A stretch of 64,000 nt of DNA from Bacillota bacterium (GTDB lineage Bacteria; Bacillota; Clostridia; Peptostreptococcales; Anaerovoracaceae): contig JAAWDM010000055.1 in NCBI GenBank assembly GCA_022793795.1, positions 40,189 to 104,188 on the forward strand, in the 5' to 3' direction. The position numbers and the translations under genes are program-made. Of the stretch, positions 1-64,000 are shown in pieces. Under the pieces are notes generated by a model that was not told the origin of the DNA, made no database searches, and saw only the letters and a program-made list of their open reading frames with translations. Within the stretch, counting starts at the first letter, position 1; each line of letters begins with the position of its first letter.

Positions 1-1854
1 CACATTATCCACTGCACCGGTCTTTTTAGAGCCAAAACGAACATAAGCATTGGCAATCTCCGGCGTCTTACCATCTCTTTTAAATACCAGCATACGAACC
101 GTATTAACCGCACCGTCATAAATCCGCTTTAACTCAGGATGCATATTGATATATTCCGTAACCAAATACTGGTTGTCAATATCCTCTAAAATATCCAATA
201 CCTGCTGACGGGTCACATCCTCATAGTTAAGCTGGTATTTGCCGTTTTCACAGGTAAACTTATAGAATCCATCTCCATGGGAGCCCTCATCTGGCTTTAG
301 AGCCAGCACCCCCTTCTCCTCCACCAGACGGAAAATCTCATCAAAGGTGTTGGTATATCCCTCCGGCAAATCCATCATGGAGATTACCTTATTATTGCCG
401 TTTTTACAGATGATATGGTAATAGTATTCCGGAAAACAACTGTTAAAATCAGAGCAGATATACTTGACTGTAATCTTATCCTCCATCCACTTTCTGTATT
501 TGGGATTGATATGGCGAAGCCACTTATATTCAAAATCGGAAATGTACTCTCCATAGTTTTCCTCTGTAATACCATACTGGGCAATTCGATAGGACAAAAA
601 ACCGTGACGGTAAGCCCACATTTTTTCCTTGAAGCTAGCTTCCTTATTGGTCTTAAAGTCCTGCCAAACCATGCCTAGCCATTTGGTACTCAAATATGGC
701 ACCAGACCTTTTGGATAGAAGGTTCTGGCAAACCGTTTCCGAATCCGCTGTTTAATCTTTTTCCATCTTCTGCGACTTCTCACCTTTCTGCTGGCATAGG
801 CTGCTTTTTTCTGGGCTACCTTGCCTGCCAGATATCTGGAAGTTTCACGGCTAAAAGGTTGACAAGTCGGATAGGCTGGATTATTGAGCATCTTTACAAT
901 CTTAAATCCCTCTTCATTGATAATGATGTCCACTCCAAAGAACTCCAACTGTGGTACAAACCGGCAAATCTCACCGATTTTCTCCGTAATCTCTGACCAG
1001 AAGGGAATGGTCTTTCCATCCCAGGTTCCTGTCTTCACATCGATTGGCGTTTCCCGTACCGTATCCTGGTACTTTTCCTCTTCGTCCACATCATCCTCTT
1101 CCAGACTGTCTGCCATGGCCTGAGCCAAAGATTTCAGCGGCTTGCTCTCATACTTTCCATAGATAAAATATCCATCTCCAATGACAGGGTTGTCCCCCAA
1201 TTCATTGAACACGATAAGGCGCAGCATATTGCCATCCACATTTTGTCCCGGGCTCACCTTCTCTGCAATGACGATGGTGGAGCGATACTCGCTCAGTCTG
1301 GCAATTAGGTCTGATTCTGACATCTCCTCTTCATCAAAGAAAAACCTTCCCTCCCTGTAAGAAATGGCGCTGGCCGAAATTCCGTTGGCAGGCGCTACTG
1401 TAACCACGCCCTTTTCTCTAATTAACGCCAGTATATCCTGGAAACGATCTCCTGCCTGATGGTCATACAATGGAATGATTTGCACTTCTTTATACCGCTT
1501 ACTAATCTGATAGTACAACTGGGGCATATTCTCCCTAAAGGGTTTGAACATGGTGTATACCGTTACCTTATCGGTAATCCACTTGCTATAACCGCCGTTG
1601 AGAGGACGCAAAAACGCATATTCCTTAGCAGAAATATATTCCTTAAAGTTTTCCTCATTAATGCCCAGCTTTTGCACCTGTTCTGGCATGAAGCCGTGTT
1701 TCAGAGCCCAACTGGTTTCCTTTCGGCTGAAGCCGTAATCCCGAGTCTTATGTCTATATACTTCCCGTACCCAGCGACGAGCCTCCCCGCCGGTAAATCC
1801 GCGGGAAGTCGGGCCGAGAGCCAGAATATTTACTACCATTTTTTTCAGTCCCAT
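1..1854 (-). CDS. Tandem ATP-grasp protein (surface polymer locus), 3' end beyond window
   Basis: The ORF track misses this gene because its stop lies beyond the left edge. Reading the minus strand from ATG at 1854 gives about 618 codons without a stop. The protein has two related halves. Each contains a W-A-x-(K/R)-HGF motif, then an EEN(F/Y)xEYIS block, then an ATP-grasp-like region. The second half keeps typical features (EKGVLALKPDEGSHGDG, YLVTEYI, NTVRMLVF). The first half is eroded (EKGVVTVAPANG, NMLRLIVF). This resembles the sugar-transfer-associated ATP-grasp family (PF14397), whose members probably ligate amino acids to surface glycans. The start directly abuts the stop of the nucleotidyltransferase upstream, so they are co-transcribed. 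The exact reaction is unknown. The first half may be structural rather than catalytic. Confidence 0.8.
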   Translation of the reverse strand, partial: MGLKKMVVNILALGPTSRGFTGGEARRWVREVYRHKTRDYGFSRKETSWALKHGFMPEQVQKLGINEENFKEYISAKEYAFLRPLNGGYSKWITDKVTVYTMFKPFRENMPQLYYQISKRYKEVQIIPLYDHQAGDRFQDILALIREKGVVTVAPANGISASAISYREGRFFFDEEEMSESDLIARLSEYRSTIVIAEKVSPGQNVDGNMLRLIVFNELGDNPVIGDGYFIYGKYESKPLKSLAQAMADSLEEDDVDEEEKYQDTVRETPIDVKTGTWDGKTIPFWSEITEKIGEICRFVPQLEFFGVDIIINEEGFKIVKMLNNPAYPTCQPFSRETSRYLAGKVAQKKAAYASRKVRSRRRWKKIKQRIRKRFARTFYPKGLVPYLSTKWLGMVWQDFKTNKEASFKEKMWAYRHGFLSYRIAQYGITEENYGEYISDFEYKWLRHINPKYRKWMEDKITVKYICSDFNSCFPEYYYHIICKNGNNKVISMMDLPEGYTNTFDEIFRLVEEKGVLALKPDEGSHGDGFYKFTCENGKYQLNYEDVTRQQVLDILEDIDNQYLVTEYINMHPELKRIYDGAVNTVRMLVFKRDGKTPEIANAYVRFGSKKTGAVDNV

Positions 1855-2445
1855 TTATTTCTTCGTCCTCCTGTTATAGTCCTCCGGAGAATTGAAATCC
1901 TCCGTATCGTCTCCCAGCATCAAAAATTTCTCTCCAATCTGCTTTTCGCCAAAGGGAAGTCCCGTAAAGGATTGATACACCTGCCAGCCAATGCACTTTT
2001 CAATCTTTCCTTCCAAAAACAACTGGCGCACCCTGTCCACATGATAGTGAAACAGGTCTCCGTCAGTCACTTTAACCGCTACAATAGCGCGGCCGTTTCC
2101 AAAAAACATCATATCATCAGTTTGTGTTGATAAGATGGTATTTATGGCATGGTCGGAGTAAAATGTATCGCCGTAGAGAAAGCATACATTGTCATCAATC
2201 AGTTCCTCGGTAAACCGGTCGATTTCCAGATGGTTATGAAGGGGTTCGTACCGTCTAGCCCCTGGAAACTCATATCTTTCGTCATGGGAAGTGATGATAA
2301 TTTCCCCTGCAGGGTCTCCCTCCCGAAGAAGTCTGACGGTTCTGCCAAGAAGACTTTCTCCACCGATTTCTATCAAATGTTTTGGCCGGTCCTGATAATT
2401 TTGCCAGCGGGTTCCTTTCCCGTCAGCCATGATAATATATCTCAT
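1855..2445 (-). CDS. Small sugar/choline-type nucleotidyltransferase
   Basis: This 196-residue protein opens with a Rossmann-like nucleotide-binding segment (MRYIIMADGKGTRW), close to the L-A-x-G-x-G-T-R signature of NTP-transferase proteins (PF00483/PF12804). PKHLIEIGG then matches the usual PK-x-L family block. Near the C terminus, DFNSPEDY resembles the D-x-N-T-P-E-D-Y ending of MobA/LicC-like enzymes. At under 200 residues it is shorter than most hexose-1-phosphate nucleotidyltransferases. A GAGGAG ribosome site precedes the ATG. It lies between two ATP-grasp genes and behind a glycerophosphotransferase, so it probably makes an NDP-activated precursor for a wall polymer. The substrate cannot be read from the sequence. 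A glycan-phosphate or choline-phosphate is possible. Confidence 0.7.
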   Translation of the reverse strand: MRYIIMADGKGTRWQNYQDRPKHLIEIGGESLLGRTVRLLREGDPAGEIIITSHDERYEFPGARRYEPLHNHLEIDRFTEELIDDNVCFLYGDTFYSDHAINTILSTQTDDMMFFGNGRAIVAVKVTDGDLFHYHVDRVRQLFLEGKIEKCIGWQVYQSFTGLPFGEKQIGEKFLMLGDDTEDFNSPEDYNRRTKK

Positions 2446-2459
2446 GAGCGCTCCTCACT

Positions 2460-3533
2460 TTAGTCCTTAATTACTCCATGATACCGATAAAAATCTCCCA
2501 GTTCTCCGTGGCGCTGCCCGCCCCAAAGCTGAATGATATTTACTCCGGAGGAGGTATTGGCTTCAATGATACAGTGCCCCTCTTCAGTGATCAGAATATC
2601 CCAGGCGATAAAATGCATATATGGCAAATGATTGGCCAAATTCAGCATATCTTCCTTCAACTGCTGCCACCCTGGAATCACCACGCCTTTAATCGGCGCT
2701 CCCGAATCCGGATGTACCTCATAAACATTTTTATTATGGAGACATCTGGCTTCTGTCAGTACACCAGTATCCAGATCGATTTTGGATACCAGCCCGCCTC
2801 TGCTCCCGTTGTCCACCGGTATGGTTTCCTTGGTTCCAATCCGCTGTACTGCAAAAAACACTTTAAATATGTGGGTTTTCGGGTCCCGCAAAGTAATGAA
2901 CCGAATGGTATTGACCGTCTTATCGTAAATCTCACTGCTGTAGTGGTGCTGCTCCATGGCCTCACTGATAAACCAGTTGTCGTGTTTTTTTAGGAAATTC
3001 AGAAATTCCTCTTCCTCCATAGACTTTAGGTCGATGGCTGGCTGTCCTTCCGGCCGCTCTTTCGTCTCTATCCAACTGAGGCGGCAGACACCGGTTCCCT
3101 TTCCCTTTCCATAGGGCTTAAAAAACAGGGTCTTTTTTTCTTTTAAAAGCTCCAATGCATCCTCATACTCCAAAGCCTGACTTTGAAAGCTGGACAGGTA
3201 CCCTCTATTTTTAATCATATAGCTTTCCGGCACTCTCACATACTGTTTCAAAATCTCCGCGGAAGCAATCTTATTGTTACATACGAAATCAAAAGGTTCA
3301 TTGATATAGCGAGAACGATACCAGTCGAATTCCGACAGATATTCGTGACGATCATTGTGGTCAAAGTCATATAGCATCCACTGGTCCGCTAAAAAACCAC
3401 CGGAAAGATTGGCTCTAATCTTTTTATACCATGGGCACTTGAAATGATTTTTTGCAAACACGATTCTCCGCCAATACAGCAAAAATAATTTCATCTTTTT
3501 CACTGCCCATCTGGTAAACGCAAATACATCCAT
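2460..3533 (-). CDS. Sugar-transfer-associated ATP-grasp protein
   Basis: The middle of this protein has an ATP-grasp core with a nucleotide-binding loop (FFKPYGKGKGTGVCRL), the NTIRFITL strand and a C-terminal metal-site motif (IIEANTSSGVNIIQLWGG). This is the PF14397-type family found in capsule, teichuronic and other surface-glycan loci. Such proteins are thought to form amide bonds between a carboxylate and an amine using ATP. I place the start at MDVFAF (3533) because AAAGGA lies about 10 nt upstream. The longer track ORF begins at 3569 without a good site. It lies 44 nt after the glycerophosphotransferase and 15 nt before the nucleotidyltransferase, consistent with one operon. The role in decorating a wall polymer is inferred from this neighbourhood. 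Confidence 0.75.
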   Translation of the reverse strand: MDVFAFTRWAVKKMKLFLLYWRRIVFAKNHFKCPWYKKIRANLSGGFLADQWMLYDFDHNDRHEYLSEFDWYRSRYINEPFDFVCNNKIASAEILKQYVRVPESYMIKNRGYLSSFQSQALEYEDALELLKEKKTLFFKPYGKGKGTGVCRLSWIETKERPEGQPAIDLKSMEEEEFLNFLKKHDNWFISEAMEQHHYSSEIYDKTVNTIRFITLRDPKTHIFKVFFAVQRIGTKETIPVDNGSRGGLVSKIDLDTGVLTEARCLHNKNVYEVHPDSGAPIKGVVIPGWQQLKEDMLNLANHLPYMHFIAWDILITEEGHCIIEANTSSGVNIIQLWGGQRHGELGDFYRYHGVIKD

Positions 3534-3577
3534 ACTATTATGGTTCCTTTCCTTCCTCAATCCATGCATACATCAAC

Positions 3578-4750
3578 TCAACAGAGATTTCTTAAAATCA
3601 ATTTTACAATCTGTGAAGTTGAAGTTCCCAGCCCCTCCGGCAAATAGGCTCTGCGATATGCATCCAGCACAGCCTGGGGATACGGCTCCGCTCCTCTACC
3701 TATCAAGTCGGTTTTGGCCGCCTTATCAGCAGCCACAAGGCGATTTATCAGCCTTTGTCCGTCTTCATATACGCAGCCAGGCATCACCTGAAATAAATCT
3801 ATATTCATTCCGTTTTTTTCACGGTACTCTTCATAATCATAAACGTAATAGAAGGTCGGTCGGTTTAGTACCGCTCCTTCAATGGCAATGGCCGAATAAT
3901 CGGTAATCAAATAGTCGCAGGCAGCCAGCAAATCCACTGCCGAAAAATCAGGACAGTCGTAAACCTCTGTCTTTCCTGTCACATCCAGTTTCTGATTAGG
4001 ATGTCCCTTGACGATCAGTACGAAACTTTTGTTTCGATTCACCTTCTCCACTGCCTCCACAAGTTCCTCCCAGTGAAGCTGAATATTTTTGCGAAAGGTA
4101 GGCGCATAGAGAAGAATGGCCTTTCCTTCAAACTGTGGATATGCCTTCAGCACTGCCTTTCGATTGGCCTCGGCTGTATCCAGCAGATGGTCGATTCTAG
4201 GCAGGCCGCAGTTGACCAGCTTGTCCTCTGTGGTGTGAAAGGACTGGCAGTAAAAGGGATTCCAAGCCTTCCCTCCAGCAATGATATAATCGTAATTCTC
4301 GTGCATTCTCATCAGGCGGGCCATCTCTTCGCTTCGTCCTGATGACTTCCCCAGGGTCTGATAGCCGGACTGCTTAATCTTCCCCAAAGCGTGCCACATT
4401 TGAATCACGGTCAGACATTTTTTATGATGCAAAATCGATACGGCCGGCCAGTAAGCGTCTAATATGCAAACCTTAGCTGTGGCCATATGATACATGCTTT
4501 TTAGGGTTGTTACTGCAAAATGAACCAGGCCTCCGCTCTGCTCTCCCTCCAGCCGGTTGCACAAAGTCACGATTTCCACATCGTCCCGCTGCCTCTTTAA
4601 CAGTTCCTGCACCATCTGAAAGTCCAGAGTCAGGCTGTTGGACTGTCTACTGAGAAACACCGCCTTATTGGGTTTGGTAGGCAGTAACTTCAAAAAGAAA
4701 TATAGCGCCGCCAAACACCACCGCATCATATATATTGCAATTTTTTTCAT
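3578..4750 (-). CDS. CDP-glycerol:poly(glycerophosphate) glycerophosphotransferase family protein
   Basis: This 390-residue protein belongs to the TagB/TagF-like family (PF04464), which transfers glycerol- or ribitol-phosphate units to teichoic-acid chains at the inner membrane face. Recognisable parts are an N-terminal hydrophobic stretch (MMRWCLAALYFFLKLLP), the family motif QMWHALGKIKQSG, LLYAPTFRKN and the nucleotide-site region YLITDYSAIAIEGAVLNRP. MKKIAIY at 4750 is preferred as start because GGAG lies 9 nt upstream. The track ORF starts 36 nt earlier without a site. It is the first gene of the surface-polymer block, with a promoter just upstream and the ATP-grasp genes following. Whether it primes or polymerises, and with which polyol phosphate, cannot be decided. 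Confidence 0.8.
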   Translation of the reverse strand: MKKIAIYMMRWCLAALYFFLKLLPTKPNKAVFLSRQSNSLTLDFQMVQELLKRQRDDVEIVTLCNRLEGEQSGGLVHFAVTTLKSMYHMATAKVCILDAYWPAVSILHHKKCLTVIQMWHALGKIKQSGYQTLGKSSGRSEEMARLMRMHENYDYIIAGGKAWNPFYCQSFHTTEDKLVNCGLPRIDHLLDTAEANRKAVLKAYPQFEGKAILLYAPTFRKNIQLHWEELVEAVEKVNRNKSFVLIVKGHPNQKLDVTGKTEVYDCPDFSAVDLLAACDYLITDYSAIAIEGAVLNRPTFYYVYDYEEYREKNGMNIDLFQVMPGCVYEDGQRLINRLVAADKAAKTDLIGRGAEPYPQAVLDAYRRAYLPEGLGTSTSQIVKLILRNLC

Positions 4751-4820
4751 CCTGTTATCTCCACACTTACCCTGCAATCCTTGCACGCAAATATAGATCG
4801 CTACGCAATCCTATCACTTT

Positions 4821-4849
4821 AATTTACCACATTTTTGGCTATTTGTAAA
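4821..4849 (-). promoter_or_regulatory. Putative sigma-70-type promoter for the surface-polymer operon
   Basis: On the minus strand TTTACA is followed by 17 nt and TAAATT, about 70 nt upstream of the glycerophosphotransferase ATG. Spacing is ideal and both boxes are one or two bases from consensus. It sits between the terminator of the preceding operon and the gene. Confidence 0.5.
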
Positions 4850-4881
4850 TGTTTTCGAGGCAGCTTCTGATGTTCCTATCC

Positions 4882-4931
4882 CAAAAAAATATTGGTTTTT
4901 CAAAGACTGCCTCAATCCCCGAAAAACCAAT
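4882..4931 (-). terminator. Rho-independent terminator after the M20 dipeptidase
   Basis: On the minus strand ATTGGTTTTTC pairs perfectly with GAAAAACCAAT across a 19-nt loop, followed by ATTTTTTTGG. It begins a few bases after the M20 peptidase stop and closes the D-aminoacylase operon. Confidence 0.8.
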
Positions 4932-4937
4932 ACTCTT

Positions 4938-6278
4938 TTATTTGAAACTTTTCTCTGTAGTCCCTATCTCATAGAAGGCTTGAGCAAATATTTTAGCGCT
5001 GGTAAGTAAGCTATCGATTCCAATACACTCGTTGGGCTCATGACAGGTATCCTGTTCTCCTGGAAAGATGGGCCCCCAGGCCACCACATTGGGGATAGCT
5101 TTTGCATATGAGCCGCCGTATGCCAAGGAAAATTCATTTTTGAAACCGCTCACTTCTTCATAAGCCTTGGCAAAAGCCTTTAAAAAGGGTTTTTTTTGAC
5201 TGACGAAAACCGCCGACTGCATTTCCTTTTCAACAATTCTGCCCCCTGCAGCCCTGGCAAAGTCCTGAAATCCATCTACAATTCGTCCCTCATCAAATCC
5301 ATAGGCAAACCGAATATTCACATTCAGTTTGCACAGACCGTCCTTTGCCTCTAAAATCGTCGGCGTCAACACGTTTCTATGGACAAACTCTCCCTCATAA
5401 TATTCGGACTCACTGTCAAGTCCTAGGGCTTCCCCATACGGACTCCGCAACTTTTCGTCTATGGCTTTTAGTATAGACCATAGACGGTTTTCCCCAAGTC
5501 CCATGTCCTTGAGTTGGTCAATCAAGAGGAACAAAGCGTTTATCCCCTTTTCTGGTCTTGAGGTATGGGCTGTCTTTCCCTCTGCCTTAACTCGCCTTCC
5601 ATCGGAAAGGATAGCTTCCGCTGCTCCCGGAACCACGTTGCTGGCAGCGCCGCAGTGGATTTCAACCACATACAACCTCTCCGCCTGCCTGGCAATCTCA
5701 TCTTCCACATGGAATTCCATGAGAAAATCTCCAAAGCCTTTTTCAATATTGCTGATAGGATATTCTCCATCTGGTGTAAATCCATAATCAGGCAGTGGAA
5801 AAGATTTTACATAAGCGTCCATATCTGTCCACTCCACTTCCTCCTGGGTTCCAATGATCATCTGTACCTTTTTATGGAGGGGTGCGCCTTGTTCCATCAC
5901 CGCTTTCATGGCATAAAGAGAGGCGATAATCATTCCTTTATCATCCTGGGCTCCTCGCCCATAGATACATCCGTCTAACACCAGAGCCTGGAAGGGATCG
6001 GTCCTCCATTGGTCATAAGGTTCGGCAGGCACCACATCCACATGGGAGAGAATCCCCAAGGTCTCCTCTCCCTCTCCCATCTCGATAACGCCCACCTGAC
6101 CGTCCAAAACGCTGCTGGTTGAAAAGCCCAGCCCTTCTCCCAACTGCAAAACAAAATCCAGAGCTTCCCTTACCTTCGGTAGGTTCGATGAAACGCTTTC
6201 AATGGCAATCAGTTCTGAAAGGGCCTGGACCATGGCCTCCCGCTCTTTTTCTATATATAAATTTAGGAAAGATTTCAT
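4938..6278 (-). CDS. M20 family dipeptidase (PepV/Sapep type)
   Basis: This cytosolic di-zinc peptidase of about 446 residues hydrolyses dipeptides, in this family often those with D- or unusual residues. The zinc-binding motifs are visible: LSHVDVVPAEPYDQWRTDPF with the first His and the activating Asp, GRGAQDDKGM with the bridging Asp, and QEEVEW with the general-base Glu. The C terminus carries the last ligand (DTCHEPNE). Length matches PepV-like enzymes. MKSFLN at 6278 is preferred because AAAAGG lies 10 nt upstream. The longer track start overlaps the previous stop and has no site. It is the third gene of the operon with D-aminoacylase and the beta-lactamase-like hydrolase, so it probably finishes degradation of small peptides released or imported there. 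Confidence 0.85.
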   Translation of the reverse strand: MKSFLNLYIEKEREAMVQALSELIAIESVSSNLPKVREALDFVLQLGEGLGFSTSSVLDGQVGVIEMGEGEETLGILSHVDVVPAEPYDQWRTDPFQALVLDGCIYGRGAQDDKGMIIASLYAMKAVMEQGAPLHKKVQMIIGTQEEVEWTDMDAYVKSFPLPDYGFTPDGEYPISNIEKGFGDFLMEFHVEDEIARQAERLYVVEIHCGAASNVVPGAAEAILSDGRRVKAEGKTAHTSRPEKGINALFLLIDQLKDMGLGENRLWSILKAIDEKLRSPYGEALGLDSESEYYEGEFVHRNVLTPTILEAKDGLCKLNVNIRFAYGFDEGRIVDGFQDFARAAGGRIVEKEMQSAVFVSQKKPFLKAFAKAYEEVSGFKNEFSLAYGGSYAKAIPNVVAWGPIFPGEQDTCHEPNECIGIDSLLTSAKIFAQAFYEIGTTEKSFK

Positions 6279-6295
6279 TTTATCTAAGCCTTTTC

Positions 6296-7129
6296 TCATT
6301 CTTTGACTGCCATAGCGCCCTCGATGGTGCCATTGGCCAATACCAGTTTTCGGGTAGTCCTGCGTATAAAATCCTCATAAGAACGCATATCAGGTCCCAC
6401 ATAAGCATAGCAAACGATGAACGGTCTTTCCGCATAGACGATACCCACATCGTGGGCTTTATCCTCTTCATCTCCGGTCTTATGGGCCATAGGAAAATCC
6501 ATAGGCAACTGGCCGCCCATCTTATGATTGATTTGCTGCTGTCTCATGATTGTTTCCAGCCACACAGAGGATTCCTCGTCCACCAGAGTCCGATAATGCA
6601 TCTGCTCCAATAGCTGTCCGATTTCTCTTGGGACGAAATAGTTGTTGATGCCTTTGGCCTCCTTCTCTGCATCCCAATAGCAGCGGTTGAATTGGGTACC
6701 TTCCATGCCCAACTGCAAAAAACATTCCCTGATTACCGGCGTGGTATAGTAACGAAGCAAAGCGTTGGTGGCCGCGCTGTCGCTGATAGTAATCATCAGC
6801 TTGCTCATGGTCTCCACATCCAGGGTCACATCCCCTGTAATATGCTGGATTGCCCCGCAGCCAGGGATTTTTTCCTCTTCCTTCATGGTCACTAAGTCGC
6901 GAAAATTGGTCTTGCCCTGACTACGCAGAAGCAGAATCGCTGCCATCAGCGGCAGTTTTACGATGCTGGCCGGCAAAAACTGTTCATCTGCTCGGAATTC
7001 AGCCGTTTCTCCTGTGACTAGACTCTTATAATAGAAGCCGGCCTGACCATCCATGGCCTTAAGTTCCTCTACAATTTCCTTTAGTACCTCGGTATTCTTA
7101 TCATATCTGTTGTCCATGGCTTTCCTCAT
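6296..7129 (-). CDS. Cytoplasmic class A beta-lactamase-like serine hydrolase (copy 1)
   Basis: The 277-residue protein has the serine beta-lactamase/transpeptidase fold signature (PF13354-like). The SxxK motif is S55-I-V-K58 in PASIVKLP, and KTG lies in AHKTGDEED. The SDN position reads SDS (TISDSAATN), a conservative change seen only in this copy. There is no signal peptide or hydrophobic N terminus, so it should stay in the cytoplasm, unlike resistance beta-lactamases. The start overlaps the D-aminoacylase stop by four bases (ATGA); a second ATG at 7117 is possible. Three relatives lie elsewhere in the window, each beside peptide or D-amino-acid hydrolases. I infer an amidase or peptidase role rather than drug resistance; the substrate is unknown. 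Confidence 0.8.
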   Translation of the reverse strand: MRKAMDNRYDKNTEVLKEIVEELKAMDGQAGFYYKSLVTGETAEFRADEQFLPASIVKLPLMAAILLLRSQGKTNFRDLVTMKEEEKIPGCGAIQHITGDVTLDVETMSKLMITISDSAATNALLRYYTTPVIRECFLQLGMEGTQFNRCYWDAEKEAKGINNYFVPREIGQLLEQMHYRTLVDEESSVWLETIMRQQQINHKMGGQLPMDFPMAHKTGDEEDKAHDVGIVYAERPFIVCYAYVGPDMRSYEDFIRRTTRKLVLANGTIEGAMAVKE

Positions 7130-8703
7130 TTTCTTCCGCGACGCAGTACCATTCCAGCGTTGGCGCCAGTGTGTTTTCCATTCTCAGCAGTCAAAACACC
7201 GTTGACATACACCCGCTTAATTCCCTTGCAAGGCTGTTTTGGATTTTCATAGGTCGGCGTATCCTCAATTTCATCAAAGTCAAAGAGTACCAAATCTGCC
7301 CACATACCTTCTTTTATCATGCCTCTATCGTGAAGGTTTAGTCTGTTGGCAGGAAGGCCTGTCATCTTATAGATAGCCGTTTCCAGGGAGAGCAGCTTCC
7401 GTTCACGACAGTATTTTGCAATGACTCTAGGAAAGGCCCCATACCAACGAGGATGTGGCTGTCCTTCATAGTCCAGCGGCGCAGCGTATCCGTCGGAACC
7501 AATCATCACATATGGCTGTTGCATGATATATTCGATGTCCTCTTCACACATGCCGAAATTCACTTCGCCCACTCGGCTGTGCTCCTCTAAAATCAAATCC
7601 AGACAGGCATCTCCAGGGTCTACGCCGCGAATCTTTCCGATCTCTTCTATATTTTTACCTACAGCCCACCGATTCTTTTCACTGCCGGTATAGGAAACCA
7701 CGATATCGCCCCATCGTCCCACATGACTGGCATTGCTTTCTTGTTTAATTTTTTCACGGGTCTCAGGGTCCTGTAGCCTGGCCATAAGAGCCTCTACGCC
7801 GCCGTCCTCAAAGGCCCACAGCGGTACGTTGCTATCCAGACCAGTGGCTGAAGCATTATATGGATACTGGTCCATCTTCACATCCATGCCTTGCCGTCTC
7901 GCCTGGTCGACCATGGCGATGGTCGTCTTGCAGTGTACCTGCCATCCCGTCTTCTTGGTTACCTTATGATGGGCAATCTGCAAAGGCGCTCCTGACCTTT
8001 CGGCGATTTCCAAGGACTCCCGTACCGCCTCCACCACTTCATCGCCCTCGTTTCGCATGTGGGTTTCATAGAAAGCGCCGTATGGAACCAACTCTTTACA
8101 TAGTTCGGAAAGTTCATCCACATCTGCATAGCAGCCTGGCGGATAGATAAGGCCGCTGGACATACAGAAGGCTCCCTCTTCCAAGGACTGACGCAGCAGC
8201 CCTTTCATTTCTTCCATCTCTGCTTCTGAGGGTTTTCTGGCCTCAAAGCCCATGGCAGCCAGCCGAATGGTACCATGGCCCACCGCTGTTCCGAAGTTCA
8301 CGCTTGGCTTTTTCGCCTCCACTGCATCCAAATACTGGCCCATGGACTGCCAGCTATATTCCATCTGCCCGATATAGTCGCACAGTTGCTTTTTCTTTTC
8401 CGGATCCGAACTTACCGGCGCTGCCGACATCCCACAGTCGCCTCCAATCTCCGTGGTAATTCCCTGCAAAATCCGGCTCTCTGCTCTAGGATGGCCTGGT
8501 AAGGTCACATCGCTGTGAGAATGTATATCGATAAATCCTGGCGCCAAATAGCAATCTCCGCCATCCACAACCTCTACAGCCATGGTCTCATCCACTGGAC
8601 CCACAGCCTGAATCTTTCCGTCCTTTACGGCCACACTGCCACGAAACCATGGCGCTGGCGTTCCATCGATAATCCTGACATTTTTAATGATATAATCGAA
8701 CAT
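7126..8703 (-). CDS. N-acyl-D-amino-acid deacylase (D-aminoacylase family)
   Basis: This 525-residue amidohydrolase releases free D-amino acids from N-acylated forms or related amides. It shows the metal-site motif HSHSD (His61, His63), the family cysteine in GGDCGMS (Cys90), an AHHK segment and the C-terminal GSDGYAAPLDYEG-PHPR region typical of D-aminoacylases. Length is near the roughly 480-540 residues of the family. The ATG has a strong AGGAGG site. It is the first gene of an operon with the beta-lactamase-like hydrolase (4-nt overlap) and the M20 dipeptidase. A canonical -24/-12 promoter lies about 110 nt upstream. A second, shorter relative is encoded at 57923-59281 under the same kind of promoter, suggesting two substrate ranges. 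Confidence 0.85.
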   Translation of the reverse strand: MFDYIIKNVRIIDGTPAPWFRGSVAVKDGKIQAVGPVDETMAVEVVDGGDCYLAPGFIDIHSHSDVTLPGHPRAESRILQGITTEIGGDCGMSAAPVSSDPEKKKQLCDYIGQMEYSWQSMGQYLDAVEAKKPSVNFGTAVGHGTIRLAAMGFEARKPSEAEMEEMKGLLRQSLEEGAFCMSSGLIYPPGCYADVDELSELCKELVPYGAFYETHMRNEGDEVVEAVRESLEIAERSGAPLQIAHHKVTKKTGWQVHCKTTIAMVDQARRQGMDVKMDQYPYNASATGLDSNVPLWAFEDGGVEALMARLQDPETREKIKQESNASHVGRWGDIVVSYTGSEKNRWAVGKNIEEIGKIRGVDPGDACLDLILEEHSRVGEVNFGMCEEDIEYIMQQPYVMIGSDGYAAPLDYEGQPHPRWYGAFPRVIAKYCRERKLLSLETAIYKMTGLPANRLNLHDRGMIKEGMWADLVLFDFDEIEDTPTYENPKQPCKGIKRVYVNGVLTAENGKHTGANAGMVLRRGRK

Positions 8704-8809
8704 TCTGCCTCCTCTCTCTTCCTAAAGGCTCACTGCATCTCATCATCCGCCTCTATAAAGATCCATGAAAAGAAATAGTTTAAATGTATAAAAGCATTTA
8801 TCTTATTTT

Positions 8810-8826
8810 ATGCAAAAAAGATGCCA
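8810..8826 (-). promoter_or_regulatory. Sigma-54 (-24/-12) promoter of the D-aminoacylase operon
   Basis: The minus strand reads TGGCATCTTTTTTGCAT: the TGGCA and TTGC elements with exactly 10 nt between the GG and GC doublets, as in sigma-54 promoters. The predicted start is near 8800, about 95 nt before the ATG. The same element precedes the DmpA and permease operons. Confidence 0.75.
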
Positions 8827-8921
8827 TCCTTTTATACGCAAAAAGACTGAAAAAAATACCATTTTTCCCAGCCTATTTCGTCTATTATATCCTATTATAC
8901 CATGAGAAATCCCATTCTATC

Positions 8922-10205
8922 TTATTTACCCATTGATTCCATACCGATAACGGAAATACCGTCTGGAACCACCGTAATGGAACTGTTCTCTCCCACAAGT
9001 TTCCTTGCCTTGTCCACAGCCTCTTTTAAAGTAGTCGCATAATCTAGCTTCATGGCTCTAATCTCTTCTTCAATAGCTGGATTGCAGACCATGATCACAT
9101 GATGGTGTTTCATGATGCGTACCAAAATCTGATACTGCCATTGGTCTGGTACGGTTTCCTCCATAGGCGTATTCATGATTTCTGTCATCAGTTCATCTAG
9201 GTTGGCACATTCCTTCATCTTCCGGTAAAAGAATTGGCCGCCAATTCCATCTGCACATTCTGCACAGACGATAATCACACCTCCCTCTTTGGCAAAGGAT
9301 TCTGCTGTAGTCATGCTCTTAACCGCCTGATAGGCGTTTTGATCCAGCGGGGCGCCGCCGTTTCCTGTGATAACGATATCGGCCTTCTCCTCCGCCGATA
9401 CGTTGCAATAGGAAAGAAGGTAATCGCATCCCTTTCTGTGGGCTGCCACCGGATCGCCGGCAAAAGCTGCTATCACCTTTTTTTCTTCGTCTATTATCAC
9501 ATTGACGATATATGCCAATTTAGCCATCCTCACTGCCGCCGTCATGTCTACATGGATAGGATTTTCGTCTAAAATTCCCATTCTGGCCTTGGGATGGTCG
9601 ATAAAGTGGCTGCAATGGTTGCCTAGCACTGTTTTACGGCTGCAAATTCCTGGCAGAATACTCTTTCTTCCGCCGGAAAATCCTGCAAAGAAATGGGGTT
9701 CTATGAAACCCTCTGCCAGCAAAAGGTCGCACTCTACGGCTAACTTATTGACGATTAGCTCTGCTCCAGAAGGCAAGATTCCAAGGCTTACCTGATTCTC
9801 TCTGTCATCGCAGTCGTGAATCAGAATTTTCTCTGTTTCTACCATTTCCTGGCCCAGCTTTTCCACCAACTCCGCCTTGGTGGTCAACCTGTGACAGCCT
9901 GTGGCCACCAACAAGGTGATGTCAATGTGAGGATTTCCCTGTCTCAAGGCTGCCAGCATAGGGGGCAAAATCATTTTGCTGGGTACTGGCCTGGTATGGT
10001 CGCTGATAATGATGACCGCCTTGTCTTTTCCCCGGGCTAAATCTTCCAACCTCTGACTTTCAACGGGACTTTTCATGGCTTCCTCTACCAGCTCCGCCTG
10101 GTCTGCCTCTGGCCTCATCTTAGAAATGCGGGAACGGACCACCCTTTCAATCTTATGGTCTTCCCACTCAAGTCTGGATTTTCCGTATGGTATCTCTACT
10201 TTCAT
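8922..10205 (-). CDS. larA: LarA-type nickel-pincer racemase
   Basis: This is a homologue of the lactate racemase that uses the nickel-pincer nucleotide. Residues equivalent to the Lactobacillus enzyme are all present with a constant offset: DHTRP, His105 in ATGCHR, His171 and Lys181 in EPHFFAGFSGGRK, and His197 in VLGNHC. Lys181 would carry the pincer cofactor. The length of 427 residues fits the family. LarA homologues include racemases of other 2-hydroxy acids, so lactate is only the default substrate. The start overlaps the alpha/beta-hydrolase stop by four bases. The cofactor-making genes larB, larC and larE are not in the window and must lie elsewhere. Neighbouring glycerate kinase suggests hydroxy-acid metabolism. 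Confidence 0.85.
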   Translation of the reverse strand: MKVEIPYGKSRLEWEDHKIERVVRSRISKMRPEADQAELVEEAMKSPVESQRLEDLARGKDKAVIIISDHTRPVPSKMILPPMLAALRQGNPHIDITLLVATGCHRLTTKAELVEKLGQEMVETEKILIHDCDDRENQVSLGILPSGAELIVNKLAVECDLLLAEGFIEPHFFAGFSGGRKSILPGICSRKTVLGNHCSHFIDHPKARMGILDENPIHVDMTAAVRMAKLAYIVNVIIDEEKKVIAAFAGDPVAAHRKGCDYLLSYCNVSAEEKADIVITGNGGAPLDQNAYQAVKSMTTAESFAKEGGVIIVCAECADGIGGQFFYRKMKECANLDELMTEIMNTPMEETVPDQWQYQILVRIMKHHHVIMVCNPAIEEEIRAMKLDYATTLKEAVDKARKLVGENSSITVVPDGISVIGMESMGK

Positions 10206-10966
10206 CGGTCTGCTCCCTTCGTCAATTCTGTGATAAATCGGATGCTTTCTTCATACACCTGTCCCTTCCATTTCAGGGAAGAAAATTGGTGATTTGCTCC
10301 CTCTACAATGACAGCTTTGCATTGGTCTTTGTACAGGTATTGATACCGTCCCACCACATCTACCGGAATCTGTTCATCCTGGCTACCGTGAAGAATCAGC
10401 ACTGGACCGTCATAGCCATAGGCCATCTGCAAAAAGTCCATGGTCGCTGCTTCTTCCATAAATTCTCTACCAAGTTCCATGCCGCCGATGTCCCAGCCCT
10501 TTTCCGTGGGCCCTACCAGAGTTCTGGCCCGAAGTCCTGCCTGATAGTACATGGTCAGGGCCGGAGACCAAAGAAGAAGGCCTGCCGGATTCACCTTTGG
10601 AGCTACCAGAGTGGCGATAAGGCCGCCCATGCTGTGACCGCTGATAACCACCTGCTTCTCATCGATGTATGGCTGGCTGCACGTCCATTGATAGATGGCT
10701 TCTGCCTCTTCCAGCTCTTTGCCGATGGTCATCTCATTAAAATCTCCGTCGCTCTCTCCCAGACCATAAAAGTCAAAGCGGACGCAGACAAATCCAGCCT
10801 TTACACATTCTCTGGCAAACAGTTCGTGAAGCCGCATCATGCCTACCTTATCTACCGTAAAGCCATGATGAAAGATGACCGCAGGAAAAGGCCCTTTTCC
10901 TTCCGGTCCTCGTACTACGCCCCGAATCAGTCTGTCATTTACCGATAATTCTACTGCCTGATACAT
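10202..10966 (-). CDS. Alpha/beta hydrolase (esterase/acylaminopeptidase-like)
   Basis: This 254-residue cytosolic hydrolase has the nucleophile elbow GHSMGG, an oxyanion-type HHGF loop near the N terminus, the acid region HGSQDEQIPV and a catalytic His in EGANHQF. It resembles feruloyl/cinnamoyl esterase and S9-like hydrolases (PF12146/PF00326), but specificity cannot be read from sequence. No signal peptide is visible. AAAGGAG precedes the ATG. It sits between glycerate kinase and larA with a four-base overlap to larA, so the three are translated together and may process hydroxy-acid esters or amides. Confidence 0.75.
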   Translation of the reverse strand: MYQAVELSVNDRLIRGVVRGPEGKGPFPAVIFHHGFTVDKVGMMRLHELFARECVKAGFVCVRFDFYGLGESDGDFNEMTIGKELEEAEAIYQWTCSQPYIDEKQVVISGHSMGGLIATLVAPKVNPAGLLLWSPALTMYYQAGLRARTLVGPTEKGWDIGGMELGREFMEEAATMDFLQMAYGYDGPVLILHGSQDEQIPVDVVGRYQYLYKDQCKAVIVEGANHQFSSLKWKGQVYEESIRFITELTKGADR

Positions 10967-10987
10967 CTGCTTTCTCCTTTCTTTCCA

Positions 10988-12253
10988 TCAATCTGTGGCT
11001 CGTACCAACACTACCGAAAGGTCGTTGACATTGGTTCCCGTCGGCCCTGTCATAATCAGTCCTCCAGTTTTTTGGAGGCCATGGTATGCATCGTTGTTAT
11101 CTAAAATCTCCTCCACGGAAACCGTGAGCTCAGTTGCCGTATTGCCGTCCGCATATCCGCCGGCGGCATCAGTGGGGCCGTCAGTACCGTCGGAACCTAC
11201 GGAAAATACTGCCACATTGTCAAGTCCGGCTATGTGAGGTGCAGCCGCCAAGGCCATTTCCTGATTTCTGCCGCCAAGGCCGCCTCCTATAAGCTTTACC
11301 ACCGTCTCGCCTCCTGCAATATAGGCGGTAGAAATCTTGTCCTTGCTATGGCTCTTCCCAATAGTTCCCAAAAAGCTGCCTGCTTCTCTGGCCTGGCAAC
11401 AGAGTTCTTCCGTCAGTATCACCGGTTCATACCCCAGTCTGCGACAGGTCTCCGCCGCCGAAGCGCATAGCTGTTTCACGCTTCCTGTCACTATGGTGGT
11501 TACATTGTCCAGGGTTTTGGGTGTTTCCCTTTCCAGAAGCCTTTGGGCGTCCTCTGAGATTCGAATTCCATATTTTTCCACAATAGTCTTTGCCTGCTCA
11601 CAGGTGGAACTGTCCGGATAAGCAGGACCAGAGGCAATCATATCCAGTGGGTCGCCAATAATATCGGAAAGGACGATGGTATATACATGGGCCGGCAGAC
11701 AGAGCTGGGCAAATCTGCCGCCTTTTACGCCTGAAAGCCGCTTGCGAACCGTATTCATCTCCACGATATCCGCTCCGCTGGCAAGAAGCTGCTTGGTAAT
11801 ATCTTCCAATTCTTTTTTTGACACCAGCGGTTTTTCGAAGAGGGCTGAACCGCCTCCCGACAGGAGAAACAGCACCACATCCTCTTTATCAAGGCCGCTC
11901 ACCGCCTGAATGGCCGCTTCTGTGGCCCTGAAAGAATTTTCATCCGGTACCGGATGTCCCGCCTCATAACAGGTCATGCCCGAAATCTCTCCCATCACAT
12001 GATGGTACTTGGTAATCACCACCCCTTGGTCAAATCGCTCTAGCCGGTCAGTAGCAGCTTTCGCCATCTGCCAAGCCGCTTTCCCTGCTGCCACCAAAAC
12101 CAGCTTATGTCCCTCTCCTAGAGCCGCTCCAAAGCCTCTCTCATGTTGAATCTCATCGATGGCCTTCCCCACCGCCTCATGGGGCTGGGCTGTATGTAGT
12201 GCATCTCTAATTATTTCCATGGCGTCGTCGTATAAGGTTCCCGTTCGTTTCAA
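10988..12253 (-). CDS. Glycerate 2-kinase (MOFRL/DUF4147 family)
   Basis: This 421-residue protein matches the GckA/TtuD-type glycerate kinase. It has an N-terminal DUF4147 part with KAAWQMAKA, then LLSGGGSALFEKP, and a C-terminal MOFRL domain (GGRNQEMALAAA and SVGSDGTDGPTDAAGG). The family phosphorylates D-glycerate to 2-phosphoglycerate with ATP in the cytoplasm. The initiation codon appears to be TTG at 12253 with AAGGAGG nine bases upstream. Only 26 nt separate it from ribF, so it probably extends the long nusA-ribF transcript, an unusual place for a catabolic gene. The alpha/beta hydrolase and larA follow, suggesting use of hydroxy acids. Confidence 0.85.
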   Translation of the reverse strand: MKRTGTLYDDAMEIIRDALHTAQPHEAVGKAIDEIQHERGFGAALGEGHKLVLVAAGKAAWQMAKAATDRLERFDQGVVITKYHHVMGEISGMTCYEAGHPVPDENSFRATEAAIQAVSGLDKEDVVLFLLSGGGSALFEKPLVSKKELEDITKQLLASGADIVEMNTVRKRLSGVKGGRFAQLCLPAHVYTIVLSDIIGDPLDMIASGPAYPDSSTCEQAKTIVEKYGIRISEDAQRLLERETPKTLDNVTTIVTGSVKQLCASAAETCRRLGYEPVILTEELCCQAREAGSFLGTIGKSHSKDKISTAYIAGGETVVKLIGGGLGGRNQEMALAAAPHIAGLDNVAVFSVGSDGTDGPTDAAGGYADGNTATELTVSVEEILDNNDAYHGLQKTGGLIMTGPTGTNVNDLSVVLVRATD

Positions 12254-12279
12254 TTTGGATGTCCTCCTTGTCTTGTAGG

Positions 12280-13203
12280 CTATAGGCCATGATAGGCCCT
12301 GGCATTTTCACAATCCTTTTTAATCTGGGCTGACAGTTCCTCCACTCCGTGGAATTTCACCTCGTCTCTGGTCATCTTCAAAAACTCTACTTGAATCTGT
12401 TTGCCGTAAAGTTCCTTATCAAAATTAAAAATATGGGTCTCCATATTCTTTTCAAAATCACCAATAGTAGGCTTCACCCCCACATTGGTCACACTGGGAT
12501 ATTTTTCTCCGTTATAGATACAGTTGGTAATATACACACCATTAGGGGGCGTCACCATGGACTCGTCAACGGTGATGTTAGACGTTGGAAAACCTATGGT
12601 TCGGCCGATACGATTTCCCACTACCACTTCACCGCCAATGCTATATTTTCTGCCTAAAAACCGCTCGCATTCTTCCATGTCTCCAGAGCGAATCAGTCCC
12701 CGAATCAAAGTGGAACTGACCACATCCCCATCCACCATCACTGGAGGGATTTCATTGACATTATACCCCTTTATTAGCCCCTCCTGCCGAAGAATCTGGG
12801 GATTTCCCATCGCCTTAAAACCGAAACGATAGTTAAAGCCACAAAAGGCTTCTCGTAAATTCATCCTATCCACCAACAACTCATCGATAAAGGCTATGGG
12901 TTCCATATGGCAGATTTCCCAGGTAAAAGGCAAATTAAACAGATAGTCCACCCCAAGTCCCTCAATCAAGTCTGACTTTTCCTGTTGATAGATAATATTT
13001 TTCACAGTGTTTTCCCCTGTAAAAAGATTTTTCGGATGGTTAGAAAATGTAAAGACCCCGCTTTTGATGCCTGTATCTCTGGCCTTTTCAACGGCATGGG
13101 AAATGAGGGCTTGATGCCCTACGTGAATTCCGTCAAAATTGCCCAGAGCAATGCTGCAAGGCTGAATATCTCTGATCTCCTCTAAGCTGTTAAAAATCTT
13201 CAT
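12280..13203 (-). CDS. ribF: Bifunctional riboflavin kinase / FAD synthetase
   Basis: This 307-residue enzyme converts riboflavin to FMN and FAD. The N-terminal nucleotidyltransferase half shows GNFDGIHVGHQALI and SSTLIRGLIRSGDM; the C-terminal kinase half shows GRTIGFPTSNI and PPNGVYIT. Domain order and length are those of bacterial RibF. The start codon overlaps the truB stop (ATGA), the usual Firmicutes arrangement at the end of the nusA-infB operon. Catabolic genes follow after 26 nt. Confidence 0.95.
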   Translation of the reverse strand: MKIFNSLEEIRDIQPCSIALGNFDGIHVGHQALISHAVEKARDTGIKSGVFTFSNHPKNLFTGENTVKNIIYQQEKSDLIEGLGVDYLFNLPFTWEICHMEPIAFIDELLVDRMNLREAFCGFNYRFGFKAMGNPQILRQEGLIKGYNVNEIPPVMVDGDVVSSTLIRGLIRSGDMEECERFLGRKYSIGGEVVVGNRIGRTIGFPTSNITVDESMVTPPNGVYITNCIYNGEKYPSVTNVGVKPTIGDFEKNMETHIFNFDKELYGKQIQVEFLKMTRDEVKFHGVEELSAQIKKDCENARAYHGL

Positions 13204-14210
13204 TCTTCTTCCTGTCCTCTGTAAAATACTTTATCTGCAATCAATTTTTTGTATTTCTTGTGGTCGTAAAAAGCCACTCCCAGAAATAAAAGGTTGTCCC
13301 TTGTCCCATCCTGAAAAATGCCTCCCGACGCTGTGTACGTGTACAGACACCAGGCTCTCCGGTACTCTTCCCTGATGGGAAAATCCGGTTCCTTCTGTGC
13401 AAATTCCGGCTCCTTCATCACCTGACAATCTGTCATGGAAATATGCCATCCATTGACAAACTTCATTCCCATCTCCTGGGAAAGAACCGCCTTCCCAAAG
13501 TGAATCAAAGGGTAATCCGGCGGCAGCAAAATCTCTTTCATTCCATGGTCGCCTTTACTTGCCATCTCTTCCACTTGCTCCAAAGTCCATGCATTTTCCA
13601 AAGTAAAAGAGCCGCTGGCAAGGCGTACCAGCCCTTTCATGACAGCGCCGGTTCCCAAGGCCATGCCCACGTCCTGACAAATGGTGCGGATATATGTACC
13701 CTTGGAGCAGGTTACCGAAAAGACAATCTCCATGGCTGCCAAATCGATGCTTTCTATGACAAGGTCCTTTATATATATCTTGCGGGATTTGACGTCCACC
13801 GATTTTCCTTCCCGGGCATACTCATAAAGCCGTCGGCCTTCCACCCGAACTGCACTATACATGGGCGGTTTTTGATCGATACTGCCGTGAAAGGGCTCAA
13901 AGGCGGCTCTGATTCTCTCCTCGGTAACCCCCTCGGTGGAAAATGTCTCCAGTACATTTCCCCAGATATCCTGGGTATCGGTTATCATCCCCAGGCCCAT
14001 GGTGCAGCGATAAGTTTTAAAGTCCAAGTCCAGGTATTCGGTAATTCTGGTGGCGCTGCCCAAACAAACAGGAAGAACCCCAGTCGCCATAGGGTCCAGG
14101 GTTCCAGTGTGTCCAATCCTTTTCATTCCCAGTATACGGCGCAGCTTAGCAACCACATCATGAGATGTCATATTTTGGGGTTTATCAATATTGATGATTC
14201 CATGCATCAT
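13200..14210 (-). CDS. truB: tRNA pseudouridine(55) synthase
   Basis: TruB makes pseudouridine 55 in the T-loop of tRNAs. The catalytic region is clear: MHGIINIDKPQNMTSHDVV, then RIGHTGTLDPMATGVLPVCLG with the active Asp, and later CSKGTYIRTICQD. The C-terminal part beyond about residue 230 is less conserved. The track ORF begins too early, inside nrnA. The ATG at 14210 overlaps the nrnA stop as ATGA and gives a protein of about 336 residues. It is part of the nusA operon, between nrnA and ribF. Confidence 0.93.
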   Translation of the reverse strand: MMHGIINIDKPQNMTSHDVVAKLRRILGMKRIGHTGTLDPMATGVLPVCLGSATRITEYLDLDFKTYRCTMGLGMITDTQDIWGNVLETFSTEGVTEERIRAAFEPFHGSIDQKPPMYSAVRVEGRRLYEYAREGKSVDVKSRKIYIKDLVIESIDLAAMEIVFSVTCSKGTYIRTICQDVGMALGTGAVMKGLVRLASGSFTLENAWTLEQVEEMASKGDHGMKEILLPPDYPLIHFGKAVLSQEMGMKFVNGWHISMTDCQVMKEPEFAQKEPDFPIREEYRRAWCLYTYTASGGIFQDGTRDNLLFLGVAFYDHKKYKKLIADKVFYRGQEEE

Positions 14211-15220
14211 AATAATGCGTCCTCTACTTCTTTTTTGATCAATGGCAATGCATCTTTCAGAGGCATATTCAGCGTACATCCTGCTGCCTTGATATGACCT
14301 CCGCCGCCTAATTTTTCGGCGATGGCTGCCACATTGCTCCAACTCTTGGCCCGCATACTGATCTTCACCTTCTCCGGCAAAGCTAACCAAGGGGCTGACG
14401 GCTCCTCACTTCTATCCATGGGCCAATCGCTTTTTACAAATACTGCGATTTCCACTCCATCGATGGATTTCAGCTGGTCTACGGTTCCTTCCGTCTCGTC
14501 CATACCTGCCCCAGTTTCCAGCAGCATCCTGCCATCCACATAGGCCATGGCAGCCTGTCCGCCTGCAAAGATTTCCATATTTTGCAAAGCCCGATTTTGT
14601 ATCCTGATTCGCTCTAACCGCACCCTATTGTAAATCTCTCGGCTGACCATATTGGCTTCCACACCCCAGTCGTAAAGGTCTGCTACGATCATATGGCTCT
14701 GTTTGGTGGTGTTGGAATGTTGGAAGTTTCCCGTATCTGTGGAAATAGCCGCAAACAGCGCGTTGGCCGTCTGCCGGTCTTTGGGAGCATCCATGGCTAA
14801 CAGCAGCTGATAGATCAACTCTCCTGTAGCTGCAACACCTGGGTCAATATAATTGAAATCGCAAAAGGGCTGGCTGGTTCTGTGATGGTCGATACAAATG
14901 GTTACCTTTCCTTCCAAGAACTTGTCCTTCCGTTTAGGAAATCTGCTCATGTCTCCGCAATCCAAACACAAGGACACCTCTGGGTTCTCCATGACATCCT
15001 GATTCCTAGTGCAGTAACCCTCATCTAAAAACTGCAGATTCCGCGCAATATCATCCTCGATAAGAACGTAGCTCTCTTTTCCCAAACTTCGCAGCGCTCT
15101 GCACATGGCTGTGCCGGAGCCCATGGCGTCGCCGTCCATGTTGACATGAGGGTAGATCAGAACAGATTTTGCTGCCAAAAGCTGCTTTGCAATCTCCTGA
15201 AAAGTGTTATTCTTCTTCAT
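14207..15220 (-). CDS. nrnA: NrnA-type oligoribonuclease / pAp phosphatase (DHH-DHHA1)
   Basis: This cytosolic 337-residue phosphoesterase degrades nanoRNA and 3'-phosphoadenosine 5'-phosphate. Motifs seen are HVNMDGDAMGS, CLDCGDMSRF, IDHHRTSQPF (the DHH motif) and the C-terminal GGGGHIKAAG of DHHA1. The start at 15220 (MKKNNTF) lies inside the end of rbfA with AAGGA seven bases upstream; the longer track start has no such support. Its place between rbfA and truB is the standard Firmicutes arrangement. Confidence 0.9.
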   Translation of the reverse strand: MKKNNTFQEIAKQLLAAKSVLIYPHVNMDGDAMGSGTAMCRALRSLGKESYVLIEDDIARNLQFLDEGYCTRNQDVMENPEVSLCLDCGDMSRFPKRKDKFLEGKVTICIDHHRTSQPFCDFNYIDPGVAATGELIYQLLLAMDAPKDRQTANALFAAISTDTGNFQHSNTTKQSHMIVADLYDWGVEANMVSREIYNRVRLERIRIQNRALQNMEIFAGGQAAMAYVDGRMLLETGAGMDETEGTVDQLKSIDGVEIAVFVKSDWPMDRSEEPSAPWLALPEKVKISMRAKSWSNVAAIAEKLGGGGHIKAAGCTLNMPLKDALPLIKKEVEDALL

Positions 15221-15617
15221 CTTCCTGTCCTTCATCGTCTTGATAATTTTCAATACCAAGGGTATCGATGATTTCTGTAATATGTCTGCCGTATTCCATA
15301 GAATGGTCGATTTTGAACAGCAGTTCCGGAATATGGCGCAGTTTTACCTGTCTGCCGATTTCCCGTTTCAAAAGGCCTTTTGCGCTCTGCAAGCCGGCCA
15401 GCACATCGGCCTCCTCCTTAGCCCGGCCTTCTTCATCCTTGGCCATGGATAAAACCGAAACATAACAGGTGGCATAGCTGCCGTCGCTGGTCACTTCCAC
15501 ACTGGAAATGCTCACCATGCCGGACAGTCTGGGGTCTTTCAATCCGCTAATCAGCATTTCGCCGATAATCTTGCGGATTTCTTCTCCCAGTCTGCCCTGT
15601 CTATATCCTTTGCCCAT
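15207..15617 (-). CDS. rbfA: 30S ribosome-binding factor RbfA
   Basis: This small KH-fold protein matures the 16S rRNA 5' end and small subunit. The family core is clear: RLGEEIRKIIGEMLISGLKDPRL, the VEVTSDGSYATCYVSVL strand and LRHIPELLFKIDHSMEYG. I use MGKGYRQ (15617) because AGAGG lies nine bases upstream; the longer track start sits inside that ribosome site. The acidic tail (DDEGQEDEEE) overlaps the start of nrnA by 14 nt. Confidence 0.92.
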   Translation of the reverse strand: MGKGYRQGRLGEEIRKIIGEMLISGLKDPRLSGMVSISSVEVTSDGSYATCYVSVLSMAKDEEGRAKEEADVLAGLQSAKGLLKREIGRQVKLRHIPELLFKIDHSMEYGRHITEIIDTLGIENYQDDEGQEDEEE

Positions 15618-15670
15618 ATATTTCTTTCCTCTCTTTCCTTTCAAATTGAGAGGAAAGAAGCTGCATGCAG

Positions 15671-18490
15671 CTACTTTCTCTCAATCTCTACCATGTGGAA
15701 ACATTCGATAATGTCTCCCACTTTGATATCGTTATACGCTTCGATACCGATACCGCACTCGTAACCCTGATTGACTTCCTTTGCATCGTCCTTGAAACGC
15801 TTCAGGGAAGAAATCTTACCTTCGTGGATGACGATGCCATCGCGAACCAATCTGATTTCTGCGTTACGTACCGCTTTTCCTTCCTGCACGTAAGCGCCGG
15901 CAATGATACCCACGCCAGGTACCTTAAAGGTCTCTCTCACTTCTACTTTGCCCAGAACCTCTTCTTTAAATTCAGGGTCAAGCATACCCTTCATGGCATC
16001 TTCTACATCGTTGATGATGTCGTAAATAACTCGGTAGAGTCGAATCTGAATATTCTCTCTGTCAGCAAAGGTCTGCACAGCGGTGGTCGGTCTCACATTA
16101 AATCCAATGATAATGGAGCCAGTGGTTCCTGCCAGAGAAACGTCCGACTCATTGACAGTACCTACGCCAGTGTGAATAATCTTTACTCTTACATTTTCGT
16201 TTTTCAGCTTTTCTAGGGAAGCAACGATAGCTCCCACAGAGCCCTGTACGTCTCCCTTGATGATCAAGTTCAGGTCTTTGGTCTCGCCTTCCTGAATCTG
16301 GCTGAACAACTGCTCCAGCGTGGTGCTGGCGTTTCTTGCCAAAATCTCTTCTCTCAGTTTTATTTTTCTATGCTCAGCGATTTCTCTTGCTACCTTATCT
16401 TCCTTCACAGCGTTGAACTCGTCGCCGGCTTCCGGCACGTCGGTAAGACCAAGAATTTCAACGGCCGTGGCCGGTCCTGCCTTTTTAATGGTATCGCCCT
16501 TGTAGTTGGTCATCAGTCTGATTCTACCGGAACAGGTTCCTGCAACCACGCTCATGCCGCTCTTTAAGGTACCGTTGGTAACCAGAAGGGTTGCAACAGG
16601 TCCTTTATTTTTATCCAGTCTGGCTTCGATGACAGAACCCATAGCCAGTCGGCTTGGATTGGCTTTCAGTTCCAGTACCTCTGCCTGTAATAATATCATT
16701 TCCAATAAATTGACGATTCCATCTCCAGTTTTTGCCGATACCGGTACGGAAATCACATCGCCGCCCCAGTCTTCTACCAGGATGCCGTGTTCTGTCAATT
16801 CCTGCTTTACTCTATCAGGATTTGCGCCAGGTTTATCCATCTTATTGATGGCTACGATGATTGGAACCCCTGCTGCTTTGGCGTGGCTGATGGACTCGAT
16901 GGTCTGCGGCATAACGCCGTCGTCAGCTGCAACCACCAGAATGGCAATATCCGTCACATGGGCTCCACGGGCTCTCATGGCTGTAAAGGCTTCGTGGCCC
17001 GGTGTATCCAGGAATACGATCTTCTGTCCGTTGATGGAAACTTCCGATGCACCGATGTGCTGGGTGATGCCGCCCGACTCGGAAGCCGTCACATTGGTCT
17101 TTCTGATGGCGTCTAGCAGAGAGGTTTTACCGTGGTCTACATGTCCCATAACCGTGATAATCGGCGGACGCGGTTTCAAATCGTCCTCTTCATCCTCAAA
17201 GAGTTCCAGACCTTCTTCCTCTTCCTCTGCCTCTACCTTGCCCACTACTACGCTGATGCCCAGTTCGTCGGCTAAAATGGTGACGGTATCCTCATCAATA
17301 TTCTGGTTGATGTTAGCCATAATACCCAGCTTCATCAACGACATGATAACCTGTGAAGTGGTGATTCCAACCTGTTCACAAAAACCTGCTACCGTAATTG
17401 GTACTGTAATTACAGTGGTTCCCTCTGGCAATGGTTCCATCTCTTCCTCTTCTTCTATTACTGGCTTTGGCTTGTTGTGCTTTTTCGGTTTAGCTTGCTT
17501 TTCCAGGGAGCGTTCCTGAATCTTCTGCTTGTTTTTCTTACCGCCGCTTTCCAGTTTGTTGAATTTATCTCTTTCTTTATCCTTATGGGCCAGCTTCTCT
17601 GCTTTCCTCTGAGTCGGCTTGGTCTCCAATTTCGGCTTATCCGACGGACGCTCGGTTCTAGGCCGGTCGTTTCTCTGACCTTGCGGTCTACCGTCCCTGT
17701 TTCCCTGAGGTCTTCCACCGTCTCTTGAGCCTTGACGCTGACCATCTCGGTTGTCTCTTCCGTCACGTCCGCCTTGGCGTTGACCATCGCGACCGTCCCG
17801 GTTTCCTTGCGGTCTGCCGTCTCTGCCTCCTTGCGGCCTTCCATCACGGCTATTCTGTCTGCCGTCGCGGCCACCCTGACGCTGGCCATCACGACCGTCA
17901 CGATTTCCCTGTGGTCTACCGTCTCGGTCATTTCTATTTTCTCTACCGATTCTCTCGGTTCTCTCTGCTCTCTTCGGATTATCCTGCTGACTCCGGACAG
18001 GGGCTTTTGGCATTTCCTTAGCGAGAGCAGCTTCTGGCGCTACTTTTACCTCTTTTTCAACTGGTTCCTTCACAGCAGCAGGTCTTTCGGCTTCCTTCGT
18101 TCCTACAGACGCCTGGGATGGAGTTGGCGCTACTTTTACCTCCGCCTTCCTTTCTGCTTCTACCCTTACAGCCTCTGTATGTGAAGCTGCCGGCATTTCA
18201 TCCTTTTCTTTGCCTCTTTCTGCAAACTCCTTTGGAACCACAGGCTTGCCCATTGGCGGTTTTGTCCTGCCTTCCAAGTCTCTATTTACAACAGGCTTAC
18301 CCATTGGCGGCCTTTGGGCCGGACGCTCCTTTGCAGTTGTCTGTCCCTTTGCCTGTTTCTGTGCTGGTCTTGTCTGGGGTATTACAGCGGCTTTCACCGT
18401 TACCCGTGGCTGTTCGTCCTGCTGGCTCTCCGTCTTCTTTGGCGCGGCCTTCACTATTTTCGTTTCCTTCGCGTTACTATCTGTTGCCAT
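15671..18490 (-). CDS. infB: Translation initiation factor IF-2
   Basis: This GTPase brings initiator tRNA to the small subunit. The 939 residues comprise a long basic, disordered N terminus (1 to about 350), an IF2-N domain ([18 protein letters not shown]), the G domain ([33 protein letters not shown]) and the C-terminal beta-barrel domains. The N terminus carries an unusual run of RDGR/QG repeats, listed separately. ATG has an AGGAGG site and overlaps the ylxQ stop (TAATG). It is a core gene of the nusA operon. Confidence 0.97.
17657..17944 (-). repeat. infB: RDGRPQG-type repeat in the IF-2 N-terminal region
   Basis: Residues about 183 to 278 of IF-2 consist of many short blocks built from [11 protein letters not shown] and GQRQGG. 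The repetition is also visible in the DNA. It is RGG-like, strongly basic, and probably a disordered RNA-binding tail of varying length between strains. Confidence 0.8.
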
Positions 18491-18822
18491 TAGAACACCT
18501 CCTTCTCATTGGATTGCATATGATCAATCTGCTTTATGATTGCGTTAGCTAAATTTTCATCCAGGACTGCAAATATACCTTTATCCACATTTCCTGTACT
18601 TTTGGAAAGCTGCTCTATGGACCCATATATTTTGTAGGGTACTTGGTATTTCTGGGCAGCGGCCTCCATCTTTTTCAGAGAATTCTCTGCCAAATCTTCG
18701 GCCGTAAGCAACAGCTTTACCTTCTTTTTTTCCATCATATAGATACATGTATTGTAGCCAGTGGCTAATTTTCGTGCTTTCGCTGCAAAACCCATGTAGC
18801 TGTATATCTTTTTATTTTCCAT
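18490..18822 (-). CDS. ylxQ: YlxQ, L7Ae-family RNA-binding protein
   Basis: This 110-residue protein has the L7Ae/L30e/S12e fold seen in kink-turn RNA binders ([46 protein letters not shown]). Its cellular role is not firmly known; it is typically encoded between nusA and infB in Firmicutes, as here. The start lies within the end of ylxR with GGAGG nine bases upstream, and the stop overlaps infB. Confidence 0.88.
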
Positions 18823-19090
18823 GGGCCAGTTCCTCCAGCCGCATGAAAATTTCTTCCTTCATCTGTTCTGTGACAGGCATATGGAAACTCCGCTCCAAGG
18901 CCCGTCGCTTTTGGGCCTGCTGCCAACAGTCTGGATTATCCCTGCAGAGATAGACGCCTCTGCCTTTGGCTCTGCCGCTGACATCCACAGTCAACACGCC
19001 TTCATAACCGGCAATACGAATCAGCTGCTGCTTTTCTCTGGACTGCATACAACCGATACACCGTCTCATAGGAATCTTTTTTTCCTTCAA
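18812..19090 (-). CDS. ylxR: YlxR (DUF448) RNA-binding protein
   Basis: This 92-residue protein has the DUF448 signature (RRCIGCMQSREKQQLIRIA and GRGVYLCRDNPDCWQQA). YlxR-type proteins bind RNA or nucleoid factors and are almost always encoded after nusA. The initiator is probably TTG at 19090, two bases after the nusA stop, with GAGGAGG upstream. It overlaps ylxQ by 11 nt. Confidence 0.88.
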   Translation of the reverse strand: MKEKKIPMRRCIGCMQSREKQQLIRIAGYEGVLTVDVSGRAKGRGVYLCRDNPDCWQQAQKRRALERSFHMPVTEQMKEEIFMRLEELAHGK

Positions 19091-19092
19091 AC

Positions 19093-20304
19093 TTACGCCT
19101 CCTCGCCAGGGGCAGTCTGTGGCTCTTCGCCCTCTTCCACAAATACGATTCCATCGTCTGCGTGGGCAACGGTTTCCTCTACTACTGGAGTTTCATTTTC
19201 TTCTCCATCATCGTACCCTTCGTACCCTTCTAAAGCTTCCTCTTGCTCCTCCAAGGACGCAGCCACGGCTTCATACTGGGTATGGCTCTTGATGTCGATT
19301 TTCCATCCGCTGACTTTCGCGGCCAGACGAACGTTCTGGCCTTCTTTACCGATAGCCAAGGACAGCTGATAATCCGGTACTACCACAATGGCAGCCTTTT
19401 CATTTTCATTTGGTACAATGACTCTCTCCACCTTGGCAGGAGAAAGAACGCTGGCAATCAGTTCCTCCGGATTTTCGCTCCATGTGATGATATCAATCTT
19501 TTCCCCATGAAGTTCATCGACGATGGCCTGCACACGTGCGCCTCTGGTACCTACACAAGCGCCCACTGGGTCTACGTTTTCGTACTCTGTGTAAACTGCC
19601 ATCTTCGTTCTGGATCCGGCTTCTCTGGCAATACCCTTGATTTCCACTGTGCCGTCTTCGATTTCAGGCACTTCCAGTTCAAAGAGTCGTTTTACCAAGC
19701 CTGGATGGGACCTGGAAAGAAATACCTGAGGTCCTTTAGTTGTTTTTTTCACATCCATGATGTAAACCTTCAGCCTGTCGCCCATCTGATACCGCTCTCC
19801 TGGTACCTGTTCTGTGGCTGCCAAAATTCCTTCTGTTCTGCCGATACTGATGAACAAAGTATCATTGCTGACTCTCTGTACCTGTCCAGTCATGATTTCT
19901 CCTTGACGGGTGACAAAGCTATCGTAGACCATACCTCTTTCTGCCTCTCGGATTCTCTGAACCACTACCTGTTTTGCGGTCTGGGCTGCAATACGTCCAA
20001 AATCCCGAGGCGTTACCTGATACTCCACAGCATCGCCGATTTCATAGCGGTAATCGATTTCTCTGGCTTCTTCCAAGGAAATCTGAGTCAAGTCGTCCTC
20101 CACTTCCTCCACGATGTCCATACGCATAAGCACATCGATGTCGCCCGTTTCCCTGTCAATATTGACGCGCACATTTTGAGAAGTGCCATAATTCTTTTTA
20201 TAGGCGGAAACCAGCGCCGACTCAATGGCATCTATCAGCACATCTTTGGAAATCTGTTTCTCCTTCTCCAGGTCTACAATAGCCTGAATAAATTCTTTGT
20301 TCAT
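19093..20304 (-). CDS. nusA: Transcription termination/antitermination factor NusA
   Basis: This 403-residue RNA-polymerase-binding factor shows an N-terminal domain, an S1 domain and two KH domains (KVYIMDVKKTTKGPQVFLSR, CVGTRGARVQAIVDELHGEKIDII, AIGKEGQNVRLAAKVSGWKIDI). An acidic tail of about 50 residues follows, instead of the repeat domains of proteobacterial NusA; this is normal for Firmicutes. It follows rimP after 16 nt with a GGAGG site and leads into ylxR. Confidence 0.96.
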   Translation of the reverse strand: MNKEFIQAIVDLEKEKQISKDVLIDAIESALVSAYKKNYGTSQNVRVNIDRETGDIDVLMRMDIVEEVEDDLTQISLEEAREIDYRYEIGDAVEYQVTPRDFGRIAAQTAKQVVVQRIREAERGMVYDSFVTRQGEIMTGQVQRVSNDTLFISIGRTEGILAATEQVPGERYQMGDRLKVYIMDVKKTTKGPQVFLSRSHPGLVKRLFELEVPEIEDGTVEIKGIAREAGSRTKMAVYTEYENVDPVGACVGTRGARVQAIVDELHGEKIDIITWSENPEELIASVLSPAKVERVIVPNENEKAAIVVVPDYQLSLAIGKEGQNVRLAAKVSGWKIDIKSHTQYEAVAASLEEQEEALEGYEGYDDGEENETPVVEETVAHADDGIVFVEEGEEPQTAPGEEA

Positions 20305-20320
20305 TTTTTGTATTACCTCC

Positions 20321-20809
20321 TTAGAAAACGACAGCCAGACGGGTCTTTACAACCTGCGCTCTGTCAAACTCCATTTCAATATTTTCCTCGTCTTTGATGA
20401 CAATCTTATCATTTACAAGTCCGACCAATGTTCCCTGAAAATTTTTCTTTCCGTCTACCGCCTTATACAGGCTTATATCCACCAGCCGTCCTGCATATCT
20501 GACAAAATCCCTTTCCTTTAGCAATGGTCGATCCATGCCTGGGGAAGATACCTCAAGATAATAGTTTTGCTCGATGGGATCCAGTCTATCAAGCTCTCCG
20601 CTCAAGAAACGACTCACCTTTTCGCAGTCCTCGGTGGACACATATTCCTCTTCGTCTGCATCTTCATCAAACTGTTTATCGATATAGACCCGCAGGAACC
20701 AGTCCCTTCCTTCTTTCAGAAACTCCGTGTGATACAGTTCCAACCCGTTTTCTTTAAGAAAATCGGTTGTAATCTCTTCCACCAGATCTGTAATCTTTAC
20801 CTTTGCCAT
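20321..20809 (-). CDS. rimP: Ribosome maturation factor RimP
   Basis: This 162-residue factor for 30S assembly has the family N-terminal block (LVEEITTDFLKENGLELYHTEF, WFLRVYIDK), CEKVSRFLSGELD and YYLEVSSPGMDRPLLKERDF. It opens the nusA-infB operon. A promoter and a strong leader hairpin lie upstream. Confidence 0.95.
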   Translation of the reverse strand: MAKVKITDLVEEITTDFLKENGLELYHTEFLKEGRDWFLRVYIDKQFDEDADEEEYVSTEDCEKVSRFLSGELDRLDPIEQNYYLEVSSPGMDRPLLKERDFVRYAGRLVDISLYKAVDGKKNFQGTLVGLVNDKIVIKDEENIEMEFDRAQVVKTRLAVVF

Positions 20810-20835
20810 AAATCAAATTCCTCCCTGACAAAACT

Positions 20836-20862
20836 GAAAGAGTGGGATATGCCCACTCTTTC
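20836..20862 (-). promoter_or_regulatory. Leader hairpin before rimP
   Basis: GAAAGAGTGGG pairs perfectly with CCCACTCTTTC over a 5-nt loop, followed by AGTTTTGTC, about 30 nt before the rimP ATG and after the predicted transcription start. It could be an attenuator or autoregulatory structure. It overlaps no coding sequence. Confidence 0.55.
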
Positions 20863-20891
20863 ATCTTGCCATCTAAACTTCGTGTAAATAT

Positions 20892-20920
20892 ACTATATCA
20901 TAATATTGGCAGAAATGCAA
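20892..20920 (-). promoter_or_regulatory. Sigma-70-type promoter of the rimP-nusA-infB operon
   Basis: The minus strand shows TTGCAT, 17 nt, TATAGT. The expected start near 20885 gives a leader of about 75 nt containing the hairpin at 20836-20862. Confidence 0.7.
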
Positions 20921-21002
20921 GGGATTTCAAGAAAATATACCAAGCTCAGGAGGCATTTATTTGGGAGATACTGACCAGACTAGGTAAAACAACTAAATAG
21001 CC

Positions 21003-21066
21003 AGATGTAGCGAAGGTAGTAGCGATCCTGCTTTGCAAGCAGGTAAGTTGCACAACTTGGATCTAA
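21003..21066 (+). other. Possible relic of tRNA-Ala(UGC)
   Basis: CCTGCTTTGCAAGCAGG is a perfect anticodon arm of alanine tRNA: a 5-bp stem and a 7-nt loop with TGC anticodon. It is preceded by a D-arm-like TAGCGAAGGTAGTAGC. The T arm and acceptor stem do not form, so this is at most a decayed or chimeric tRNA. Other short hairpins (CTTGGAT/ATCCAAG, ACACTT/AAGTGT) follow to about 21122. I see no gene between 20921 and 21223. Confidence 0.3.
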
Positions 21067-21223
21067 GGATAATCATCCGAGCTGCATTATCCAAGCCAAA
21101 AGTTAGACACTTTAGGAAGTGTATATCTAATCCGGAGGAAGCTTTAGTATCTTTACACATACACTTTGACAATAACAGCGGTCGCATATGTTTTGTGGGA
21201 GAGAAAGGGTAAAAATAACCCTT

Positions 21224-21501
21224 GTTGACACATTCCTTGAAATCAGAAGATTTGGTCAAAAAATCCATACACATTTTACCATTTTAGATGTTTTTTCAAG
21301 GGTTGTACATGGAATCTTTGACACGACTCCCTTTGTTTTGCAAAATGAGTCAACGTTTTCAGCCAGTTTTGTTGACTCAGAGGGGCAAAATTTGAAAATG
21401 TGTCAAAACTGACCTGAAAAGCACTTTGCAACCATGGATTTTGCAAAGGGAGTAAGGCCAATTTGCTGACACAAAACCTTAAAAATGAGAAATGAGTCAA
21501 A
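21224..21501 (-). repeat. Four-unit array of inverted TTGAC words (element A)
   Basis: Read on the minus strand, four units of about 37 nt each begin with a TTTGAC/GTTGAC word and end with its inverse (GTCAA or GTCAGC) after about 23 nt. Units are separated by linkers of 57, 16 and 57 nt, giving a symmetric element of 278 bp. The first linker contains CCCTTTGCAAA at the same offset as in the element at 39837. It lies between the HNH gene and rimP. The small ORFs here are not convincing. Confidence 0.7.
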
Positions 21502-21579
21502 GAAGGGGTGACATTTTCCCTCGATAGTCTACAATATAACATTATCACTTGATAATCACACAGCAATTGGTTTTCATTG

Positions 21580-21678
21580 ACACTTAATGACTACGGCCGT
21601 GGATTTTACTGCACGGAGCACATAGAGCTTACCAAGGTGTGGACCTGCACAGAAAAGGCAGATTATCCGTTCCCATAG
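21580..21678 (+). pseudogene. Fragment of a DUF3990-type gene
   Basis: The plus strand encodes TLNDYGRGFYCTEHIELTKV and then WTCTEKAD before a stop. The D-x-G-x-G-F-Y-x-T motif followed by a W at this spacing is typical of DUF3990 proteins, which are larger and toxin- or ADP-ribosyltransferase-like. No start and no remaining domain are present, so it is a remnant of about 33 codons. Confidence 0.6.
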
Positions 21679-21707
21679 CAAAGCAGGGACGTGTATATGA
21701 AAGCGCT

Positions 21708-21742
21708 TAAAAAAATCATCCCCGCGTGAAACGCGGGGTTTT
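21708..21742 (-). terminator. Rho-independent terminator (probably bidirectional)
   Basis: CCCCGCG pairs with CGCGGGG around TGAAA. On the minus strand ATGATTTTTTT follows, ending the HNH transcript; on the plus strand GTTTTCC follows. Confidence 0.75.
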
Positions 21743-21815
21743 CCTATACAAAAATGGGAGAATGATTGTCGCCCACCATTCTCCTGTTTCTATTCATCTT
21801 TGAGGCATAAGCAAT

Positions 21816-22784
21816 TTACTTTCCTTTTACCTCCTTGATAAGATTTTTCTCTAAGTTTGTAAACACAAAATTGTAACGTGTATATTCAAAATTTGAAAAA
21901 GAATTCTTTTCCACTTTTTCTCCAGCGTCTATATTTGAAAGCACTAAATCATTTACATATAGGCCATTTTTCTTTGTTGTAAACCGAGAATCATCAAATT
22001 GCCGTGATGGCATTTTGGGAATAGTCGTCCTGCTGATACTGTCGATCCGATAGTAAATATGAAAGTCCGCAACATATTTGTCTTTGTGAAAATATGAAGA
22101 CAAATATGTATTTAACAAAACGCATTTATCTAAGAGTTCTGAACTATCAGATTGGTACGGCATATCAAAATTACTTATAGTAATTTTCACATTTTGCGGA
22201 TATGTATCGCTGCTGGATGAAAGTCCATTATACCAGTTATTATATTTACTGTAGGAAATACTCTCCGAGTCAAATATTTTTTCAATAAAGTCAATGACCG
22301 CACCGTTTGAAACAGATTTTAAATATATAAATACCGTTCCAACAAATCTGTCTTTGTTTTGAATACCTTTTAAGTTCTTAAAGAGTCTGATTCCGGCAGC
22401 TGAATCATAGAAGTCCACATCATCGCACTCCTGCTCAGACTGCTCCAGCTTCTCTCTTGCTCGTATTTCATAATGATTTTGCACTCTGCGAATTTCAAAC
22501 GAAATACCATTTGCTGTAAAGCAAGGGAAGCGGTCTGCTTTTTCATCATTTGTGAGGATATGACAGCAGACCAGATTGTGGTCAGCCGTTACACCTCCAC
22601 GACTTTGAGGAAGAATGTGATCTACATTCCATCCAAATTCACTATTGCGATCATTATAAGCTCCTTTGGCTATCGTCCTGCCAGTGAAATCTTTCACCTT
22701 AGTTTCTCTACCAAAGTTCTTATTCCAGAGCCGCATAGCTGTTTCCCTATTCAGTTCCATAAATGTTCTTTCGATCTTTTCCAT
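21816..22784 (-). CDS. HNH endonuclease-domain protein of unknown role
   Basis: The protein (322 residues, or 314 from the second ATG at 22760) has an HNH-type nuclease segment near its N terminus: GWNVDHILPQSRGGVTADHNLVCCH, then NDEKADRFPCF. The rest (about residues 120-320) matches no family I recognise. It stands alone, without a methylase, helicase or phage genes, in a region containing fragments of other genes. Such proteins occur as solitary accessory nucleases in Clostridia and may be part of defence or mobile DNA. A fragment of another reading frame overlaps its start, so the N terminus is uncertain. Confidence 0.65.
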   Translation of the reverse strand: MEKIERTFMELNRETAMRLWNKNFGRETKVKDFTGRTIAKGAYNDRNSEFGWNVDHILPQSRGGVTADHNLVCCHILTNDEKADRFPCFTANGISFEIRRVQNHYEIRAREKLEQSEQECDDVDFYDSAAGIRLFKNLKGIQNKDRFVGTVFIYLKSVSNGAVIDFIEKIFDSESISYSKYNNWYNGLSSSSDTYPQNVKITISNFDMPYQSDSSELLDKCVLLNTYLSSYFHKDKYVADFHIYYRIDSISRTTIPKMPSRQFDDSRFTTKKNGLYVNDLVLSNIDAGEKVEKNSFSNFEYTRYNFVFTNLEKNLIKEVKGK

Positions 22785-22890
22785 AATGATTACGGAAAGA
22801 TGCCTTTGCCTCCGACAATGAAGTCAATTCAATAAAAGCATGTAACTGGCCATAGGGCGACCTATTGCTATAAACCTCAAAGGGTGATCC
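22747..22890 (-). pseudogene. Unidentified coding fragment overlapping the HNH start
   Basis: In another minus frame the sequence reads GSPFEVYSNRSPYGQLHAFI followed by ELTSLSEAKASFRNHYGKD and a stop at 22747. The composition is protein-like with no internal stop over 47 codons, but there is no start codon. It looks like the tail of a lost gene. I cannot name the family. Confidence 0.4.
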
Positions 22891-22972
22891 TCATAATAGC
22901 ATTCCAGAAGATCAGTCAGTTAGTTTTCTGTGTCTACATAGAAAATTTTCAGTTTCATTGAATCGCAATTTC

Positions 22973-23002
22973 ATTATATACCAATTTGCGTTTGTCTGTA
23001 AA
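22973..23002 (-). promoter_or_regulatory. Putative promoter reading toward the HNH gene
   Basis: The minus strand shows TTTACA, 18 nt, TATAAT. It lies in the 339-nt gap between the GH25 gene and the HNH gene. The rest of that gap shows only the coding fragment described separately. Confidence 0.4.
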
Positions 23003-23123
23003 CTTTTTCTTTGTCTATGTAACGCATTTTCCGAACTGCTCGCCGTGGCAGCAACCCATGACATTGGCACAACGTTCTGGTCAGAACATCATTTAATATA
23101 CAGGATTCAATCCCGCAATCCTT

Positions 23124-24020
23124 TTATTTCTTCTCCACCATCCAAAGGTTCAAATCCACCTTGCCTTCAATGCCGTCAACCCGTCCGTTGTCAGTGTATT
23201 GCCACATCACATGGCTGTATGGATAGCTGGTCACATCGGTATAATGGGCCAGCCAGATAGGCCACTGACCCAAGTAGTGGAGATTCAGGCTACCGGTGAG
23301 CCAGGTGGGATTACCGTAAACCATGGCCTCATATCCATTCTTTTCTATGATCTGGCAAAATGCATCGGCAATGGCTGTCCGCTCTTCCACGGTTAAGTTG
23401 TTAATCCGTTCCGCCTCTGGTATGGGCTCCATATCGAAAGCCACCGGCAAGGTCACGTCCTTACCGCGAATCTCCTTGAGCACATATTTTGCTTCGTCGA
23501 TGGCTTCTTCCACAGAGACAGCTTGGGAAAAAAAGTACACACCTACATCCACGCCGGCTTTTGGGGCAGCCGTAATGTTTTGTTCATAATAAGCATCCAT
23601 CTTGAGCATACCCTGCGTATACCCCCGATACCCTAGCCGTATCATGGCAAAATCCACGCCGTCGGCTTTCACCCGCTCCCAATCGATTTTCTTCTGATAG
23701 GAGGATACGTCAATGCCATGCCGTGACGTATAACGCTCATCTTCATAGGAAAGCAGTCCCTTCTCGTCTCGCTGCAAGGCCGACTCATAGTCGTAAGAGT
23801 GCTGCGGCAATGTAGGCGTCTCTTCACCTAACCCATCATAGCTATAAAAATAATTATGAATCTTTAGACCTACTATGAAAATCAAAAGAATCACCCCTAC
23901 TATCAGAAACACCTTTGCTCTGGTTGACAGATTCTCATCAAGCCATATCAGCCACTGACTCTGGCTCCCTTTCTTTTTTCCACGTGTTCTCGCCCCTTTT
24001 TTTCTCGCTTTCCCTTTCAT
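23124..24020 (-). CDS. Membrane-anchored GH25 muramidase (lysozyme)
   Basis: This 298-residue protein has a very basic N terminus (about 1-35), one membrane segment (VFLIVGVILLIFIVGLKI) and an extracellular GH25 domain from about residue 95. Catalytic features are visible: GIDVSSYQ with the conserved Asp, DGVDFAMIRLGYRG, the acid pair in AFDMEP and the closing MWQYT. GH25 enzymes cut the MurNAc-GlcNAc bond of peptidoglycan. It stands between the M42 peptidase and the HNH gene, separated by about 100 nt from the former. Role in wall turnover is likely; release of muropeptides could feed the peptide-salvage genes elsewhere in the window, which is inference. Confidence 0.88.
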   Translation of the reverse strand: MKGKARKKGARTRGKKKGSQSQWLIWLDENLSTRAKVFLIVGVILLIFIVGLKIHNYFYSYDGLGEETPTLPQHSYDYESALQRDEKGLLSYEDERYTSRHGIDVSSYQKKIDWERVKADGVDFAMIRLGYRGYTQGMLKMDAYYEQNITAAPKAGVDVGVYFFSQAVSVEEAIDEAKYVLKEIRGKDVTLPVAFDMEPIPEAERINNLTVEERTAIADAFCQIIEKNGYEAMVYGNPTWLTGSLNLHYLGQWPIWLAHYTDVTSYPYSHVMWQYTDNGRVDGIEGKVDLNLWMVEKK

Positions 24021-24122
24021 AACCCCTGTTTCCTTGATTGCTTCGATTGGTTGTTCGTTTAATTATGCGTTATATTGCATATTTATTTTATCGCTTTGAA
24101 ATCTATTTTTTGAAATATCCAA

Positions 24123-25172
24123 TCACTCCGTCAAATGGGCCTTTAACAATGCAAAGGTATTTTCCACCCCAAGGACATGACTTCTCTCATAGCCATGGGA
24201 AGCATAAACTCCCGGCCCGATGACGCTGTGCCGCAGATTGTGGCCGGCCTTTAAGGCCACGTCCACATCAGAGGTGTAATAAGGATACACATCTACTGTA
24301 AATTGCAGGTCATGGGCTTTCGCCAGCCTAATTAAGCGGCTGGTAAGCTGATAGTCGTAAGGGCCGCCGGAATCCTTGGCGCAGATGGAAACCATGGTTT
24401 CATCGCAGGTCAACCCTTTTCCCACGCAGCCCATGTCCACGGAAATCATTTCGCTCACATCATCTGGAATATCGGCAGCGCCGCCGTGGCCCACCTCTTC
24501 ATAGGAAGTAAAGGACAGATATACTTTCCGATTCAGCACATCCTTCTTATCCTTAAAAAATCTGGCCAGACCCAGCAAAACGCTGCTGCACAGCTTATCA
24601 TCCAGAAAACGGCTCTTGATAAAGCCCTTTTCCGTCACTATGGTTCGCGGCTCAAAGGATACGTAATCTCCGTTCATAATGCCAAGCTGCTTTACATCCT
24701 CTGGATTTTTCACCAGTTCATCCAAAACAAGTTCCACAGTATCAAAGGTTCTTAAAGTTTCATCGTACTTTCCATTGACATGGGTGGAGGCATCGATTAG
24801 CTGGACGGTTCCGCTGTATTTTCGGCCGTCCCTCGTATGAACCGTACAGTTTTCACACTCCACATTGTTGGCATTGAGACCGCCCAGTCTGGTCAGCATC
24901 AACCTGCCATCGCTTTTGATTTCCCGAACCATAGCCCCCAGAGTATCAAAGTGAGCTGCCAATAGCACTGCCCCCTCGCCGCTCTCTTTATCGCTTAAGT
25001 CATCATCGTTCAAACATACCACAAGGCCGTTTTTTCTCGTAACTTTCGGCTCATAGCCCATGGTCTCTAGCTCTGCCTTTACAAAGGCCGCTACCTCAGC
25101 CGTATATCCCGACGGGCTGGGAATAGCTAAAAGCTGTTTCGCCTTCTCTAAAATGTATTCCATATTGTTCAT
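24123..25172 (-). CDS. M42 family glutamyl/leucyl aminopeptidase
   Basis: The 349 residues match the M42 metallo-aminopeptidases: AAHFDTLGAMV with the first zinc His-Asp, SRFLDDKLCSSVLLG, SFTSYEEVGHGGA with the catalytic Glu pair, and VDMGCVGKG. These enzymes form large tetrahedral cytosolic complexes that trim peptides. A GGAGG site precedes MNNMEY. It follows polC after 21 nt, so it is probably read on the same transcript. Confidence 0.88.
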   Translation of the reverse strand: MNNMEYILEKAKQLLAIPSPSGYTAEVAAFVKAELETMGYEPKVTRKNGLVVCLNDDDLSDKESGEGAVLLAAHFDTLGAMVREIKSDGRLMLTRLGGLNANNVECENCTVHTRDGRKYSGTVQLIDASTHVNGKYDETLRTFDTVELVLDELVKNPEDVKQLGIMNGDYVSFEPRTIVTEKGFIKSRFLDDKLCSSVLLGLARFFKDKKDVLNRKVYLSFTSYEEVGHGGAADIPDDVSEMISVDMGCVGKGLTCDETMVSICAKDSGGPYDYQLTSRLIRLAKAHDLQFTVDVYPYYTSDVDVALKAGHNLRHSVIGPGVYASHGYERSHVLGVENTFALLKAHLTE

Positions 25173-25193
25173 AGGTCCTTCCTCCTTTTCTTA

Positions 25194-28100
25194 TCAAAAC
25201 ATACACAACTGGTCGGTCTCTGGCAAGCCTGCAAAGACGCCGTGGGCCCGAAGGCCCTCGGCGGCGGTTCTGTTGAGTTTGCCTCTCTGAATCGCTTCCT
25301 CTATGGTATCAAAGGTCTTTTCTTCATAGGCCGCGGCAAAGGATTTTGCGGCGGTCTCTCCGACCCCTTCCACTGCTACGAAAGGTAACAGCACCTTGCC
25401 GTCGTCTACCCAAAATTTAGTGGCAAAAGATTTTCCTAAGCGAGCCGGTGCAAACTCATAGCCTCTGGCATACATTTCATAGGCTACTTCCAACACCAAA
25501 ATATCTTCCTTTTCCTTTGGAGTGGCGTTGGTTCCCATGGCTACTATGGCGTCCATCCGCTCTAGCACTGCTTCCGGCCCTTTTAAAATGGTCTCCGCAT
25601 CGAAGTTGGCTACCACGCTGGTGAAGTGGGTGGCGTAAAACTCCCGCGGATAATAGACCTTATACCAGGCCATACGGAAGGACATCATCACATAGGCCAC
25701 CGCATGGGCCCGAGGGAACATGTACTGAATCTTGATACAAGAATCGATATACCAATCTGGCACGCCGTGTTCCTTCATGACGGTGAGCTGCTCTTCCTTG
25801 AGGGGTCGGTTCTTTCGCACATCCTCCATAATCTTAAAGGACATTTTATTTTCAATGCCTTTTAGCATCAGATAGTTCATGATGTCGTCACGGGTAGAAA
25901 TCACTTCTCGCATGGTAGCCACGCCGCTGCGGATATAGTCCTGGGCATTGTTAAGCCACACGTCGGTGCCATGGGAGAAACCGGAGATTCGCACCAGGTC
26001 TGCAAACTTATCCGGCTTGGTATCGTCCAGCATCTGTCTGGTAAAACTGGTGCCGAATTCAGGGATGGCATAAGTCCCATGTTTAAATCGATAGTTCTCT
26101 GGGTCAAGAATCTTCAGGGCTTCAATGCCGTTAAAGATGGACAGTACCGTTCTGTCGGTCAAGTCTACTGTCAGTGGGTCAATGCCGGTCATATCCTGAA
26201 GCTGGCGAATCATGGACGGTACGTTATGGCCCAAAATATCCAGCTTGAGCAGGTTTTGATCGATCTTATGATAATCAAAGTGGGTGGTAATGATGTCAGA
26301 ATTCACGTCGTTAGCCGGATGCTGCACTGGACAAAACTCGTAAATTTCGTGGTCGTCAGGTACTATGATAATGCCGCCTGGATGTTGGCCTGTAGTACGT
26401 TTTACGCCGGTACAGTGTTGGGTCAGCCGGTCGGCTTCAAACTTGTTAATTGGCCTGTGGGTCTCCTCAAAAAACTTCATCACGTATCCATAGGCTGTCT
26501 TATCGGCTACTGTACCTACGGTTCCTGCCTTAAACACGTTTTTCTCACCAAAGATAACGCCCACATACTTATGGGCGATGGGTTGATACTCCCCTGCAAA
26601 ATTAAGGTCGATATCTGGCTCTTTATCTCCATCGAATCCTAGGAAGGTTGCAAAAGGTATGGTGTAACCGTCCCGACGCATAGGCGTACCACATACCGGA
26701 CAGTCCTTTTCCGGCATATCGATACCGCAGTCATAAAGATCCATATCGCCCCACTCTAAGTTTTTGCAGTTCGGACACACATAATGGGGTTCCAAAGGGT
26801 TTACCTCGGTAATGCCTGCCATGGTGGCAGCCAAGGAGGAGCCTACGGAACCTCGCGAACCTACCAGGTACCCGTCGGACAGGGATTTTTGCACCAACAT
26901 CTGGGCCGATACATACATGACCGCATAGCCGTTATTGATGATGGAGGAAAGTTCCTTCTCCAACCGCTCGCCGATTCGGTCAGGAAGCGGGTCACCATAC
27001 ATCTCATGGGCCGTTTCCATACAGGTATCTCGCAAAGTTTTCTCCGCTCCTTCAATCTTAGGCGGATACTTTCCTTTGGGAACCGGTAAGACATCTTCAA
27101 TCATGGAAGCGATCAGATTAGTGTTTTCGATGACCACCCTTTTGGCGGTCTCCTCTCCTAGATAAGAAAATTCCTCCAACATCTCGTCGGTGGTCCGAAG
27201 GAACAACCCCTGGCCGTTCTCTGCATCCTTATACCCCTGACCTGCCATAAGGATATTTCGATATATCGCCGATTCTGGGTCCTGATAGTGGGAGTCAGTG
27301 GTGGCTACTACTGGTTTTCCCAGCTTGTCCGCTAAAGCCACAATTCGCTGGTTATACGTCTTTAAGGTATCATAGCCATCCACCAGATTCTGTTCCACTA
27401 GGAAGCGATTGTTAATCAGCGGCTGGATTTCCAGATAATCGTACCGCTCTGCAATCGCTTCAATCCGCTCCTCGGGCTCTCCGTTTAATATGGCCCGATA
27501 AACCTCTCCTGCTTCACAGGCCGAGCCGATGATGAGGCCCTCTCGATGGGCCGACAGCACTGACCAAGGCAGGCGAGGCCGTTTATAGAAGTAGTCCAGA
27601 TGGGACATGGATACCAGTTTGTAGATATTTTTCAGTCCCTCCTGGGTTCTTGCCAATAAAATGATGTGGTTGGTCGGCTTCTTTTTATAGTCGATGGTTC
27701 CATCCTCGTTCATGCAATCGGCATCGTCAAAGACATAGCCTTCCATACCATATATAATTTTGATTTCACGTCCCTTTTCTGCCTGCTTTTTAGCCTCCTT
27801 GGCTGCGTCTGGAAAGGCCTGTACCACGCCGTGGTCGGTAATGGCCACCGCTGGCTGTCCCCATTCTGCTGCCTGCCGTACCAGGTCCGACACCTCGTTG
27901 AGTCCATCCATGGCGCTCATCTTGGTATGGGCATGAAGTTCCACCCGCCTTCCCATTTCACAGGTGTCCTGACGGCCTGCCACACGCTCCTTCTTCTCAA
28001 TATCCTTTATCATGATGGTGTTCATGTTTTCAAAGGTATCGAACTGAACTTCGCCTCGAATTTTCACCCCATCGCCTGGCTTCAAAAGCTCGTCGATTTC

Positions 28101-29051
28101 GTTCCATTTATTTTCCGAGGCAAAACATTTACAGCAAATGGTGGTGGTCTTTTCGTCGGTAATCAGCAGGGTAATCAAATAGTTGCCGCTGCGAATCACA
28201 CGGAAAGACTTTTTAAACAAAATCCCTTCTACAATGACCATACCTTGAGACGGATCAATATCCATCAGAGATACATTGGCATCCCCCACAATGTTGTGGC
28301 CCATGATTCGGTTTCCTTCTGCAGGAAGTTCTTTCTCCTTTCGCTTCCAGCCCCCTTTTCCACCAGTCTGACCACCGTTTCCGCTCTGACTGCCCTGGCC
28401 GCCGCCAGAGCCAAAGCCAAAATTCCCTGTCTCCTGATTTGGGGAAGAAGGGCTGCTGCCCAGGGCCTGACGCTGTTTGGCTGCCGCCTCTGCCTGGCGC
28501 TTTGCCTCCTCCATATCCTTCTTTTCACCTTCCACCATTTCTTCAAAGGTCTTTTCATAAAGTTCTTCGTTATTATGGAAAATCACTTTGGTCTCTATGG
28601 AAAATGTGTCCCTCAATAGATTTTCAAAAAGTTTTGCTACCTGTTGATTCAGCTGTTCTGTACTGAATTTTCCCAAGGCATAGATATCCAGCCTTCCATC
28701 CTGATACTGAAAATTATCGGTCTGAATGGTTTTGGTGATGGCCGTATATTCACCGTTCACAATATCGATCATATGAGGAATAAATAATCTCACAATATCC
28801 ATAGACCGCAAAATCACATTGTCATAATGAAAATGGAACTTTACACCATGGATTCCAGCCAGTTTGTGAATCAACTGGGCAGAAAGACGCTCCATATCCT
28901 GATAAGGCATAATAAAATCCAGTGTCATGTAAATGGATAGAATACCAGTCTCTTTCTGTATAGCTGCCCTATCGACTTCGTAATGAAAGGCGCTTTTTTC
29001 ATAATCTCCTATGGTTTCCCATTGGATGCCACTTTCAATTAAGCTTTTCAT
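25194..29051 (-). CDS. polC: DNA polymerase III PolC-type, lacking the 3'-5' exonuclease insert
   Basis: This is the replicative polymerase of Gram-positive bacteria. Seen in order are an N-terminal domain, an OB domain (about 230-350), the PHP domain starting with RRVELHAHTKMSAMDG, a zinc-finger region (CPNCKNLEWGDMDLYDCG... CPVCGTPM) and the catalytic palm (PDIDLNFAGEYQP). The protein ends with QLCMF, resembling a beta-clamp-binding QLSLF tail. At 1285 residues it is about 150 shorter than usual. In B. subtilis PolC the exonuclease domain (FDVETTGLSA onward) interrupts PHP after the GLEAN...VDDG segment. Here only a few residues link YGMEGYVFDD to HIILLARTQEGLKN. The proofreading insert is therefore absent, without a frameshift. 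It lies between ispG and the M42 gene. Confidence 0.95.
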   Translation of the reverse strand: MKSLIESGIQWETIGDYEKSAFHYEVDRAAIQKETGILSIYMTLDFIMPYQDMERLSAQLIHKLAGIHGVKFHFHYDNVILRSMDIVRLFIPHMIDIVNGEYTAITKTIQTDNFQYQDGRLDIYALGKFSTEQLNQQVAKLFENLLRDTFSIETKVIFHNNEELYEKTFEEMVEGEKKDMEEAKRQAEAAAKQRQALGSSPSSPNQETGNFGFGSGGGQGSQSGNGGQTGGKGGWKRKEKELPAEGNRIMGHNIVGDANVSLMDIDPSQGMVIVEGILFKKSFRVIRSGNYLITLLITDEKTTTICCKCFASENKWNEIDELLKPGDGVKIRGEVQFDTFENMNTIMIKDIEKKERVAGRQDTCEMGRRVELHAHTKMSAMDGLNEVSDLVRQAAEWGQPAVAITDHGVVQAFPDAAKEAKKQAEKGREIKIIYGMEGYVFDDADCMNEDGTIDYKKKPTNHIILLARTQEGLKNIYKLVSMSHLDYFYKRPRLPWSVLSAHREGLIIGSACEAGEVYRAILNGEPEERIEAIAERYDYLEIQPLINNRFLVEQNLVDGYDTLKTYNQRIVALADKLGKPVVATTDSHYQDPESAIYRNILMAGQGYKDAENGQGLFLRTTDEMLEEFSYLGEETAKRVVIENTNLIASMIEDVLPVPKGKYPPKIEGAEKTLRDTCMETAHEMYGDPLPDRIGERLEKELSSIINNGYAVMYVSAQMLVQKSLSDGYLVGSRGSVGSSLAATMAGITEVNPLEPHYVCPNCKNLEWGDMDLYDCGIDMPEKDCPVCGTPMRRDGYTIPFATFLGFDGDKEPDIDLNFAGEYQPIAHKYVGVIFGEKNVFKAGTVGTVADKTAYGYVMKFFEETHRPINKFEADRLTQHCTGVKRTTGQHPGGIIIVPDDHEIYEFCPVQHPANDVNSDIITTHFDYHKIDQNLLKLDILGHNVPSMIRQLQDMTGIDPLTVDLTDRTVLSIFNGIEALKILDPENYRFKHGTYAIPEFGTSFTRQMLDDTKPDKFADLVRISGFSHGTDVWLNNAQDYIRSGVATMREVISTRDDIMNYLMLKGIENKMSFKIMEDVRKNRPLKEEQLTVMKEHGVPDWYIDSCIKIQYMFPRAHAVAYVMMSFRMAWYKVYYPREFYATHFTSVVANFDAETILKGPEAVLERMDAIVAMGTNATPKEKEDILVLEVAYEMYARGYEFAPARLGKSFATKFWVDDGKVLLPFVAVEGVGETAAKSFAAAYEEKTFDTIEEAIQRGKLNRTAAEGLRAHGVFAGLPETDQLCMF

Positions 29052-29081
29052 CTATCTATGTAACCTCTCTACCAGCCCTTA

Positions 29082-30227
29082 TCAATGTTCTTTTCTCATC
29101 ACTTCGCCTGGCTTATACTCTTGATCGACAGCGCCCTCGCGAATGAGTTTCATCAAGGCAGATACAATGTCCTCTTCAAAAACTTTTCCCACAATTCGTC
29201 CCTTTGCAAAGAGCAAACCTCTTCCGTCTCCGCCGGCAACACCATAATCCGCTTCTTTGGCCTCGCCTGGGCCATTGACGCCACACCCCATGACTGCTAC
29301 TGTAATGGCTGGTCTGCCTTCCTTCTCCCACTCGGCTTCCAATTCTACCAACTGCTCCTCGATTTCTGTGGCCAATTTAGGCAAATCGATGCCGATTCTG
29401 CCACAGGTTGGACAGGATACCAGATTGATTGAGGATTTTCTAAGTCCCAGTCCCCCGAGAATTTCCTTGGCAAAATATACCTCCTCCACTGGATCTGCTG
29501 TCAAGGACACCCGCATGGTATCGCCGATTCCCTCCAGAAGCAAAGCTCCAATGCCCATAGCTGATTTCACCTTCCCTCGGTTTACAGTTCCTGCTTCTGT
29601 AATGCCGATATGAATGGGATGGTTCGTATTTGCAGCCAAAATTTTATGAGCCTGATAATTCATCTGTAGGTTGGAAGATTTTAAGGAAACCACCAGATTA
29701 TAGTAACCCATATCTTCAATCATCCTGAGGTTTTGCAGGGCGCTTTCCGCCATTCCCTCTGCAGAGACCTTTCCGTACTTCATGATGATATTCTGTTCCA
29801 AGGAGCCGGAATTAACCCCTACTCGAATGGGAATCTGATGTTCTTTTGCTGCCTTTACCACAGCCTTCACCTGCTCCCTATCCCCGATATTGCCCGGATT
29901 GATACGAATCTTGTCTGCACCGTTTTTAATTGCAGCAATGGCAAGACGATGATCGAAGTGAATATCCGCCACGATAGGAACCTTTGTAAACGGTTTAGAC
30001 GGACTTACTCCCTTTATATTGCTGATTCCCTTCAGATGTCCTAAAATCTGTGCCGCCTCTCTATCCGGAACTGCCATCCGAATAATCTGGCATCCTGCAT
30101 CCTCCAATCTAGCAATCTGTTCCCTGAGACCTTTTTCGTTTCTGGCGTCGACATTGGTCATGGACTGTATGGAAATAGGCGCGCCGCCTCCAATGGCCAC
30201 ATCACCGCAATAAACTCGTTTACTCAT
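29082..30227 (-). CDS. ispG: 4-hydroxy-3-methylbut-2-enyl-diphosphate synthase (IspG)
   Basis: IspG is the iron-sulfur enzyme for the penultimate MEP-pathway step. The TIM-barrel start (VAIGGGAPISIQSMTNVDA), IRINPGNIGD and the cluster cysteines in SCPTCGRIGIDL and VMGCGVNGPGEA are all present. Length of 381 residues is slightly above the typical Firmicutes enzyme. An AAGGAG site precedes the ATG. It follows rseP after 12 nt in the dxr-rseP-ispG-polC order. Confidence 0.95.
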   Translation of the reverse strand: MSKRVYCGDVAIGGGAPISIQSMTNVDARNEKGLREQIARLEDAGCQIIRMAVPDREAAQILGHLKGISNIKGVSPSKPFTKVPIVADIHFDHRLAIAAIKNGADKIRINPGNIGDREQVKAVVKAAKEHQIPIRVGVNSGSLEQNIIMKYGKVSAEGMAESALQNLRMIEDMGYYNLVVSLKSSNLQMNYQAHKILAANTNHPIHIGITEAGTVNRGKVKSAMGIGALLLEGIGDTMRVSLTADPVEEVYFAKEILGGLGLRKSSINLVSCPTCGRIGIDLPKLATEIEEQLVELEAEWEKEGRPAITVAVMGCGVNGPGEAKEADYGVAGGDGRGLLFAKGRIVGKVFEEDIVSALMKLIREGAVDQEYKPGEVMRKEH

Positions 30228-30239
30228 CTTTGGTTCTCC

Positions 30240-31274
30240 TTAAAAAAAGATTCTTGTTATATCATTAAAAGTCACATAGACCATCAAACACATGAGCAGC
30301 GCTAAACCAACGAAATGAATGGTTCCCTCCACTCTTTCACTGACCTTCTTTCCTGTAATCATGGTAAACAGCACGAATATGATTCGGCCTCCATCCAATG
30401 CTGGAAGAGGAAGCATATTGATTATGGCCAGATTGACACAGATTAGAGCTGTCAAAAATCCATAATACCAGAAACCGAGGGTCTGGGTTTCTCCCACCAT
30501 CTTTACCATGCCTACTGGCCCTGTCAGTTCCTTGGGGCTGGCCTGCCCACTAAACAACATACCCAGAGATTCAAACATAAGCTTTACGATGTTCCATGTG
30601 GATTCACAGCCGCCGATGACCGCCTTCACTGGACTGTGAGAAATCTTAGAGGTAATGCCAATAACATACCGCTTCTCACCATCCACTTCCTGTATCTGTG
30701 GGCTTACCTGTATCTCTTTGTTTTCGCCATCTCTTTCTATCAGCAGATTGACTGATTCGTCTGTATCAGGCATGGCTGCTATCACATCGTTCCAGCTTTC
30801 CGTTTCTGTGCCGTCTACTGCTATAATCTCATCTCCCGCCATCAGTCCAGCAGCCTCTGCCGGCCCACCTGCTGCAATCTCTCCAATTCGATTGGTAGTA
30901 AATCCAGAAATCCCAAGGACTAACGACATGACCAGGATTGCACATAAGATATTCATAACGGAGCCAGCTGCAAGAACTACAATCCTCTGCCAAGGTTTCT
31001 TTTGGGAAAAGGCTCTAGGATCTACCGCCACTGGCCGGCCATCCGCCTCGTCCTCACTGCCATCTTCCCCTTCCATGGCGCAAAAACCTCCAATGGGAAA
31101 CAGTCTGATGGAATACAGAGTCTCCCTCCCCTGCTTCTTCCATATGGTCGGCCCCATACCAAAGGCAAACTCATTGACCTTTACACCCATTTTTTTCGCT
31201 GCAATAAAATGACCCAGTTCATGAGGAAAGATCATAATGCAAAAAAGTAGAATTGCAAGTAACGCTGTTTTCAT
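30240..31274 (-). CDS. rseP: RseP-type site-2 membrane metalloprotease
   Basis: This 344-residue intramembrane zinc protease cleaves anti-sigma factors or signal-peptide remnants. The zinc motif HELGHF lies in the first membrane helix, a PDZ domain (GEIAAGGPAEAAGLMAGDEI) occupies about 125-205 and the second metal region is NMLPLPALDGGRI. The C terminus has two more hydrophobic helices. Its place between dxr and ispG is typical. Confidence 0.93.
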   Translation of the reverse strand: MKTALLAILLFCIMIFPHELGHFIAAKKMGVKVNEFAFGMGPTIWKKQGRETLYSIRLFPIGGFCAMEGEDGSEDEADGRPVAVDPRAFSQKKPWQRIVVLAAGSVMNILCAILVMSLVLGISGFTTNRIGEIAAGGPAEAAGLMAGDEIIAVDGTETESWNDVIAAMPDTDESVNLLIERDGENKEIQVSPQIQEVDGEKRYVIGITSKISHSPVKAVIGGCESTWNIVKLMFESLGMLFSGQASPKELTGPVGMVKMVGETQTLGFWYYGFLTALICVNLAIINMLPLPALDGGRIIFVLFTMITGKKVSERVEGTIHFVGLALLMCLMVYVTFNDITRIFF

Positions 31275-31286
31275 AAATCCCCTTTC

Positions 31287-32474
31287 TCAGTTCCGTGTTG
31301 CAGCAGCCATCAGATAAGTCATCTCTCTGATTTCCCGATCCACCTGCAGGACTTCTTCCAGACCTGGCTGGGAAATGGGCTGATGCCGCTCAAGAACCTT
31401 CTCTAAAATGTCTTGAATGTCTATAAATCTTATCTTCCCTTGTAAGAACAGTTCTACAAGGACTTCGTTGGCCCCATTCATGGCCGCCGGATAGCTGTCT
31501 CCTGCCAGAGAGGCCTGGTAGGCCAAATCTATACACCGAAACACCTTAGGATCAGGCCGTTCAAAGGTCAGATGGCTGGCTGCATCAAAGAAATCCAGGC
31601 CCGCCTGTTGTTCCTGTGCCGTCAGTCTATTTGGATAGGCTAAGGCCAATCCAATGGGAATCCCCATATCCGGCACGCCCAACTGTGCAATCACAGAAGT
31701 ATCCATAAATTCCACCATGGAGTGTACGATGCTCTGGGGATGTACCAGAATTTCAATATCTGACACTGGCACATCAAAAAGCCACTTGGCTTCGATGACC
31801 TCAAGGCCTTTATTCATCATGGTGGCAGAATCGATGGTAATCTTTCGCCCCATGTTCCACTTAGGATGCTTTAGCGCCTGTTCCAAGGTTACCTGCTCCA
31901 ACTGCTCCCTTGTAAAGCCGCGAAAGGGCCCCCCTGAAGCCGTCAGTAAAATCCGTTTTATGGGTCTATTTTGGTTTCCTTCCAAACATTGAAAAATGGC
32001 GCTGTGTTCGCTATCCACAGGCAAAATCTTTACGCCCTGTCTACGGGCCGCCTCCATGACCATATGTCCCCCTGTTACCAAGGTCTCCTTATTGGCCAAA
32101 GCGATATCCTTCCCCGCCTCAATGGCCGCCATGGTGGGTACCAATCCGCTGATGCCCATAAGTGCATTTAATATCATCTGACAATCGCTATGAATGGCTA
32201 CAGTCTTAAGTCCCTCTTGCCCCCAGAGAATCTCCGTTTGGTTGCAGGCCTCCCTATCCATGGCTTTTACCATCTCTTTTAGTTCTGGAACATCCTCCTG
32301 TCTGCCGCATACTGCAATAACTGGGCGATAGGTTACAATCTGCTCTGCCAGCAGCTTAATATTTTTCCCGCATGAAAGAGCCGTCACCTGAAATTTCTCT
32401 GGATGTGCCTTTACAATGTCAAGAGTCTGGGCGCCAATGGAGCCGGTGCTTCCCAAAACAGCCAGTTTTTTCAT
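31287..32474 (-). CDS. dxr: 1-deoxy-D-xylulose 5-phosphate reductoisomerase
   Basis: This 395-residue MEP-pathway enzyme shows the NADPH site VLGSTGSIGAQTLDIV, ANKETLVTGG, metal and substrate loops in PVDSEHSAIFQCL and TASGGPFRG, and DSATMMNKGLEVIEA. The ATG has GGAGG upstream. It is encoded between cdsA and rseP. Confidence 0.96.
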   Translation of the reverse strand: MKKLAVLGSTGSIGAQTLDIVKAHPEKFQVTALSCGKNIKLLAEQIVTYRPVIAVCGRQEDVPELKEMVKAMDREACNQTEILWGQEGLKTVAIHSDCQMILNALMGISGLVPTMAAIEAGKDIALANKETLVTGGHMVMEAARRQGVKILPVDSEHSAIFQCLEGNQNRPIKRILLTASGGPFRGFTREQLEQVTLEQALKHPKWNMGRKITIDSATMMNKGLEVIEAKWLFDVPVSDIEILVHPQSIVHSMVEFMDTSVIAQLGVPDMGIPIGLALAYPNRLTAQEQQAGLDFFDAASHLTFERPDPKVFRCIDLAYQASLAGDSYPAAMNGANEVLVELFLQGKIRFIDIQDILEKVLERHQPISQPGLEEVLQVDREIREMTYLMAAATRN

Positions 32475-32497
32475 AAGTCTTTCCTCCGCTCCATGGT

Positions 32498-33280
32498 CTA
32501 ATAAAGTACAAACTGCATGGTATAGTAGATAAACGGCGCAGTGAATAACACGCTGTCAAACCGATCTAAAATGCCTCCGTGACCAGGAATCAGATTTCCA
32601 TAATCCTTAATTCCCATCTGCCGTTTAATGGCCGAGGCTGACAAGTCTCCTAGCTGGGCTGCAATGCTGCCCGAAAGGCCGATGACCGCGCACTGCCATA
32701 ACATACCGTCCACCAGGAAATAGCCAAAAAGACCGCAAAACACCATGCTGCTTATGGTTCCCCCCACTGCCCCTTCGATACTCTTCTTAGGACTTAGTTT
32801 CGGACAAAGCTTATGTTTTCCCAGCGCCATACCGGTAAAATAGGCCATGACGTCAGTGCCAAAGGCTGCCAAGAATACCAGCCATATGAGTATTCTATGT
32901 ACAGACTGGTCGATCAATACGATGTGATAGGAAAAAAATACCACATACATAATTCCCAGCAAGGTTGATGTCATATCCTCAATTTTTCGCTCCTCTACAT
33001 TGAAACCATAAAGGAGACATGCCATGACGCAAACTGCCATCCAAAAGAGCAAAAGGGTCTGATTTTCCGGCGCCAGAATGTGAATGGCATATAGTCCGGC
33101 AATCGATGCAAAGCCGATAGGTTTACATGGCTTTACACCTGTGGCTTCAAAGCCGTGATACAGTTCGTGAATTCCCATAGCCGCCACTAAAATCGCGGCT
33201 CCCATGAGCCAGTATCCGCCCAAGTAGACCAATATGAGCAAGGGCAGCATGACACATGCTGAAATGATTCTTGTTTTCAT
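32498..33280 (-). CDS. cdsA: Phosphatidate cytidylyltransferase
   Basis: This 260-residue membrane enzyme makes CDP-diacylglycerol. It has several hydrophobic helices and the C-terminal CDP-transferase signature (LSASAIKRQMGIKDYGNLIPGHGGILDRFDS, of which KDYGNLIPGHGGILDR is diagnostic). The gene lies between uppS and dxr as in most Firmicutes. Confidence 0.95.
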   Translation of the reverse strand: MKTRIISACVMLPLLILVYLGGYWLMGAAILVAAMGIHELYHGFEATGVKPCKPIGFASIAGLYAIHILAPENQTLLLFWMAVCVMACLLYGFNVEERKIEDMTSTLLGIMYVVFFSYHIVLIDQSVHRILIWLVFLAAFGTDVMAYFTGMALGKHKLCPKLSPKKSIEGAVGGTISSMVFCGLFGYFLVDGMLWQCAVIGLSGSIAAQLGDLSASAIKRQMGIKDYGNLIPGHGGILDRFDSVLFTAPFIYYTMQFVLY

Positions 33281-33319
33281 AGTATACCTCTTTTCCTCCC
33301 CGCAATCACCTGCGATGAT

Positions 33320-34054
33320 CTAACGTCCACCAAACCGACGCTTTCTCCCTGCAAAGGCTCTGACGATGTGTTCAAACTCCTCTGGCGTAAAGTCGGGCCA
33401 TAAACTGTCTGTAAAGGCCAGTTCGCTATATGCGCTCTGCCACAACAGAAAATTAGAAAGCCGCTCCTCACCGCTGGTTCTGATAATCAAATCTGGGTCA
33501 GGCAGGTTGTCGTTTTCTTCTCCTGTGTACAGGTACCTGCTGATGGTCTCCTCTGTAATGGTATCCACCTTTAACGTTCCAGCCGCTACCTGACTGCTGA
33601 TCTCTTTGACTGCTTGAAGGATTTCCCTCCTACCTCCATAGTTGAGGGCAATATTAAACTGTAAGCCCTGATTATCCTTAGTGGTGTCAAGAGCTTTTTC
33701 AATGCTTTTCACCGCTGCATCAGGAATCTCTGTATAGTCGCCAAGGATTCGCACTTTCACCTGATTTTCATGAAGTTCTGCAAGTTCGCTGGCCACGTAT
33801 TTCACTAAAAGATTGAAGATACCCCCTACCTCTTCTTTGGAGCGTTTCCAATTCTCCGTAGAAAAAGCATAGACTGTCAAATATTTGACGCCTATGATAT
33901 CTGCTCTCTTGATAATTTCCTTCATGGCCAGCATACCTGCGTTATGACCTGCCAATTTAGGTATGCCCCGCTTTTCTGCCCAGCGTCCGTTTCCATCCAT
34001 AATGACGGCCACATGACGGGGCATAGCTGGCAATGAGGTTACTGCCTGTGTCAT
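33320..34054 (-). CDS. uppS: Undecaprenyl diphosphate synthase (isoprenyl transferase)
   Basis: This enzyme makes the C55 lipid carrier for wall synthesis. Motifs include VAVIMDGNGRWAEKRG, GHNAGM, YAFSTENWKR and the C-terminal DPDLIIRTSGEERLSNFLLWQSAYSE. I start at MTQAVTSL (34054), with AAGGAA just upstream. The longer track start lies inside a leader hairpin. It is followed after 39 nt by cdsA. Confidence 0.95.
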   Translation of the reverse strand: MTQAVTSLPAMPRHVAVIMDGNGRWAEKRGIPKLAGHNAGMLAMKEIIKRADIIGVKYLTVYAFSTENWKRSKEEVGGIFNLLVKYVASELAELHENQVKVRILGDYTEIPDAAVKSIEKALDTTKDNQGLQFNIALNYGGRREILQAVKEISSQVAAGTLKVDTITEETISRYLYTGEENDNLPDPDLIIRTSGEERLSNFLLWQSAYSELAFTDSLWPDFTPEEFEHIVRAFAGRKRRFGGR

Positions 34055-34080
34055 ATTGGTTCCTTCCTTTAACCCAAACA

Positions 34081-34107
34081 ATGTGGCTGCCAAAGGAGCA
34101 GCCACAT
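34081..34107 (-). promoter_or_regulatory. Hairpin between frr and uppS (attenuator-like)
   Basis: ATGTGGCTGC pairs perfectly with GCAGCCACAT over a 7-nt loop, followed on the minus strand by TGTTTGGG, about 27 nt before the uppS ATG. It may be a partial terminator or a processing site. Confidence 0.45.
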
Positions 34108-34184
34108 TTGATTCTACATTTTCATTCTGTTCGCCTCATTATTATTATAAGGCGTTTTTGTGATTTTACCCACAATACCTAGCC

Positions 34185-34739
34185 TTAAACCTCTAAAATT
34201 TCTTTTTCCTTGTTTGCCACAATATCGTCGATTTCCTTAGAGGTCTTATCTGTGGCCTTCTGTACGTCATCCAATGCTTTTTTCAGATCATCTTCCGTGA
34301 TTTCATTGTTCTTTTCCAGTTTCTTTAAAGCATCGTTGGCGTCTCTTCTCAGGTTACGAATGGCTACCTTGCTTTCTTCTCCCATCTTCTTTACAGTCTT
34401 GGTCAACTCTTTTCTTCTATCCTCTGTGACCGGTGGAATGACCAGTCTGACACATTTGCCGTCATTAGATGGATTGATTCCAATGTTTGCAATGTTGATG
34501 GCTTTTTCAATCTCGCCGATGGACTTTGGGTCGAATGGTGAGATTAACAGCGTTCTTGGATCAGGTACAGAGATATTGGAAAGATTTTTCAGCGGAGTCG
34601 GCGTGCCGTAATACTCTACCACTACCTTATCCAACAGCGCTGGATTGGCCCGTCCCGCTCTCACGGTATTCAAATCTTCTTTCAATACGAAAATAGTTTT
34701 TTTACTTCTTTCTTCCAGATTCTTCTTGATGGTTTCCAT
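34185..34739 (-). CDS. frr: Ribosome recycling factor
   Basis: This 184-residue factor splits post-termination ribosomes together with EF-G. It shows NTVRAGRANPALLDKV, YYGTPTPLKNLSNISVPDPRT and VRLVIPPVTEDRRKEL. It is separated from pyrH by a 250-bp inverted-repeat element, although the two are normally adjacent. Confidence 0.96.
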   Translation of the reverse strand: METIKKNLEERSKKTIFVLKEDLNTVRAGRANPALLDKVVVEYYGTPTPLKNLSNISVPDPRTLLISPFDPKSIGEIEKAINIANIGINPSNDGKCVRLVIPPVTEDRRKELTKTVKKMGEESKVAIRNLRRDANDALKKLEKNNEITEDDLKKALDDVQKATDKTSKEIDDIVANKEKEILEV

Positions 34740-34775
34740 CTTGATTTTCCTCCTGTTTTTTCATTTTCCTCAATT

Positions 34776-35025
34776 TACCCTCGACCCCCAAAAGCGCACA
34801 CGCCTTGAGGCGGCTGTTTGCAGCGCTTTTATCGTTATCTTCGCCTTGCATACTCCAGCATGCGCGTCTCATCTGCCTCGAAATTCCCGCAAACATCACG
34901 CTGAAAGGTCAAGAAGTAAGGCGCAAACAGGCTGGCGTACTGGATGTACGGTAGTTTGTTTGAACGCATCAACCAGTGCGAATGTGTCGGTTCAAAACCG
35001 TGTGTGTCTTTGGGGGCCGAGGGTA
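34776..35025. mobile_element. 250-bp MITE-like element between pyrH and frr
   Basis: TACCCTCGACCCCCAAAA at 34776 is mirrored at 35025: the 27-nt ends match with four mismatches. The interior is rich in smaller palindromes and encodes no credible protein. A shortened copy lies at 36682-36723. I infer a non-autonomous transposable or REP-like element. It fills most of the 311-nt gap. Confidence 0.65.
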
Positions 35026-35050
35026 TTTTTACTGGCTTATATCTAATTCC

Positions 35051-35845
<795 letters not shown>

Positions 35846-35910
35846 TCATCACAGGTCATGATTCAATGAACGCTTCCTTGCGGCAACGCCGGCGCTCATA
35901 TCGCTACGTC

Positions 35911-35944
35911 AAAAGAGCGCATCTCATTGCGTTCATTATACCAT
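35911..35944 (-). promoter_or_regulatory. Repeated promoter-like box 2 upstream of pyrH
   Basis: Second copy of the 34-nt direct repeat (AAAAGAGCGCAT ... TTCATTATACCAT on the plus strand) with TATAAT on the minus strand. Apart from these repeats the 340-nt gap between pyrH and the methyltransferase shows only AT-rich sequence and the ribosome site of the latter. Confidence 0.5.
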
Positions 35945-36098
35945 ATTACCCCATACCGACGAAAGTCGTTTATCAACTTTTCATTAAAATATTTTTGGTA
36001 TCTAAATCTAAAGAAAAATTTAACATTTCTTTAATCCCCTCTTTATATCTATCCACCATAATAGTTTACAACATTCTAACATTTTACGGAGGTAAGTC

Positions 36099-36662
36099 AT
36101 GTTACAATTTCTCATACAATTTATCAAACATCCAAGAAAAATCGGCGCTATTGCTCCCAGCGGCGTGTCTTTGGCCCAAAAAATGATGGAGCCCATCGAT
36201 TTTACCAAGGCCCGCTGCATTACAGAATATGGCCCAGGCACTGGTTCTTTTACCGACGAACTTATCAGAGAAAAAAGGCCGGAAACCTGTCTTCTTCTAA
36301 TTGAGCAGAACCCAACCTTTTGCAAATTGCTCCGCGATAAATACCAGAGCCAGCCCAACGTTCATATCATTGAAGGTACTGCTGCAGATATAAACTTGTA
36401 TTTATCCCTCCACGGGTTTTCCAATGCGGACTATATTGTCTCTGGCCTGCCCTTCACCTCTCTTCCTGAAAAAATATCCAGTTCTATTCTCTCTGCTACC
36501 AAACAGGCCATTGGAGAAGAAGGCGCCTTTATCACCTTCCAATATAGCCTGGTTAAAAAGCATTTTTTTGAAACTCATTTTACGATTGTCCATATGCTGC
36601 GGGAATTACATAACCTTCCACCAGCCTATGTGCTGGTTATGAAGTCTTGCGACCCCAGATAA
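36099..36662 (+). CDS. Class I SAM methyltransferase, phospholipid N-methyltransferase-like
   Basis: The 187-residue protein has the SAM-binding motif EYGPGTGSFTDEL and an acidic second motif (LLLIEQNP). The conserved opening (FIKHPRKIGAIAPSG) is typical of COG3963, a family related to phosphatidylethanolamine N-methyltransferase PmtA and to rRNA dimethylases. SGLPFTSLP resembles the motif IV loop. No membrane helix is evident. GGAGG lies upstream of the ATG. It stands alone on the plus strand, divergent from pyrH. The substrate could be a lipid or a small molecule. Confidence 0.7.
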   Translation: MLQFLIQFIKHPRKIGAIAPSGVSLAQKMMEPIDFTKARCITEYGPGTGSFTDELIREKRPETCLLLIEQNPTFCKLLRDKYQSQPNVHIIEGTAADINLYLSLHGFSNADYIVSGLPFTSLPEKISSSILSATKQAIGEEGAFITFQYSLVKKHFFETHFTIVHMLRELHNLPPAYVLVMKSCDPR

Positions 36663-36681
36663 TTCTGTGATATACTGATGA

Positions 36682-36723
36682 TACCCTTGCCCCCAAAGCA
36701 CGCACCTTTGTCAATCGAGGGTA
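36682..36723. repeat. Shortened copy of the MITE-like element ends
   Basis: TACCCTTGCCCCCAAAGCAC followed 34 nt from its start by CGAGGGTA matches the two ends of the 34776-35025 element with the interior lost. It lies directly before the chimeric regulator gene. Confidence 0.5.
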
Positions 36724-36739
36724 GAGGGAGGATTTCTCT

Positions 36740-38536
36740 ATGCCAGACGAATATATTTTAATTGTAGACGATGATGCAGACATCCGCAATCTTTTAGGCA
36801 TCTATTTAAAAAACGAAGGCTATCCCTTTATCAAGTGCGCCAGTGCTGAGGAGGCCTTGGAGATACTGGCTCATCATAATATCTCGCTGATTCTTTTGGA
36901 CGTGATGCTTCCAGACATAAACGGTATCCAGGCCTGTCTGAAAATTCGCGAAACGAAAAAAATGCCGATCATCTTTATTTCTGCCAAAGTAGAAGATTTA
37001 GACATTGTGGAGGGGTTAATGGCTGGCGGCGACGATTATGTGACCAAACCCTTTCATCCTGTTCAGCTCATGTCTCGCATCAAAGCCCAACTTCGCCGCT
37101 ATAGACAGTATAATGAAAACCAGCAGGAAGACAGCGCCTTAGAATATGATGGCTTATTGTTAAACCCTATCAGCAGAGAAGTGTGGGTCTGTGGGGATGT
37201 AAAGCAATATCTGACCATCAATCTGGTTGGCGGCATTATCATCGGTCTCATTGGGGCCTGGTTAATTCTTATGGAGGGTCGAATTCTTACCAATTACCTC
37301 TTCACTAACACCCCAACATACACACCACTTCTTTCTATTCTTTTTTTCCTTATGGCTGCGACAGTATTTATCTTTATTCTCAAATTCTTTCTCTCTCGCA
37401 AAACCAATAGACTTATGGTTTATACCTTTCTTTCTGTCATCATTGCCTTAGGCGTGGTATATCTGCTTCTTATGGCTGTTTGCGCTTTACTCTTTTACTG
37501 GATTGAGCCTGACCATATACAGACTTTTTTCAACTCAGAATTTGCTTCCAGCGGTATGGGAATTTTCTTGCAAAGCAACGGCCTTATTCTTTTTCTTTTA
37601 TGTTTAGTGCTGTTGTTCTTTTTCGTATTTTCTTGGCTCATTCGAAACAAAGTAAAATATATTCTTCACATTACCAATGAAGTCAAGGATATGGAAAAGC
37701 AAGGTTTCGGCAAAACCATAAAGGTAGTCGGACGGGACGAATTGGCCGACCTGGCTGGCAGTATCAATCATATGTCCCTTGAACTTCACAAAAAAATTCT
37801 GTTGGAGAAAGAAATCGAAAATCAAAAGAATCAGTTAATCACCAATGTATCCCATGATTTGAGAAGTCCTTTGACCTCCGTAATGGGTTATGTGGATTTA
37901 CTAAAGAAGGGTGACTATACCAGTCCCACAGAATATACAGAATATCTGTCTATTATTGATCGCAGGCTTCACGGACTAAACACTTTAATCAATGAACTTT
38001 TTGAGTTAACCAAACTACGTGAAATGGATAACGCATTAAAGAAAGCGCCAGGCGACTTAACGGCCCTTCTTCGTCACATCGATTTAGAAAATTCTGTTTT
38101 ACTTAGACAAAAAGGCTTTTCCCTTCTATCTGATTTCCAGTCAGATACTCTGACCATGGAACTGGACAGCGAAAGGTTTGCCCGTGCAATCCAAAATCTC
38201 TTCGATAATGTGATAAAATATGGACGTCCCGATACAGAAGTACATTTTGCCGCTTAGCCTTCAGAAAATACCTTTCATATCTGTCTAACCAACATGCTAC
38301 AAAAAGATAGGGCTATCGATGTAGACCATCTATTTGACCGCTTCTATAAGGAAGACACCGCCAGAAGCGACAGTCAGAGTTCTGGCTTAGGCCTTGCCAT
38401 TGCCAAGCGAATCATCCAGCTTCACGACGGAACCATTGAGGTCATGCTATCCGGCGAAGAAATCACCTTTCACATCGCCCTCCCCTTGTCAGATTGTTCC
38501 TATCGTGATACAATGGCAGATGTCCGCCAATATTGA
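36740..38536 (+). pseudogene. Response regulator-histidine kinase chimera with in-frame amber stop
   Basis: The first 125 residues are a receiver domain (VDDDADIRN, Asp54 in ILLDVMLPD, VTKPF). The start of an OmpR DNA-binding domain (DGLLLNPISREVWV) then breaks off and continues in frame as a sensor kinase: four hydrophobic segments, a HAMP region, His372 in NVSHDLRSPLTSVMGYV, and an N-box (NLFDNVIKYG). At 38255 a TAG interrupts the same frame. Kinase sequence resumes without a frameshift ([27 protein letters not shown]) to 38536. The parent was probably an adjacent regulator-kinase pair of the VanRS type joined by a deletion that removed the DNA-binding domain. The D-box region also looks abnormal. 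Loss of function is likely. Confidence 0.8.
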
Positions 38537-38585
38537 CACATTTACGAATTCTGCCTTGGATTTCAGGCAGTCAAAAGGAGAAAAC

Positions 38586-39797
38586 ATGAAACAAATCAGC
38601 CAAGACGTATTACAAACCAAGATTGACCAAATCTATCCTCAAGTGGTGACCGCTCGTCGCCATATTCATCAGCATCCCGAATTGAGCGGCCATGAGGAAA
38701 AGACTTGCCAATATATTATAGAGCAATTATCTGCCATGGGAATCGAAGCAAACCCCATCGCGGGTACCGGCGTATTAGCCCTCATCCAAGGCCAAGGCGC
38801 TGGCTGTGATGCAGAAAAAAGAACTGTCGCTATCCGTGCAGACATCGATGCACTTCCAATTATGGAAAACACCGGCCTGCCCTTTTCCTCCCAAAACCCA
38901 GGTGTCATGCATGCCTGCGGTCACGACGTTCACGCCAGCATCCTGCTGGGAACTGCCGCACTGCTCCATTCCATGCGAGATGAATTCATTGGCGCTGTGA
39001 AGCTGTTCTTCCAGCCCAACGAAGAGGCGGAGGGCGGTGCAGCTCCCATGATTGCCGAAGGATGTATGGAAAATCCAAAAGTGGATGCTGTACTGGGCCT
39101 CCATGTAACGGAAGCTCTTCCCGTGGGCTCTATCGAACTGTGCCGCGGCACCATGAACGCCGCCACCTGTGAGCTAAAAATCAAAGTCATGGGTAAAAGC
39201 TGCCATGGCGCTCATCCAGAAGGCGGTGTGGACGCTATCATCATTGCAGCCAATGTCATCACAGCCCTCCAGACCATCATCACACGCAACCTAGCCCCTA
39301 CTGATCCGCTTATCATTACCCTTGGCACCATCCATGGTGGCGCTAAGGAAAACGTAGTAGCTGGAGAGGTTATGCTGACAGGTACCTTGCGTAGTCTGAC
39401 CCTGGCCCATAGAGATTTTGCCCAGAAACGGATACAGGAAATCTGTGAAGGCGTAGCAGCTGCCTATGGCGGCAGCTGTCAGGTGGAATTTATAAATGGC
39501 TATCCACCCCTGGACAACAATGATGACCTGGTGGATTTGCTGGCAGACCTGGGCAAACAATTTCTTGGCAGCGAAAACGTCCGCTACTTGCCTGCTCCAA
39601 GCCTAGGCGCGGACGACTTCGCCTACTTCTGCCAGGCGGCGCCTTCCGTCTACTTCAATATCGGCACCGCCGCCCCAACAGCTACTAACCCAGCCCCAAT
39701 CCACAATGAGGCTTTCTGCCCAGATGAAGAAGCCATGAAGGTAGGCATCCTTATGGAAACCGCCGCCGCGCTGAAACTGCTGCAAGAGGGACTGTAG
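38586..39797 (+). CDS. M20D amidohydrolase (N-acyl-L-amino acid / hippurate hydrolase type)
   Basis: This 403-residue metal-dependent amidohydrolase shows IHQHPELSGHEEKT, ADIDALPI, MHACGHDVHASILLG with Cys-Gly-His-Asp-x-His ligands, FFQPNEEAEGGA with the catalytic Glu, and GKSCHGAHPEGGVD of the lid domain. It probably removes acyl groups from N-acyl amino acids or related amides in the cytoplasm. The ATG at 38586 with AAAAGGAG is chosen over the longer ORF, which begins inside the kinase remnant. It is convergent with the aldo/keto reductase; the inverted-word element B lies between. Confidence 0.85.
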   Translation: MKQISQDVLQTKIDQIYPQVVTARRHIHQHPELSGHEEKTCQYIIEQLSAMGIEANPIAGTGVLALIQGQGAGCDAEKRTVAIRADIDALPIMENTGLPFSSQNPGVMHACGHDVHASILLGTAALLHSMRDEFIGAVKLFFQPNEEAEGGAAPMIAEGCMENPKVDAVLGLHVTEALPVGSIELCRGTMNAATCELKIKVMGKSCHGAHPEGGVDAIIIAANVITALQTIITRNLAPTDPLIITLGTIHGGAKENVVAGEVMLTGTLRSLTLAHRDFAQKRIQEICEGVAAAYGGSCQVEFINGYPPLDNNDDLVDLLADLGKQFLGSENVRYLPAPSLGADDFAYFCQAAPSVYFNIGTAAPTATNPAPIHNEAFCPDEEAMKVGILMETAAALKLLQEGL

Positions 39798-39836
39798 CAG
39801 AAAACAGAAAATAGAAGTTTATAGCTAAAATGAAAT

Positions 39837-40020
39837 GTTGGCTAGTCTGATGTAAAATCATGATTTAGCCAACTTTTTTGTTCCAATCCCTTTGCAAACT
39901 CAGTGGTTTCAAGGGATTTAATCGGTGCATGTTGGCTTTTGGGCTGAAACTTTGAAAAAGAGCCAACGTTTTGAGCTAATTCTGTTGGCTCCTTTCAGAA
40001 AAAATAAAAAAATGTATCAA
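39837..40020 (+). repeat. Array of inverted GTTGGCT words (element B)
   Basis: Five perfect copies of GTTGGCT or its inverse AGCCAAC alternate in orientation. They form two complete units and half of a third, each following the pattern word, 23 nt, inverse word. Linkers are 57 and 16 nt, the same as in element A, and CCCTTTGCAAA sits at the same linker offset. The inverse word of the third unit is degenerate and reaches the aldo/keto-reductase stop. The first hairpin is followed by TTTTTTG and could also terminate the M20 gene. Confidence 0.75.
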
Positions 40021-40022
40021 CT

Positions 40023-41138
40023 TTATAATGCCTCACTGACCTCTTTTAACCGTTCTCTGATGGCGATGTGCTGCGGACAGGCTTCCTCACACTTTCCACA
40101 GCCGATACATTGGGACGCACCCTTAAATCCATGGCCGCCTACTAGCCATGTTTCCTGACCTTTTGCCATCTCCTTATCCCCATATAACGTCAGATAATTC
40201 ATTGCGGTAAAGGAACCGGAAATACCGATACCTGCTGGGCACACCTTTGCACAGTAATTACAAGTAGTACACGGTATCAACGGAATCCGTTTCATCTCTG
40301 CGGAAGCCTCTGCCAAAGTCTTTTTCTGTGCCTCATTGAATCCATGAAAATCCTTCATAGCAGAAATGCTATCCTTCATCTGCTCCACATTACTTACGCC
40401 ATTGAGGACAGTAATAATGCCTTCTAAATCAGCTGCAAACCGTATGGCCCAGGAAGCAACAGAAGATTCCGGTTCTGCCTCCTTAAAAATCTTTGCCACG
40501 GACTCCGGTGGATTGGCCAGCATCCCTCCTTTGACCGGTTCCATGATGATAACCGGTTTGCCGTGTTTTCTAGCCACTTCATAACATGCCTTTGACTGAA
40601 CCGCTGGATTATCCCAGTCTCCATAGTTAATCTGTAGCTGAACGAATTCGGCCTCTGGATGAGCAGTTAAAATCTCATCCAATTCCTTTGCTGTAGAATG
40701 AAAAGAAAAGCCCACATGCTTAATCAGCCCTTCCGCCTTCTTCTCAAATGCCCAATTCCACATATCAAAGTCGTCAAAATAGTGGGTTCTTCCCTCACCC
40801 AGATTGTGAAGTAAATAAAAGTCAAAATAGCCTGCGCCAGTCTGTTTCAAAGAGGTCTCGAACTGACTATAGGCCTCCTCCTTGGTCTTACAGTTAATCC
40901 AGGCCGCATTTTTCGTGGCCAGCTGAAAATCCTCTCTCGGATACCGCTCCACCAACGCCTGCCTGATTGCATCCTCTGAACCTGCATAGGCCCAAGCCGT
41001 ATCAAAATAGGTAAAGCCTGCCGCCATGAACAGATCCACCATTTCCTTTGTCTGCTCCACATCGATTGCCCCATCTTTTTGCGGCAGACGCATCAAACCA
41101 AAACCTAATTTTCCTATGTTCTCTCCCAAATATGCCAT
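40023..41138 (-). CDS. Aldo/keto reductase with C-terminal 4Fe-4S ferredoxin domain
   Basis: Residues 1 to about 265 form an AKR barrel (GFGLMRLPQ, FDTAWAYAGSED, YLLHNLGEG, MEPVKGGMLANPP). About 290-365 carries two cluster motifs, CTTCNYCAKVCPAGI and CIGCGKCEEACPQHI. This fused architecture is common in anaerobic Clostridia; physiological substrates are mostly unknown, with ferredoxin-type electron transfer likely. A GGAGG site precedes the ATG. It follows the TetR regulator after 16 nt, so the regulator probably controls it. Confidence 0.88.
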   Translation of the reverse strand: MAYLGENIGKLGFGLMRLPQKDGAIDVEQTKEMVDLFMAAGFTYFDTAWAYAGSEDAIRQALVERYPREDFQLATKNAAWINCKTKEEAYSQFETSLKQTGAGYFDFYLLHNLGEGRTHYFDDFDMWNWAFEKKAEGLIKHVGFSFHSTAKELDEILTAHPEAEFVQLQINYGDWDNPAVQSKACYEVARKHGKPVIIMEPVKGGMLANPPESVAKIFKEAEPESSVASWAIRFAADLEGIITVLNGVSNVEQMKDSISAMKDFHGFNEAQKKTLAEASAEMKRIPLIPCTTCNYCAKVCPAGIGISGSFTAMNYLTLYGDKEMAKGQETWLVGGHGFKGASQCIGCGKCEEACPQHIAIRERLKEVSEAL

Positions 41139-41154
41139 TTCCTAACCTCCTTAT

Positions 41155-41757
41155 TTATTTCATGTATTTTCCTATCAAGTCTTCTAAACTTCCTCTGCAA
41201 AATTCTTCTGTCCGTCCTTTTAAGCTATAGCGTCCATCGCTCATAGCCCAGCAAAACATCTGCCCATAAAGAATATCCACCAAGGCCTGGGATAACCCCT
41301 TCACTGGGATTTCATCCTTTAGTAACCCCTGCTGTATCCCATGAGTCAATAGATTTTCAACAGACACCAGATCAAATTGGAGTTTTCCCTTATCATAGCT
41401 ATCATCTGTTAAGGCTGGATTGACCACGTTCCTTGCCCATTCTTGAGCTAACTTCACACTGCCCTGTTCAATATATTCCGAAAAACAAACCATGTAATGT
41501 TCCAGCTTTTGCAGGAAACTCCCCTCAAAATTCTTAGCATTTTCTAAAATCTCACCGAACATGCCATAACTCAAAGCAAATACAATATCCTCTTTCCGCT
41601 TAAAATATGTGTAAAAGGTGCCTTTAGAAACTCCTGCCGCTTCAGTGATTTCCTCCACCGTCGTACTATCTAATCCCTTTTCACAGATAATCAGCCTCCC
41701 TGCACCCAGTATTTTTTCTTTGGTTTCAAGGGCAGCTAGCTGTCGTTTCGTCATCAT
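41155..41757 (-). CDS. TetR/AcrR family transcriptional regulator
   Basis: This 200-residue regulator has an N-terminal helix-turn-helix (TVEEITEAAGVSKGTFYTYFKRKEDIV) and a ligand-binding C terminus that is not conserved enough to name a ligand. It is co-transcribed with the Fe-S aldo/keto reductase. Paired palindromes overlapping its own promoter suggest autorepression. Confidence 0.88.
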   Translation of the reverse strand: MMTKRQLAALETKEKILGAGRLIICEKGLDSTTVEEITEAAGVSKGTFYTYFKRKEDIVFALSYGMFGEILENAKNFEGSFLQKLEHYMVCFSEYIEQGSVKLAQEWARNVVNPALTDDSYDKGKLQFDLVSVENLLTHGIQQGLLKDEIPVKGLSQALVDILYGQMFCWAMSDGRYSLKGRTEEFCRGSLEDLIGKYMK

Positions 41758-41807
41758 GGTGTTTCACTCCTTTTTCTAAGCAAAATGTATTAGAAAGCGT
41801 TTTTCTC

Positions 41808-41850
41808 ATTGTATCACATTTGTCGACTTTAAGTCAATGACTTTTAGTCA
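41808..41850 (-). promoter_or_regulatory. Promoter with paired operator palindromes for tetR-AKR
   Basis: The minus strand has TTGACT, 18 nt, TACAAT. TGACTAAAAGTCA and GACTTAAAGTC stand side by side over and just before the -35 box, a typical TetR-family operator layout. Confidence 0.6.
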
Positions 41851-41859
41851 ATATTATGG

Positions 41860-41895
41860 CAAAAAAACACCAATGATCCAGCGAACCATTGGTGT
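41860..41895 (-). terminator. Rho-independent terminator after the AEC transporter
   Basis: ACACCAATG pairs with CATTGGTGT and is followed on the minus strand by TTTTTTGCC, 17 nt past the stop of the transporter gene. Confidence 0.85.
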
Positions 41896-41911
41896 AAATA
41901 TCAAATACGTT

Positions 41912-42844
41912 TTAACAGTAATAGGCTGTCAAAAGAGAGGCGGCCACAGGAATAGTCGCCAAAGACATAATGGTGGTCAACGTCACCCCTTCTGCAATCA
42001 ACTTAGCGTTTCTGCCATGCTGCTCCGCCAAGGCCACAGGAATGACGGCCGACGGAAATACAGTAGAAAAGATGATGACAATCTTCACTTCATTGTACAG
42101 CGGCAGCAAATCGGTGAGACAGAAAGTCAGCAGCGGAATTCCAATCATGGTCATCAACGAAGCCAATATCAACTGCCGATTCTTCAAAATCGCCTTCATA
42201 TTGCTCGGTCCAAGCTGCAATCCCACCACGATCATGGATAGAGGTACCGTCACATCCCCCAGAGAGCGAATCAGACTGTCCACCATTTCCGGCGGACGAA
42301 TTCCAAAGGCCAACATGATAAGTCCCAGGGCCATGGCCATCAATACTGGGCTGATTAGGGAACGGAGGGCTTCTTTCAGTTTAAAGCCCCGCCCTGAATT
42401 CATCTGCATGACAGCAATGGAATAAAAGTAAATATTCATAAAGATATTGTGAATCACAAGGAGGTAAAGCACATCTCCGCCGAATATTTCCTTGGTAATG
42501 GGAAATCCCATAAAGCCGTTGTTGAGAGCAACCATCAGCACCACGAAACAGCCTCTGTCCTCCACCTTGGTACGAATCAGCTTGGCAAATAGAAAAGCCA
42601 CAATGCTGGCAACCAGAATATATCCCATACACCCTATAAAAGCCTGAGCTGACGACACCATGGTTTCCCTTGTCAGTTCCTTTTCATATAGAGTGTATAG
42701 GGACAGACAAGGCGTCGTTACCGTAAGCAACAGGGTGGTTAAATCTTTGCGAGCCTGATCTCCCAGTTTGCCACTGCGATAAAGGAAAAATCCCACCGCT
42801 ACCATGGCCAAAATGGAAAATACCTTTCCAATAATTACAATCAT
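41912..42844 (-). CDS. AEC family transporter (auxin efflux carrier-like, malate/organic anion type)
   Basis: The 310 residues form about ten hydrophobic helices in two halves, with the family features GFFLYRSGKLG near the N terminus, VALNNGFMGFP in the first half and VGLQLGP in the second. Bacterial AEC proteins (PF03547) move malate, other carboxylates or amino-acid-like anions by secondary transport. GGAG precedes the ATG. It is the last of a run of four minus-strand genes behind RidA and the ABC exporter. The substrate is not predictable. Confidence 0.8.
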   Translation of the reverse strand: MIVIIGKVFSILAMVAVGFFLYRSGKLGDQARKDLTTLLLTVTTPCLSLYTLYEKELTRETMVSSAQAFIGCMGYILVASIVAFLFAKLIRTKVEDRGCFVVLMVALNNGFMGFPITKEIFGGDVLYLLVIHNIFMNIYFYSIAVMQMNSGRGFKLKEALRSLISPVLMAMALGLIMLAFGIRPPEMVDSLIRSLGDVTVPLSMIVVGLQLGPSNMKAILKNRQLILASLMTMIGIPLLTFCLTDLLPLYNEVKIVIIFSTVFPSAVIPVALAEQHGRNAKLIAEGVTLTTIMSLATIPVAASLLTAYYC

Positions 42845-42854
42845 ACTGCTTCTC

Positions 42855-44636
42855 CTACTTGATTAAACTCTGTGTTCTATAAAGCTGTGCATATCCTCCA
42901 TCCAGCCCAATGAGCTCCTGATGGGTTCCCATCTCCTTAATCTCTCCCTCTTCAATGAGAACGATCCGGTCTGCATCTTTAATGGTGGCCAGCCTGTGGG
43001 CAATCATGATGGTGGTTCGTCCCACTGCCAGTTCACTAAAGGATTTTCTGATTTCCTCTTCCGTAACGCTGTCCAGGGCAGAGGTGGCTTCGTCCAAAAT
43101 CAACACCGGAGGATTTTTGAGAAAAATCCGGGCAATGGAGATTCGCTGCTTCTGTCCGCCGGAAAGCAGGGTTCCCCGCTCTCCAACCCAGGTCTCAAAC
43201 CCGTCGGGCATCTCCATGATGTCATCATATATCTTTGCTCGTTTCGCAGCAATGACCACCTCTTCATAAGAGGCATTCGGCCTTCCATAGCGAATATTTT
43301 CATAGATGGTATCGGCAAAGAGGAATACATCCTGCTGCACGATGCCGATGCTTTTTCGCAAAGCATGTTTAGATAGCCTCCGAATATCCACTCCATCCAG
43401 AGAGATGGCCCCCTCATCCACATCATAAAACCGCGGAATCAACTGGCACAGGGTACTTTTGCCACCGCCGGAATGACCCACCACTGCGATACATTCCCCT
43501 GCTGGAATATCCAAAGAAATATTCTTTAACACATCTATCCCCTCTTTGTAGGAAAAGCTGATGTGATCCAGGCAGATATGGCCTTCTACCTTTTCCGGCG
43601 CCACTGGATGTTCTGCTTCTTTAATGCTTGGCTCCACTCGCATGATTTCCACAAATCTACGCAGCCCCGCAAATCCATTGGCAAAAACTTCAGCAAAGGC
43701 CGCCAGCTTTCTAACCGGCGTCACGAAGGAGGTAATATATAAGGTAAAGGTAATCAAATCGATATAGTTCATGCTGCCTTCCATGATGAGGTATCCACCA
43801 TAGGTAATGACCGCCACCTGCAGGAAACAGATAAAAAACTCCATGGCCGCGTTAAATCTGCCCATAGCCTTATAGTAATCCGACTTGGAACCTTTAAAAC
43901 GCTCATTGGAACGGTCAAACCGCTGGTAATCCTCCTGCCAGTTGTCAAAAGCCTTAGACGTTTTCATGCCTGATAAGGTCGATTCGATATCTGCGTTAAT
44001 ATCCGCCATCTTCCTCTTTACCTCTACCGAAGCCTCCATCATATGCCGGCGGCAGGACATGACCACCAGAATAAAACATGGCATAATCAGCATCACCATC
44101 AGGCCCAAACGCCATTCTACGGAAAACATGACCACCAAGGCCCCCATGATAGTCACTGCGGAAATCAAAAGGTCCTCCGGTCCATGGTGGGCCAATTCGG
44201 TGATTTCAAACAGGTCTCCGGTCAAACGATTCATCAGTTTACCTGTCCGGTTTCTATCGAAGAAATCAAACTCTAACTCCTGGAAATGGCGATACAGGTC
44301 GTTTCTGATGTCCGCCTCTACCAAAACGCCGAAGGTGTGTCCTAAATAGGTAATGATATAGTGAAACAGGGACCGAAGCATAAACACTGCAGCCACAATG
44401 GCCATGATGACAAAAAAAGTCACAAAGAGCTTGTCAGGCAGCAGTTCATACATCACATATCGGCTCACCAGCGGAAAGCCGATATCAATGGCTGATACCA
44501 AAAAAGCACAAAACATGTCCAAAAGGAACAGTCCTTTATGGGCTTTAAAATAGGATAAAAAAATGGAAATCAGAGATTGATTGTAATCTCGTTTTATTTC
44601 GTTTCTTGATAAATCTTTTTCTAAATTTTTCCCCAT
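42855..44636 (-). CDS. ABC exporter, fused membrane and ATPase domains
   Basis: This 593-residue half-transporter of the MsbA/MdlB/BmrA type has six membrane helices in about residues 20-320 and an ATPase domain from about 355. The ATPase shows GHSGGGKST (Walker A), LSGGQKQRISIARIFL (signature), VLILDEATSALD (Walker B) and the H-loop IAHRL. It should act as a homodimer since no partner gene is adjacent. Substrates may be lipids, drugs or peptides. It lies between ridA, beyond a GC-rich hairpin, and the AEC transporter. Confidence 0.88.
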   Translation of the reverse strand: MGKNLEKDLSRNEIKRDYNQSLISIFLSYFKAHKGLFLLDMFCAFLVSAIDIGFPLVSRYVMYELLPDKLFVTFFVIMAIVAAVFMLRSLFHYIITYLGHTFGVLVEADIRNDLYRHFQELEFDFFDRNRTGKLMNRLTGDLFEITELAHHGPEDLLISAVTIMGALVVMFSVEWRLGLMVMLIMPCFILVVMSCRRHMMEASVEVKRKMADINADIESTLSGMKTSKAFDNWQEDYQRFDRSNERFKGSKSDYYKAMGRFNAAMEFFICFLQVAVITYGGYLIMEGSMNYIDLITFTLYITSFVTPVRKLAAFAEVFANGFAGLRRFVEIMRVEPSIKEAEHPVAPEKVEGHICLDHISFSYKEGIDVLKNISLDIPAGECIAVVGHSGGGKSTLCQLIPRFYDVDEGAISLDGVDIRRLSKHALRKSIGIVQQDVFLFADTIYENIRYGRPNASYEEVVIAAKRAKIYDDIMEMPDGFETWVGERGTLLSGGQKQRISIARIFLKNPPVLILDEATSALDSVTEEEIRKSFSELAVGRTTIMIAHRLATIKDADRIVLIEEGEIKEMGTHQELIGLDGGYAQLYRTQSLIK

Positions 44637-44664
44637 CTTGTAAAATCGGTACTCCTTTCAAACT

Positions 44665-44690
44665 ATCGCCCGCCATTTCAGGCGGGCGAT
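44665..44690 (-). terminator. GC-rich hairpin after ridA
   Basis: ATCGCCCGCC pairs perfectly with GGCGGGCGAT over a 6-nt loop between ridA and the ABC exporter. No T-run follows, so it may be a weak terminator or an mRNA-stabilising structure. Confidence 0.45.
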
Positions 44691-44698
44691 GCAGCGAT

Positions 44699-45082
44699 TT
44701 ATTCAGCTAAGTAGGCGATGGCCTCGATTTCAATCAGACCGCCCTTTGGCAGCTTTGCCACCTCTACTGCAGAACGGGAAGGAAAAGCGCCGTCAAAATA
44801 TCCGGCGTATACCTGATTCATGGCTGCAAAATCATCCATGGACTGGAGGAAGCAAGTGGTCTTGACGATGCGGTCAAGGCTGCTGCCCGCCTCTTCCAAT
44901 ACTGCTTTTAGATTGGCAAAGACCTGGTGGGTTTGGGTTACGACGTCGTCTCCTGCAAACGCACCTGTCTCTGGGACAAAGCCCAACTGTCCTGATGTAA
45001 TCACCAGATTTCCAATGATGTTAGCCTGTGCATAAGGGCCAATGGCCGCAGGAGCTTTCTCGGTATTTACAATCTTTCTCAT
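44699..45082 (-). CDS. ridA: RidA-family enamine/imine deaminase
   Basis: This 127-residue trimeric protein removes reactive enamines formed by PLP enzymes. It shows APAAIGPYAQANIIGNLVITSGQLG, the QTHQVFANLKAVLEEAG helix, the catalytic Arg in FPSRSAVEVAKLPKGGLIEIEAIA and the closing Glu. MRKIVNT at 45082 with GGAGG eight bases upstream is the likely start. It lies between a MATE transporter and the ABC exporter. Confidence 0.9.
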   Translation of the reverse strand: MRKIVNTEKAPAAIGPYAQANIIGNLVITSGQLGFVPETGAFAGDDVVTQTHQVFANLKAVLEEAGSSLDRIVKTTCFLQSMDDFAAMNQVYAGYFDGAFPSRSAVEVAKLPKGGLIEIEAIAYLAE

Positions 45083-45113
45083 GTTATTTTCCTCCATTTA
45101 TCTTATTTTAATT

Positions 45114-46526
45114 TTAAGCCGCATGTTTTTGCTGGGACCACAGATCCAGCCACTGGTCTCCGCGGATACGCCACATACAGATGGCCGCTCGTACCATCCA
45201 ATCCACTGCCATCGGAATCCAGATTCCTGACAGACCCAAATCAAAGACCTTAATCAAAATCACCGCTGCTGACAGACGAACCACCCACATGCCGATAATG
45301 GACACATAGAACGGCCACTTGGTATCCCCCGCGCCTCTTAAAATACCGGAAGCCACGTTGGCCACAGCCACAAAAGGCTCTGCAAAAGCCTCAATCCTAA
45401 GCATGGAAGCGCCCAAAGCAATAACCGCACTGTCTTTAATGAAAAGCCAAATCATCTGCGGCGCAAAGGCAAACATCAGCACTGCGCTCAGTACCATGAT
45501 AGCGATTCCATATCGAATACAAGCAGAGGCATACTCCTTAGCCATGGTCTTTTCCTCCGCTCCAAGGGATTGAGCCACCAGAGTGGTACTGGCCACATTG
45601 AAGCCGTACACCGGCATATAGCAGATGGATTCTGCTGTAGTAGCCAGCTGATGAGCTGCCAAAATGGTACTGCCCATGCCAGTTACCAATGCGGTAATAA
45701 CCATCTGTCCGCTGGAAAGAGTCACCCTTTCAAAAGCTGCCGGAAGTCCCAGCCGAATAATCTGACGCAGTACAGCTCCATCGGGTTTAAAGGAATCCTT
45801 GATGGAAACAGCGATGACATATTTTTTGCTAAACAGGTGGCGCAAGGTCAAAACGCCCGATATGGTGGCAGCGATGGCTGTTCCTAGGGCTGCGCCGCCC
45901 ACTCCCATATCTGCACCCCAAACGGACAGTTCCAAGCCAAAGATGGAAATGGTCCGAGACGGATAGATAAACATGAAGTTGCCTATGACGTTGATAATGT
46001 TATTCAAAATATTGTAGACCATGGGCGATTTGGTATCTCCGGTTCCGCGAATGATAGCGCCGCCTACAGCAAGAAATACTTGAAATAGGAAGGCTGCGCT
46101 GACGATGCGCATATACTGTTCCGCTGGCCCAAGGAGCACGTCTTCTGCATGCATCCATCGAGGCAGATGATAGGCCAAAACCGCCTGCCCCACCACGGTG
46201 ATGAATATGCCCAAAGCTACCATGGCGATGATGGACTGACGGAGAATGATTTGGGCCTGGTCGATCTTGTTCTCTCCGATTTTTTTAGCAACCAGAACCG
46301 AAGCGCCTACGCCAAGTCCTGCCATAAGGCCGTTCATCAGCCAGATAACAGAAGTATTTACCGCAATAGCCGCCGTAGCGTTAACTCCTACGCTGCCCAC
46401 CATGGCTGCATCCACATAGGTCACTACTGTGAGCAGCAGCTGCTCCACAATGGTGGGCCATGCCAACATCCACACCTTTCGTCTTGAGGATATGGACTTA
46501 TCCAATAGATCCAATTCTCTCTTCAT
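45114..46526 (-). CDS. MATE family efflux transporter
   Basis: This 470-residue protein has about twelve hydrophobic helices in two related halves. Typical MATE segments are WPTIVEQLLLTVVTYVDAAMVG, the G-x-x-ILAAHQLATTAESICYMP stretch and ILRGAGDTKWPFYVSIIGMW. It should exchange cations for organic cations or drugs across the membrane. A short AAGGG site precedes the ATG. It is probably co-transcribed with ridA, which starts 32 nt downstream. Confidence 0.88.
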   Translation of the reverse strand: MKRELDLLDKSISSRRKVWMLAWPTIVEQLLLTVVTYVDAAMVGSVGVNATAAIAVNTSVIWLMNGLMAGLGVGASVLVAKKIGENKIDQAQIILRQSIIAMVALGIFITVVGQAVLAYHLPRWMHAEDVLLGPAEQYMRIVSAAFLFQVFLAVGGAIIRGTGDTKSPMVYNILNNIINVIGNFMFIYPSRTISIFGLELSVWGADMGVGGAALGTAIAATISGVLTLRHLFSKKYVIAVSIKDSFKPDGAVLRQIIRLGLPAAFERVTLSSGQMVITALVTGMGSTILAAHQLATTAESICYMPVYGFNVASTTLVAQSLGAEEKTMAKEYASACIRYGIAIMVLSAVLMFAFAPQMIWLFIKDSAVIALGASMLRIEAFAEPFVAVANVASGILRGAGDTKWPFYVSIIGMWVVRLSAAVILIKVFDLGLSGIWIPMAVDWMVRAAICMWRIRGDQWLDLWSQQKHAA

Positions 46527-46574
46527 TTTACCCTTTACACCCTAACTTTCTACTCCACAACACTTACTCTCTAT

Positions 46575-48101
46575 TTATTTGCTACCCCACCGGTGGGCAA
46601 TCATGCGCCCATTCATCTGCTCTGCCACTTCCTCCCTCATGTAAGGAATCAGTACCGCTTTGTTTAAAAGATGAATGGAGCCGCACACCACATGATGACG
46701 CCGCATCAGCGGATGCATCTTAAGTTCTACATTTTGCATCCTGCTGTAATTGCACAGATGGATTCTCTTTTGAAAGATACCGCTGGCCAAAATAGCCCGC
46801 TCCTCTTCAAATATATAACCTGCCGTCTTATAGGACAGTAGATACATGATCGCAATCAAAAGCATACACAGTCCCCAACCCAGCGGCAGCCATTTGGTCG
46901 CTAGAACAGGAATCTCTGGAAAATCCATATATTTTCCCGCAATAAGGCAGCAAGCGCCCAATAAAATTCCCCACTTTATCAGTTTTGCCCCCTTGACCAG
47001 CAAAGCCTTTGAGTCCTGTGATTCCAATCCCTCCAATGGATTTTCCTCAGCGTATTCCGGCAGCAATACCGAAAGCTGCTCCAAAAATTTAGCCTTTGGC
47101 AAGGCCATGGTCAGATTGGCCGACTCCTCATTTTCATTTCCAATTCCCACTGTAATCACCTTTGCCTGATAACGACCAAAAAATCTGCTAAACACAGGCT
47201 GATAGATTTCCAGACAGGTAATTTTATCCACTGGGATGGTATAGCTACGTAGTTTCAGCAGTCCATACCGAAGGTGTAAATCTGTGCTTTCCCGATACAC
47301 CGTAAAATCATAATAAGTGATAAACCGCTTTATGAGGTCCCACGCTGCACCTAGCACCATGAGAACCAGCACCAGCATACCGCCCAGCCACTCCCTGATG
47401 AAAGTCATCAATCCGAAGTTGGACACATACCAACTAAAACCACCGATCCCAAGTATGACGATAAGCAGATTAAATAGGGACATGGAAAAGAAGCAATGGG
47501 CCAGCATGTTGGATACGCCATAGTGAAATACCTGAGCGCCACCCTTTCTCTTTTCCTCTATTACCTGGTCAGGCCGTTTCTCCTCAGAAAGAATCTCTTC
47601 CCTTGCAAAGCCTTTCAACTCTCCCATCTTCTCTAAAACTGCCTTACGGAATGCAATGGCTCTATCCTCTGCAAAGACGATGGAAATATCTGTGGTGTTG
47701 GCCGTTGCGGAACTGTTGGTATCCATCTTGATTCGGTAAGTACCCACAATCCGCTCAAACAGGTTTTGCTCCATATTGACGGTGGAAAGATTTTCAATGG
47801 CAATGGTATTTTTTACCTTGCGAAGGGTATTTCTCTCTACAATGATTAGGTTGCCATCCAGGGTAATCCAGGTTTTTCTCCAGCGAAGGAACTGAATTCC
47901 TAAAATAATCAGCAGTACAATCACGAGGCCCAAAAGTCCCCACAGACCGCCGGAAGCCAAGGCGGCCTCAATACCTGCGGTTCCCACTTCTTTTACCAAA
48001 TCCACAATGGTATCGATCTGTTGAATGGCAATCAACACAATAACAGCGATGAACTGCCACAGGCTTTCAAAGATAATTGAAATATGACACCGCATCCTCA
48101 T
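46575..48101 (-). CDS. bPH2 (YdbT-like) membrane protein
   Basis: This 508-residue protein contains three bPH2 modules (PF03703), each with hydrophobic pairs followed by beta-rich segments: ITLDGNLIIVERNTLRKVKNT, YTIPVDKITCLEIYQPVF and the C-terminal HLCNYSRMQNVELKMHPL. It corresponds to B. subtilis YdbT, which acts with YdbS and has been linked to resistance against some bacteriocins. The start overlaps the ydbS-like gene by four bases, so the two work together. Confidence 0.82.
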   Translation of the reverse strand: MRMRCHISIIFESLWQFIAVIVLIAIQQIDTIVDLVKEVGTAGIEAALASGGLWGLLGLVIVLLIILGIQFLRWRKTWITLDGNLIIVERNTLRKVKNTIAIENLSTVNMEQNLFERIVGTYRIKMDTNSSATANTTDISIVFAEDRAIAFRKAVLEKMGELKGFAREEILSEEKRPDQVIEEKRKGGAQVFHYGVSNMLAHCFFSMSLFNLLIVILGIGGFSWYVSNFGLMTFIREWLGGMLVLVLMVLGAAWDLIKRFITYYDFTVYRESTDLHLRYGLLKLRSYTIPVDKITCLEIYQPVFSRFFGRYQAKVITVGIGNENEESANLTMALPKAKFLEQLSVLLPEYAEENPLEGLESQDSKALLVKGAKLIKWGILLGACCLIAGKYMDFPEIPVLATKWLPLGWGLCMLLIAIMYLLSYKTAGYIFEEERAILASGIFQKRIHLCNYSRMQNVELKMHPLMRRHHVVCGSIHLLNKAVLIPYMREEVAEQMNGRMIAHRWGSK

Positions 48102-48601
48102 GAGTTAGCCCTCTCTTCCGATGCCATCTGATTGATAACAGTCTTTAAGTGTTCGGCGATTTCGTTTGCCACTTCTTCTTTTAAAAATTTGATGCTTACC
48201 TGACCGCCGGCTGTGGTCACCGTCACCGTATAGAGGCCGAACATCCTTGCCAGAGGCCCCTGTGAAAGTTCAATTTTATGTAATCTCTCGATGGGTACGA
48301 TGCTGTAGTTAATCCACAGAAAGCCTTCCCGCACCCGTATGGATTCTTCGTCAATCCGATACCGATATCTGGCATAACGCACCTTAGGCGCGCCGATCAG
48401 ATATGCGGTTAAAAGTATGGCGATGACGCCCAGCGCAATCCAAAGCCATCCTGGCGCTCCTCCAATATTAGCGATGAACAAAACGATAAGCTCCAATATA
48501 AAGAAAAATCCGCAGCCCATCAATGTGGATAGCCGCATACATTTTTTTGCATCCTTATGGAGCCTTTGGTAGTCTTGATTCTCTGTGGTTTGATTTTCCA
48601 T
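48098..48601 (-). CDS. bPH2 (YdbS-like) membrane protein
   Basis: This 167-residue protein has two membrane helices (MGCGFFFILELIVLFI, WLWIALGVIAILLTAYLIG) followed by one bPH2 domain (RYRIDEESIRVREGFLWINYSIVPIERLHKIELSQGPLARMFGL). GGGAGG lies seven bases before MENQTT at 48601; the longer track start lacks a site. It pairs with the YdbT-like gene by an ATGA overlap. Confidence 0.82.
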   Translation of the reverse strand: MENQTTENQDYQRLHKDAKKCMRLSTLMGCGFFFILELIVLFIANIGGAPGWLWIALGVIAILLTAYLIGAPKVRYARYRYRIDEESIRVREGFLWINYSIVPIERLHKIELSQGPLARMFGLYTVTVTTAGGQVSIKFLKEEVANEIAEHLKTVINQMASEERANS

Positions 48602-48638
48602 GATGTTCCTCCCTTTTGTCCTGTCTCTCAAACTGCTT

Positions 48639-49181
48639 TTATCTCAAATTTTTATCTGCTTTATTTGCGAAAAATGCTTCTACCTGTTCCATCACTCGTC
48701 TGGCCGTTGCCGCCAGTTCACCTTTTGATTCAATGGTGATATCGGCATATTGCTCATATAAGGGTTGCCGCTCTGCATATAGGTCGGCCACAGTCTGTCC
48801 TGCCTCCAGCGTTACTCCCCTGGTAGCCAGATTGGAAAGCCTTCCCTCTATCTCCTCTAGGGAAACGTGGAGGTAGACTACAATACCTTTTTCTTTAAAT
48901 TTCTCGATGACTGCTGGATAATAGATGGCGCTGCCGCCTGGCGCAATCACCGAATTCTCGCAGTCAATCTCCATCAGTATCTCTTCTTCAATTCGGCGGA
49001 ACTCCTGGTTTCCAAACTCATCTATAATATGCTGAAGTCCCTTGCCTGTTTCCTTTTGTATGAGCAAATCCCCATCGACAAAATCCTTCTGCATCATCTT
49101 GGCCACTACCACGCCTACGGTACTTTTTCCCGCGCCAGCCATGCCAATCAATATGATGTTGCTCTTTTCTTTTGTGTTCAC
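48639..49181 (-). CDS. aroK: Shikimate kinase
   Basis: This 180-residue P-loop kinase shows IILIGMAGAGKSTVGVVVAK (Walker A), DFVDGDLLIQKETG with the Asp of the shikimate site, EFRRIEEEIL and VIAPGGSAIY for the G-G-G/S turn. Shikimate kinases normally read D-x-D and GGG here, so D-G-D and GGS are mild deviations. A related small-molecule kinase is possible. It is alone, 38 nt before the YdbS-like gene, and not next to other aro genes. Confidence 0.75.
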   Translation of the reverse strand: MNTKEKSNIILIGMAGAGKSTVGVVVAKMMQKDFVDGDLLIQKETGKGLQHIIDEFGNQEFRRIEEEILMEIDCENSVIAPGGSAIYYPAVIEKFKEKGIVVYLHVSLEEIEGRLSNLATRGVTLEAGQTVADLYAERQPLYEQYADITIESKGELAATARRVMEQVEAFFANKADKNLR

Positions 49182-49328
49182 TGCTGTATTCCCTTCGACC
49201 TTCTACCTTTGTTCTTTTATCCTATTTCCACCATTCCCAGATATTCTATCATGAAACGTGCGGAAAGAAAAGAGGAACATTCACAATGATAAGAGGAGAT
49301 TTTAGTTCTATGGTTTCTACTATCGATG

Positions 49329-49551
49329 TCATCCGAAAATCAGAAATTCTTGATTTTATGTACAATGGAAACTCAAAATTTCATCCGAAATCAGAAAAAT
49401 TTTCTAAACATGTAGAACTTTTTTCTATTTTTATGAAAAATCACCGATAATTCTTCTGATTTTCGGTGATTTAGCGCTATTTTCCTATTAAATCCTGTAA
49501 AATATGGCTGTACAGTATACATTTTTGAGGAAAAATCGTGATTTCGGATGA
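49329..49551 (+). repeat. Intergenic array of TCAYCCGAAATCAG words (element C)
   Basis: TCATCCGAAAATCAG (49329) and TCATCCGAAATCAG (49381) recur inverted as CTGATTTTCGGTGA (near 49469) and TGATTTCGGATGA (near 49551). A central hairpin TCACCGA/TCGGTGA sits at 49441-49469. It fills much of the 532-nt gap between aroK and dppA. The only other feature I see there is a terminator. Spacing differs from elements A and B. Confidence 0.6.
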
Positions 49552-49631
49552 GTTTGACCTTGCAACGGGTTTCAATCATAAGGTTTTACACCTTTTCGTT
49601 GCCAGTAAAAGCTTGTTCACGAAAAATCCTG

Positions 49632-49697
49632 GAATAAAAAAATTTCGTCCCACATCGCCAGGAATCTGCAAGAATCCAAACGAAAATAGGACGAAAT
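49632..49697 (-). terminator. Rho-independent terminator after dppA
   Basis: ATTTCGTCC pairs with GGACGAAAT over a long loop that contains further base pairing. The minus strand continues TTTTTTATTCC. It starts 17 nt after the dppA stop. Confidence 0.65.
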
Positions 49698-49713
49698 CTA
49701 TCATCCTGCCAAG

Positions 49714-50529
49714 CTAACCCATAATAAACTCGCGAACAACCGCAAGTTCTACCGCCGAGTGAGCCACATAGCGCACCGTGCTTTCATCCAGTTGTTTCAC
49801 ATCAGGATTGGCCAGGGCTGCCCGCACCGCCTGATGGTGTTTCAGATTGATGTCCATCACCAACTCCTCTGGCAGGACGGGAACAGATACCTGTTTTTCA
49901 AGGGCTTTGGCTACTGCAACTTTAATCTGGTCGCAGGCATCCTCTGGATGGAGATTAAAGGTAGAATTTCCCCGGCAATCCTTCACCGCCACCGTGGTAA
50001 TTGCTGGAACTTCTTCCTCTGCAAGTTCACAGATACACCTATCGCCGCTGAGAAAAATCGGCGCAACGCCTTTCTCGGCTGCATAAAGGGTATTGAGGGT
50101 AAATTCAGAGGCCAGTCTGCCGTTGACCTTAATCCAGTTAATAGAATCTGGATTCACCGTATGGGCAAGGGGACTGCCGTCAGTACCTGCCGGCGCATGA
50201 TAACCAATATACAGAACGCCCGCGTATTCGCTACCTACTCCTGACATCATAGATGCCGGATCGCTGGCCCAACCTCGCATGAGCATGACGCCCTTTGGCA
50301 GCATGGAATGAATTAGATTCATAGCGTTGTTATGGCCATCTCGAACCACTACCCGATGACCTGCATCTAAGATAGCCTGACAAGCTGCCGCCACCTCTAA
50401 GGTCATCTGTTTCCGCGCCTCCTCGTATCCGAAGCCGCCTGGCTCCGTTTCGTTCCATGCTGTTACATCGGTAATTCCCTCAATGTCTGCACTGATAAAG
50501 TATGTCTTTTTTTCCTGCTTTCTTTCCAT
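49714..50529 (-). CDS. dppA: DppA-type D-aminopeptidase (M55)
   Basis: This zinc D-aminopeptidase of 271 residues has the family signature S-x-D-x-EG at its start (ISADIEGITDVTAW), then VVRDGHNNAMNL, YIGYHAPAGT and AHTVNPDSINWIKVNG. B. subtilis DppA forms a decameric cytoplasmic ring that cleaves D-Ala-containing peptides. It follows the DmpA gene after five bases, and both are read from the sigma-54 promoter at 51647-51663. The pairing suggests stepwise removal of D-residues from imported or recycled peptides. Confidence 0.9.
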   Translation of the reverse strand: MERKQEKKTYFISADIEGITDVTAWNETEPGGFGYEEARKQMTLEVAAACQAILDAGHRVVVRDGHNNAMNLIHSMLPKGVMLMRGWASDPASMMSGVGSEYAGVLYIGYHAPAGTDGSPLAHTVNPDSINWIKVNGRLASEFTLNTLYAAEKGVAPIFLSGDRCICELAEEEVPAITTVAVKDCRGNSTFNLHPEDACDQIKVAVAKALEKQVSVPVLPEELVMDINLKHHQAVRAALANPDVKQLDESTVRYVAHSAVELAVVREFIMG

Positions 50530-50534
50530 CTCTC

Positions 50535-51575
50535 TTATTTCTCGTACTTTTCCATAAATTCCTGAAGCCCCATATACATATTTCCACGCACGCCTGTCAT
50601 GGTCTTAGCGTGGTACATGGAACTGATGATAGCTTCTTCCACTGCCTCTACAGATGCTTCAAATACCCAGTCGATATTTTCATCATAGAACATTTTAGTC
50701 TCCAAAATGTTCTTTTCACTGTAATGGGAAAGCCGGTTTGCCGTTGTAAATGCCACTGCAATATCGCCGCTGCCGTTACCGCAATAAGAACCTACTCTGC
50801 CCAGAGAAACAGTAGCCCTCTTGGCTACTCTCTTTAGCTGCCGCTCGTTTAGCGGAATGTCGGTGGCAATAATCATGATAATGGAGCCCTTGTCTCCTTG
50901 TGGCTTCTTATACTTAGCCGTATCGTAATGTCTACCGCCAATAACCAAGTTACCAGCAGCACCAAAGTTTGACATAACCAAAGCGCCGATGGTATAATCC
51001 TGACCGTCGATTTTTACAACTTTAGAAGCAGAGCCAATACCGCCCTTTAACCCCAGGCATACCATGCCGGTTCCGCCGCCCACTGCGCCTTCCTCAAAGG
51101 TATCGTCAGCGTTTTTAAGGGCCTGAAATACATCTTCTTCCTTTACATGCAGGCCACGAATATCATTGAGTCTGCCGTCGTTACACTCGGTAATCAGACA
51201 GTTAACGGTTCCTGTCTTTACGCCGATATCCTCATTCTGCTCCAGCATGTATTTGGTCAAAGCTGTACAGGCTGTGCCGGTACTTAAGGTATTGGTCAGA
51301 ATAATGGGCGTTTCAATGGTTCCCAACTCCTCCACCTGTACCAGTCCGATGCTCTTTCCAAAGCCATTGATAATAGAAGCCGACGCCATCACCTTATCCT
51401 GAAACATATTTCCGGTATGAGGCAGGATGGCGGTCACACCTGTATGAATCTCTTTTTCATCATCTTCAATGGTAACATGACCCACCTTTACGCCAGGAAC
51501 ATCGGTAATCAAATTCCGACTGCCCTGGGGCCATTTGGCATGTAACGTAAGTCCACAATTTTCCGGTAATCCCAT
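50535..51575 (-). CDS. DmpA-type self-processing aminopeptidase (P1/S58 family)
   Basis: This 346-residue N-terminal-nucleophile enzyme resembles DmpA, an L-aminopeptidase that also acts as a D-Ala-amidase/esterase. It shows ITDVPGVKVGHVTI at the N terminus, the oxyanion-region Asn in VMSNFGAAGNLVIGG, and the autocleavage site in YCGNGSGDIAVAF. Cleavage before Ser269 would give alpha and beta chains. No signal peptide is seen. It opens the DmpA-DppA operon, 72 nt downstream of a canonical -24/-12 promoter. Confidence 0.88.
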   Translation of the reverse strand: MGLPENCGLTLHAKWPQGSRNLITDVPGVKVGHVTIEDDEKEIHTGVTAILPHTGNMFQDKVMASASIINGFGKSIGLVQVEELGTIETPIILTNTLSTGTACTALTKYMLEQNEDIGVKTGTVNCLITECNDGRLNDIRGLHVKEEDVFQALKNADDTFEEGAVGGGTGMVCLGLKGGIGSASKVVKIDGQDYTIGALVMSNFGAAGNLVIGGRHYDTAKYKKPQGDKGSIIMIIATDIPLNERQLKRVAKRATVSLGRVGSYCGNGSGDIAVAFTTANRLSHYSEKNILETKMFYDENIDWVFEASVEAVEEAIISSMYHAKTMTGVRGNMYMGLQEFMEKYEK

Positions 51576-51646
51576 AATAGTTTTCTCCTTTAATTTCTCT
51601 TCTCAAAAAGGGTCTTCTACACGTTCTTTAAAACGTTCTTAATATG

Positions 51647-51663
51647 TTGCAAAATCTATGCCA
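51647..51663 (-). promoter_or_regulatory. Sigma-54 (-24/-12) promoter of the DmpA-DppA operon
   Basis: The minus strand reads TGGCATAGATTTTGCAA, with exactly 10 nt between GG and GC. The predicted start lies near 51637. Confidence 0.75.
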
Positions 51664-51707
51664 CCATCTATACCCTTCATTGACAGAAACACACACGGTT
51701 TTTAACT

Positions 51708-51737
51708 GGATTGCCCCCTTTATTCCGGTGGCAATCC
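51708..51737. promoter_or_regulatory. Inverted repeat upstream of the DmpA promoter
   Basis: GGATTGCC and GGCAATCC form a perfect 8-bp inverted repeat with a 14-nt spacer, 45-75 nt upstream of the -24 box and shortly after the M19 stop. It could be a terminator stem, though no T-run follows on the minus strand, or an activator site. Confidence 0.4.
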
Positions 51738-51793
51738 TTAATAATTTCATTTCTTCATCTCATTAAATCCTATTTATACCCTTTACAGCGGTA

Positions 51794-52801
51794 TCAACCC
51801 ATGACATCTCCGATGATGCGAAGGGCGTTTTCATGGGTAATCTTATCGATCTGATCCATGGTGAATACTTTGTTCAATCTATCGATAAGCATTGGATAAT
51901 TGCCATAGTCCACCATCTCGCCGGTGTTATCGATACCGTCAAAATCAGAACCCAAAGCCAGTGCCTCAATGCCTGCTTTATCAACGATATGTACGCAATG
52001 TTCCACCGCACGATCAAAGGTAAAGGCCGAACCATCATGATTTAAGAAAGTTTCTTCAAAGTTTAGGCCCACGATACCGCCCTTTTCTCCTAAGATGGCC
52101 AACTGCTTGTCGGTCAGATTTCTTCTGTGACCGGCAAGGGCCCTGGCACATGAATGGGAAGCCAAAAACGGCGCTTTGCTCACCCGAGCCACATCGTGGA
52201 ACACGCCTTCAGAGGAATGGGATAAATCCACCAGCATCCCCAGTCTGTTCATCTCCTCTACCACCTGAAAACCAAAAGGCTTTAGTCCACGGCTGTGTTC
52301 CTGGGCGTCGTCTCTGCATGGAAAACCGATTTCATTCTCAAAGTTCCACAGAAGGGTAATGAGCCGCACGCCTCTATCATAAAATTCCTGTACCCGCTCG
52401 ATGCGGCCTTCCAGACAGACGCCGTCCTCAATGGCCAATACGCCGGACAGCTTTCCTTCCGCCTTGTTTCTCAAAATATCCTCTTTGGTATAAGCTGGCA
52501 GAATCAAGTCCGAGTTGGCTGCCATTTCTGCATCATAACAATCTGCCATCTGGCAAAACATATCATAAGGGCTCATGTATTCCATTTCTTTTCTGGATAT
52601 GTACGCCGCGAAAAACTGACACATGCCATGACCCTTTATCATCTTTTCCAAACTCAGATGTCCGTCATTACTCCGCAGCTTTCTGTTTTTATCCCGCCAT
52701 AAAAGCATTACCGTATCGCAGTGCAAATCCACAATCTGCATGTTTTGAACATCTGATTTTACTGTCTCCATTTCCTTCTTTTCCTCTCTTTCATTTTGCA
52801 T
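51794..52801 (-). CDS. M19 membrane-dipeptidase family (renal dipeptidase-like) enzyme
   Basis: The roughly 335-residue zinc dipeptidase shows VDLHCDTV (H-x-D metal motif), LAIEDGVCLEG with the bridging Glu, VDLSHSSEGVFHDV, SHSCARAL and ALGSDFDGIDN. M19 enzymes cleave dipeptides and accept a D-residue at the C-terminal position. Here there is no signal peptide or anchor, so the enzyme is cytoplasmic. The ATG at 52801 has GGAGGAG; a later ATG at 52771 is also possible. It overlaps the end of a beta-lactamase-like gene and closes the operon that begins with the sigma-54 activator. Confidence 0.87.
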   Translation of the reverse strand: MQNEREEKKEMETVKSDVQNMQIVDLHCDTVMLLWRDKNRKLRSNDGHLSLEKMIKGHGMCQFFAAYISRKEMEYMSPYDMFCQMADCYDAEMAANSDLILPAYTKEDILRNKAEGKLSGVLAIEDGVCLEGRIERVQEFYDRGVRLITLLWNFENEIGFPCRDDAQEHSRGLKPFGFQVVEEMNRLGMLVDLSHSSEGVFHDVARVSKAPFLASHSCARALAGHRRNLTDKQLAILGEKGGIVGLNFEETFLNHDGSAFTFDRAVEHCVHIVDKAGIEALALGSDFDGIDNTGEMVDYGNYPMLIDRLNKVFTMDQIDKITHENALRIIGDVMG

Positions 52802-53573
52802 CCCAATCTCCTCCATTCTCTTTATATAAATCTAGTGCAACCTGCCGAATAAAACGCTCTGTCTCCGGTACATCGGTTTTGTTTGCACATATAACCAGTA
52901 TAAACGGCTTTTTCGCGAATACGATGGCCGCATCGTTGGTGGTTCCATCCTCTTCACCCGTCTTGTTGGCAATCTTCTTATCCATGCCGATATAGCCAGG
53001 GATCTTATGGCGTACCTGCTGCTCAAGCAAGGTCCTTTCAATCCTCTCGCTGATTGCTGCGCTGGCGAACGTCCTATCATAGACCTGTTTCAGCAGCATA
53101 CCGATTTCAGCAGGGCAAACATAATTTTGCAGACCCTTGGACGCTGCTTCCATATCGCACAGTTTTCTGGCTATCACCGCCTGTTCCAATCCCATGTCTC
53201 TGAACCCTGCCTTTAAAATTTCCAAACCGACCCGCTCAATCACCATATTAGTAGCCGTATTATCGCTGATGGTAATCATCAGATTGCAGAGACCTTCCAT
53301 GGTAATCTTCACATTGCCGTCAAAACTCTTCAGGGCGCCGCAGCCTCTACATTTGTCCTCATCATGGACAATCAATTCTTCTGTCAAGGACAATTTCCCC
53401 TCAGATACCAGCTTCATTACATACATAAAAATCGGCAGCTTGATGACGCTGGCCGCCCGATATGCTTCATGGCCGTCATAGCTAATCACCTCTCCTGTAA
53501 CCAGATTTTCATAATAAAATCCGATGTTTCCCGTAAGCCCTTCTATCCTGTTTTTTATTTCCTCTCTTTCCAC
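52791..53573 (-). CDS. Cytoplasmic class A beta-lactamase-like serine hydrolase (copy 2)
   Basis: The 260-residue protein keeps all three catalytic motifs: S42-V-I-K45 in AASVIKLP, SDN in TISDNTATN and KTG in ANKTGEEDG. No signal peptide is visible. The initiator is probably GTG at 53573 with TGGAGG eight bases upstream; the track start 30 nt earlier uses a TTG without a site. It overlaps the dipeptidase start by 11 nt and follows the degenerate paralogue after 51 nt. I infer a peptidase/amidase for D-containing or lactam-like substrates. Confidence 0.82.
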   Translation of the reverse strand: MEREEIKNRIEGLTGNIGFYYENLVTGEVISYDGHEAYRAASVIKLPIFMYVMKLVSEGKLSLTEELIVHDEDKCRGCGALKSFDGNVKITMEGLCNLMITISDNTATNMVIERVGLEILKAGFRDMGLEQAVIARKLCDMEAASKGLQNYVCPAEIGMLLKQVYDRTFASAAISERIERTLLEQQVRHKIPGYIGMDKKIANKTGEEDGTTNDAAIVFAKKPFILVICANKTDVPETERFIRQVALDLYKENGGDWDAK

Positions 53574-53624
53574 TGATGATACCTCCACTAAAACTTCAAG
53601 CAAAAATCATGCCATCTGCTATAT

Positions 53625-54401
53625 TCATACCATATCCTTGGCACAAATCTGGGTAATATCCCGCATGATGATTTCCGCCTCCCGAATATCCATCTTTGCT
53701 GCCGCCATGGCCAAGATGAAGGGCTTTTTGGTATAGACAATGCCGCCGTCTGCCAGGGCATATTCATCAAAACCTGTCTGGTGTGAAACCTGTACTGCCT
53801 CTGTAAACACATAGGGAATCATGCTGGTTCTCTGGTGCTGTGTCATGAGGGCAAGCATATCCCTACTGGCTTTCTCGGAAATCAGCTGTCCTTTATACAT
53901 TCTCTCAAAGATCATGGCAATCTCTTTCACCGATATGGTGTTCTCAACACCAGCTTCCATCTTTTCATTATCAAAGAGTTTCCTCTTAAGTTCCATGTGA
54001 TGATAGCCCAAAAGCTGAAAGGTTTCATTGATTCGCTCCATGCCTAAGATGTCAACCAGCAGATTAAAGGCCAGATTATCGCTGACTGTAATCATCAGGT
54101 TGCATAGATCGAAAACCGTCAGCCTGATACCTTCGTGAAGGAAATGAAGGGCGCCGTAAGGTCTGCCCTCAAACATGGCTCTATCCTGATTGCGAATGGT
54201 ATACAGTTTATTCGGATTGAGCTTTCCCTCTTCTATCTGCCGATAGCATTCCACTAGGGCCATAAGTTTTACCATTCCGGAAGCTGGAAACACCTGACAA
54301 TTGCCGCAAAAAAGATGCTTATCTTCCGTAAGATCCACATAACATACGCCAAAATCTCCTTTCACATTGGCAAGTCTATCTGTAATCATTGTCATCATCA
54401 T
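53625..54401 (-). CDS. Degenerate class A beta-lactamase-like protein (copy 3)
   Basis: The 258-residue protein aligns with the other three copies (CYVDLTEDKHLFCGN, LMITVSDNLAFNLL, DGGIVYTKKPFILAMAA). Two of three motifs are altered: the nucleophile region reads PASGMVKL, putting Ser four residues before Lys instead of three, and KTG is QTG (SHQTGFDE). SDN is intact. The nucleotide sequence is unambiguous and the frame is open, so this is not a simple frameshift. The start at 54401 has AGAGG nine bases upstream and overlaps the end of the activator gene. It may be a binding or sensing protein paired with the activator, or an enzyme with a shifted nucleophile. Confidence 0.72.
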   Translation of the reverse strand: MMMTMITDRLANVKGDFGVCYVDLTEDKHLFCGNCQVFPASGMVKLMALVECYRQIEEGKLNPNKLYTIRNQDRAMFEGRPYGALHFLHEGIRLTVFDLCNLMITVSDNLAFNLLVDILGMERINETFQLLGYHHMELKRKLFDNEKMEAGVENTISVKEIAMIFERMYKGQLISEKASRDMLALMTQHQRTSMIPYVFTEAVQVSHQTGFDEYALADGGIVYTKKPFILAMAAAKMDIREAEIIMRDITQICAKDMV

Positions 54402-56244
54402 GTGATACATCCTCTCTTTCGGCCATTTCTATCTGGTACTTTTTCATCTTTTCAAACAAACTAGTCTTGCCAATAGCAAGCTGCCTGGCAGTCTCTATCC
54501 GCGATCCCTTGTTTTGCCGCAAAGTCTTTATAATCACTTTCTTTTCAAATTCTTCCTTCTGTTCTTTCAGGGTAAGCCGGGGCTTCTCCGTTTCCATATC
54601 CTTTAGTTCCAATTCCACATCCTCTGGCAAAATCATTTTGCCGTCAGACAGAATACAGGCCTTTTCCAATACGTTTTCCAGTTCTCTAATATTCCCTGGC
54701 CAATGATATCGTTTCATCTTCTCCAGAGCCTCCATACCGACCACCTGCTGACCCACGTCCAAACGCAGACAAATCTCAGGCAGCAAATCAGCAATAATGG
54801 AAAACAGGGATGAAAGCCGCTGGCGAAGAGGCGGTATCTCAATAGGAAATACATTGATACGATAAAACAAATCCTCACGAAAACGATGGGCCTCTACCAT
54901 CCCAGCTAAATTCTTATTGGTAGCGACGATCAAGCGGACATCAGTCCGTTGTTTCTTTTCACCGCCAATACGGAAATAAGTCTTGTTTTGGAGTACCTCC
55001 AATAATTTTCCCTGCAAGGATAACGGCATTTCTGTAATCTCATCTAAAAACAAGGTTCCACCCTCTGCAATTTCAAAATAGCCGGCCTTACCACCTCTCT
55101 TAGCGCCGGTAAAGGCTCCCTCCTCATAGCCGAAGAGTTCACTCTCAATCAGATTATAAGGAATCGCCGCACAGTTGACATGAACAAAGGCCCTATCTGA
55201 CCGTTTGCTGTGCTTGTGTATCTCTTTGGCCAAAAAAGTTTTACCAGTACCGCTTTCTCCTGTGAGAAGAATGGTGGTATTGGTCACCGCCGACTTTTGC
55301 AGCAAATAGCGGATTCTCCGTATGGTTTCGTCATTGCCGTGAAGTCCGAAGGTATATTCCACCATAAAATCCTGTTCAGAAGCTCTCTGCATAGCTTCAT
55401 AGCCCCGAGAGTATCTTCCCAGGACTTCCGTCATATCATCCTCGGAAAAGAATTGCCATCCTTTTATGGAATTTCCCTCTTCACTGTAAAAAATCTGTTG
55501 TACCGCCAATTTGTGACCATCCACATCTACAATATGCATTTCTTCGTCATTTTTGCTGGCTCCCATGGCTGCGTCCATGGCAAACAATGGACGATAAACC
55601 TCTGGTCTAAGAAGTCGTTCCATGGTCCAACCCTCGGTTTTCATTCTGTTTCCATCCCAAAACCACGGGAACTCCTCTCCCTCCAAAATGCTCTCCACAG
55701 GTATCTTTGCCGTCTTAGGATCATCGGTACAGAAATATTTCATCCCGTTTTCATTAAAAATCACCATTGGCGTGTTCAGGGTAAACTTGTCATGATCGAT
55801 TGTAGAAACCACAGTCTGTCCGTCCACCGTTATGGTAATTACGTCTTCCCATTCCATGGTCACCTGAACCTGATAGCCTGCAAACACTGTATCCAGCAGA
55901 AGGGTACTTTTCGCATCTTGTCCATCCCCTCTTATACCATCAAAAGCCTTGACCAGAGGTTTTACCGCCTGTCCCTGTTTTGGAAAAACACCTAATATCA
56001 CATAGCTACCATTATCATCCTGCATATCTGCGTCGTAAACTTCTTTCAGGACTTGCCGTAGCTTGCACCCTGCCTGCACCATATCCGGTATGATGATTAC
56101 AAAAGCATCGCCTTCCATAATCCGCCCTCTGGCATATCCCAGAGGATATGTCATCTCTCTCTTGGAAACCAATTCTAAAGTATCTTCTCCTAAATGGATG
56201 AGACCATTTTTCTGATCTGTCACGATGGTATTTCTCAATATCAC
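54376..56244 (-). CDS. Sigma-54-dependent enhancer-binding regulator of the D-peptide locus
   Basis: This 622-residue activator has an N-terminal region of about 290 residues that I cannot assign to a known sensor domain. A AAA+ domain follows, with GESGTGKT (Walker A), the sigma-54 contact loop GAFTGA, EGGTLFLDEI (Walker B) and the R-fingers in HRFREDLFYR. A Fis-type helix-turn-helix lies near the C terminus (GSRIETARQLAIGKTSLFEKM). The start is GTG with AAAGGAG upstream. It is divergent from the permease operon, which has a -24/-12 promoter. It heads its own operon with two beta-lactamase-like genes and the M19 dipeptidase. Control of all three sigma-54 promoters in the window is inference. 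Confidence 0.92.
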   Translation of the reverse strand: MILRNTIVTDQKNGLIHLGEDTLELVSKREMTYPLGYARGRIMEGDAFVIIIPDMVQAGCKLRQVLKEVYDADMQDDNGSYVILGVFPKQGQAVKPLVKAFDGIRGDGQDAKSTLLLDTVFAGYQVQVTMEWEDVITITVDGQTVVSTIDHDKFTLNTPMVIFNENGMKYFCTDDPKTAKIPVESILEGEEFPWFWDGNRMKTEGWTMERLLRPEVYRPLFAMDAAMGASKNDEEMHIVDVDGHKLAVQQIFYSEEGNSIKGWQFFSEDDMTEVLGRYSRGYEAMQRASEQDFMVEYTFGLHGNDETIRRIRYLLQKSAVTNTTILLTGESGTGKTFLAKEIHKHSKRSDRAFVHVNCAAIPYNLIESELFGYEEGAFTGAKRGGKAGYFEIAEGGTLFLDEITEMPLSLQGKLLEVLQNKTYFRIGGEKKQRTDVRLIVATNKNLAGMVEAHRFREDLFYRINVFPIEIPPLRQRLSSLFSIIADLLPEICLRLDVGQQVVGMEALEKMKRYHWPGNIRELENVLEKACILSDGKMILPEDVELELKDMETEKPRLTLKEQKEEFEKKVIIKTLRQNKGSRIETARQLAIGKTSLFEKMKKYQIEMAEREDVSHDDDNDYR

Positions 56245-56291
56245 TGTCTTGCTCCTTTGGGTCTGTTTGGTGTTTCATAGACCATAATTCT

Positions 56292-56320
56292 ATTATCCAC
56301 TTTTTGTCCTGGTGATGCAA
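56292..56320 (-). promoter_or_regulatory. Sigma-70-type promoter of the activator operon
   Basis: The minus strand has TTGCAT, 17 nt, GATAAT about 50 nt before the GTG start. The activator-site palindrome lies just upstream, allowing autoregulation. Confidence 0.55.
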
Positions 56321-56358
56321 GCAGAATCGTTAAATTTCTTCAAAATTTTTGTTTTGTA

Positions 56359-56374
56359 GTTCGAAATTTCGAAC
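56359..56374. promoter_or_regulatory. Perfect 16-bp palindrome, candidate activator-binding site
   Basis: GTTCGAAATTTCGAAC is a perfect palindrome about 85-100 nt upstream of the permease -24 box, the usual distance for an enhancer site. A partial second site (TTTTTTCGAATC) follows near 56386. Confidence 0.6.
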
Positions 56375-56457
56375 CATAAAACGTTTTTTCGAATCCATGT
56401 GAATGTTTCATGAAGCTAAATCCTCCAAAAACTCCACATTTTGTATAGAATTTGTGA

Positions 56458-56474
56458 TGGCACAGATTTTGCTT
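56458..56474 (+). promoter_or_regulatory. Sigma-54 (-24/-12) promoter of the permease operon
   Basis: TGGCACAGATTTTGCTT matches the consensus almost exactly, with 10 nt between GG and GC. The predicted start is near 56484, about 54 nt before the ATG. Confidence 0.85.
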
Positions 56475-56537
56475 TCTCATATACTGTCATTATATCTTGT
56501 ACTACATATGATGTATAAAAAGAAAGGAGTGTTTCTC

Positions 56538-57923
56538 ATGGGAGAAAACAAACACAATGGCCATTTTAAGAAAGTAATTGGCCTTTTCGGCGGCATCAGT
56601 CTGGTGGCAGGCATGACCATCGGCTCCGGTGTCTATTATCTGGGCAGCTATGTACTGGAACGTACTGATTTCAGCTTTGGTCTTGCCCTGCTCTGCTGGA
56701 TTATTGGCGGCGTGGTCTCCATTCTCGGCGGCCTATGCTTTGCAGAACTTGGCGCTTCCCGTCCGGTTGCGGGCGGTATGACCGTATATTTAAGTGAAGC
56801 CTATCATCCAGCTCTTGGCTTTATCAACGGTTTTTCTGGTTTTATCCTGACCGCTTCCGGTTCCATCGCCTCTCTTGCTATGGCGGCAGTTACCGGTTTT
56901 AAAGGTACCTTTGGTCTTTCCGATCTGGCAGTAAAACTGATTGCCATTCTCATTATCGTATTTTTTACAGCAATCAACCTCCGTGGCGCTAAGGTAGGCG
57001 TTGCCTTCCAGAACTTCACCATGGTTGCAAGAGTGGTTCCTCTGGTGCTGATTATCATCATTGGTATCTTTATGGGAGATCAATCGGTAGACATGAGCAT
57101 CTCCATGGAAGGTACCAGCGCAGAAGGCGGTGGTATCAGCGGCGCCATTTCTCTCATCGGTTTCGCAACCTTCGCTTCTCTGTGGGCTTATGAAGGCTGG
57201 ACCAATCTGAATACAGTAGGCGAAGAGATGAAAAATCCAAAGAGAGATTTGCCTCTAGCCATCATCATCTCTCTTGGCTTTATCACTTTAATCTATACCC
57301 TGTTCCAGTTCGCTATCTATAGAGTCATTCCGGCAGATCAAGCCATCTCCATGATTCAAGACGGCGATATCTATCTTGGAAACGCAGTTGCCAATAAGCT
57401 GATGGGAGGCTTTGGTCAAGGTTTGATTCTAGCAGGTATGACCATCGGTATCCTGGGTACTGTTAACGGCGACATACTGGTATTCCCAAGAACCTACTAT
57501 GCAATGGCCAAGGAAGGCTACTTCCCTAAAAAGTTTGCAGAAATTGACGAAAAGAGCGGTGTACCTATGACTGCTACACTGGCTTCCTCTGCAGTTGCCA
57601 TCATTCTGGTTATCTTTAACAGCTTGCAGAGCCTGACCGACCTGCTAGTTACCCTGTCTGCACTGTTGAATGTAATGTGTGTAGGCGGAGTTCTCATCTA
57701 TAGAAAGAAGTATCCGAATCTGGAACGTCCATATAAAGTATGGGGCGGCGTATTCACAGTTATTGTCACCATCATCCTCTTCGGCGTTCTGCTAGTAAAC
57801 AACTTTATCGAAGACCCGAAGGCAGCTCTCATCAGCCTTGCAATTCCTGCCATTGGTCTTGTTGTTTATGCTTACTTCCGTAAGAAGAACGGTGTCGATT
57901 ACAAGAGCGAGGGCATTGAATAA
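56538..57923 (+). CDS. APC-superfamily amino acid permease
   Basis: The protein of about 461 residues has roughly twelve membrane helices. It begins with the family motif of helix 1 (GLFGGISLVAGMTIGSGVYYLG) and keeps LWAYEGWTNLNTVGEEMKNPKRDLP around helix 6, typical of LAT/YfnA-like transporters. The true start is ATG 56538 with GGAG eight bases upstream; the longer track ORF would include the sigma-54 promoter. It is the first gene of an operon with a D-aminoacylase-like enzyme and a beta-lactamase-like hydrolase, so it may import D-amino acids, N-acyl amino acids or small derivatives. Confidence 0.87.
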   Translation: MGENKHNGHFKKVIGLFGGISLVAGMTIGSGVYYLGSYVLERTDFSFGLALLCWIIGGVVSILGGLCFAELGASRPVAGGMTVYLSEAYHPALGFINGFSGFILTASGSIASLAMAAVTGFKGTFGLSDLAVKLIAILIIVFFTAINLRGAKVGVAFQNFTMVARVVPLVLIIIIGIFMGDQSVDMSISMEGTSAEGGGISGAISLIGFATFASLWAYEGWTNLNTVGEEMKNPKRDLPLAIIISLGFITLIYTLFQFAIYRVIPADQAISMIQDGDIYLGNAVANKLMGGFGQGLILAGMTIGILGTVNGDILVFPRTYYAMAKEGYFPKKFAEIDEKSGVPMTATLASSAVAIILVIFNSLQSLTDLLVTLSALLNVMCVGGVLIYRKKYPNLERPYKVWGGVFTVIVTIILFGVLLVNNFIEDPKAALISLAIPAIGLVVYAYFRKKNGVDYKSEGIE

Positions 57924-59281
57924 TGGCTAACACTCTGTTAATTCAAAACGGACGCGTTGTAGACCCTATTCAGGGTCTCGACGCGGTTTGCAATGTATAT
58001 ATAGAAGACGGAAAAATTTCGGCTATTACTGCAGAAACCCCCAATGCCGACGTTGTCATAGACGCCGCAGGAAAAATCGTTTCCCCCGGTTTCATTGACA
58101 TTCACATGCATGAAGACCTTTATGACGAGAAGAACGACAGGATTTTGACCAGCATGTCCACTTCCGCCCTGAAAATGGGAGTCACTCTGGACATTGCAGG
58201 AAACTGCGGAGATAACTTCTATGACCCTTCCCTGTTCCTTGATATTACCGATCGGGACGGCGCGCCGGTTAACATTGGTCTTTTGGTAGGTCACACTTGG
58301 CTTCGGAATCTGGGACAGCGTCATGACAAGTATAAGCCTATCGACCAGGCTGCCATCGAGCAGATGGCAAAAGTTTGTCAGACCCATCTGGACAACGGCT
58401 GTCTGGGTGTTTCCTTCGGTGTAAAATATATTCCGGGCACTACCTGGGAGGAGATTACGGCTTTAAGCAAGCTATGTCGTCCCAAGGATAAGCTGGTGGC
58501 CTCTCATGTGAGGGCTGATGTGGATGGGGTTTTTGATGCCTGCCAGGAGTTAGCTCGTATGGGCCGTGAAGCTCATGTGAAGGTGGAATTTTCTCATATT
58601 GGCAGCATGGGTGGTTATGGTCAAATGGAAAAACTCCTTGAACAGATTGACGGTTACCGTCGGGAAGGCATCCAGATGACCTGTGACTGCTACCCTTACA
58701 ATGCCTTTAGTACTGGCATCGGAGAGACCACCTATGACGATGGGTTTCTGGAGAGTTACCAATCTGACTATGACAGCATCTTAATTGTCAACGGCAAGTA
58801 TGCTGGACAGCGGTGTACAAAAGCCATTTTCGATGAGCTTCGCCGTGAAGCCCCTGATACTGGTACAGTGGGATACTTCATGAAAGCCGAGGATGTAGCT
58901 ATGGCTCTGACTAGAGATTTTGTCATGATCGGCAGCGATGGTGTCAGAAACGACGGTATGGGTCATCCCCGTGCTTCTGGTTCCTTTGCTCGCTTTATCT
59001 CGGACTATATTCGTACCAGCAAGGTCAGCTTGTCGGAAGGCGTTCGCAAGATGAGTACCATGGCTGCCCAGCTTCTCAATCTGCCTTATAAAGGCAATCT
59101 GCTTGTGGGCAGCGACGCTGACATTACCATCTTCACTTTAGATGAGGTGGAGGATTTAGCTACTTATGAAAACGGCCAGATTCCGCCAAAAGGCTTTGAT
59201 TATGTTCTCATCGGCGGAGAAATCGCTTTAAAAGACGGTCAGGTGGTCAACGGACATCTGGGCCGCAGTGTAAGACGTTAA
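57923..59281 (+). CDS. D-aminoacylase-like amidohydrolase
   Basis: This 452-residue enzyme belongs to the N-acyl-D-amino-acid deacylase/dihydroorotase-like superfamily. The metal motif FIDIHMHED (His61, His63), the cysteine in IAGNCGDN (Cys95), VEFSHIGSM and GSDGVRNDGMGHPRASGSF are seen. It is about 70 residues shorter than the enzyme at 7126 and diverged from it. The start overlaps the permease stop (TAATG), indicating coupled translation. It likely deacylates or hydrolyses the compound brought in by the permease. Confidence 0.82.
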   Translation: MANTLLIQNGRVVDPIQGLDAVCNVYIEDGKISAITAETPNADVVIDAAGKIVSPGFIDIHMHEDLYDEKNDRILTSMSTSALKMGVTLDIAGNCGDNFYDPSLFLDITDRDGAPVNIGLLVGHTWLRNLGQRHDKYKPIDQAAIEQMAKVCQTHLDNGCLGVSFGVKYIPGTTWEEITALSKLCRPKDKLVASHVRADVDGVFDACQELARMGREAHVKVEFSHIGSMGGYGQMEKLLEQIDGYRREGIQMTCDCYPYNAFSTGIGETTYDDGFLESYQSDYDSILIVNGKYAGQRCTKAIFDELRREAPDTGTVGYFMKAEDVAMALTRDFVMIGSDGVRNDGMGHPRASGSFARFISDYIRTSKVSLSEGVRKMSTMAAQLLNLPYKGNLLVGSDADITIFTLDEVEDLATYENGQIPPKGFDYVLIGGEIALKDGQVVNGHLGRSVRR

Positions 59282-59295
59282 AACAGGAGGAACCT

Positions 59296-60096
59296 ATGGA
59301 AACAACTAAGGGAACCATGTTACCCGAAACCCTTCGGGAATCCATTCTCAAAAAATTATCCCAGCAGACTGGCCATGTAGGCTTTTATTTCAAAAACCTG
59401 GTCACTGGTGAGGAACTGGGCTACCAGGAAAAGGACGCATTTCTGGCAGCCAGCGTCATCAAGCTGCCCATGTTTATGGCCATCTCCAAGTGGGATGCAG
59501 AAGGCGCCGCCTCCATGGGAGAAACTCTAAAAGTCCGCGAAGAGGACAAGATGCCTATCTGCGGCGCCCTGCCCCTCTTCACCGGCGAACCTGTGGTGGA
59601 TATTCGCACCCTGTGCAACCTGATGATTTCCCTCAGCGATAATACGGCCACCAATCTGCTTATCAACCGCTATGGAATTCCTGCCTATACAGAAGAATTT
59701 CAAAAGATGGGCTTAGTAGATACCAAGCTAAACCGTCTGCTTTTCGATGCAGAAGCCTCTGCTAAAGGTATCAACAACTATATCGTACCAAAGGAAATGG
59801 GCGCTCTTTTAGAGCAGGTTGCTCGCGGCGCTTTCGTAAGTCCAGAAGTCTCCAAAACCATCAATGATACCCTGCTCCTTCAGCAGATCAATCACAAGAT
59901 GGGCGGTATCCTGGGTGAAAATGTGCCAATCGCCCACAAAACCGGTGAAGACGACGACCTGACCAACGACGTGGGCATCGTCTATGCAAAACAGCCGTTT
60001 ATTGCCTGCTTTGCTGGCCACGACACCAACGTGCCGCAGTTTGAGGACTTCATTCGCCACACTACAGCAGAGCTGTATGAGATGTGTCAACAATAA
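59296..60096 (+). CDS. Cytoplasmic class A beta-lactamase-like serine hydrolase (copy 4)
   Basis: This 266-residue relative of the copies at 6296, 52791 and 53625 has intact motifs: S53-V-I-K56 in AASVIKLP, SDN in SLSDNTATN and KTG in AHKTGEDDD. There is no signal peptide. AGGAGG precedes the ATG and it is the last gene of the permease operon, directly followed by a terminator. Two copies of this family thus sit behind a D-aminoacylase-type gene (here and at 6296), arguing for a shared substrate pathway. Confidence 0.83.
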   Translation: METTKGTMLPETLRESILKKLSQQTGHVGFYFKNLVTGEELGYQEKDAFLAASVIKLPMFMAISKWDAEGAASMGETLKVREEDKMPICGALPLFTGEPVVDIRTLCNLMISLSDNTATNLLINRYGIPAYTEEFQKMGLVDTKLNRLLFDAEASAKGINNYIVPKEMGALLEQVARGAFVSPEVSKTINDTLLLQQINHKMGGILGENVPIAHKTGEDDDLTNDVGIVYAKQPFIACFAGHDTNVPQFEDFIRHTTAELYEMCQQ

Positions 60097-60118
60097 AACA
60101 AGCCATTAAAAGCTATCA

Positions 60119-60164
60119 AAAAAATGTGCAGACAACGCATAACCGCATTGGATGCACATTTTTT
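60119..60164. terminator. Bidirectional terminator between convergent operons
   Basis: AAAAAATGTGCA pairs with TGCACATTTTTT across a loop of 22 nt. It serves the permease operon on the plus strand and the phosphodiesterase on the minus strand. Confidence 0.85.
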
Positions 60165-60193
60165 CGTACTTATCAGTTCAAAACTATCAAGTT

Positions 60194-60661
60194 TTAGGGA
60201 GTTTTGGACATAGGTATCGTAATCTTTTCCACAGACACCTCTTTACCATCCACCGTTAAAATGGCGAAGGTAATCTCCTGGTTAAACCGCCGTTTTCCGC
60301 AGCTTCCAGGATTCAGCCAAAGTCTGCCGCTGGTGGTATCTTCCATATATTTGTGGGAATGACCAAAGATCACCACATCAATTCCATCCAGATCCTTAGG
60401 CACAAATTTCTTATTATGGATTACAAAAAAGCGGCAATCCTCAACCTGAAAAGTCAGAGTCTGGGGAATCTCTTCTGCCCATTCTTTATCATTGTTGCCA
60501 CGGACCACATAGACTGGCCCAAACGCCTTTAACTCCTCTATGATTTCTGGTTTGTTAATATCGCCGCCGTGAATAATCAAATCACAGCCGCCAATTCCGT
60601 CGACCACCTCTGGTCGCAGCAAACCATGGGTATCGGATATGACAGCGATTCGTGTAGACAT
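60194..60661 (-). CDS. YfcE/MJ0936-type metallophosphodiesterase
   Basis: This 155-residue calcineurin-like phosphoesterase has the metal ligands AVISDTHG, IIHGGDI, VRGNND and VIFGHSHK, with LWLNPGSCG closing the site. The family hydrolyses phosphodiesters in vitro; its natural substrate is unclear. It follows the racemase gene after nine bases, so the two share a transcript. Confidence 0.87.
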   Translation of the reverse strand: MSTRIAVISDTHGLLRPEVVDGIGGCDLIIHGGDINKPEIIEELKAFGPVYVVRGNNDKEWAEEIPQTLTFQVEDCRFFVIHNKKFVPKDLDGIDVVIFGHSHKYMEDTTSGRLWLNPGSCGKRRFNQEITFAILTVDGKEVSVEKITIPMSKTP

Positions 60662-60670
60662 GGACGCTTC

Positions 60671-61369
60671 CTACTTATATTCCTTCCCTGCGAACTCAAT
60701 GAGCTTTTTCGCCAGGGTTGCCATTGGGTCGATGTACCAATCGTCAAGTCCTTCGTCGGCTTTGATGACCGAAAGTTCTGTACAGGCCAGAAGCACGCTC
60801 TGACACCCCGCCTCTTTATAGCAGGTCTCAATTTTTTTCCAGCTTTCCGGGTCATAGGCCTGACCGTTCTTAATGCGGCCATAAATCTGATACATGACTT
60901 CCTTCTGAATGTCCTCTGGCGGTGCAAAAGGAATTAGCCCCTGCTGGGTCAGCGCCTTCTGATAAAGGCCGGTTTGCACAGTTCCGTCGGTAGCCATGAT
61001 GCCCACCACGCCGCCAGGACAAACCGATGCGGCTGTAGCTGCTGTTTCCTGAATCATATGGATGATTGGAATCTCGATTTTATCCTTAATCATGTCTGCA
61101 AAGAAGTGGGCTGTGTTGCAGGTGATGGCGATGGCCTTGCATCCGCACTGCTCAAGGATCTTGGCATCTTCCAACATCTGATTGTACGGCCCGTCATATT
61201 CCTTGCTTAAGATAGCCGACGTTCTATCTGGCATGGAAGCGTCGCTTAAAATCACCAGATTGATATGATCCTGATCTTTCTCCGCCACCGTATGCTCCGT
61301 CACCATTTTATAAAAAAGCTGCGAGGCCATGGGCCCCATTCCGCCCATAATTCCAATGGGATTCTTCAT
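60671..61369 (-). CDS. Aspartate/glutamate racemase family protein
   Basis: This 232-residue cofactor-free racemase contains both catalytic cysteines, Cys84 in ITCNTAHFF and Cys196 in LACTELS, and the opening IGIMGGMGPMAS typical of aspartate racemases. It interconverts L- and D-aspartate or glutamate in the cytoplasm. AAGGAG precedes the ATG. It is encoded after an Lrp-type regulator and before the phosphodiesterase, and may connect the D-residue salvage genes to L-amino-acid catabolism. Confidence 0.87.
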   Translation of the reverse strand: MKNPIGIMGGMGPMASQLFYKMVTEHTVAEKDQDHINLVILSDASMPDRTSAILSKEYDGPYNQMLEDAKILEQCGCKAIAITCNTAHFFADMIKDKIEIPIIHMIQETAATAASVCPGGVVGIMATDGTVQTGLYQKALTQQGLIPFAPPEDIQKEVMYQIYGRIKNGQAYDPESWKKIETCYKEAGCQSVLLACTELSVIKADEGLDDWYIDPMATLAKKLIEFAGKEYK

Positions 61370-61415
61370 TTCTCTATCTCCTTTTTCATTTCCAGTTCCT
61401 TGGTTTCATACTGAT

Positions 61416-61844
61416 TTAATATCTCTCCAATATGGTAGAAAAGACCACATGGGTTTCCGTTTTTCCAAAAGCCTGTAGTTTTCCTAAGAACTCATCTAAA
61501 AGTACCGTGGATGCAAAAGCTACCTTAAGTATCATAGAGTAATTTCCAGTGATATGATTACACTCCAATATACACTTCTGCTCCCGTACAAATTCATAAA
61601 ACTTCTTTCCCTCTTCCGGTTTCACTGTCATCAAGATAAACGCCTTAATCCCATATCCCATCTTTTCCAGGTCAACCTCTGCATGAAAGCCTCGAATATA
61701 CCCTTCCTTCTCCAATTTCTCCATACGCGCTGCAACTGCAGGCGTGGTTAAAAACACTTCCGCCGATAAATCCTTTACCGAAATCCGTCCATTCTGTCTC
61801 AATCGGTTGAGGATTTTCATGTCTATTGCATCCAGACTTCTCAT
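61416..61844 (-). CDS. Lrp/AsnC family transcriptional regulator
   Basis: This 142-residue regulator has the N-terminal helix-turn-helix (LDAIDMKILNRLRQNGRISVKDLSAEVFLTTPAVAARMEKLEKEG) and a C-terminal RAM/effector domain (VKPEEGKKFYEFVREQ, HITGNYSMILKVAF). Such proteins sense amino acids as octamers. It precedes the racemase by 46 nt and has its own promoter, so it probably controls racemase and phosphodiesterase. Confidence 0.9.
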   Translation of the reverse strand: MRSLDAIDMKILNRLRQNGRISVKDLSAEVFLTTPAVAARMEKLEKEGYIRGFHAEVDLEKMGYGIKAFILMTVKPEEGKKFYEFVREQKCILECNHITGNYSMILKVAFASTVLLDEFLGKLQAFGKTETHVVFSTILERY

Positions 61845-61914
61845 TTACATCTCCCGTTTTTTGATCACACTAACTCATGTCATGGCCTGTCCATACACAG
61901 GCTAATCCGTAATT

Positions 61915-61943
61915 ACTATATCACAAAACAGAAATTTTGTCAG
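61915..61943 (-). promoter_or_regulatory. Sigma-70-type promoter of the lrp-racemase operon
   Basis: The minus strand has CTGACA, 17 nt, TATAGT, about 65 nt before the ATG of the regulator. Confidence 0.65.
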
Positions 61944-61982
61944 CAGAAAAACCACCTTCCGCACAGAAAAAGAACACTTTGT

Positions 61983-62023
61983 GCAGAAAAACAGCATGCC
62001 GCACAAGACAATGCCGGTGCGGC
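61983..62023 (-). terminator. Terminator after the aminotransferase
   Basis: GCCGCAC pairs with GTGCGGC over a 12-nt loop, followed by ATGCTGTTTTTCTG on the minus strand, about 30 nt after the stop. Confidence 0.6.
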
Positions 62024-62052
62024 CTACCGTTTGGATAGAGTGTTTTATAAGT

Positions 62053-63294
62053 CTAGCCTAATGTGCTAAAGTCGATTGCTTCTTTAATCTTGGCAGGCAT
62101 CTTTCTGCACTCTTCGATGGTATTAGATGCCACGGATACTCTGACGCCTGGGCCCAGAGGAATACAGAAAATGTTGAATTCCTGCAGCTTTTCCCCTACG
62201 GCTTCTGGCTTTTCACAAGGAATGGTTACGAAGAAACCAGAATCATAAGGGCAAGCCTTTAGACCCACCTTTTCTGCCTCTTCCATAAAGGCCTTTCCTC
62301 TCTCTCTTAAAATATTCAGATAATGGGCTCTTTCGTCCTCTACGCTCTTTTTCAGCCCCTCGTCAGCCTGAATTCCCGCAAGGACGGTCATGGCGGCACG
62401 GTTGCCATTGGACCAAGATGCTCTGCACTCTACACTCATTACATCCTTAAATTCCTTGGCGATTTCCGCAGTCGGCGCCATACACAGAAGAGCGCCGCAA
62501 CGCATACCGTACATGGTATATCCCTTGGATGCGCTGAATGCAACCAGCGGCAGGATATTTTGCGGTAGACCTACCAGCTTTTTAAAGAACCTGCGATATT
62601 CCTTAGCGTCACCGGAGAAATCCAGGTAGGCGATATCTACCAGCAAAGCGATGTTTTTATCGGTATAGCTGGTCACAACTTCCAGCAGTTCATCCCAATC
62701 CTGATCCGTAAAGGTATAACCAGTCGGATTGTGGGCAGGCGTATTGACAATAATCAGAGTCTGATCCTGCTCCTTCAGAATTTCAGCCAGTTTCTCTGCA
62801 AAAGAAGCCTGATTGAAACGATTCTCCTCACTGAATAATGTATAAGTTACAACCTCTCTGCCCAACTCCTTGGCAACCAAATTGTACGGATTCCAATGCC
62901 AGTCAGAGGTTAAAATCTGATCGCCTGGCTTGGTGTAAGCGGATACACCGTTACGAATTGCACCAGTACCGCCTGGCGTATAGCAAGCCTCAACAAAAGT
63001 ATTTTCCGGCATCTCATCTAAAAATACTGCCTTCTTTACGCCTTCCAGATAAGCAGGAAGGCCCAGAATCGGTGCATAAGCCGCATAATCCTCTGGGGAC
63101 AGGTTATGAATACATTTCATGACAGAATCCAGCACCACCAGTTTCCCGTCGTCATTTAGCAATACGCCGATGGTAGAATCGATCACATTCTCCTTACCGA
63201 TTTCCGCAATTCTAGCCTTAGCCTTAGAGGATACGCCGAAAAGCTTATCCGGTGCGCCGATGGTCGTTCTGCCGTTTTGTTGTGCAATAATCAT
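62053..63294 (-). CDS. PLP-dependent aminotransferase, class I (aspartate/aromatic type)
   Basis: This 413-residue fold-type I enzyme shows the glycine-rich phosphate site (TPGGTGAIRNG), NTPAHNPTGYTF, the Asp for the pyridine nitrogen in LLVDIAYLDF, the Schiff-base Lys in FSASKGYTMYGMR and the substrate Arg near the C terminus (GPGVRVSVAS). It resembles aspartate and tyrosine aminotransferases. It follows an oxaloacetate-decarboxylase-type gene after 28 nt, which fits aspartate to oxaloacetate to pyruvate flow, but aromatic substrates remain possible. Confidence 0.87.
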   Translation of the reverse strand: MIIAQQNGRTTIGAPDKLFGVSSKAKARIAEIGKENVIDSTIGVLLNDDGKLVVLDSVMKCIHNLSPEDYAAYAPILGLPAYLEGVKKAVFLDEMPENTFVEACYTPGGTGAIRNGVSAYTKPGDQILTSDWHWNPYNLVAKELGREVVTYTLFSEENRFNQASFAEKLAEILKEQDQTLIIVNTPAHNPTGYTFTDQDWDELLEVVTSYTDKNIALLVDIAYLDFSGDAKEYRRFFKKLVGLPQNILPLVAFSASKGYTMYGMRCGALLCMAPTAEIAKEFKDVMSVECRASWSNGNRAAMTVLAGIQADEGLKKSVEDERAHYLNILRERGKAFMEEAEKVGLKACPYDSGFFVTIPCEKPEAVGEKLQEFNIFCIPLGPGVRVSVASNTIEECRKMPAKIKEAIDFSTLG

Positions 63295-63322
63295 GATACT
63301 TTTTCCTTTCTCTTTCTATTTA

Positions 63323-64000
63323 CTATGCAGGATACGCCTTGTTTTTCAGGTCGTATGCCGCAGGGTCTACCTTATGATTTAACGCGTCTCTGTGTTTAAA
63401 GAAATCTACCGATACCTCTGGGAACAGGGCGTAAGAAAGTACGTCTTCCTCTTGCTCCGCATAAGCTGCGATTTCTCCTTTTAATTTATCCAGTTCCGGC
63501 TTGAGCAAATCTGCCGGCCTACAGGTAATCGGCTTATCGTCGCCAATGGCCTTCTTCTGTACCTCTGGATTAAAAGGCTTCATGGTCTTGCCATAATCGC
63601 CTCTTAGAATAGCCTTGGTCTGGGCCGACATCACCTTATACCGCTCGCCCCACAGCACATTGAGTACCGCCTGGGTTCCCACGATTTGAGACGAAGGAGT
63701 TACCAAAGGCGGCTGTCCCAAATCCTCTCTTACCCTTGGAATCTCTGCCAGCACATCATAAAACTTATCCATGGCGTTTTGCTCTTTCAACTGGGAAACC
63801 AGATTGGAAAGCATACCGCCCGGTACCTGGTACAGCAATGTCTTAATGTCCACTCCAAGCATCTTCGGGTCCAGGGTACCTGCTTCAATATACCGATCTC
63901 GAATCGGTCTAAAGTAGTCGGCGATTTCTGCCAGCAGGTTTTGGTCAAGGCCCGTATCATAGGCCGTCCCTTTAAAGGTTTCCACCATCACTTCAGTAGC
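63323..64000 (-). CDS. Oxaloacetate decarboxylase alpha / pyruvate carboxylase B subunit, C-terminal part
   Basis: The gene runs off the right edge; its 226 visible codons are the C-terminal half of a carboxyltransferase subunit. Seen are VETFKGTAYDTGLDQ, YQVPGGMLSNLVSQLKEQ, VTPSSQIVGTQAVLNVL and the helical PYC-OADA domain. The protein ends at KNKAYPA without the biotinyl (MKM) domain, so the biotin carrier must be a separate gene. This split form occurs in anaerobic Clostridia with decarboxylase sodium pumps. It is probably co-transcribed with the aminotransferase. Confidence 0.85.
   Translation of the reverse strand, partial: ATEVMVETFKGTAYDTGLDQNLLAEIADYFRPIRDRYIEAGTLDPKMLGVDIKTLLYQVPGGMLSNLVSQLKEQNAMDKFYDVLAEIPRVREDLGQPPLVTPSSQIVGTQAVLNVLWGERYKVMSAQTKAILRGDYGKTMKPFNPEVQKKAIGDDKPITCRPADLLKPELDKLKGEIAAYAEQEEDVLSYALFPEVSVDFFKHRDALNHKVDPAAYDLKNKAYPA

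Follow-up and report, generated by a model that had tools for sequence, protein, structure and literature searches.

The window, a 64,000-nucleotide stretch covering positions 40189-104188 of contig C20 in a 2.48-Mb assembly (genome G000), carries two related palindrome arrays that we call elements A and B (Table 1). Element B lies between a peptidase M20 gene on one side (stop at 39797) and, on the opposite side, an aldo/keto reductase-ferredoxin gene encoded on the other strand (40023-41138). Its three units start 94 and 53 bp apart and the fourth unit of a full array is missing, while the four units of element A start 94, 53 and 94 bp apart. The initial annotation had proposed that the two sites share a common geometry, and measurement bears this out: both have unit starts separated by 94 and 53 bp, and in both the core CCCTTTGCAAA begins 16 bp after unit 1. 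Chance does not explain the resemblance, as a blastn search with element B against its own genome returned a second-best match of E=4e-50. No described RNA family in Rfam matched at either element. Elsewhere in the window, an HNH-domain ORF with a weak match to the Cas9d HNH domain lies directly downstream of an Rfam RNA, a gene order that resembles HEARO/omega-RNA loci.

Table 1. Coordinates of elements A and B, their units and associated features (window positions unless a contig is named)
Feature	Position	Strand	Description
Element B	39837-40021	+	three units; 39838-40020 measured TTG-to-CAA
Element B unit 1	39838..39872	+	TTGGCT-N23-AGCCAA, 35 bp; G000:C20:80026-80060
Shared core in element B	39888..39898	+	CCCTTTGCAAA; in 59-bp linker, 16 bp after unit 1
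Element B unit 2	39932..39966	+	TTGGCT-N23-AGCCAA, 35 bp; C20:80120-80154
Element B unit 3	39985..40020	+	TTGGCT...TATCAA, 36 bp; right arm diverged, sister copies read TGTACAA
Element A	21500 down to 21225	-	four units; C20:61411-61688
Element A unit 1	21466..21500	-	TTGACTCA...TGTGTCAG, 35 bp
Shared core in element A	21440..21450	-	CCCTTTGCAAA; offset 16 bp, as in B
Element A unit 2	21372..21406	-	TTGACACA...TGAGTCAA, 35 bp; C20:61560-61594
Element A unit 3	21318..21353	-	TTGACTCA...GTGTCAA, 36 bp; contains inverted core CAAAGGGAG
Element A unit 4	21225..21259	-	TTGACCAA...TGTGTCAA, 35 bp
HNH-domain ORF	21816-22961	-	322-aa ORF; PF13395; positions span the ORF and the RNA of the next row
RF03112 'Staphylococcus-1' RNA	22829-22961		126.6 bits
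Intact nuclease gene	G000:C44:155620-156405		
IS200-type TnpA gene	G000:C6:189-533 (L173)		159 aa; only Y1 transposase found in assembly

The signal is larger than the two sites first seen, as element B is one of about 60 interspersed arrays of a single family in this genome, located in all kinds of intergenic places and comprising 98 units, a count that permits at most one mismatch per arm and may include about ten units of chance background. Each unit is exactly 35 bp long, opens with TTG and a word, closes with the reverse word and CAA, and has about 19 bp of variable DNA between the two words; units occur singly or in arrays of up to four, with the full array spaced 94, 53 and 94 bp between starts. 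Searches of the genome by blastn (E<=10) placed element B at 40 sites and the A consensus at 64, the weakest matches in each case being at chance level. Pattern searches further define the fixed length: TTGACWCA-N15..23-TGWGTCAA matches at 40 sites, with N19 exactly at 38 of these and no match for the reversed-pattern control, and TTGGCT-N12..34-AGCCAA occurs 20 times, 12 with exactly N23 and likewise 35 bp long. Across the unit loci examined, 98 distinct word-pair units have length 35, compared with 3-24 at each other length from 25 to 45. Full-length A copies are 279 bp and dispersed. Some A arrays (L164, L092, L170, L067, L068, L074) sit within a larger repeat of ~400 bp. Its ends resemble GGGGCTGTCGCAT, it includes a terminator-like hairpin (GGCTGTCGC...GCGACAGCC), and it may be a separate MITE with the array as cargo.

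Words within a unit are matched in class and not identical. None of the 98 units joins a TTGAC arm with a TTGGC or TTGTAC arm; within family A, TTGACTCA stands on one arm and TTGACACA on the other in 41 of 52 units, and family B units combine TTGGCT either with itself (n=21) or with TTGTACA (n=18), the outer arms usually reading TTGTACA or TTGGCACA. The proposal that words are uniform within elements and differ between elements and genomes is thus upheld at the level of word class, whereas the stricter statement that every word in an element is identical fails: GTTGGCT accounts for five of the six arms of element B, the last arm (40015-40021) reads TATCAAC, and most family A units join unequal arms. 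Among the 14 full-length A copies aligned, mean pairwise divergence reaches 38% outside the arms and core motifs, compared with 6% within the arms and 1.5% within the core motifs.

Two explanations had been offered for the concerted words, base pairing between arms and a binding protein whose specificity drifts. Were the elements to act as RNA or single-stranded DNA hairpins, the words would match through arm pairing, and every unit is indeed an inverted repeat, the RNA of element B folds better than 200 of 200 shuffles (z -4.1) and RNAalifold proposes a large fold-back. The covariation term of that fold is -0.3, however, and arm mismatches across 205 units (57 G.T, 87 A.C and 397 other) contain no excess of G.T over A.C. 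Pairing also drops to background inward of the arms, where the 19-bp interior is constant in length and not in sequence or pairing. We consider a hairpin very unlikely. Because arms are often mismatched, G.T pairs show no excess and covariation is absent, double-stranded DNA sites are favored, and the fixed spacing together with the mismatched arms strongly favors reading the elements as sites of a DNA-binding protein. The concerted-word signal is real, and a binding protein of drifting specificity explains it best.

We compared the arrays with those of other genomes. Element B found no blastn match in 40 relatives, including four congeners, and the word-tolerant pattern TTGRC-N25-GYCAA, with 97 matches in this genome against 11 in the control, gave zero or one in the congeners; 335 kb of sequence from two congeners, scanned for palindromes of any word, likewise showed no peak at 35-39 bp. 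Across 351 genomes of the same bacterial family, TGTTGRC-N25-GYCAACA matched 22 genomes with reversed controls near zero, the richest being G330 (29 copies), G000 (19), G143 (16), G320 (14) and G317 (10). In this search the 35-bp unit appears in several genera under other words, with dispersed units reading TTGGCA in G317-G320, TTGACAAA in G324, TTGGCGA in G021 and G272 and TTGGCT in G143, and spacings of 93/94, 52/53 and 82/83 bp between units are found again in other genera. G021 (L197, L199) and G272 (L276), from another genus, carry TTGGCGA...TCGCCAA unit pairs 132-134 bp apart. Beyond this family, the exact core CTYACTCCCTTTGCAAAA gave 14 matches to unrelated taxa among GTDB contigs, about the chance expectation, and the 35-bp A pattern gave 31 matches in IMG/VR, by estimate also about chance. 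One viral contig with two hits (L149) was unrelated on reading: its TTGACACA...TGTGTCAA-type 35-bp palindromes, at 112-146 and 2842-2876 and 2.7 kb apart, flank a helicase-like gene and are probably repressor sites.

The candidate protein was sought by clustering every ORF near units across genomes with no prior choice of gene, and the top cluster was a single family, located at a unit in eight genomes. Its ~260-aa members share invariant VRS..E, PD and EHCG motifs; E160, PD189-190 and E205 are invariant and the lysine position is occupied by cysteine, such that ExK reads EHC. Neither Pfam nor NCBIfam names the family and no PDB sequence matches it, while the PDC-S68 proteins of PADLOC end in a region that matches its C-terminal half (E 3e-34). 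The family is a putative PD-(D/E)XK-type nuclease. Homologs are present in 231 of the 351 genomes, frequently several per genome, and dN/dS values of 0.08-0.16 indicate that the gene is maintained by purifying selection. No copies were found in viral contigs, and searches of phages and plasmids returned partial matches only, those in plasmids mostly inside ATPase or helicase genes. Since 231 genomes carry a homolog and only 22 carry dispersed units of the type searched, dispersal is not a constant companion of the nuclease. Nuclease genes that adjoin units in G330 (L242) and G318 (L275) seem to be broken or to have internal deletions, yet the units remain, and G330 is the genome with the most units.

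In this genome, the leader of the intact nuclease gene carries an A-word array with unit starts 93, 53 and 94 bp apart, the last unit falling within codons 11-22, and a 59-bp stretch of the leader is 80% identical to the A consensus. The dispersed A elements therefore share the layout of the nuclease leader. A word-blind examination of 30 homolog loci located 34 perfect 7-bp inverted repeats with an outer length of 37 bp, spread over the 5' regions of 18 loci; other outer lengths gave 2-18 each (at 39, one base wider, the same unit is counted again), the gene body gave three and far upstream sequence zero, and the remaining 12 of 30 loci have no 37-bp unit. In many homologs a unit is positioned at +23 or +29 relative to the coding start, with another 83 to 167 bp upstream. 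Palindromic units were also observed inside the first 10-22 codons of nuclease genes (L163:451-485, L282, L284 and other starts). With a unit inside the first nuclease codons, two residue pairs (LT/VN or LA/AN) co-vary with the DNA word, and in seven orthologs the residues coded under both arms change jointly, LT with VN and LA with AN.

The word at the 5' end of the nuclease gene equals the dispersed-unit word in all eight genomes tested, G000 (A words), G142, G143, G146, G317, G320, G324 and G254, where some of the units counted in G142, G143, G146 and G254 are those at the nuclease itself. The search alignment included some genomes picked for having units, making top-hit enrichment there partly circular. 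Out of sample, the nucleases of G320 and G324, which were absent from that alignment and were found by protein homology alone, carry TTGGCAGA and TTGACAAA, the words of the dispersed units found earlier in these genomes by DNA pattern. Paralogs within one genome differ in word, as in G320 where the C89 gene carries TTGGCAGA and the C27 gene TTGTAAAA/TTGTACAG, and neighbors in the protein tree have the same or nearly the same words as judged by eye. No nuclease with B words was found in this genome, where two of the six homologs counted were located; a third was absent from 40 further 20-kb stretches (800 kb) and from all unit loci examined. A homolog in the congener G001 carries TTGTATGA, close to the B outer word TTGTACAT, and provides a lead only.

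These observations bear on whether the nuclease itself reads the word. The arrays could instead be bound by a host protein, regulatory or nucleoid, with the nuclease gene merely one target, given that all copies keep their arms, consistent with a host function, arrays occupy every kind of intergenic position and palindromes upstream of genes are typical of operators. We regard this as unlikely: the word changes with nuclease clade and differs between paralogs of the same genome, so that a separate regulator would have to change in step, and units are missing from four congeners, which would be odd for a core host protein. An origin as MITEs derived from a standard DDE transposon, such as an IS21-like element with its repeated TTGAC sites and TG...CA ends, would fit the TGTTGAC...GTCAACA ends, the repeated subterminal words and the dispersed 279-bp copies of family A. 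It is nonetheless highly improbable, as the only two IstB-profile matches are in ORFs of 547 and 338 aa with no unit alongside, no target-site duplication was evident when the flanks of 14 copies were compared by eye, arrays vary from one to four units, and the gene linked to the word is a nuclease and no transposase. The idea that the units are IS21 ends was likewise rejected, with no IS21-type element seen with these units. Dispersed extragenic palindromes in several word classes are a hallmark of REPINs (PMC3116915), yet classical REP/REPIN elements moved by a RAYT (HuH) transposase are the least credible source of these arrays and extremely unlikely: a PF01797 search identified the IS200-type TnpA as the sole Y1 transposase gene with RAYT absent, and the units have no GTAG or CGTC tag, a 19-bp interior and arrays of four.

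We therefore return to the nuclease, which is probably the protein that reads and spreads the arrays, and judge it likely from comparative sequence evidence that element B, as a dispersed and non-autonomous array, supplies recognition sites to a sequence-specific PD-(D/E)XK-family protein. A nuclease dimer may bind both arms of one unit, whose centers are about 27 bp apart, and units spaced 94 and 53 bp apart could sit on one face of the helix and allow dimers to assemble; these spacings are near whole helical turns (about 9 and 5), a phasing that could be accidental. Binding at the units 5' of its own gene would repress or tune nuclease expression, and cutting at arrays followed by repair would place copies at new intergenic positions. 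Neither target-site duplications nor empty sites or excision products were observed. Elements A and B would represent two subfamilies with different words, and the nuclease version matching B would either be gone from this assembly or have been missed in it. More broadly, it is moderately likely that these loci represent an undescribed class of system, a multi-paralog PD-(D/E)XK family, found in 231 or more of the 351 genomes, in which each paralog would read its own palindromic word and keep site copies in its own leader and first codons, with some lineages having seeded the chromosome with dozens of arrays of leader geometry. We met no description of this pairing of nuclease and palindrome in the open-access literature. 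If this is correct, an enzyme class with no relation to RAYT can also drive palindrome dispersal in bacteria, and the REPIN strategy would have been invented independently. The variation of the word among homologous proteins would constitute a series of protein-DNA specificity pairs (TTGAC, TTGGC, CTGAC, CGGAC, GTGAC, TTGTA, ATGTA and others) useful for decoding DNA reading and designing sequence-specific binders, and would provide a function-bearing lead for a nuclease family unnamed in both Pfam and NCBIfam.

Several known systems share parts of this arrangement. Rpn/YhgA-like PD-(D/E)XK nucleases are multi-copy in bacteria and linked to RecA-independent recombination (PMC5350276), whereas the nuclease described here has no Pfam match to the Rpn family and Rpn has no known repeat family. 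The PDC-S68 candidate defense proteins of PADLOC have a C-terminal domain that matches the nuclease domain here (E about 1e-34), in models of about 1200 aa compared with stand-alone proteins of 260 aa that have a different N-terminus and palindromic units. CGTC-tagged REPs, which have no known dedicated transposase (PMC3733652), are similarly dispersed palindromes, some within genes, whose spreading enzyme is unclear, and differ in their CGTC tag, 4-5 bp loops, occurrence in other phyla and absence of a nuclease link. A close parallel is REPIN-RAYT, in which REP doublets are paired with a REP-associated tyrosine transposase (PMC3116915, PMC8266576). Both feature short dispersed intergenic palindromes that fall into several word classes in each genome, a cognate enzyme gene flanked by its own repeats and co-evolution of repeat and enzyme. 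In contrast to the HuH Y1 transposase of REPIN-RAYT, the enzyme here is of PD-(D/E)XK type; the GTAG/CGTC tetranucleotide is absent from the aligned copies, the units measure 35 bp around an interior fixed at 19 bp and form arrays of as many as four, spaced 94, 53 and 94 bp, and one unit lies inside the enzyme coding sequence. The system fails the defining features of the REPIN-RAYT family but resembles it in its apparent manner of working.
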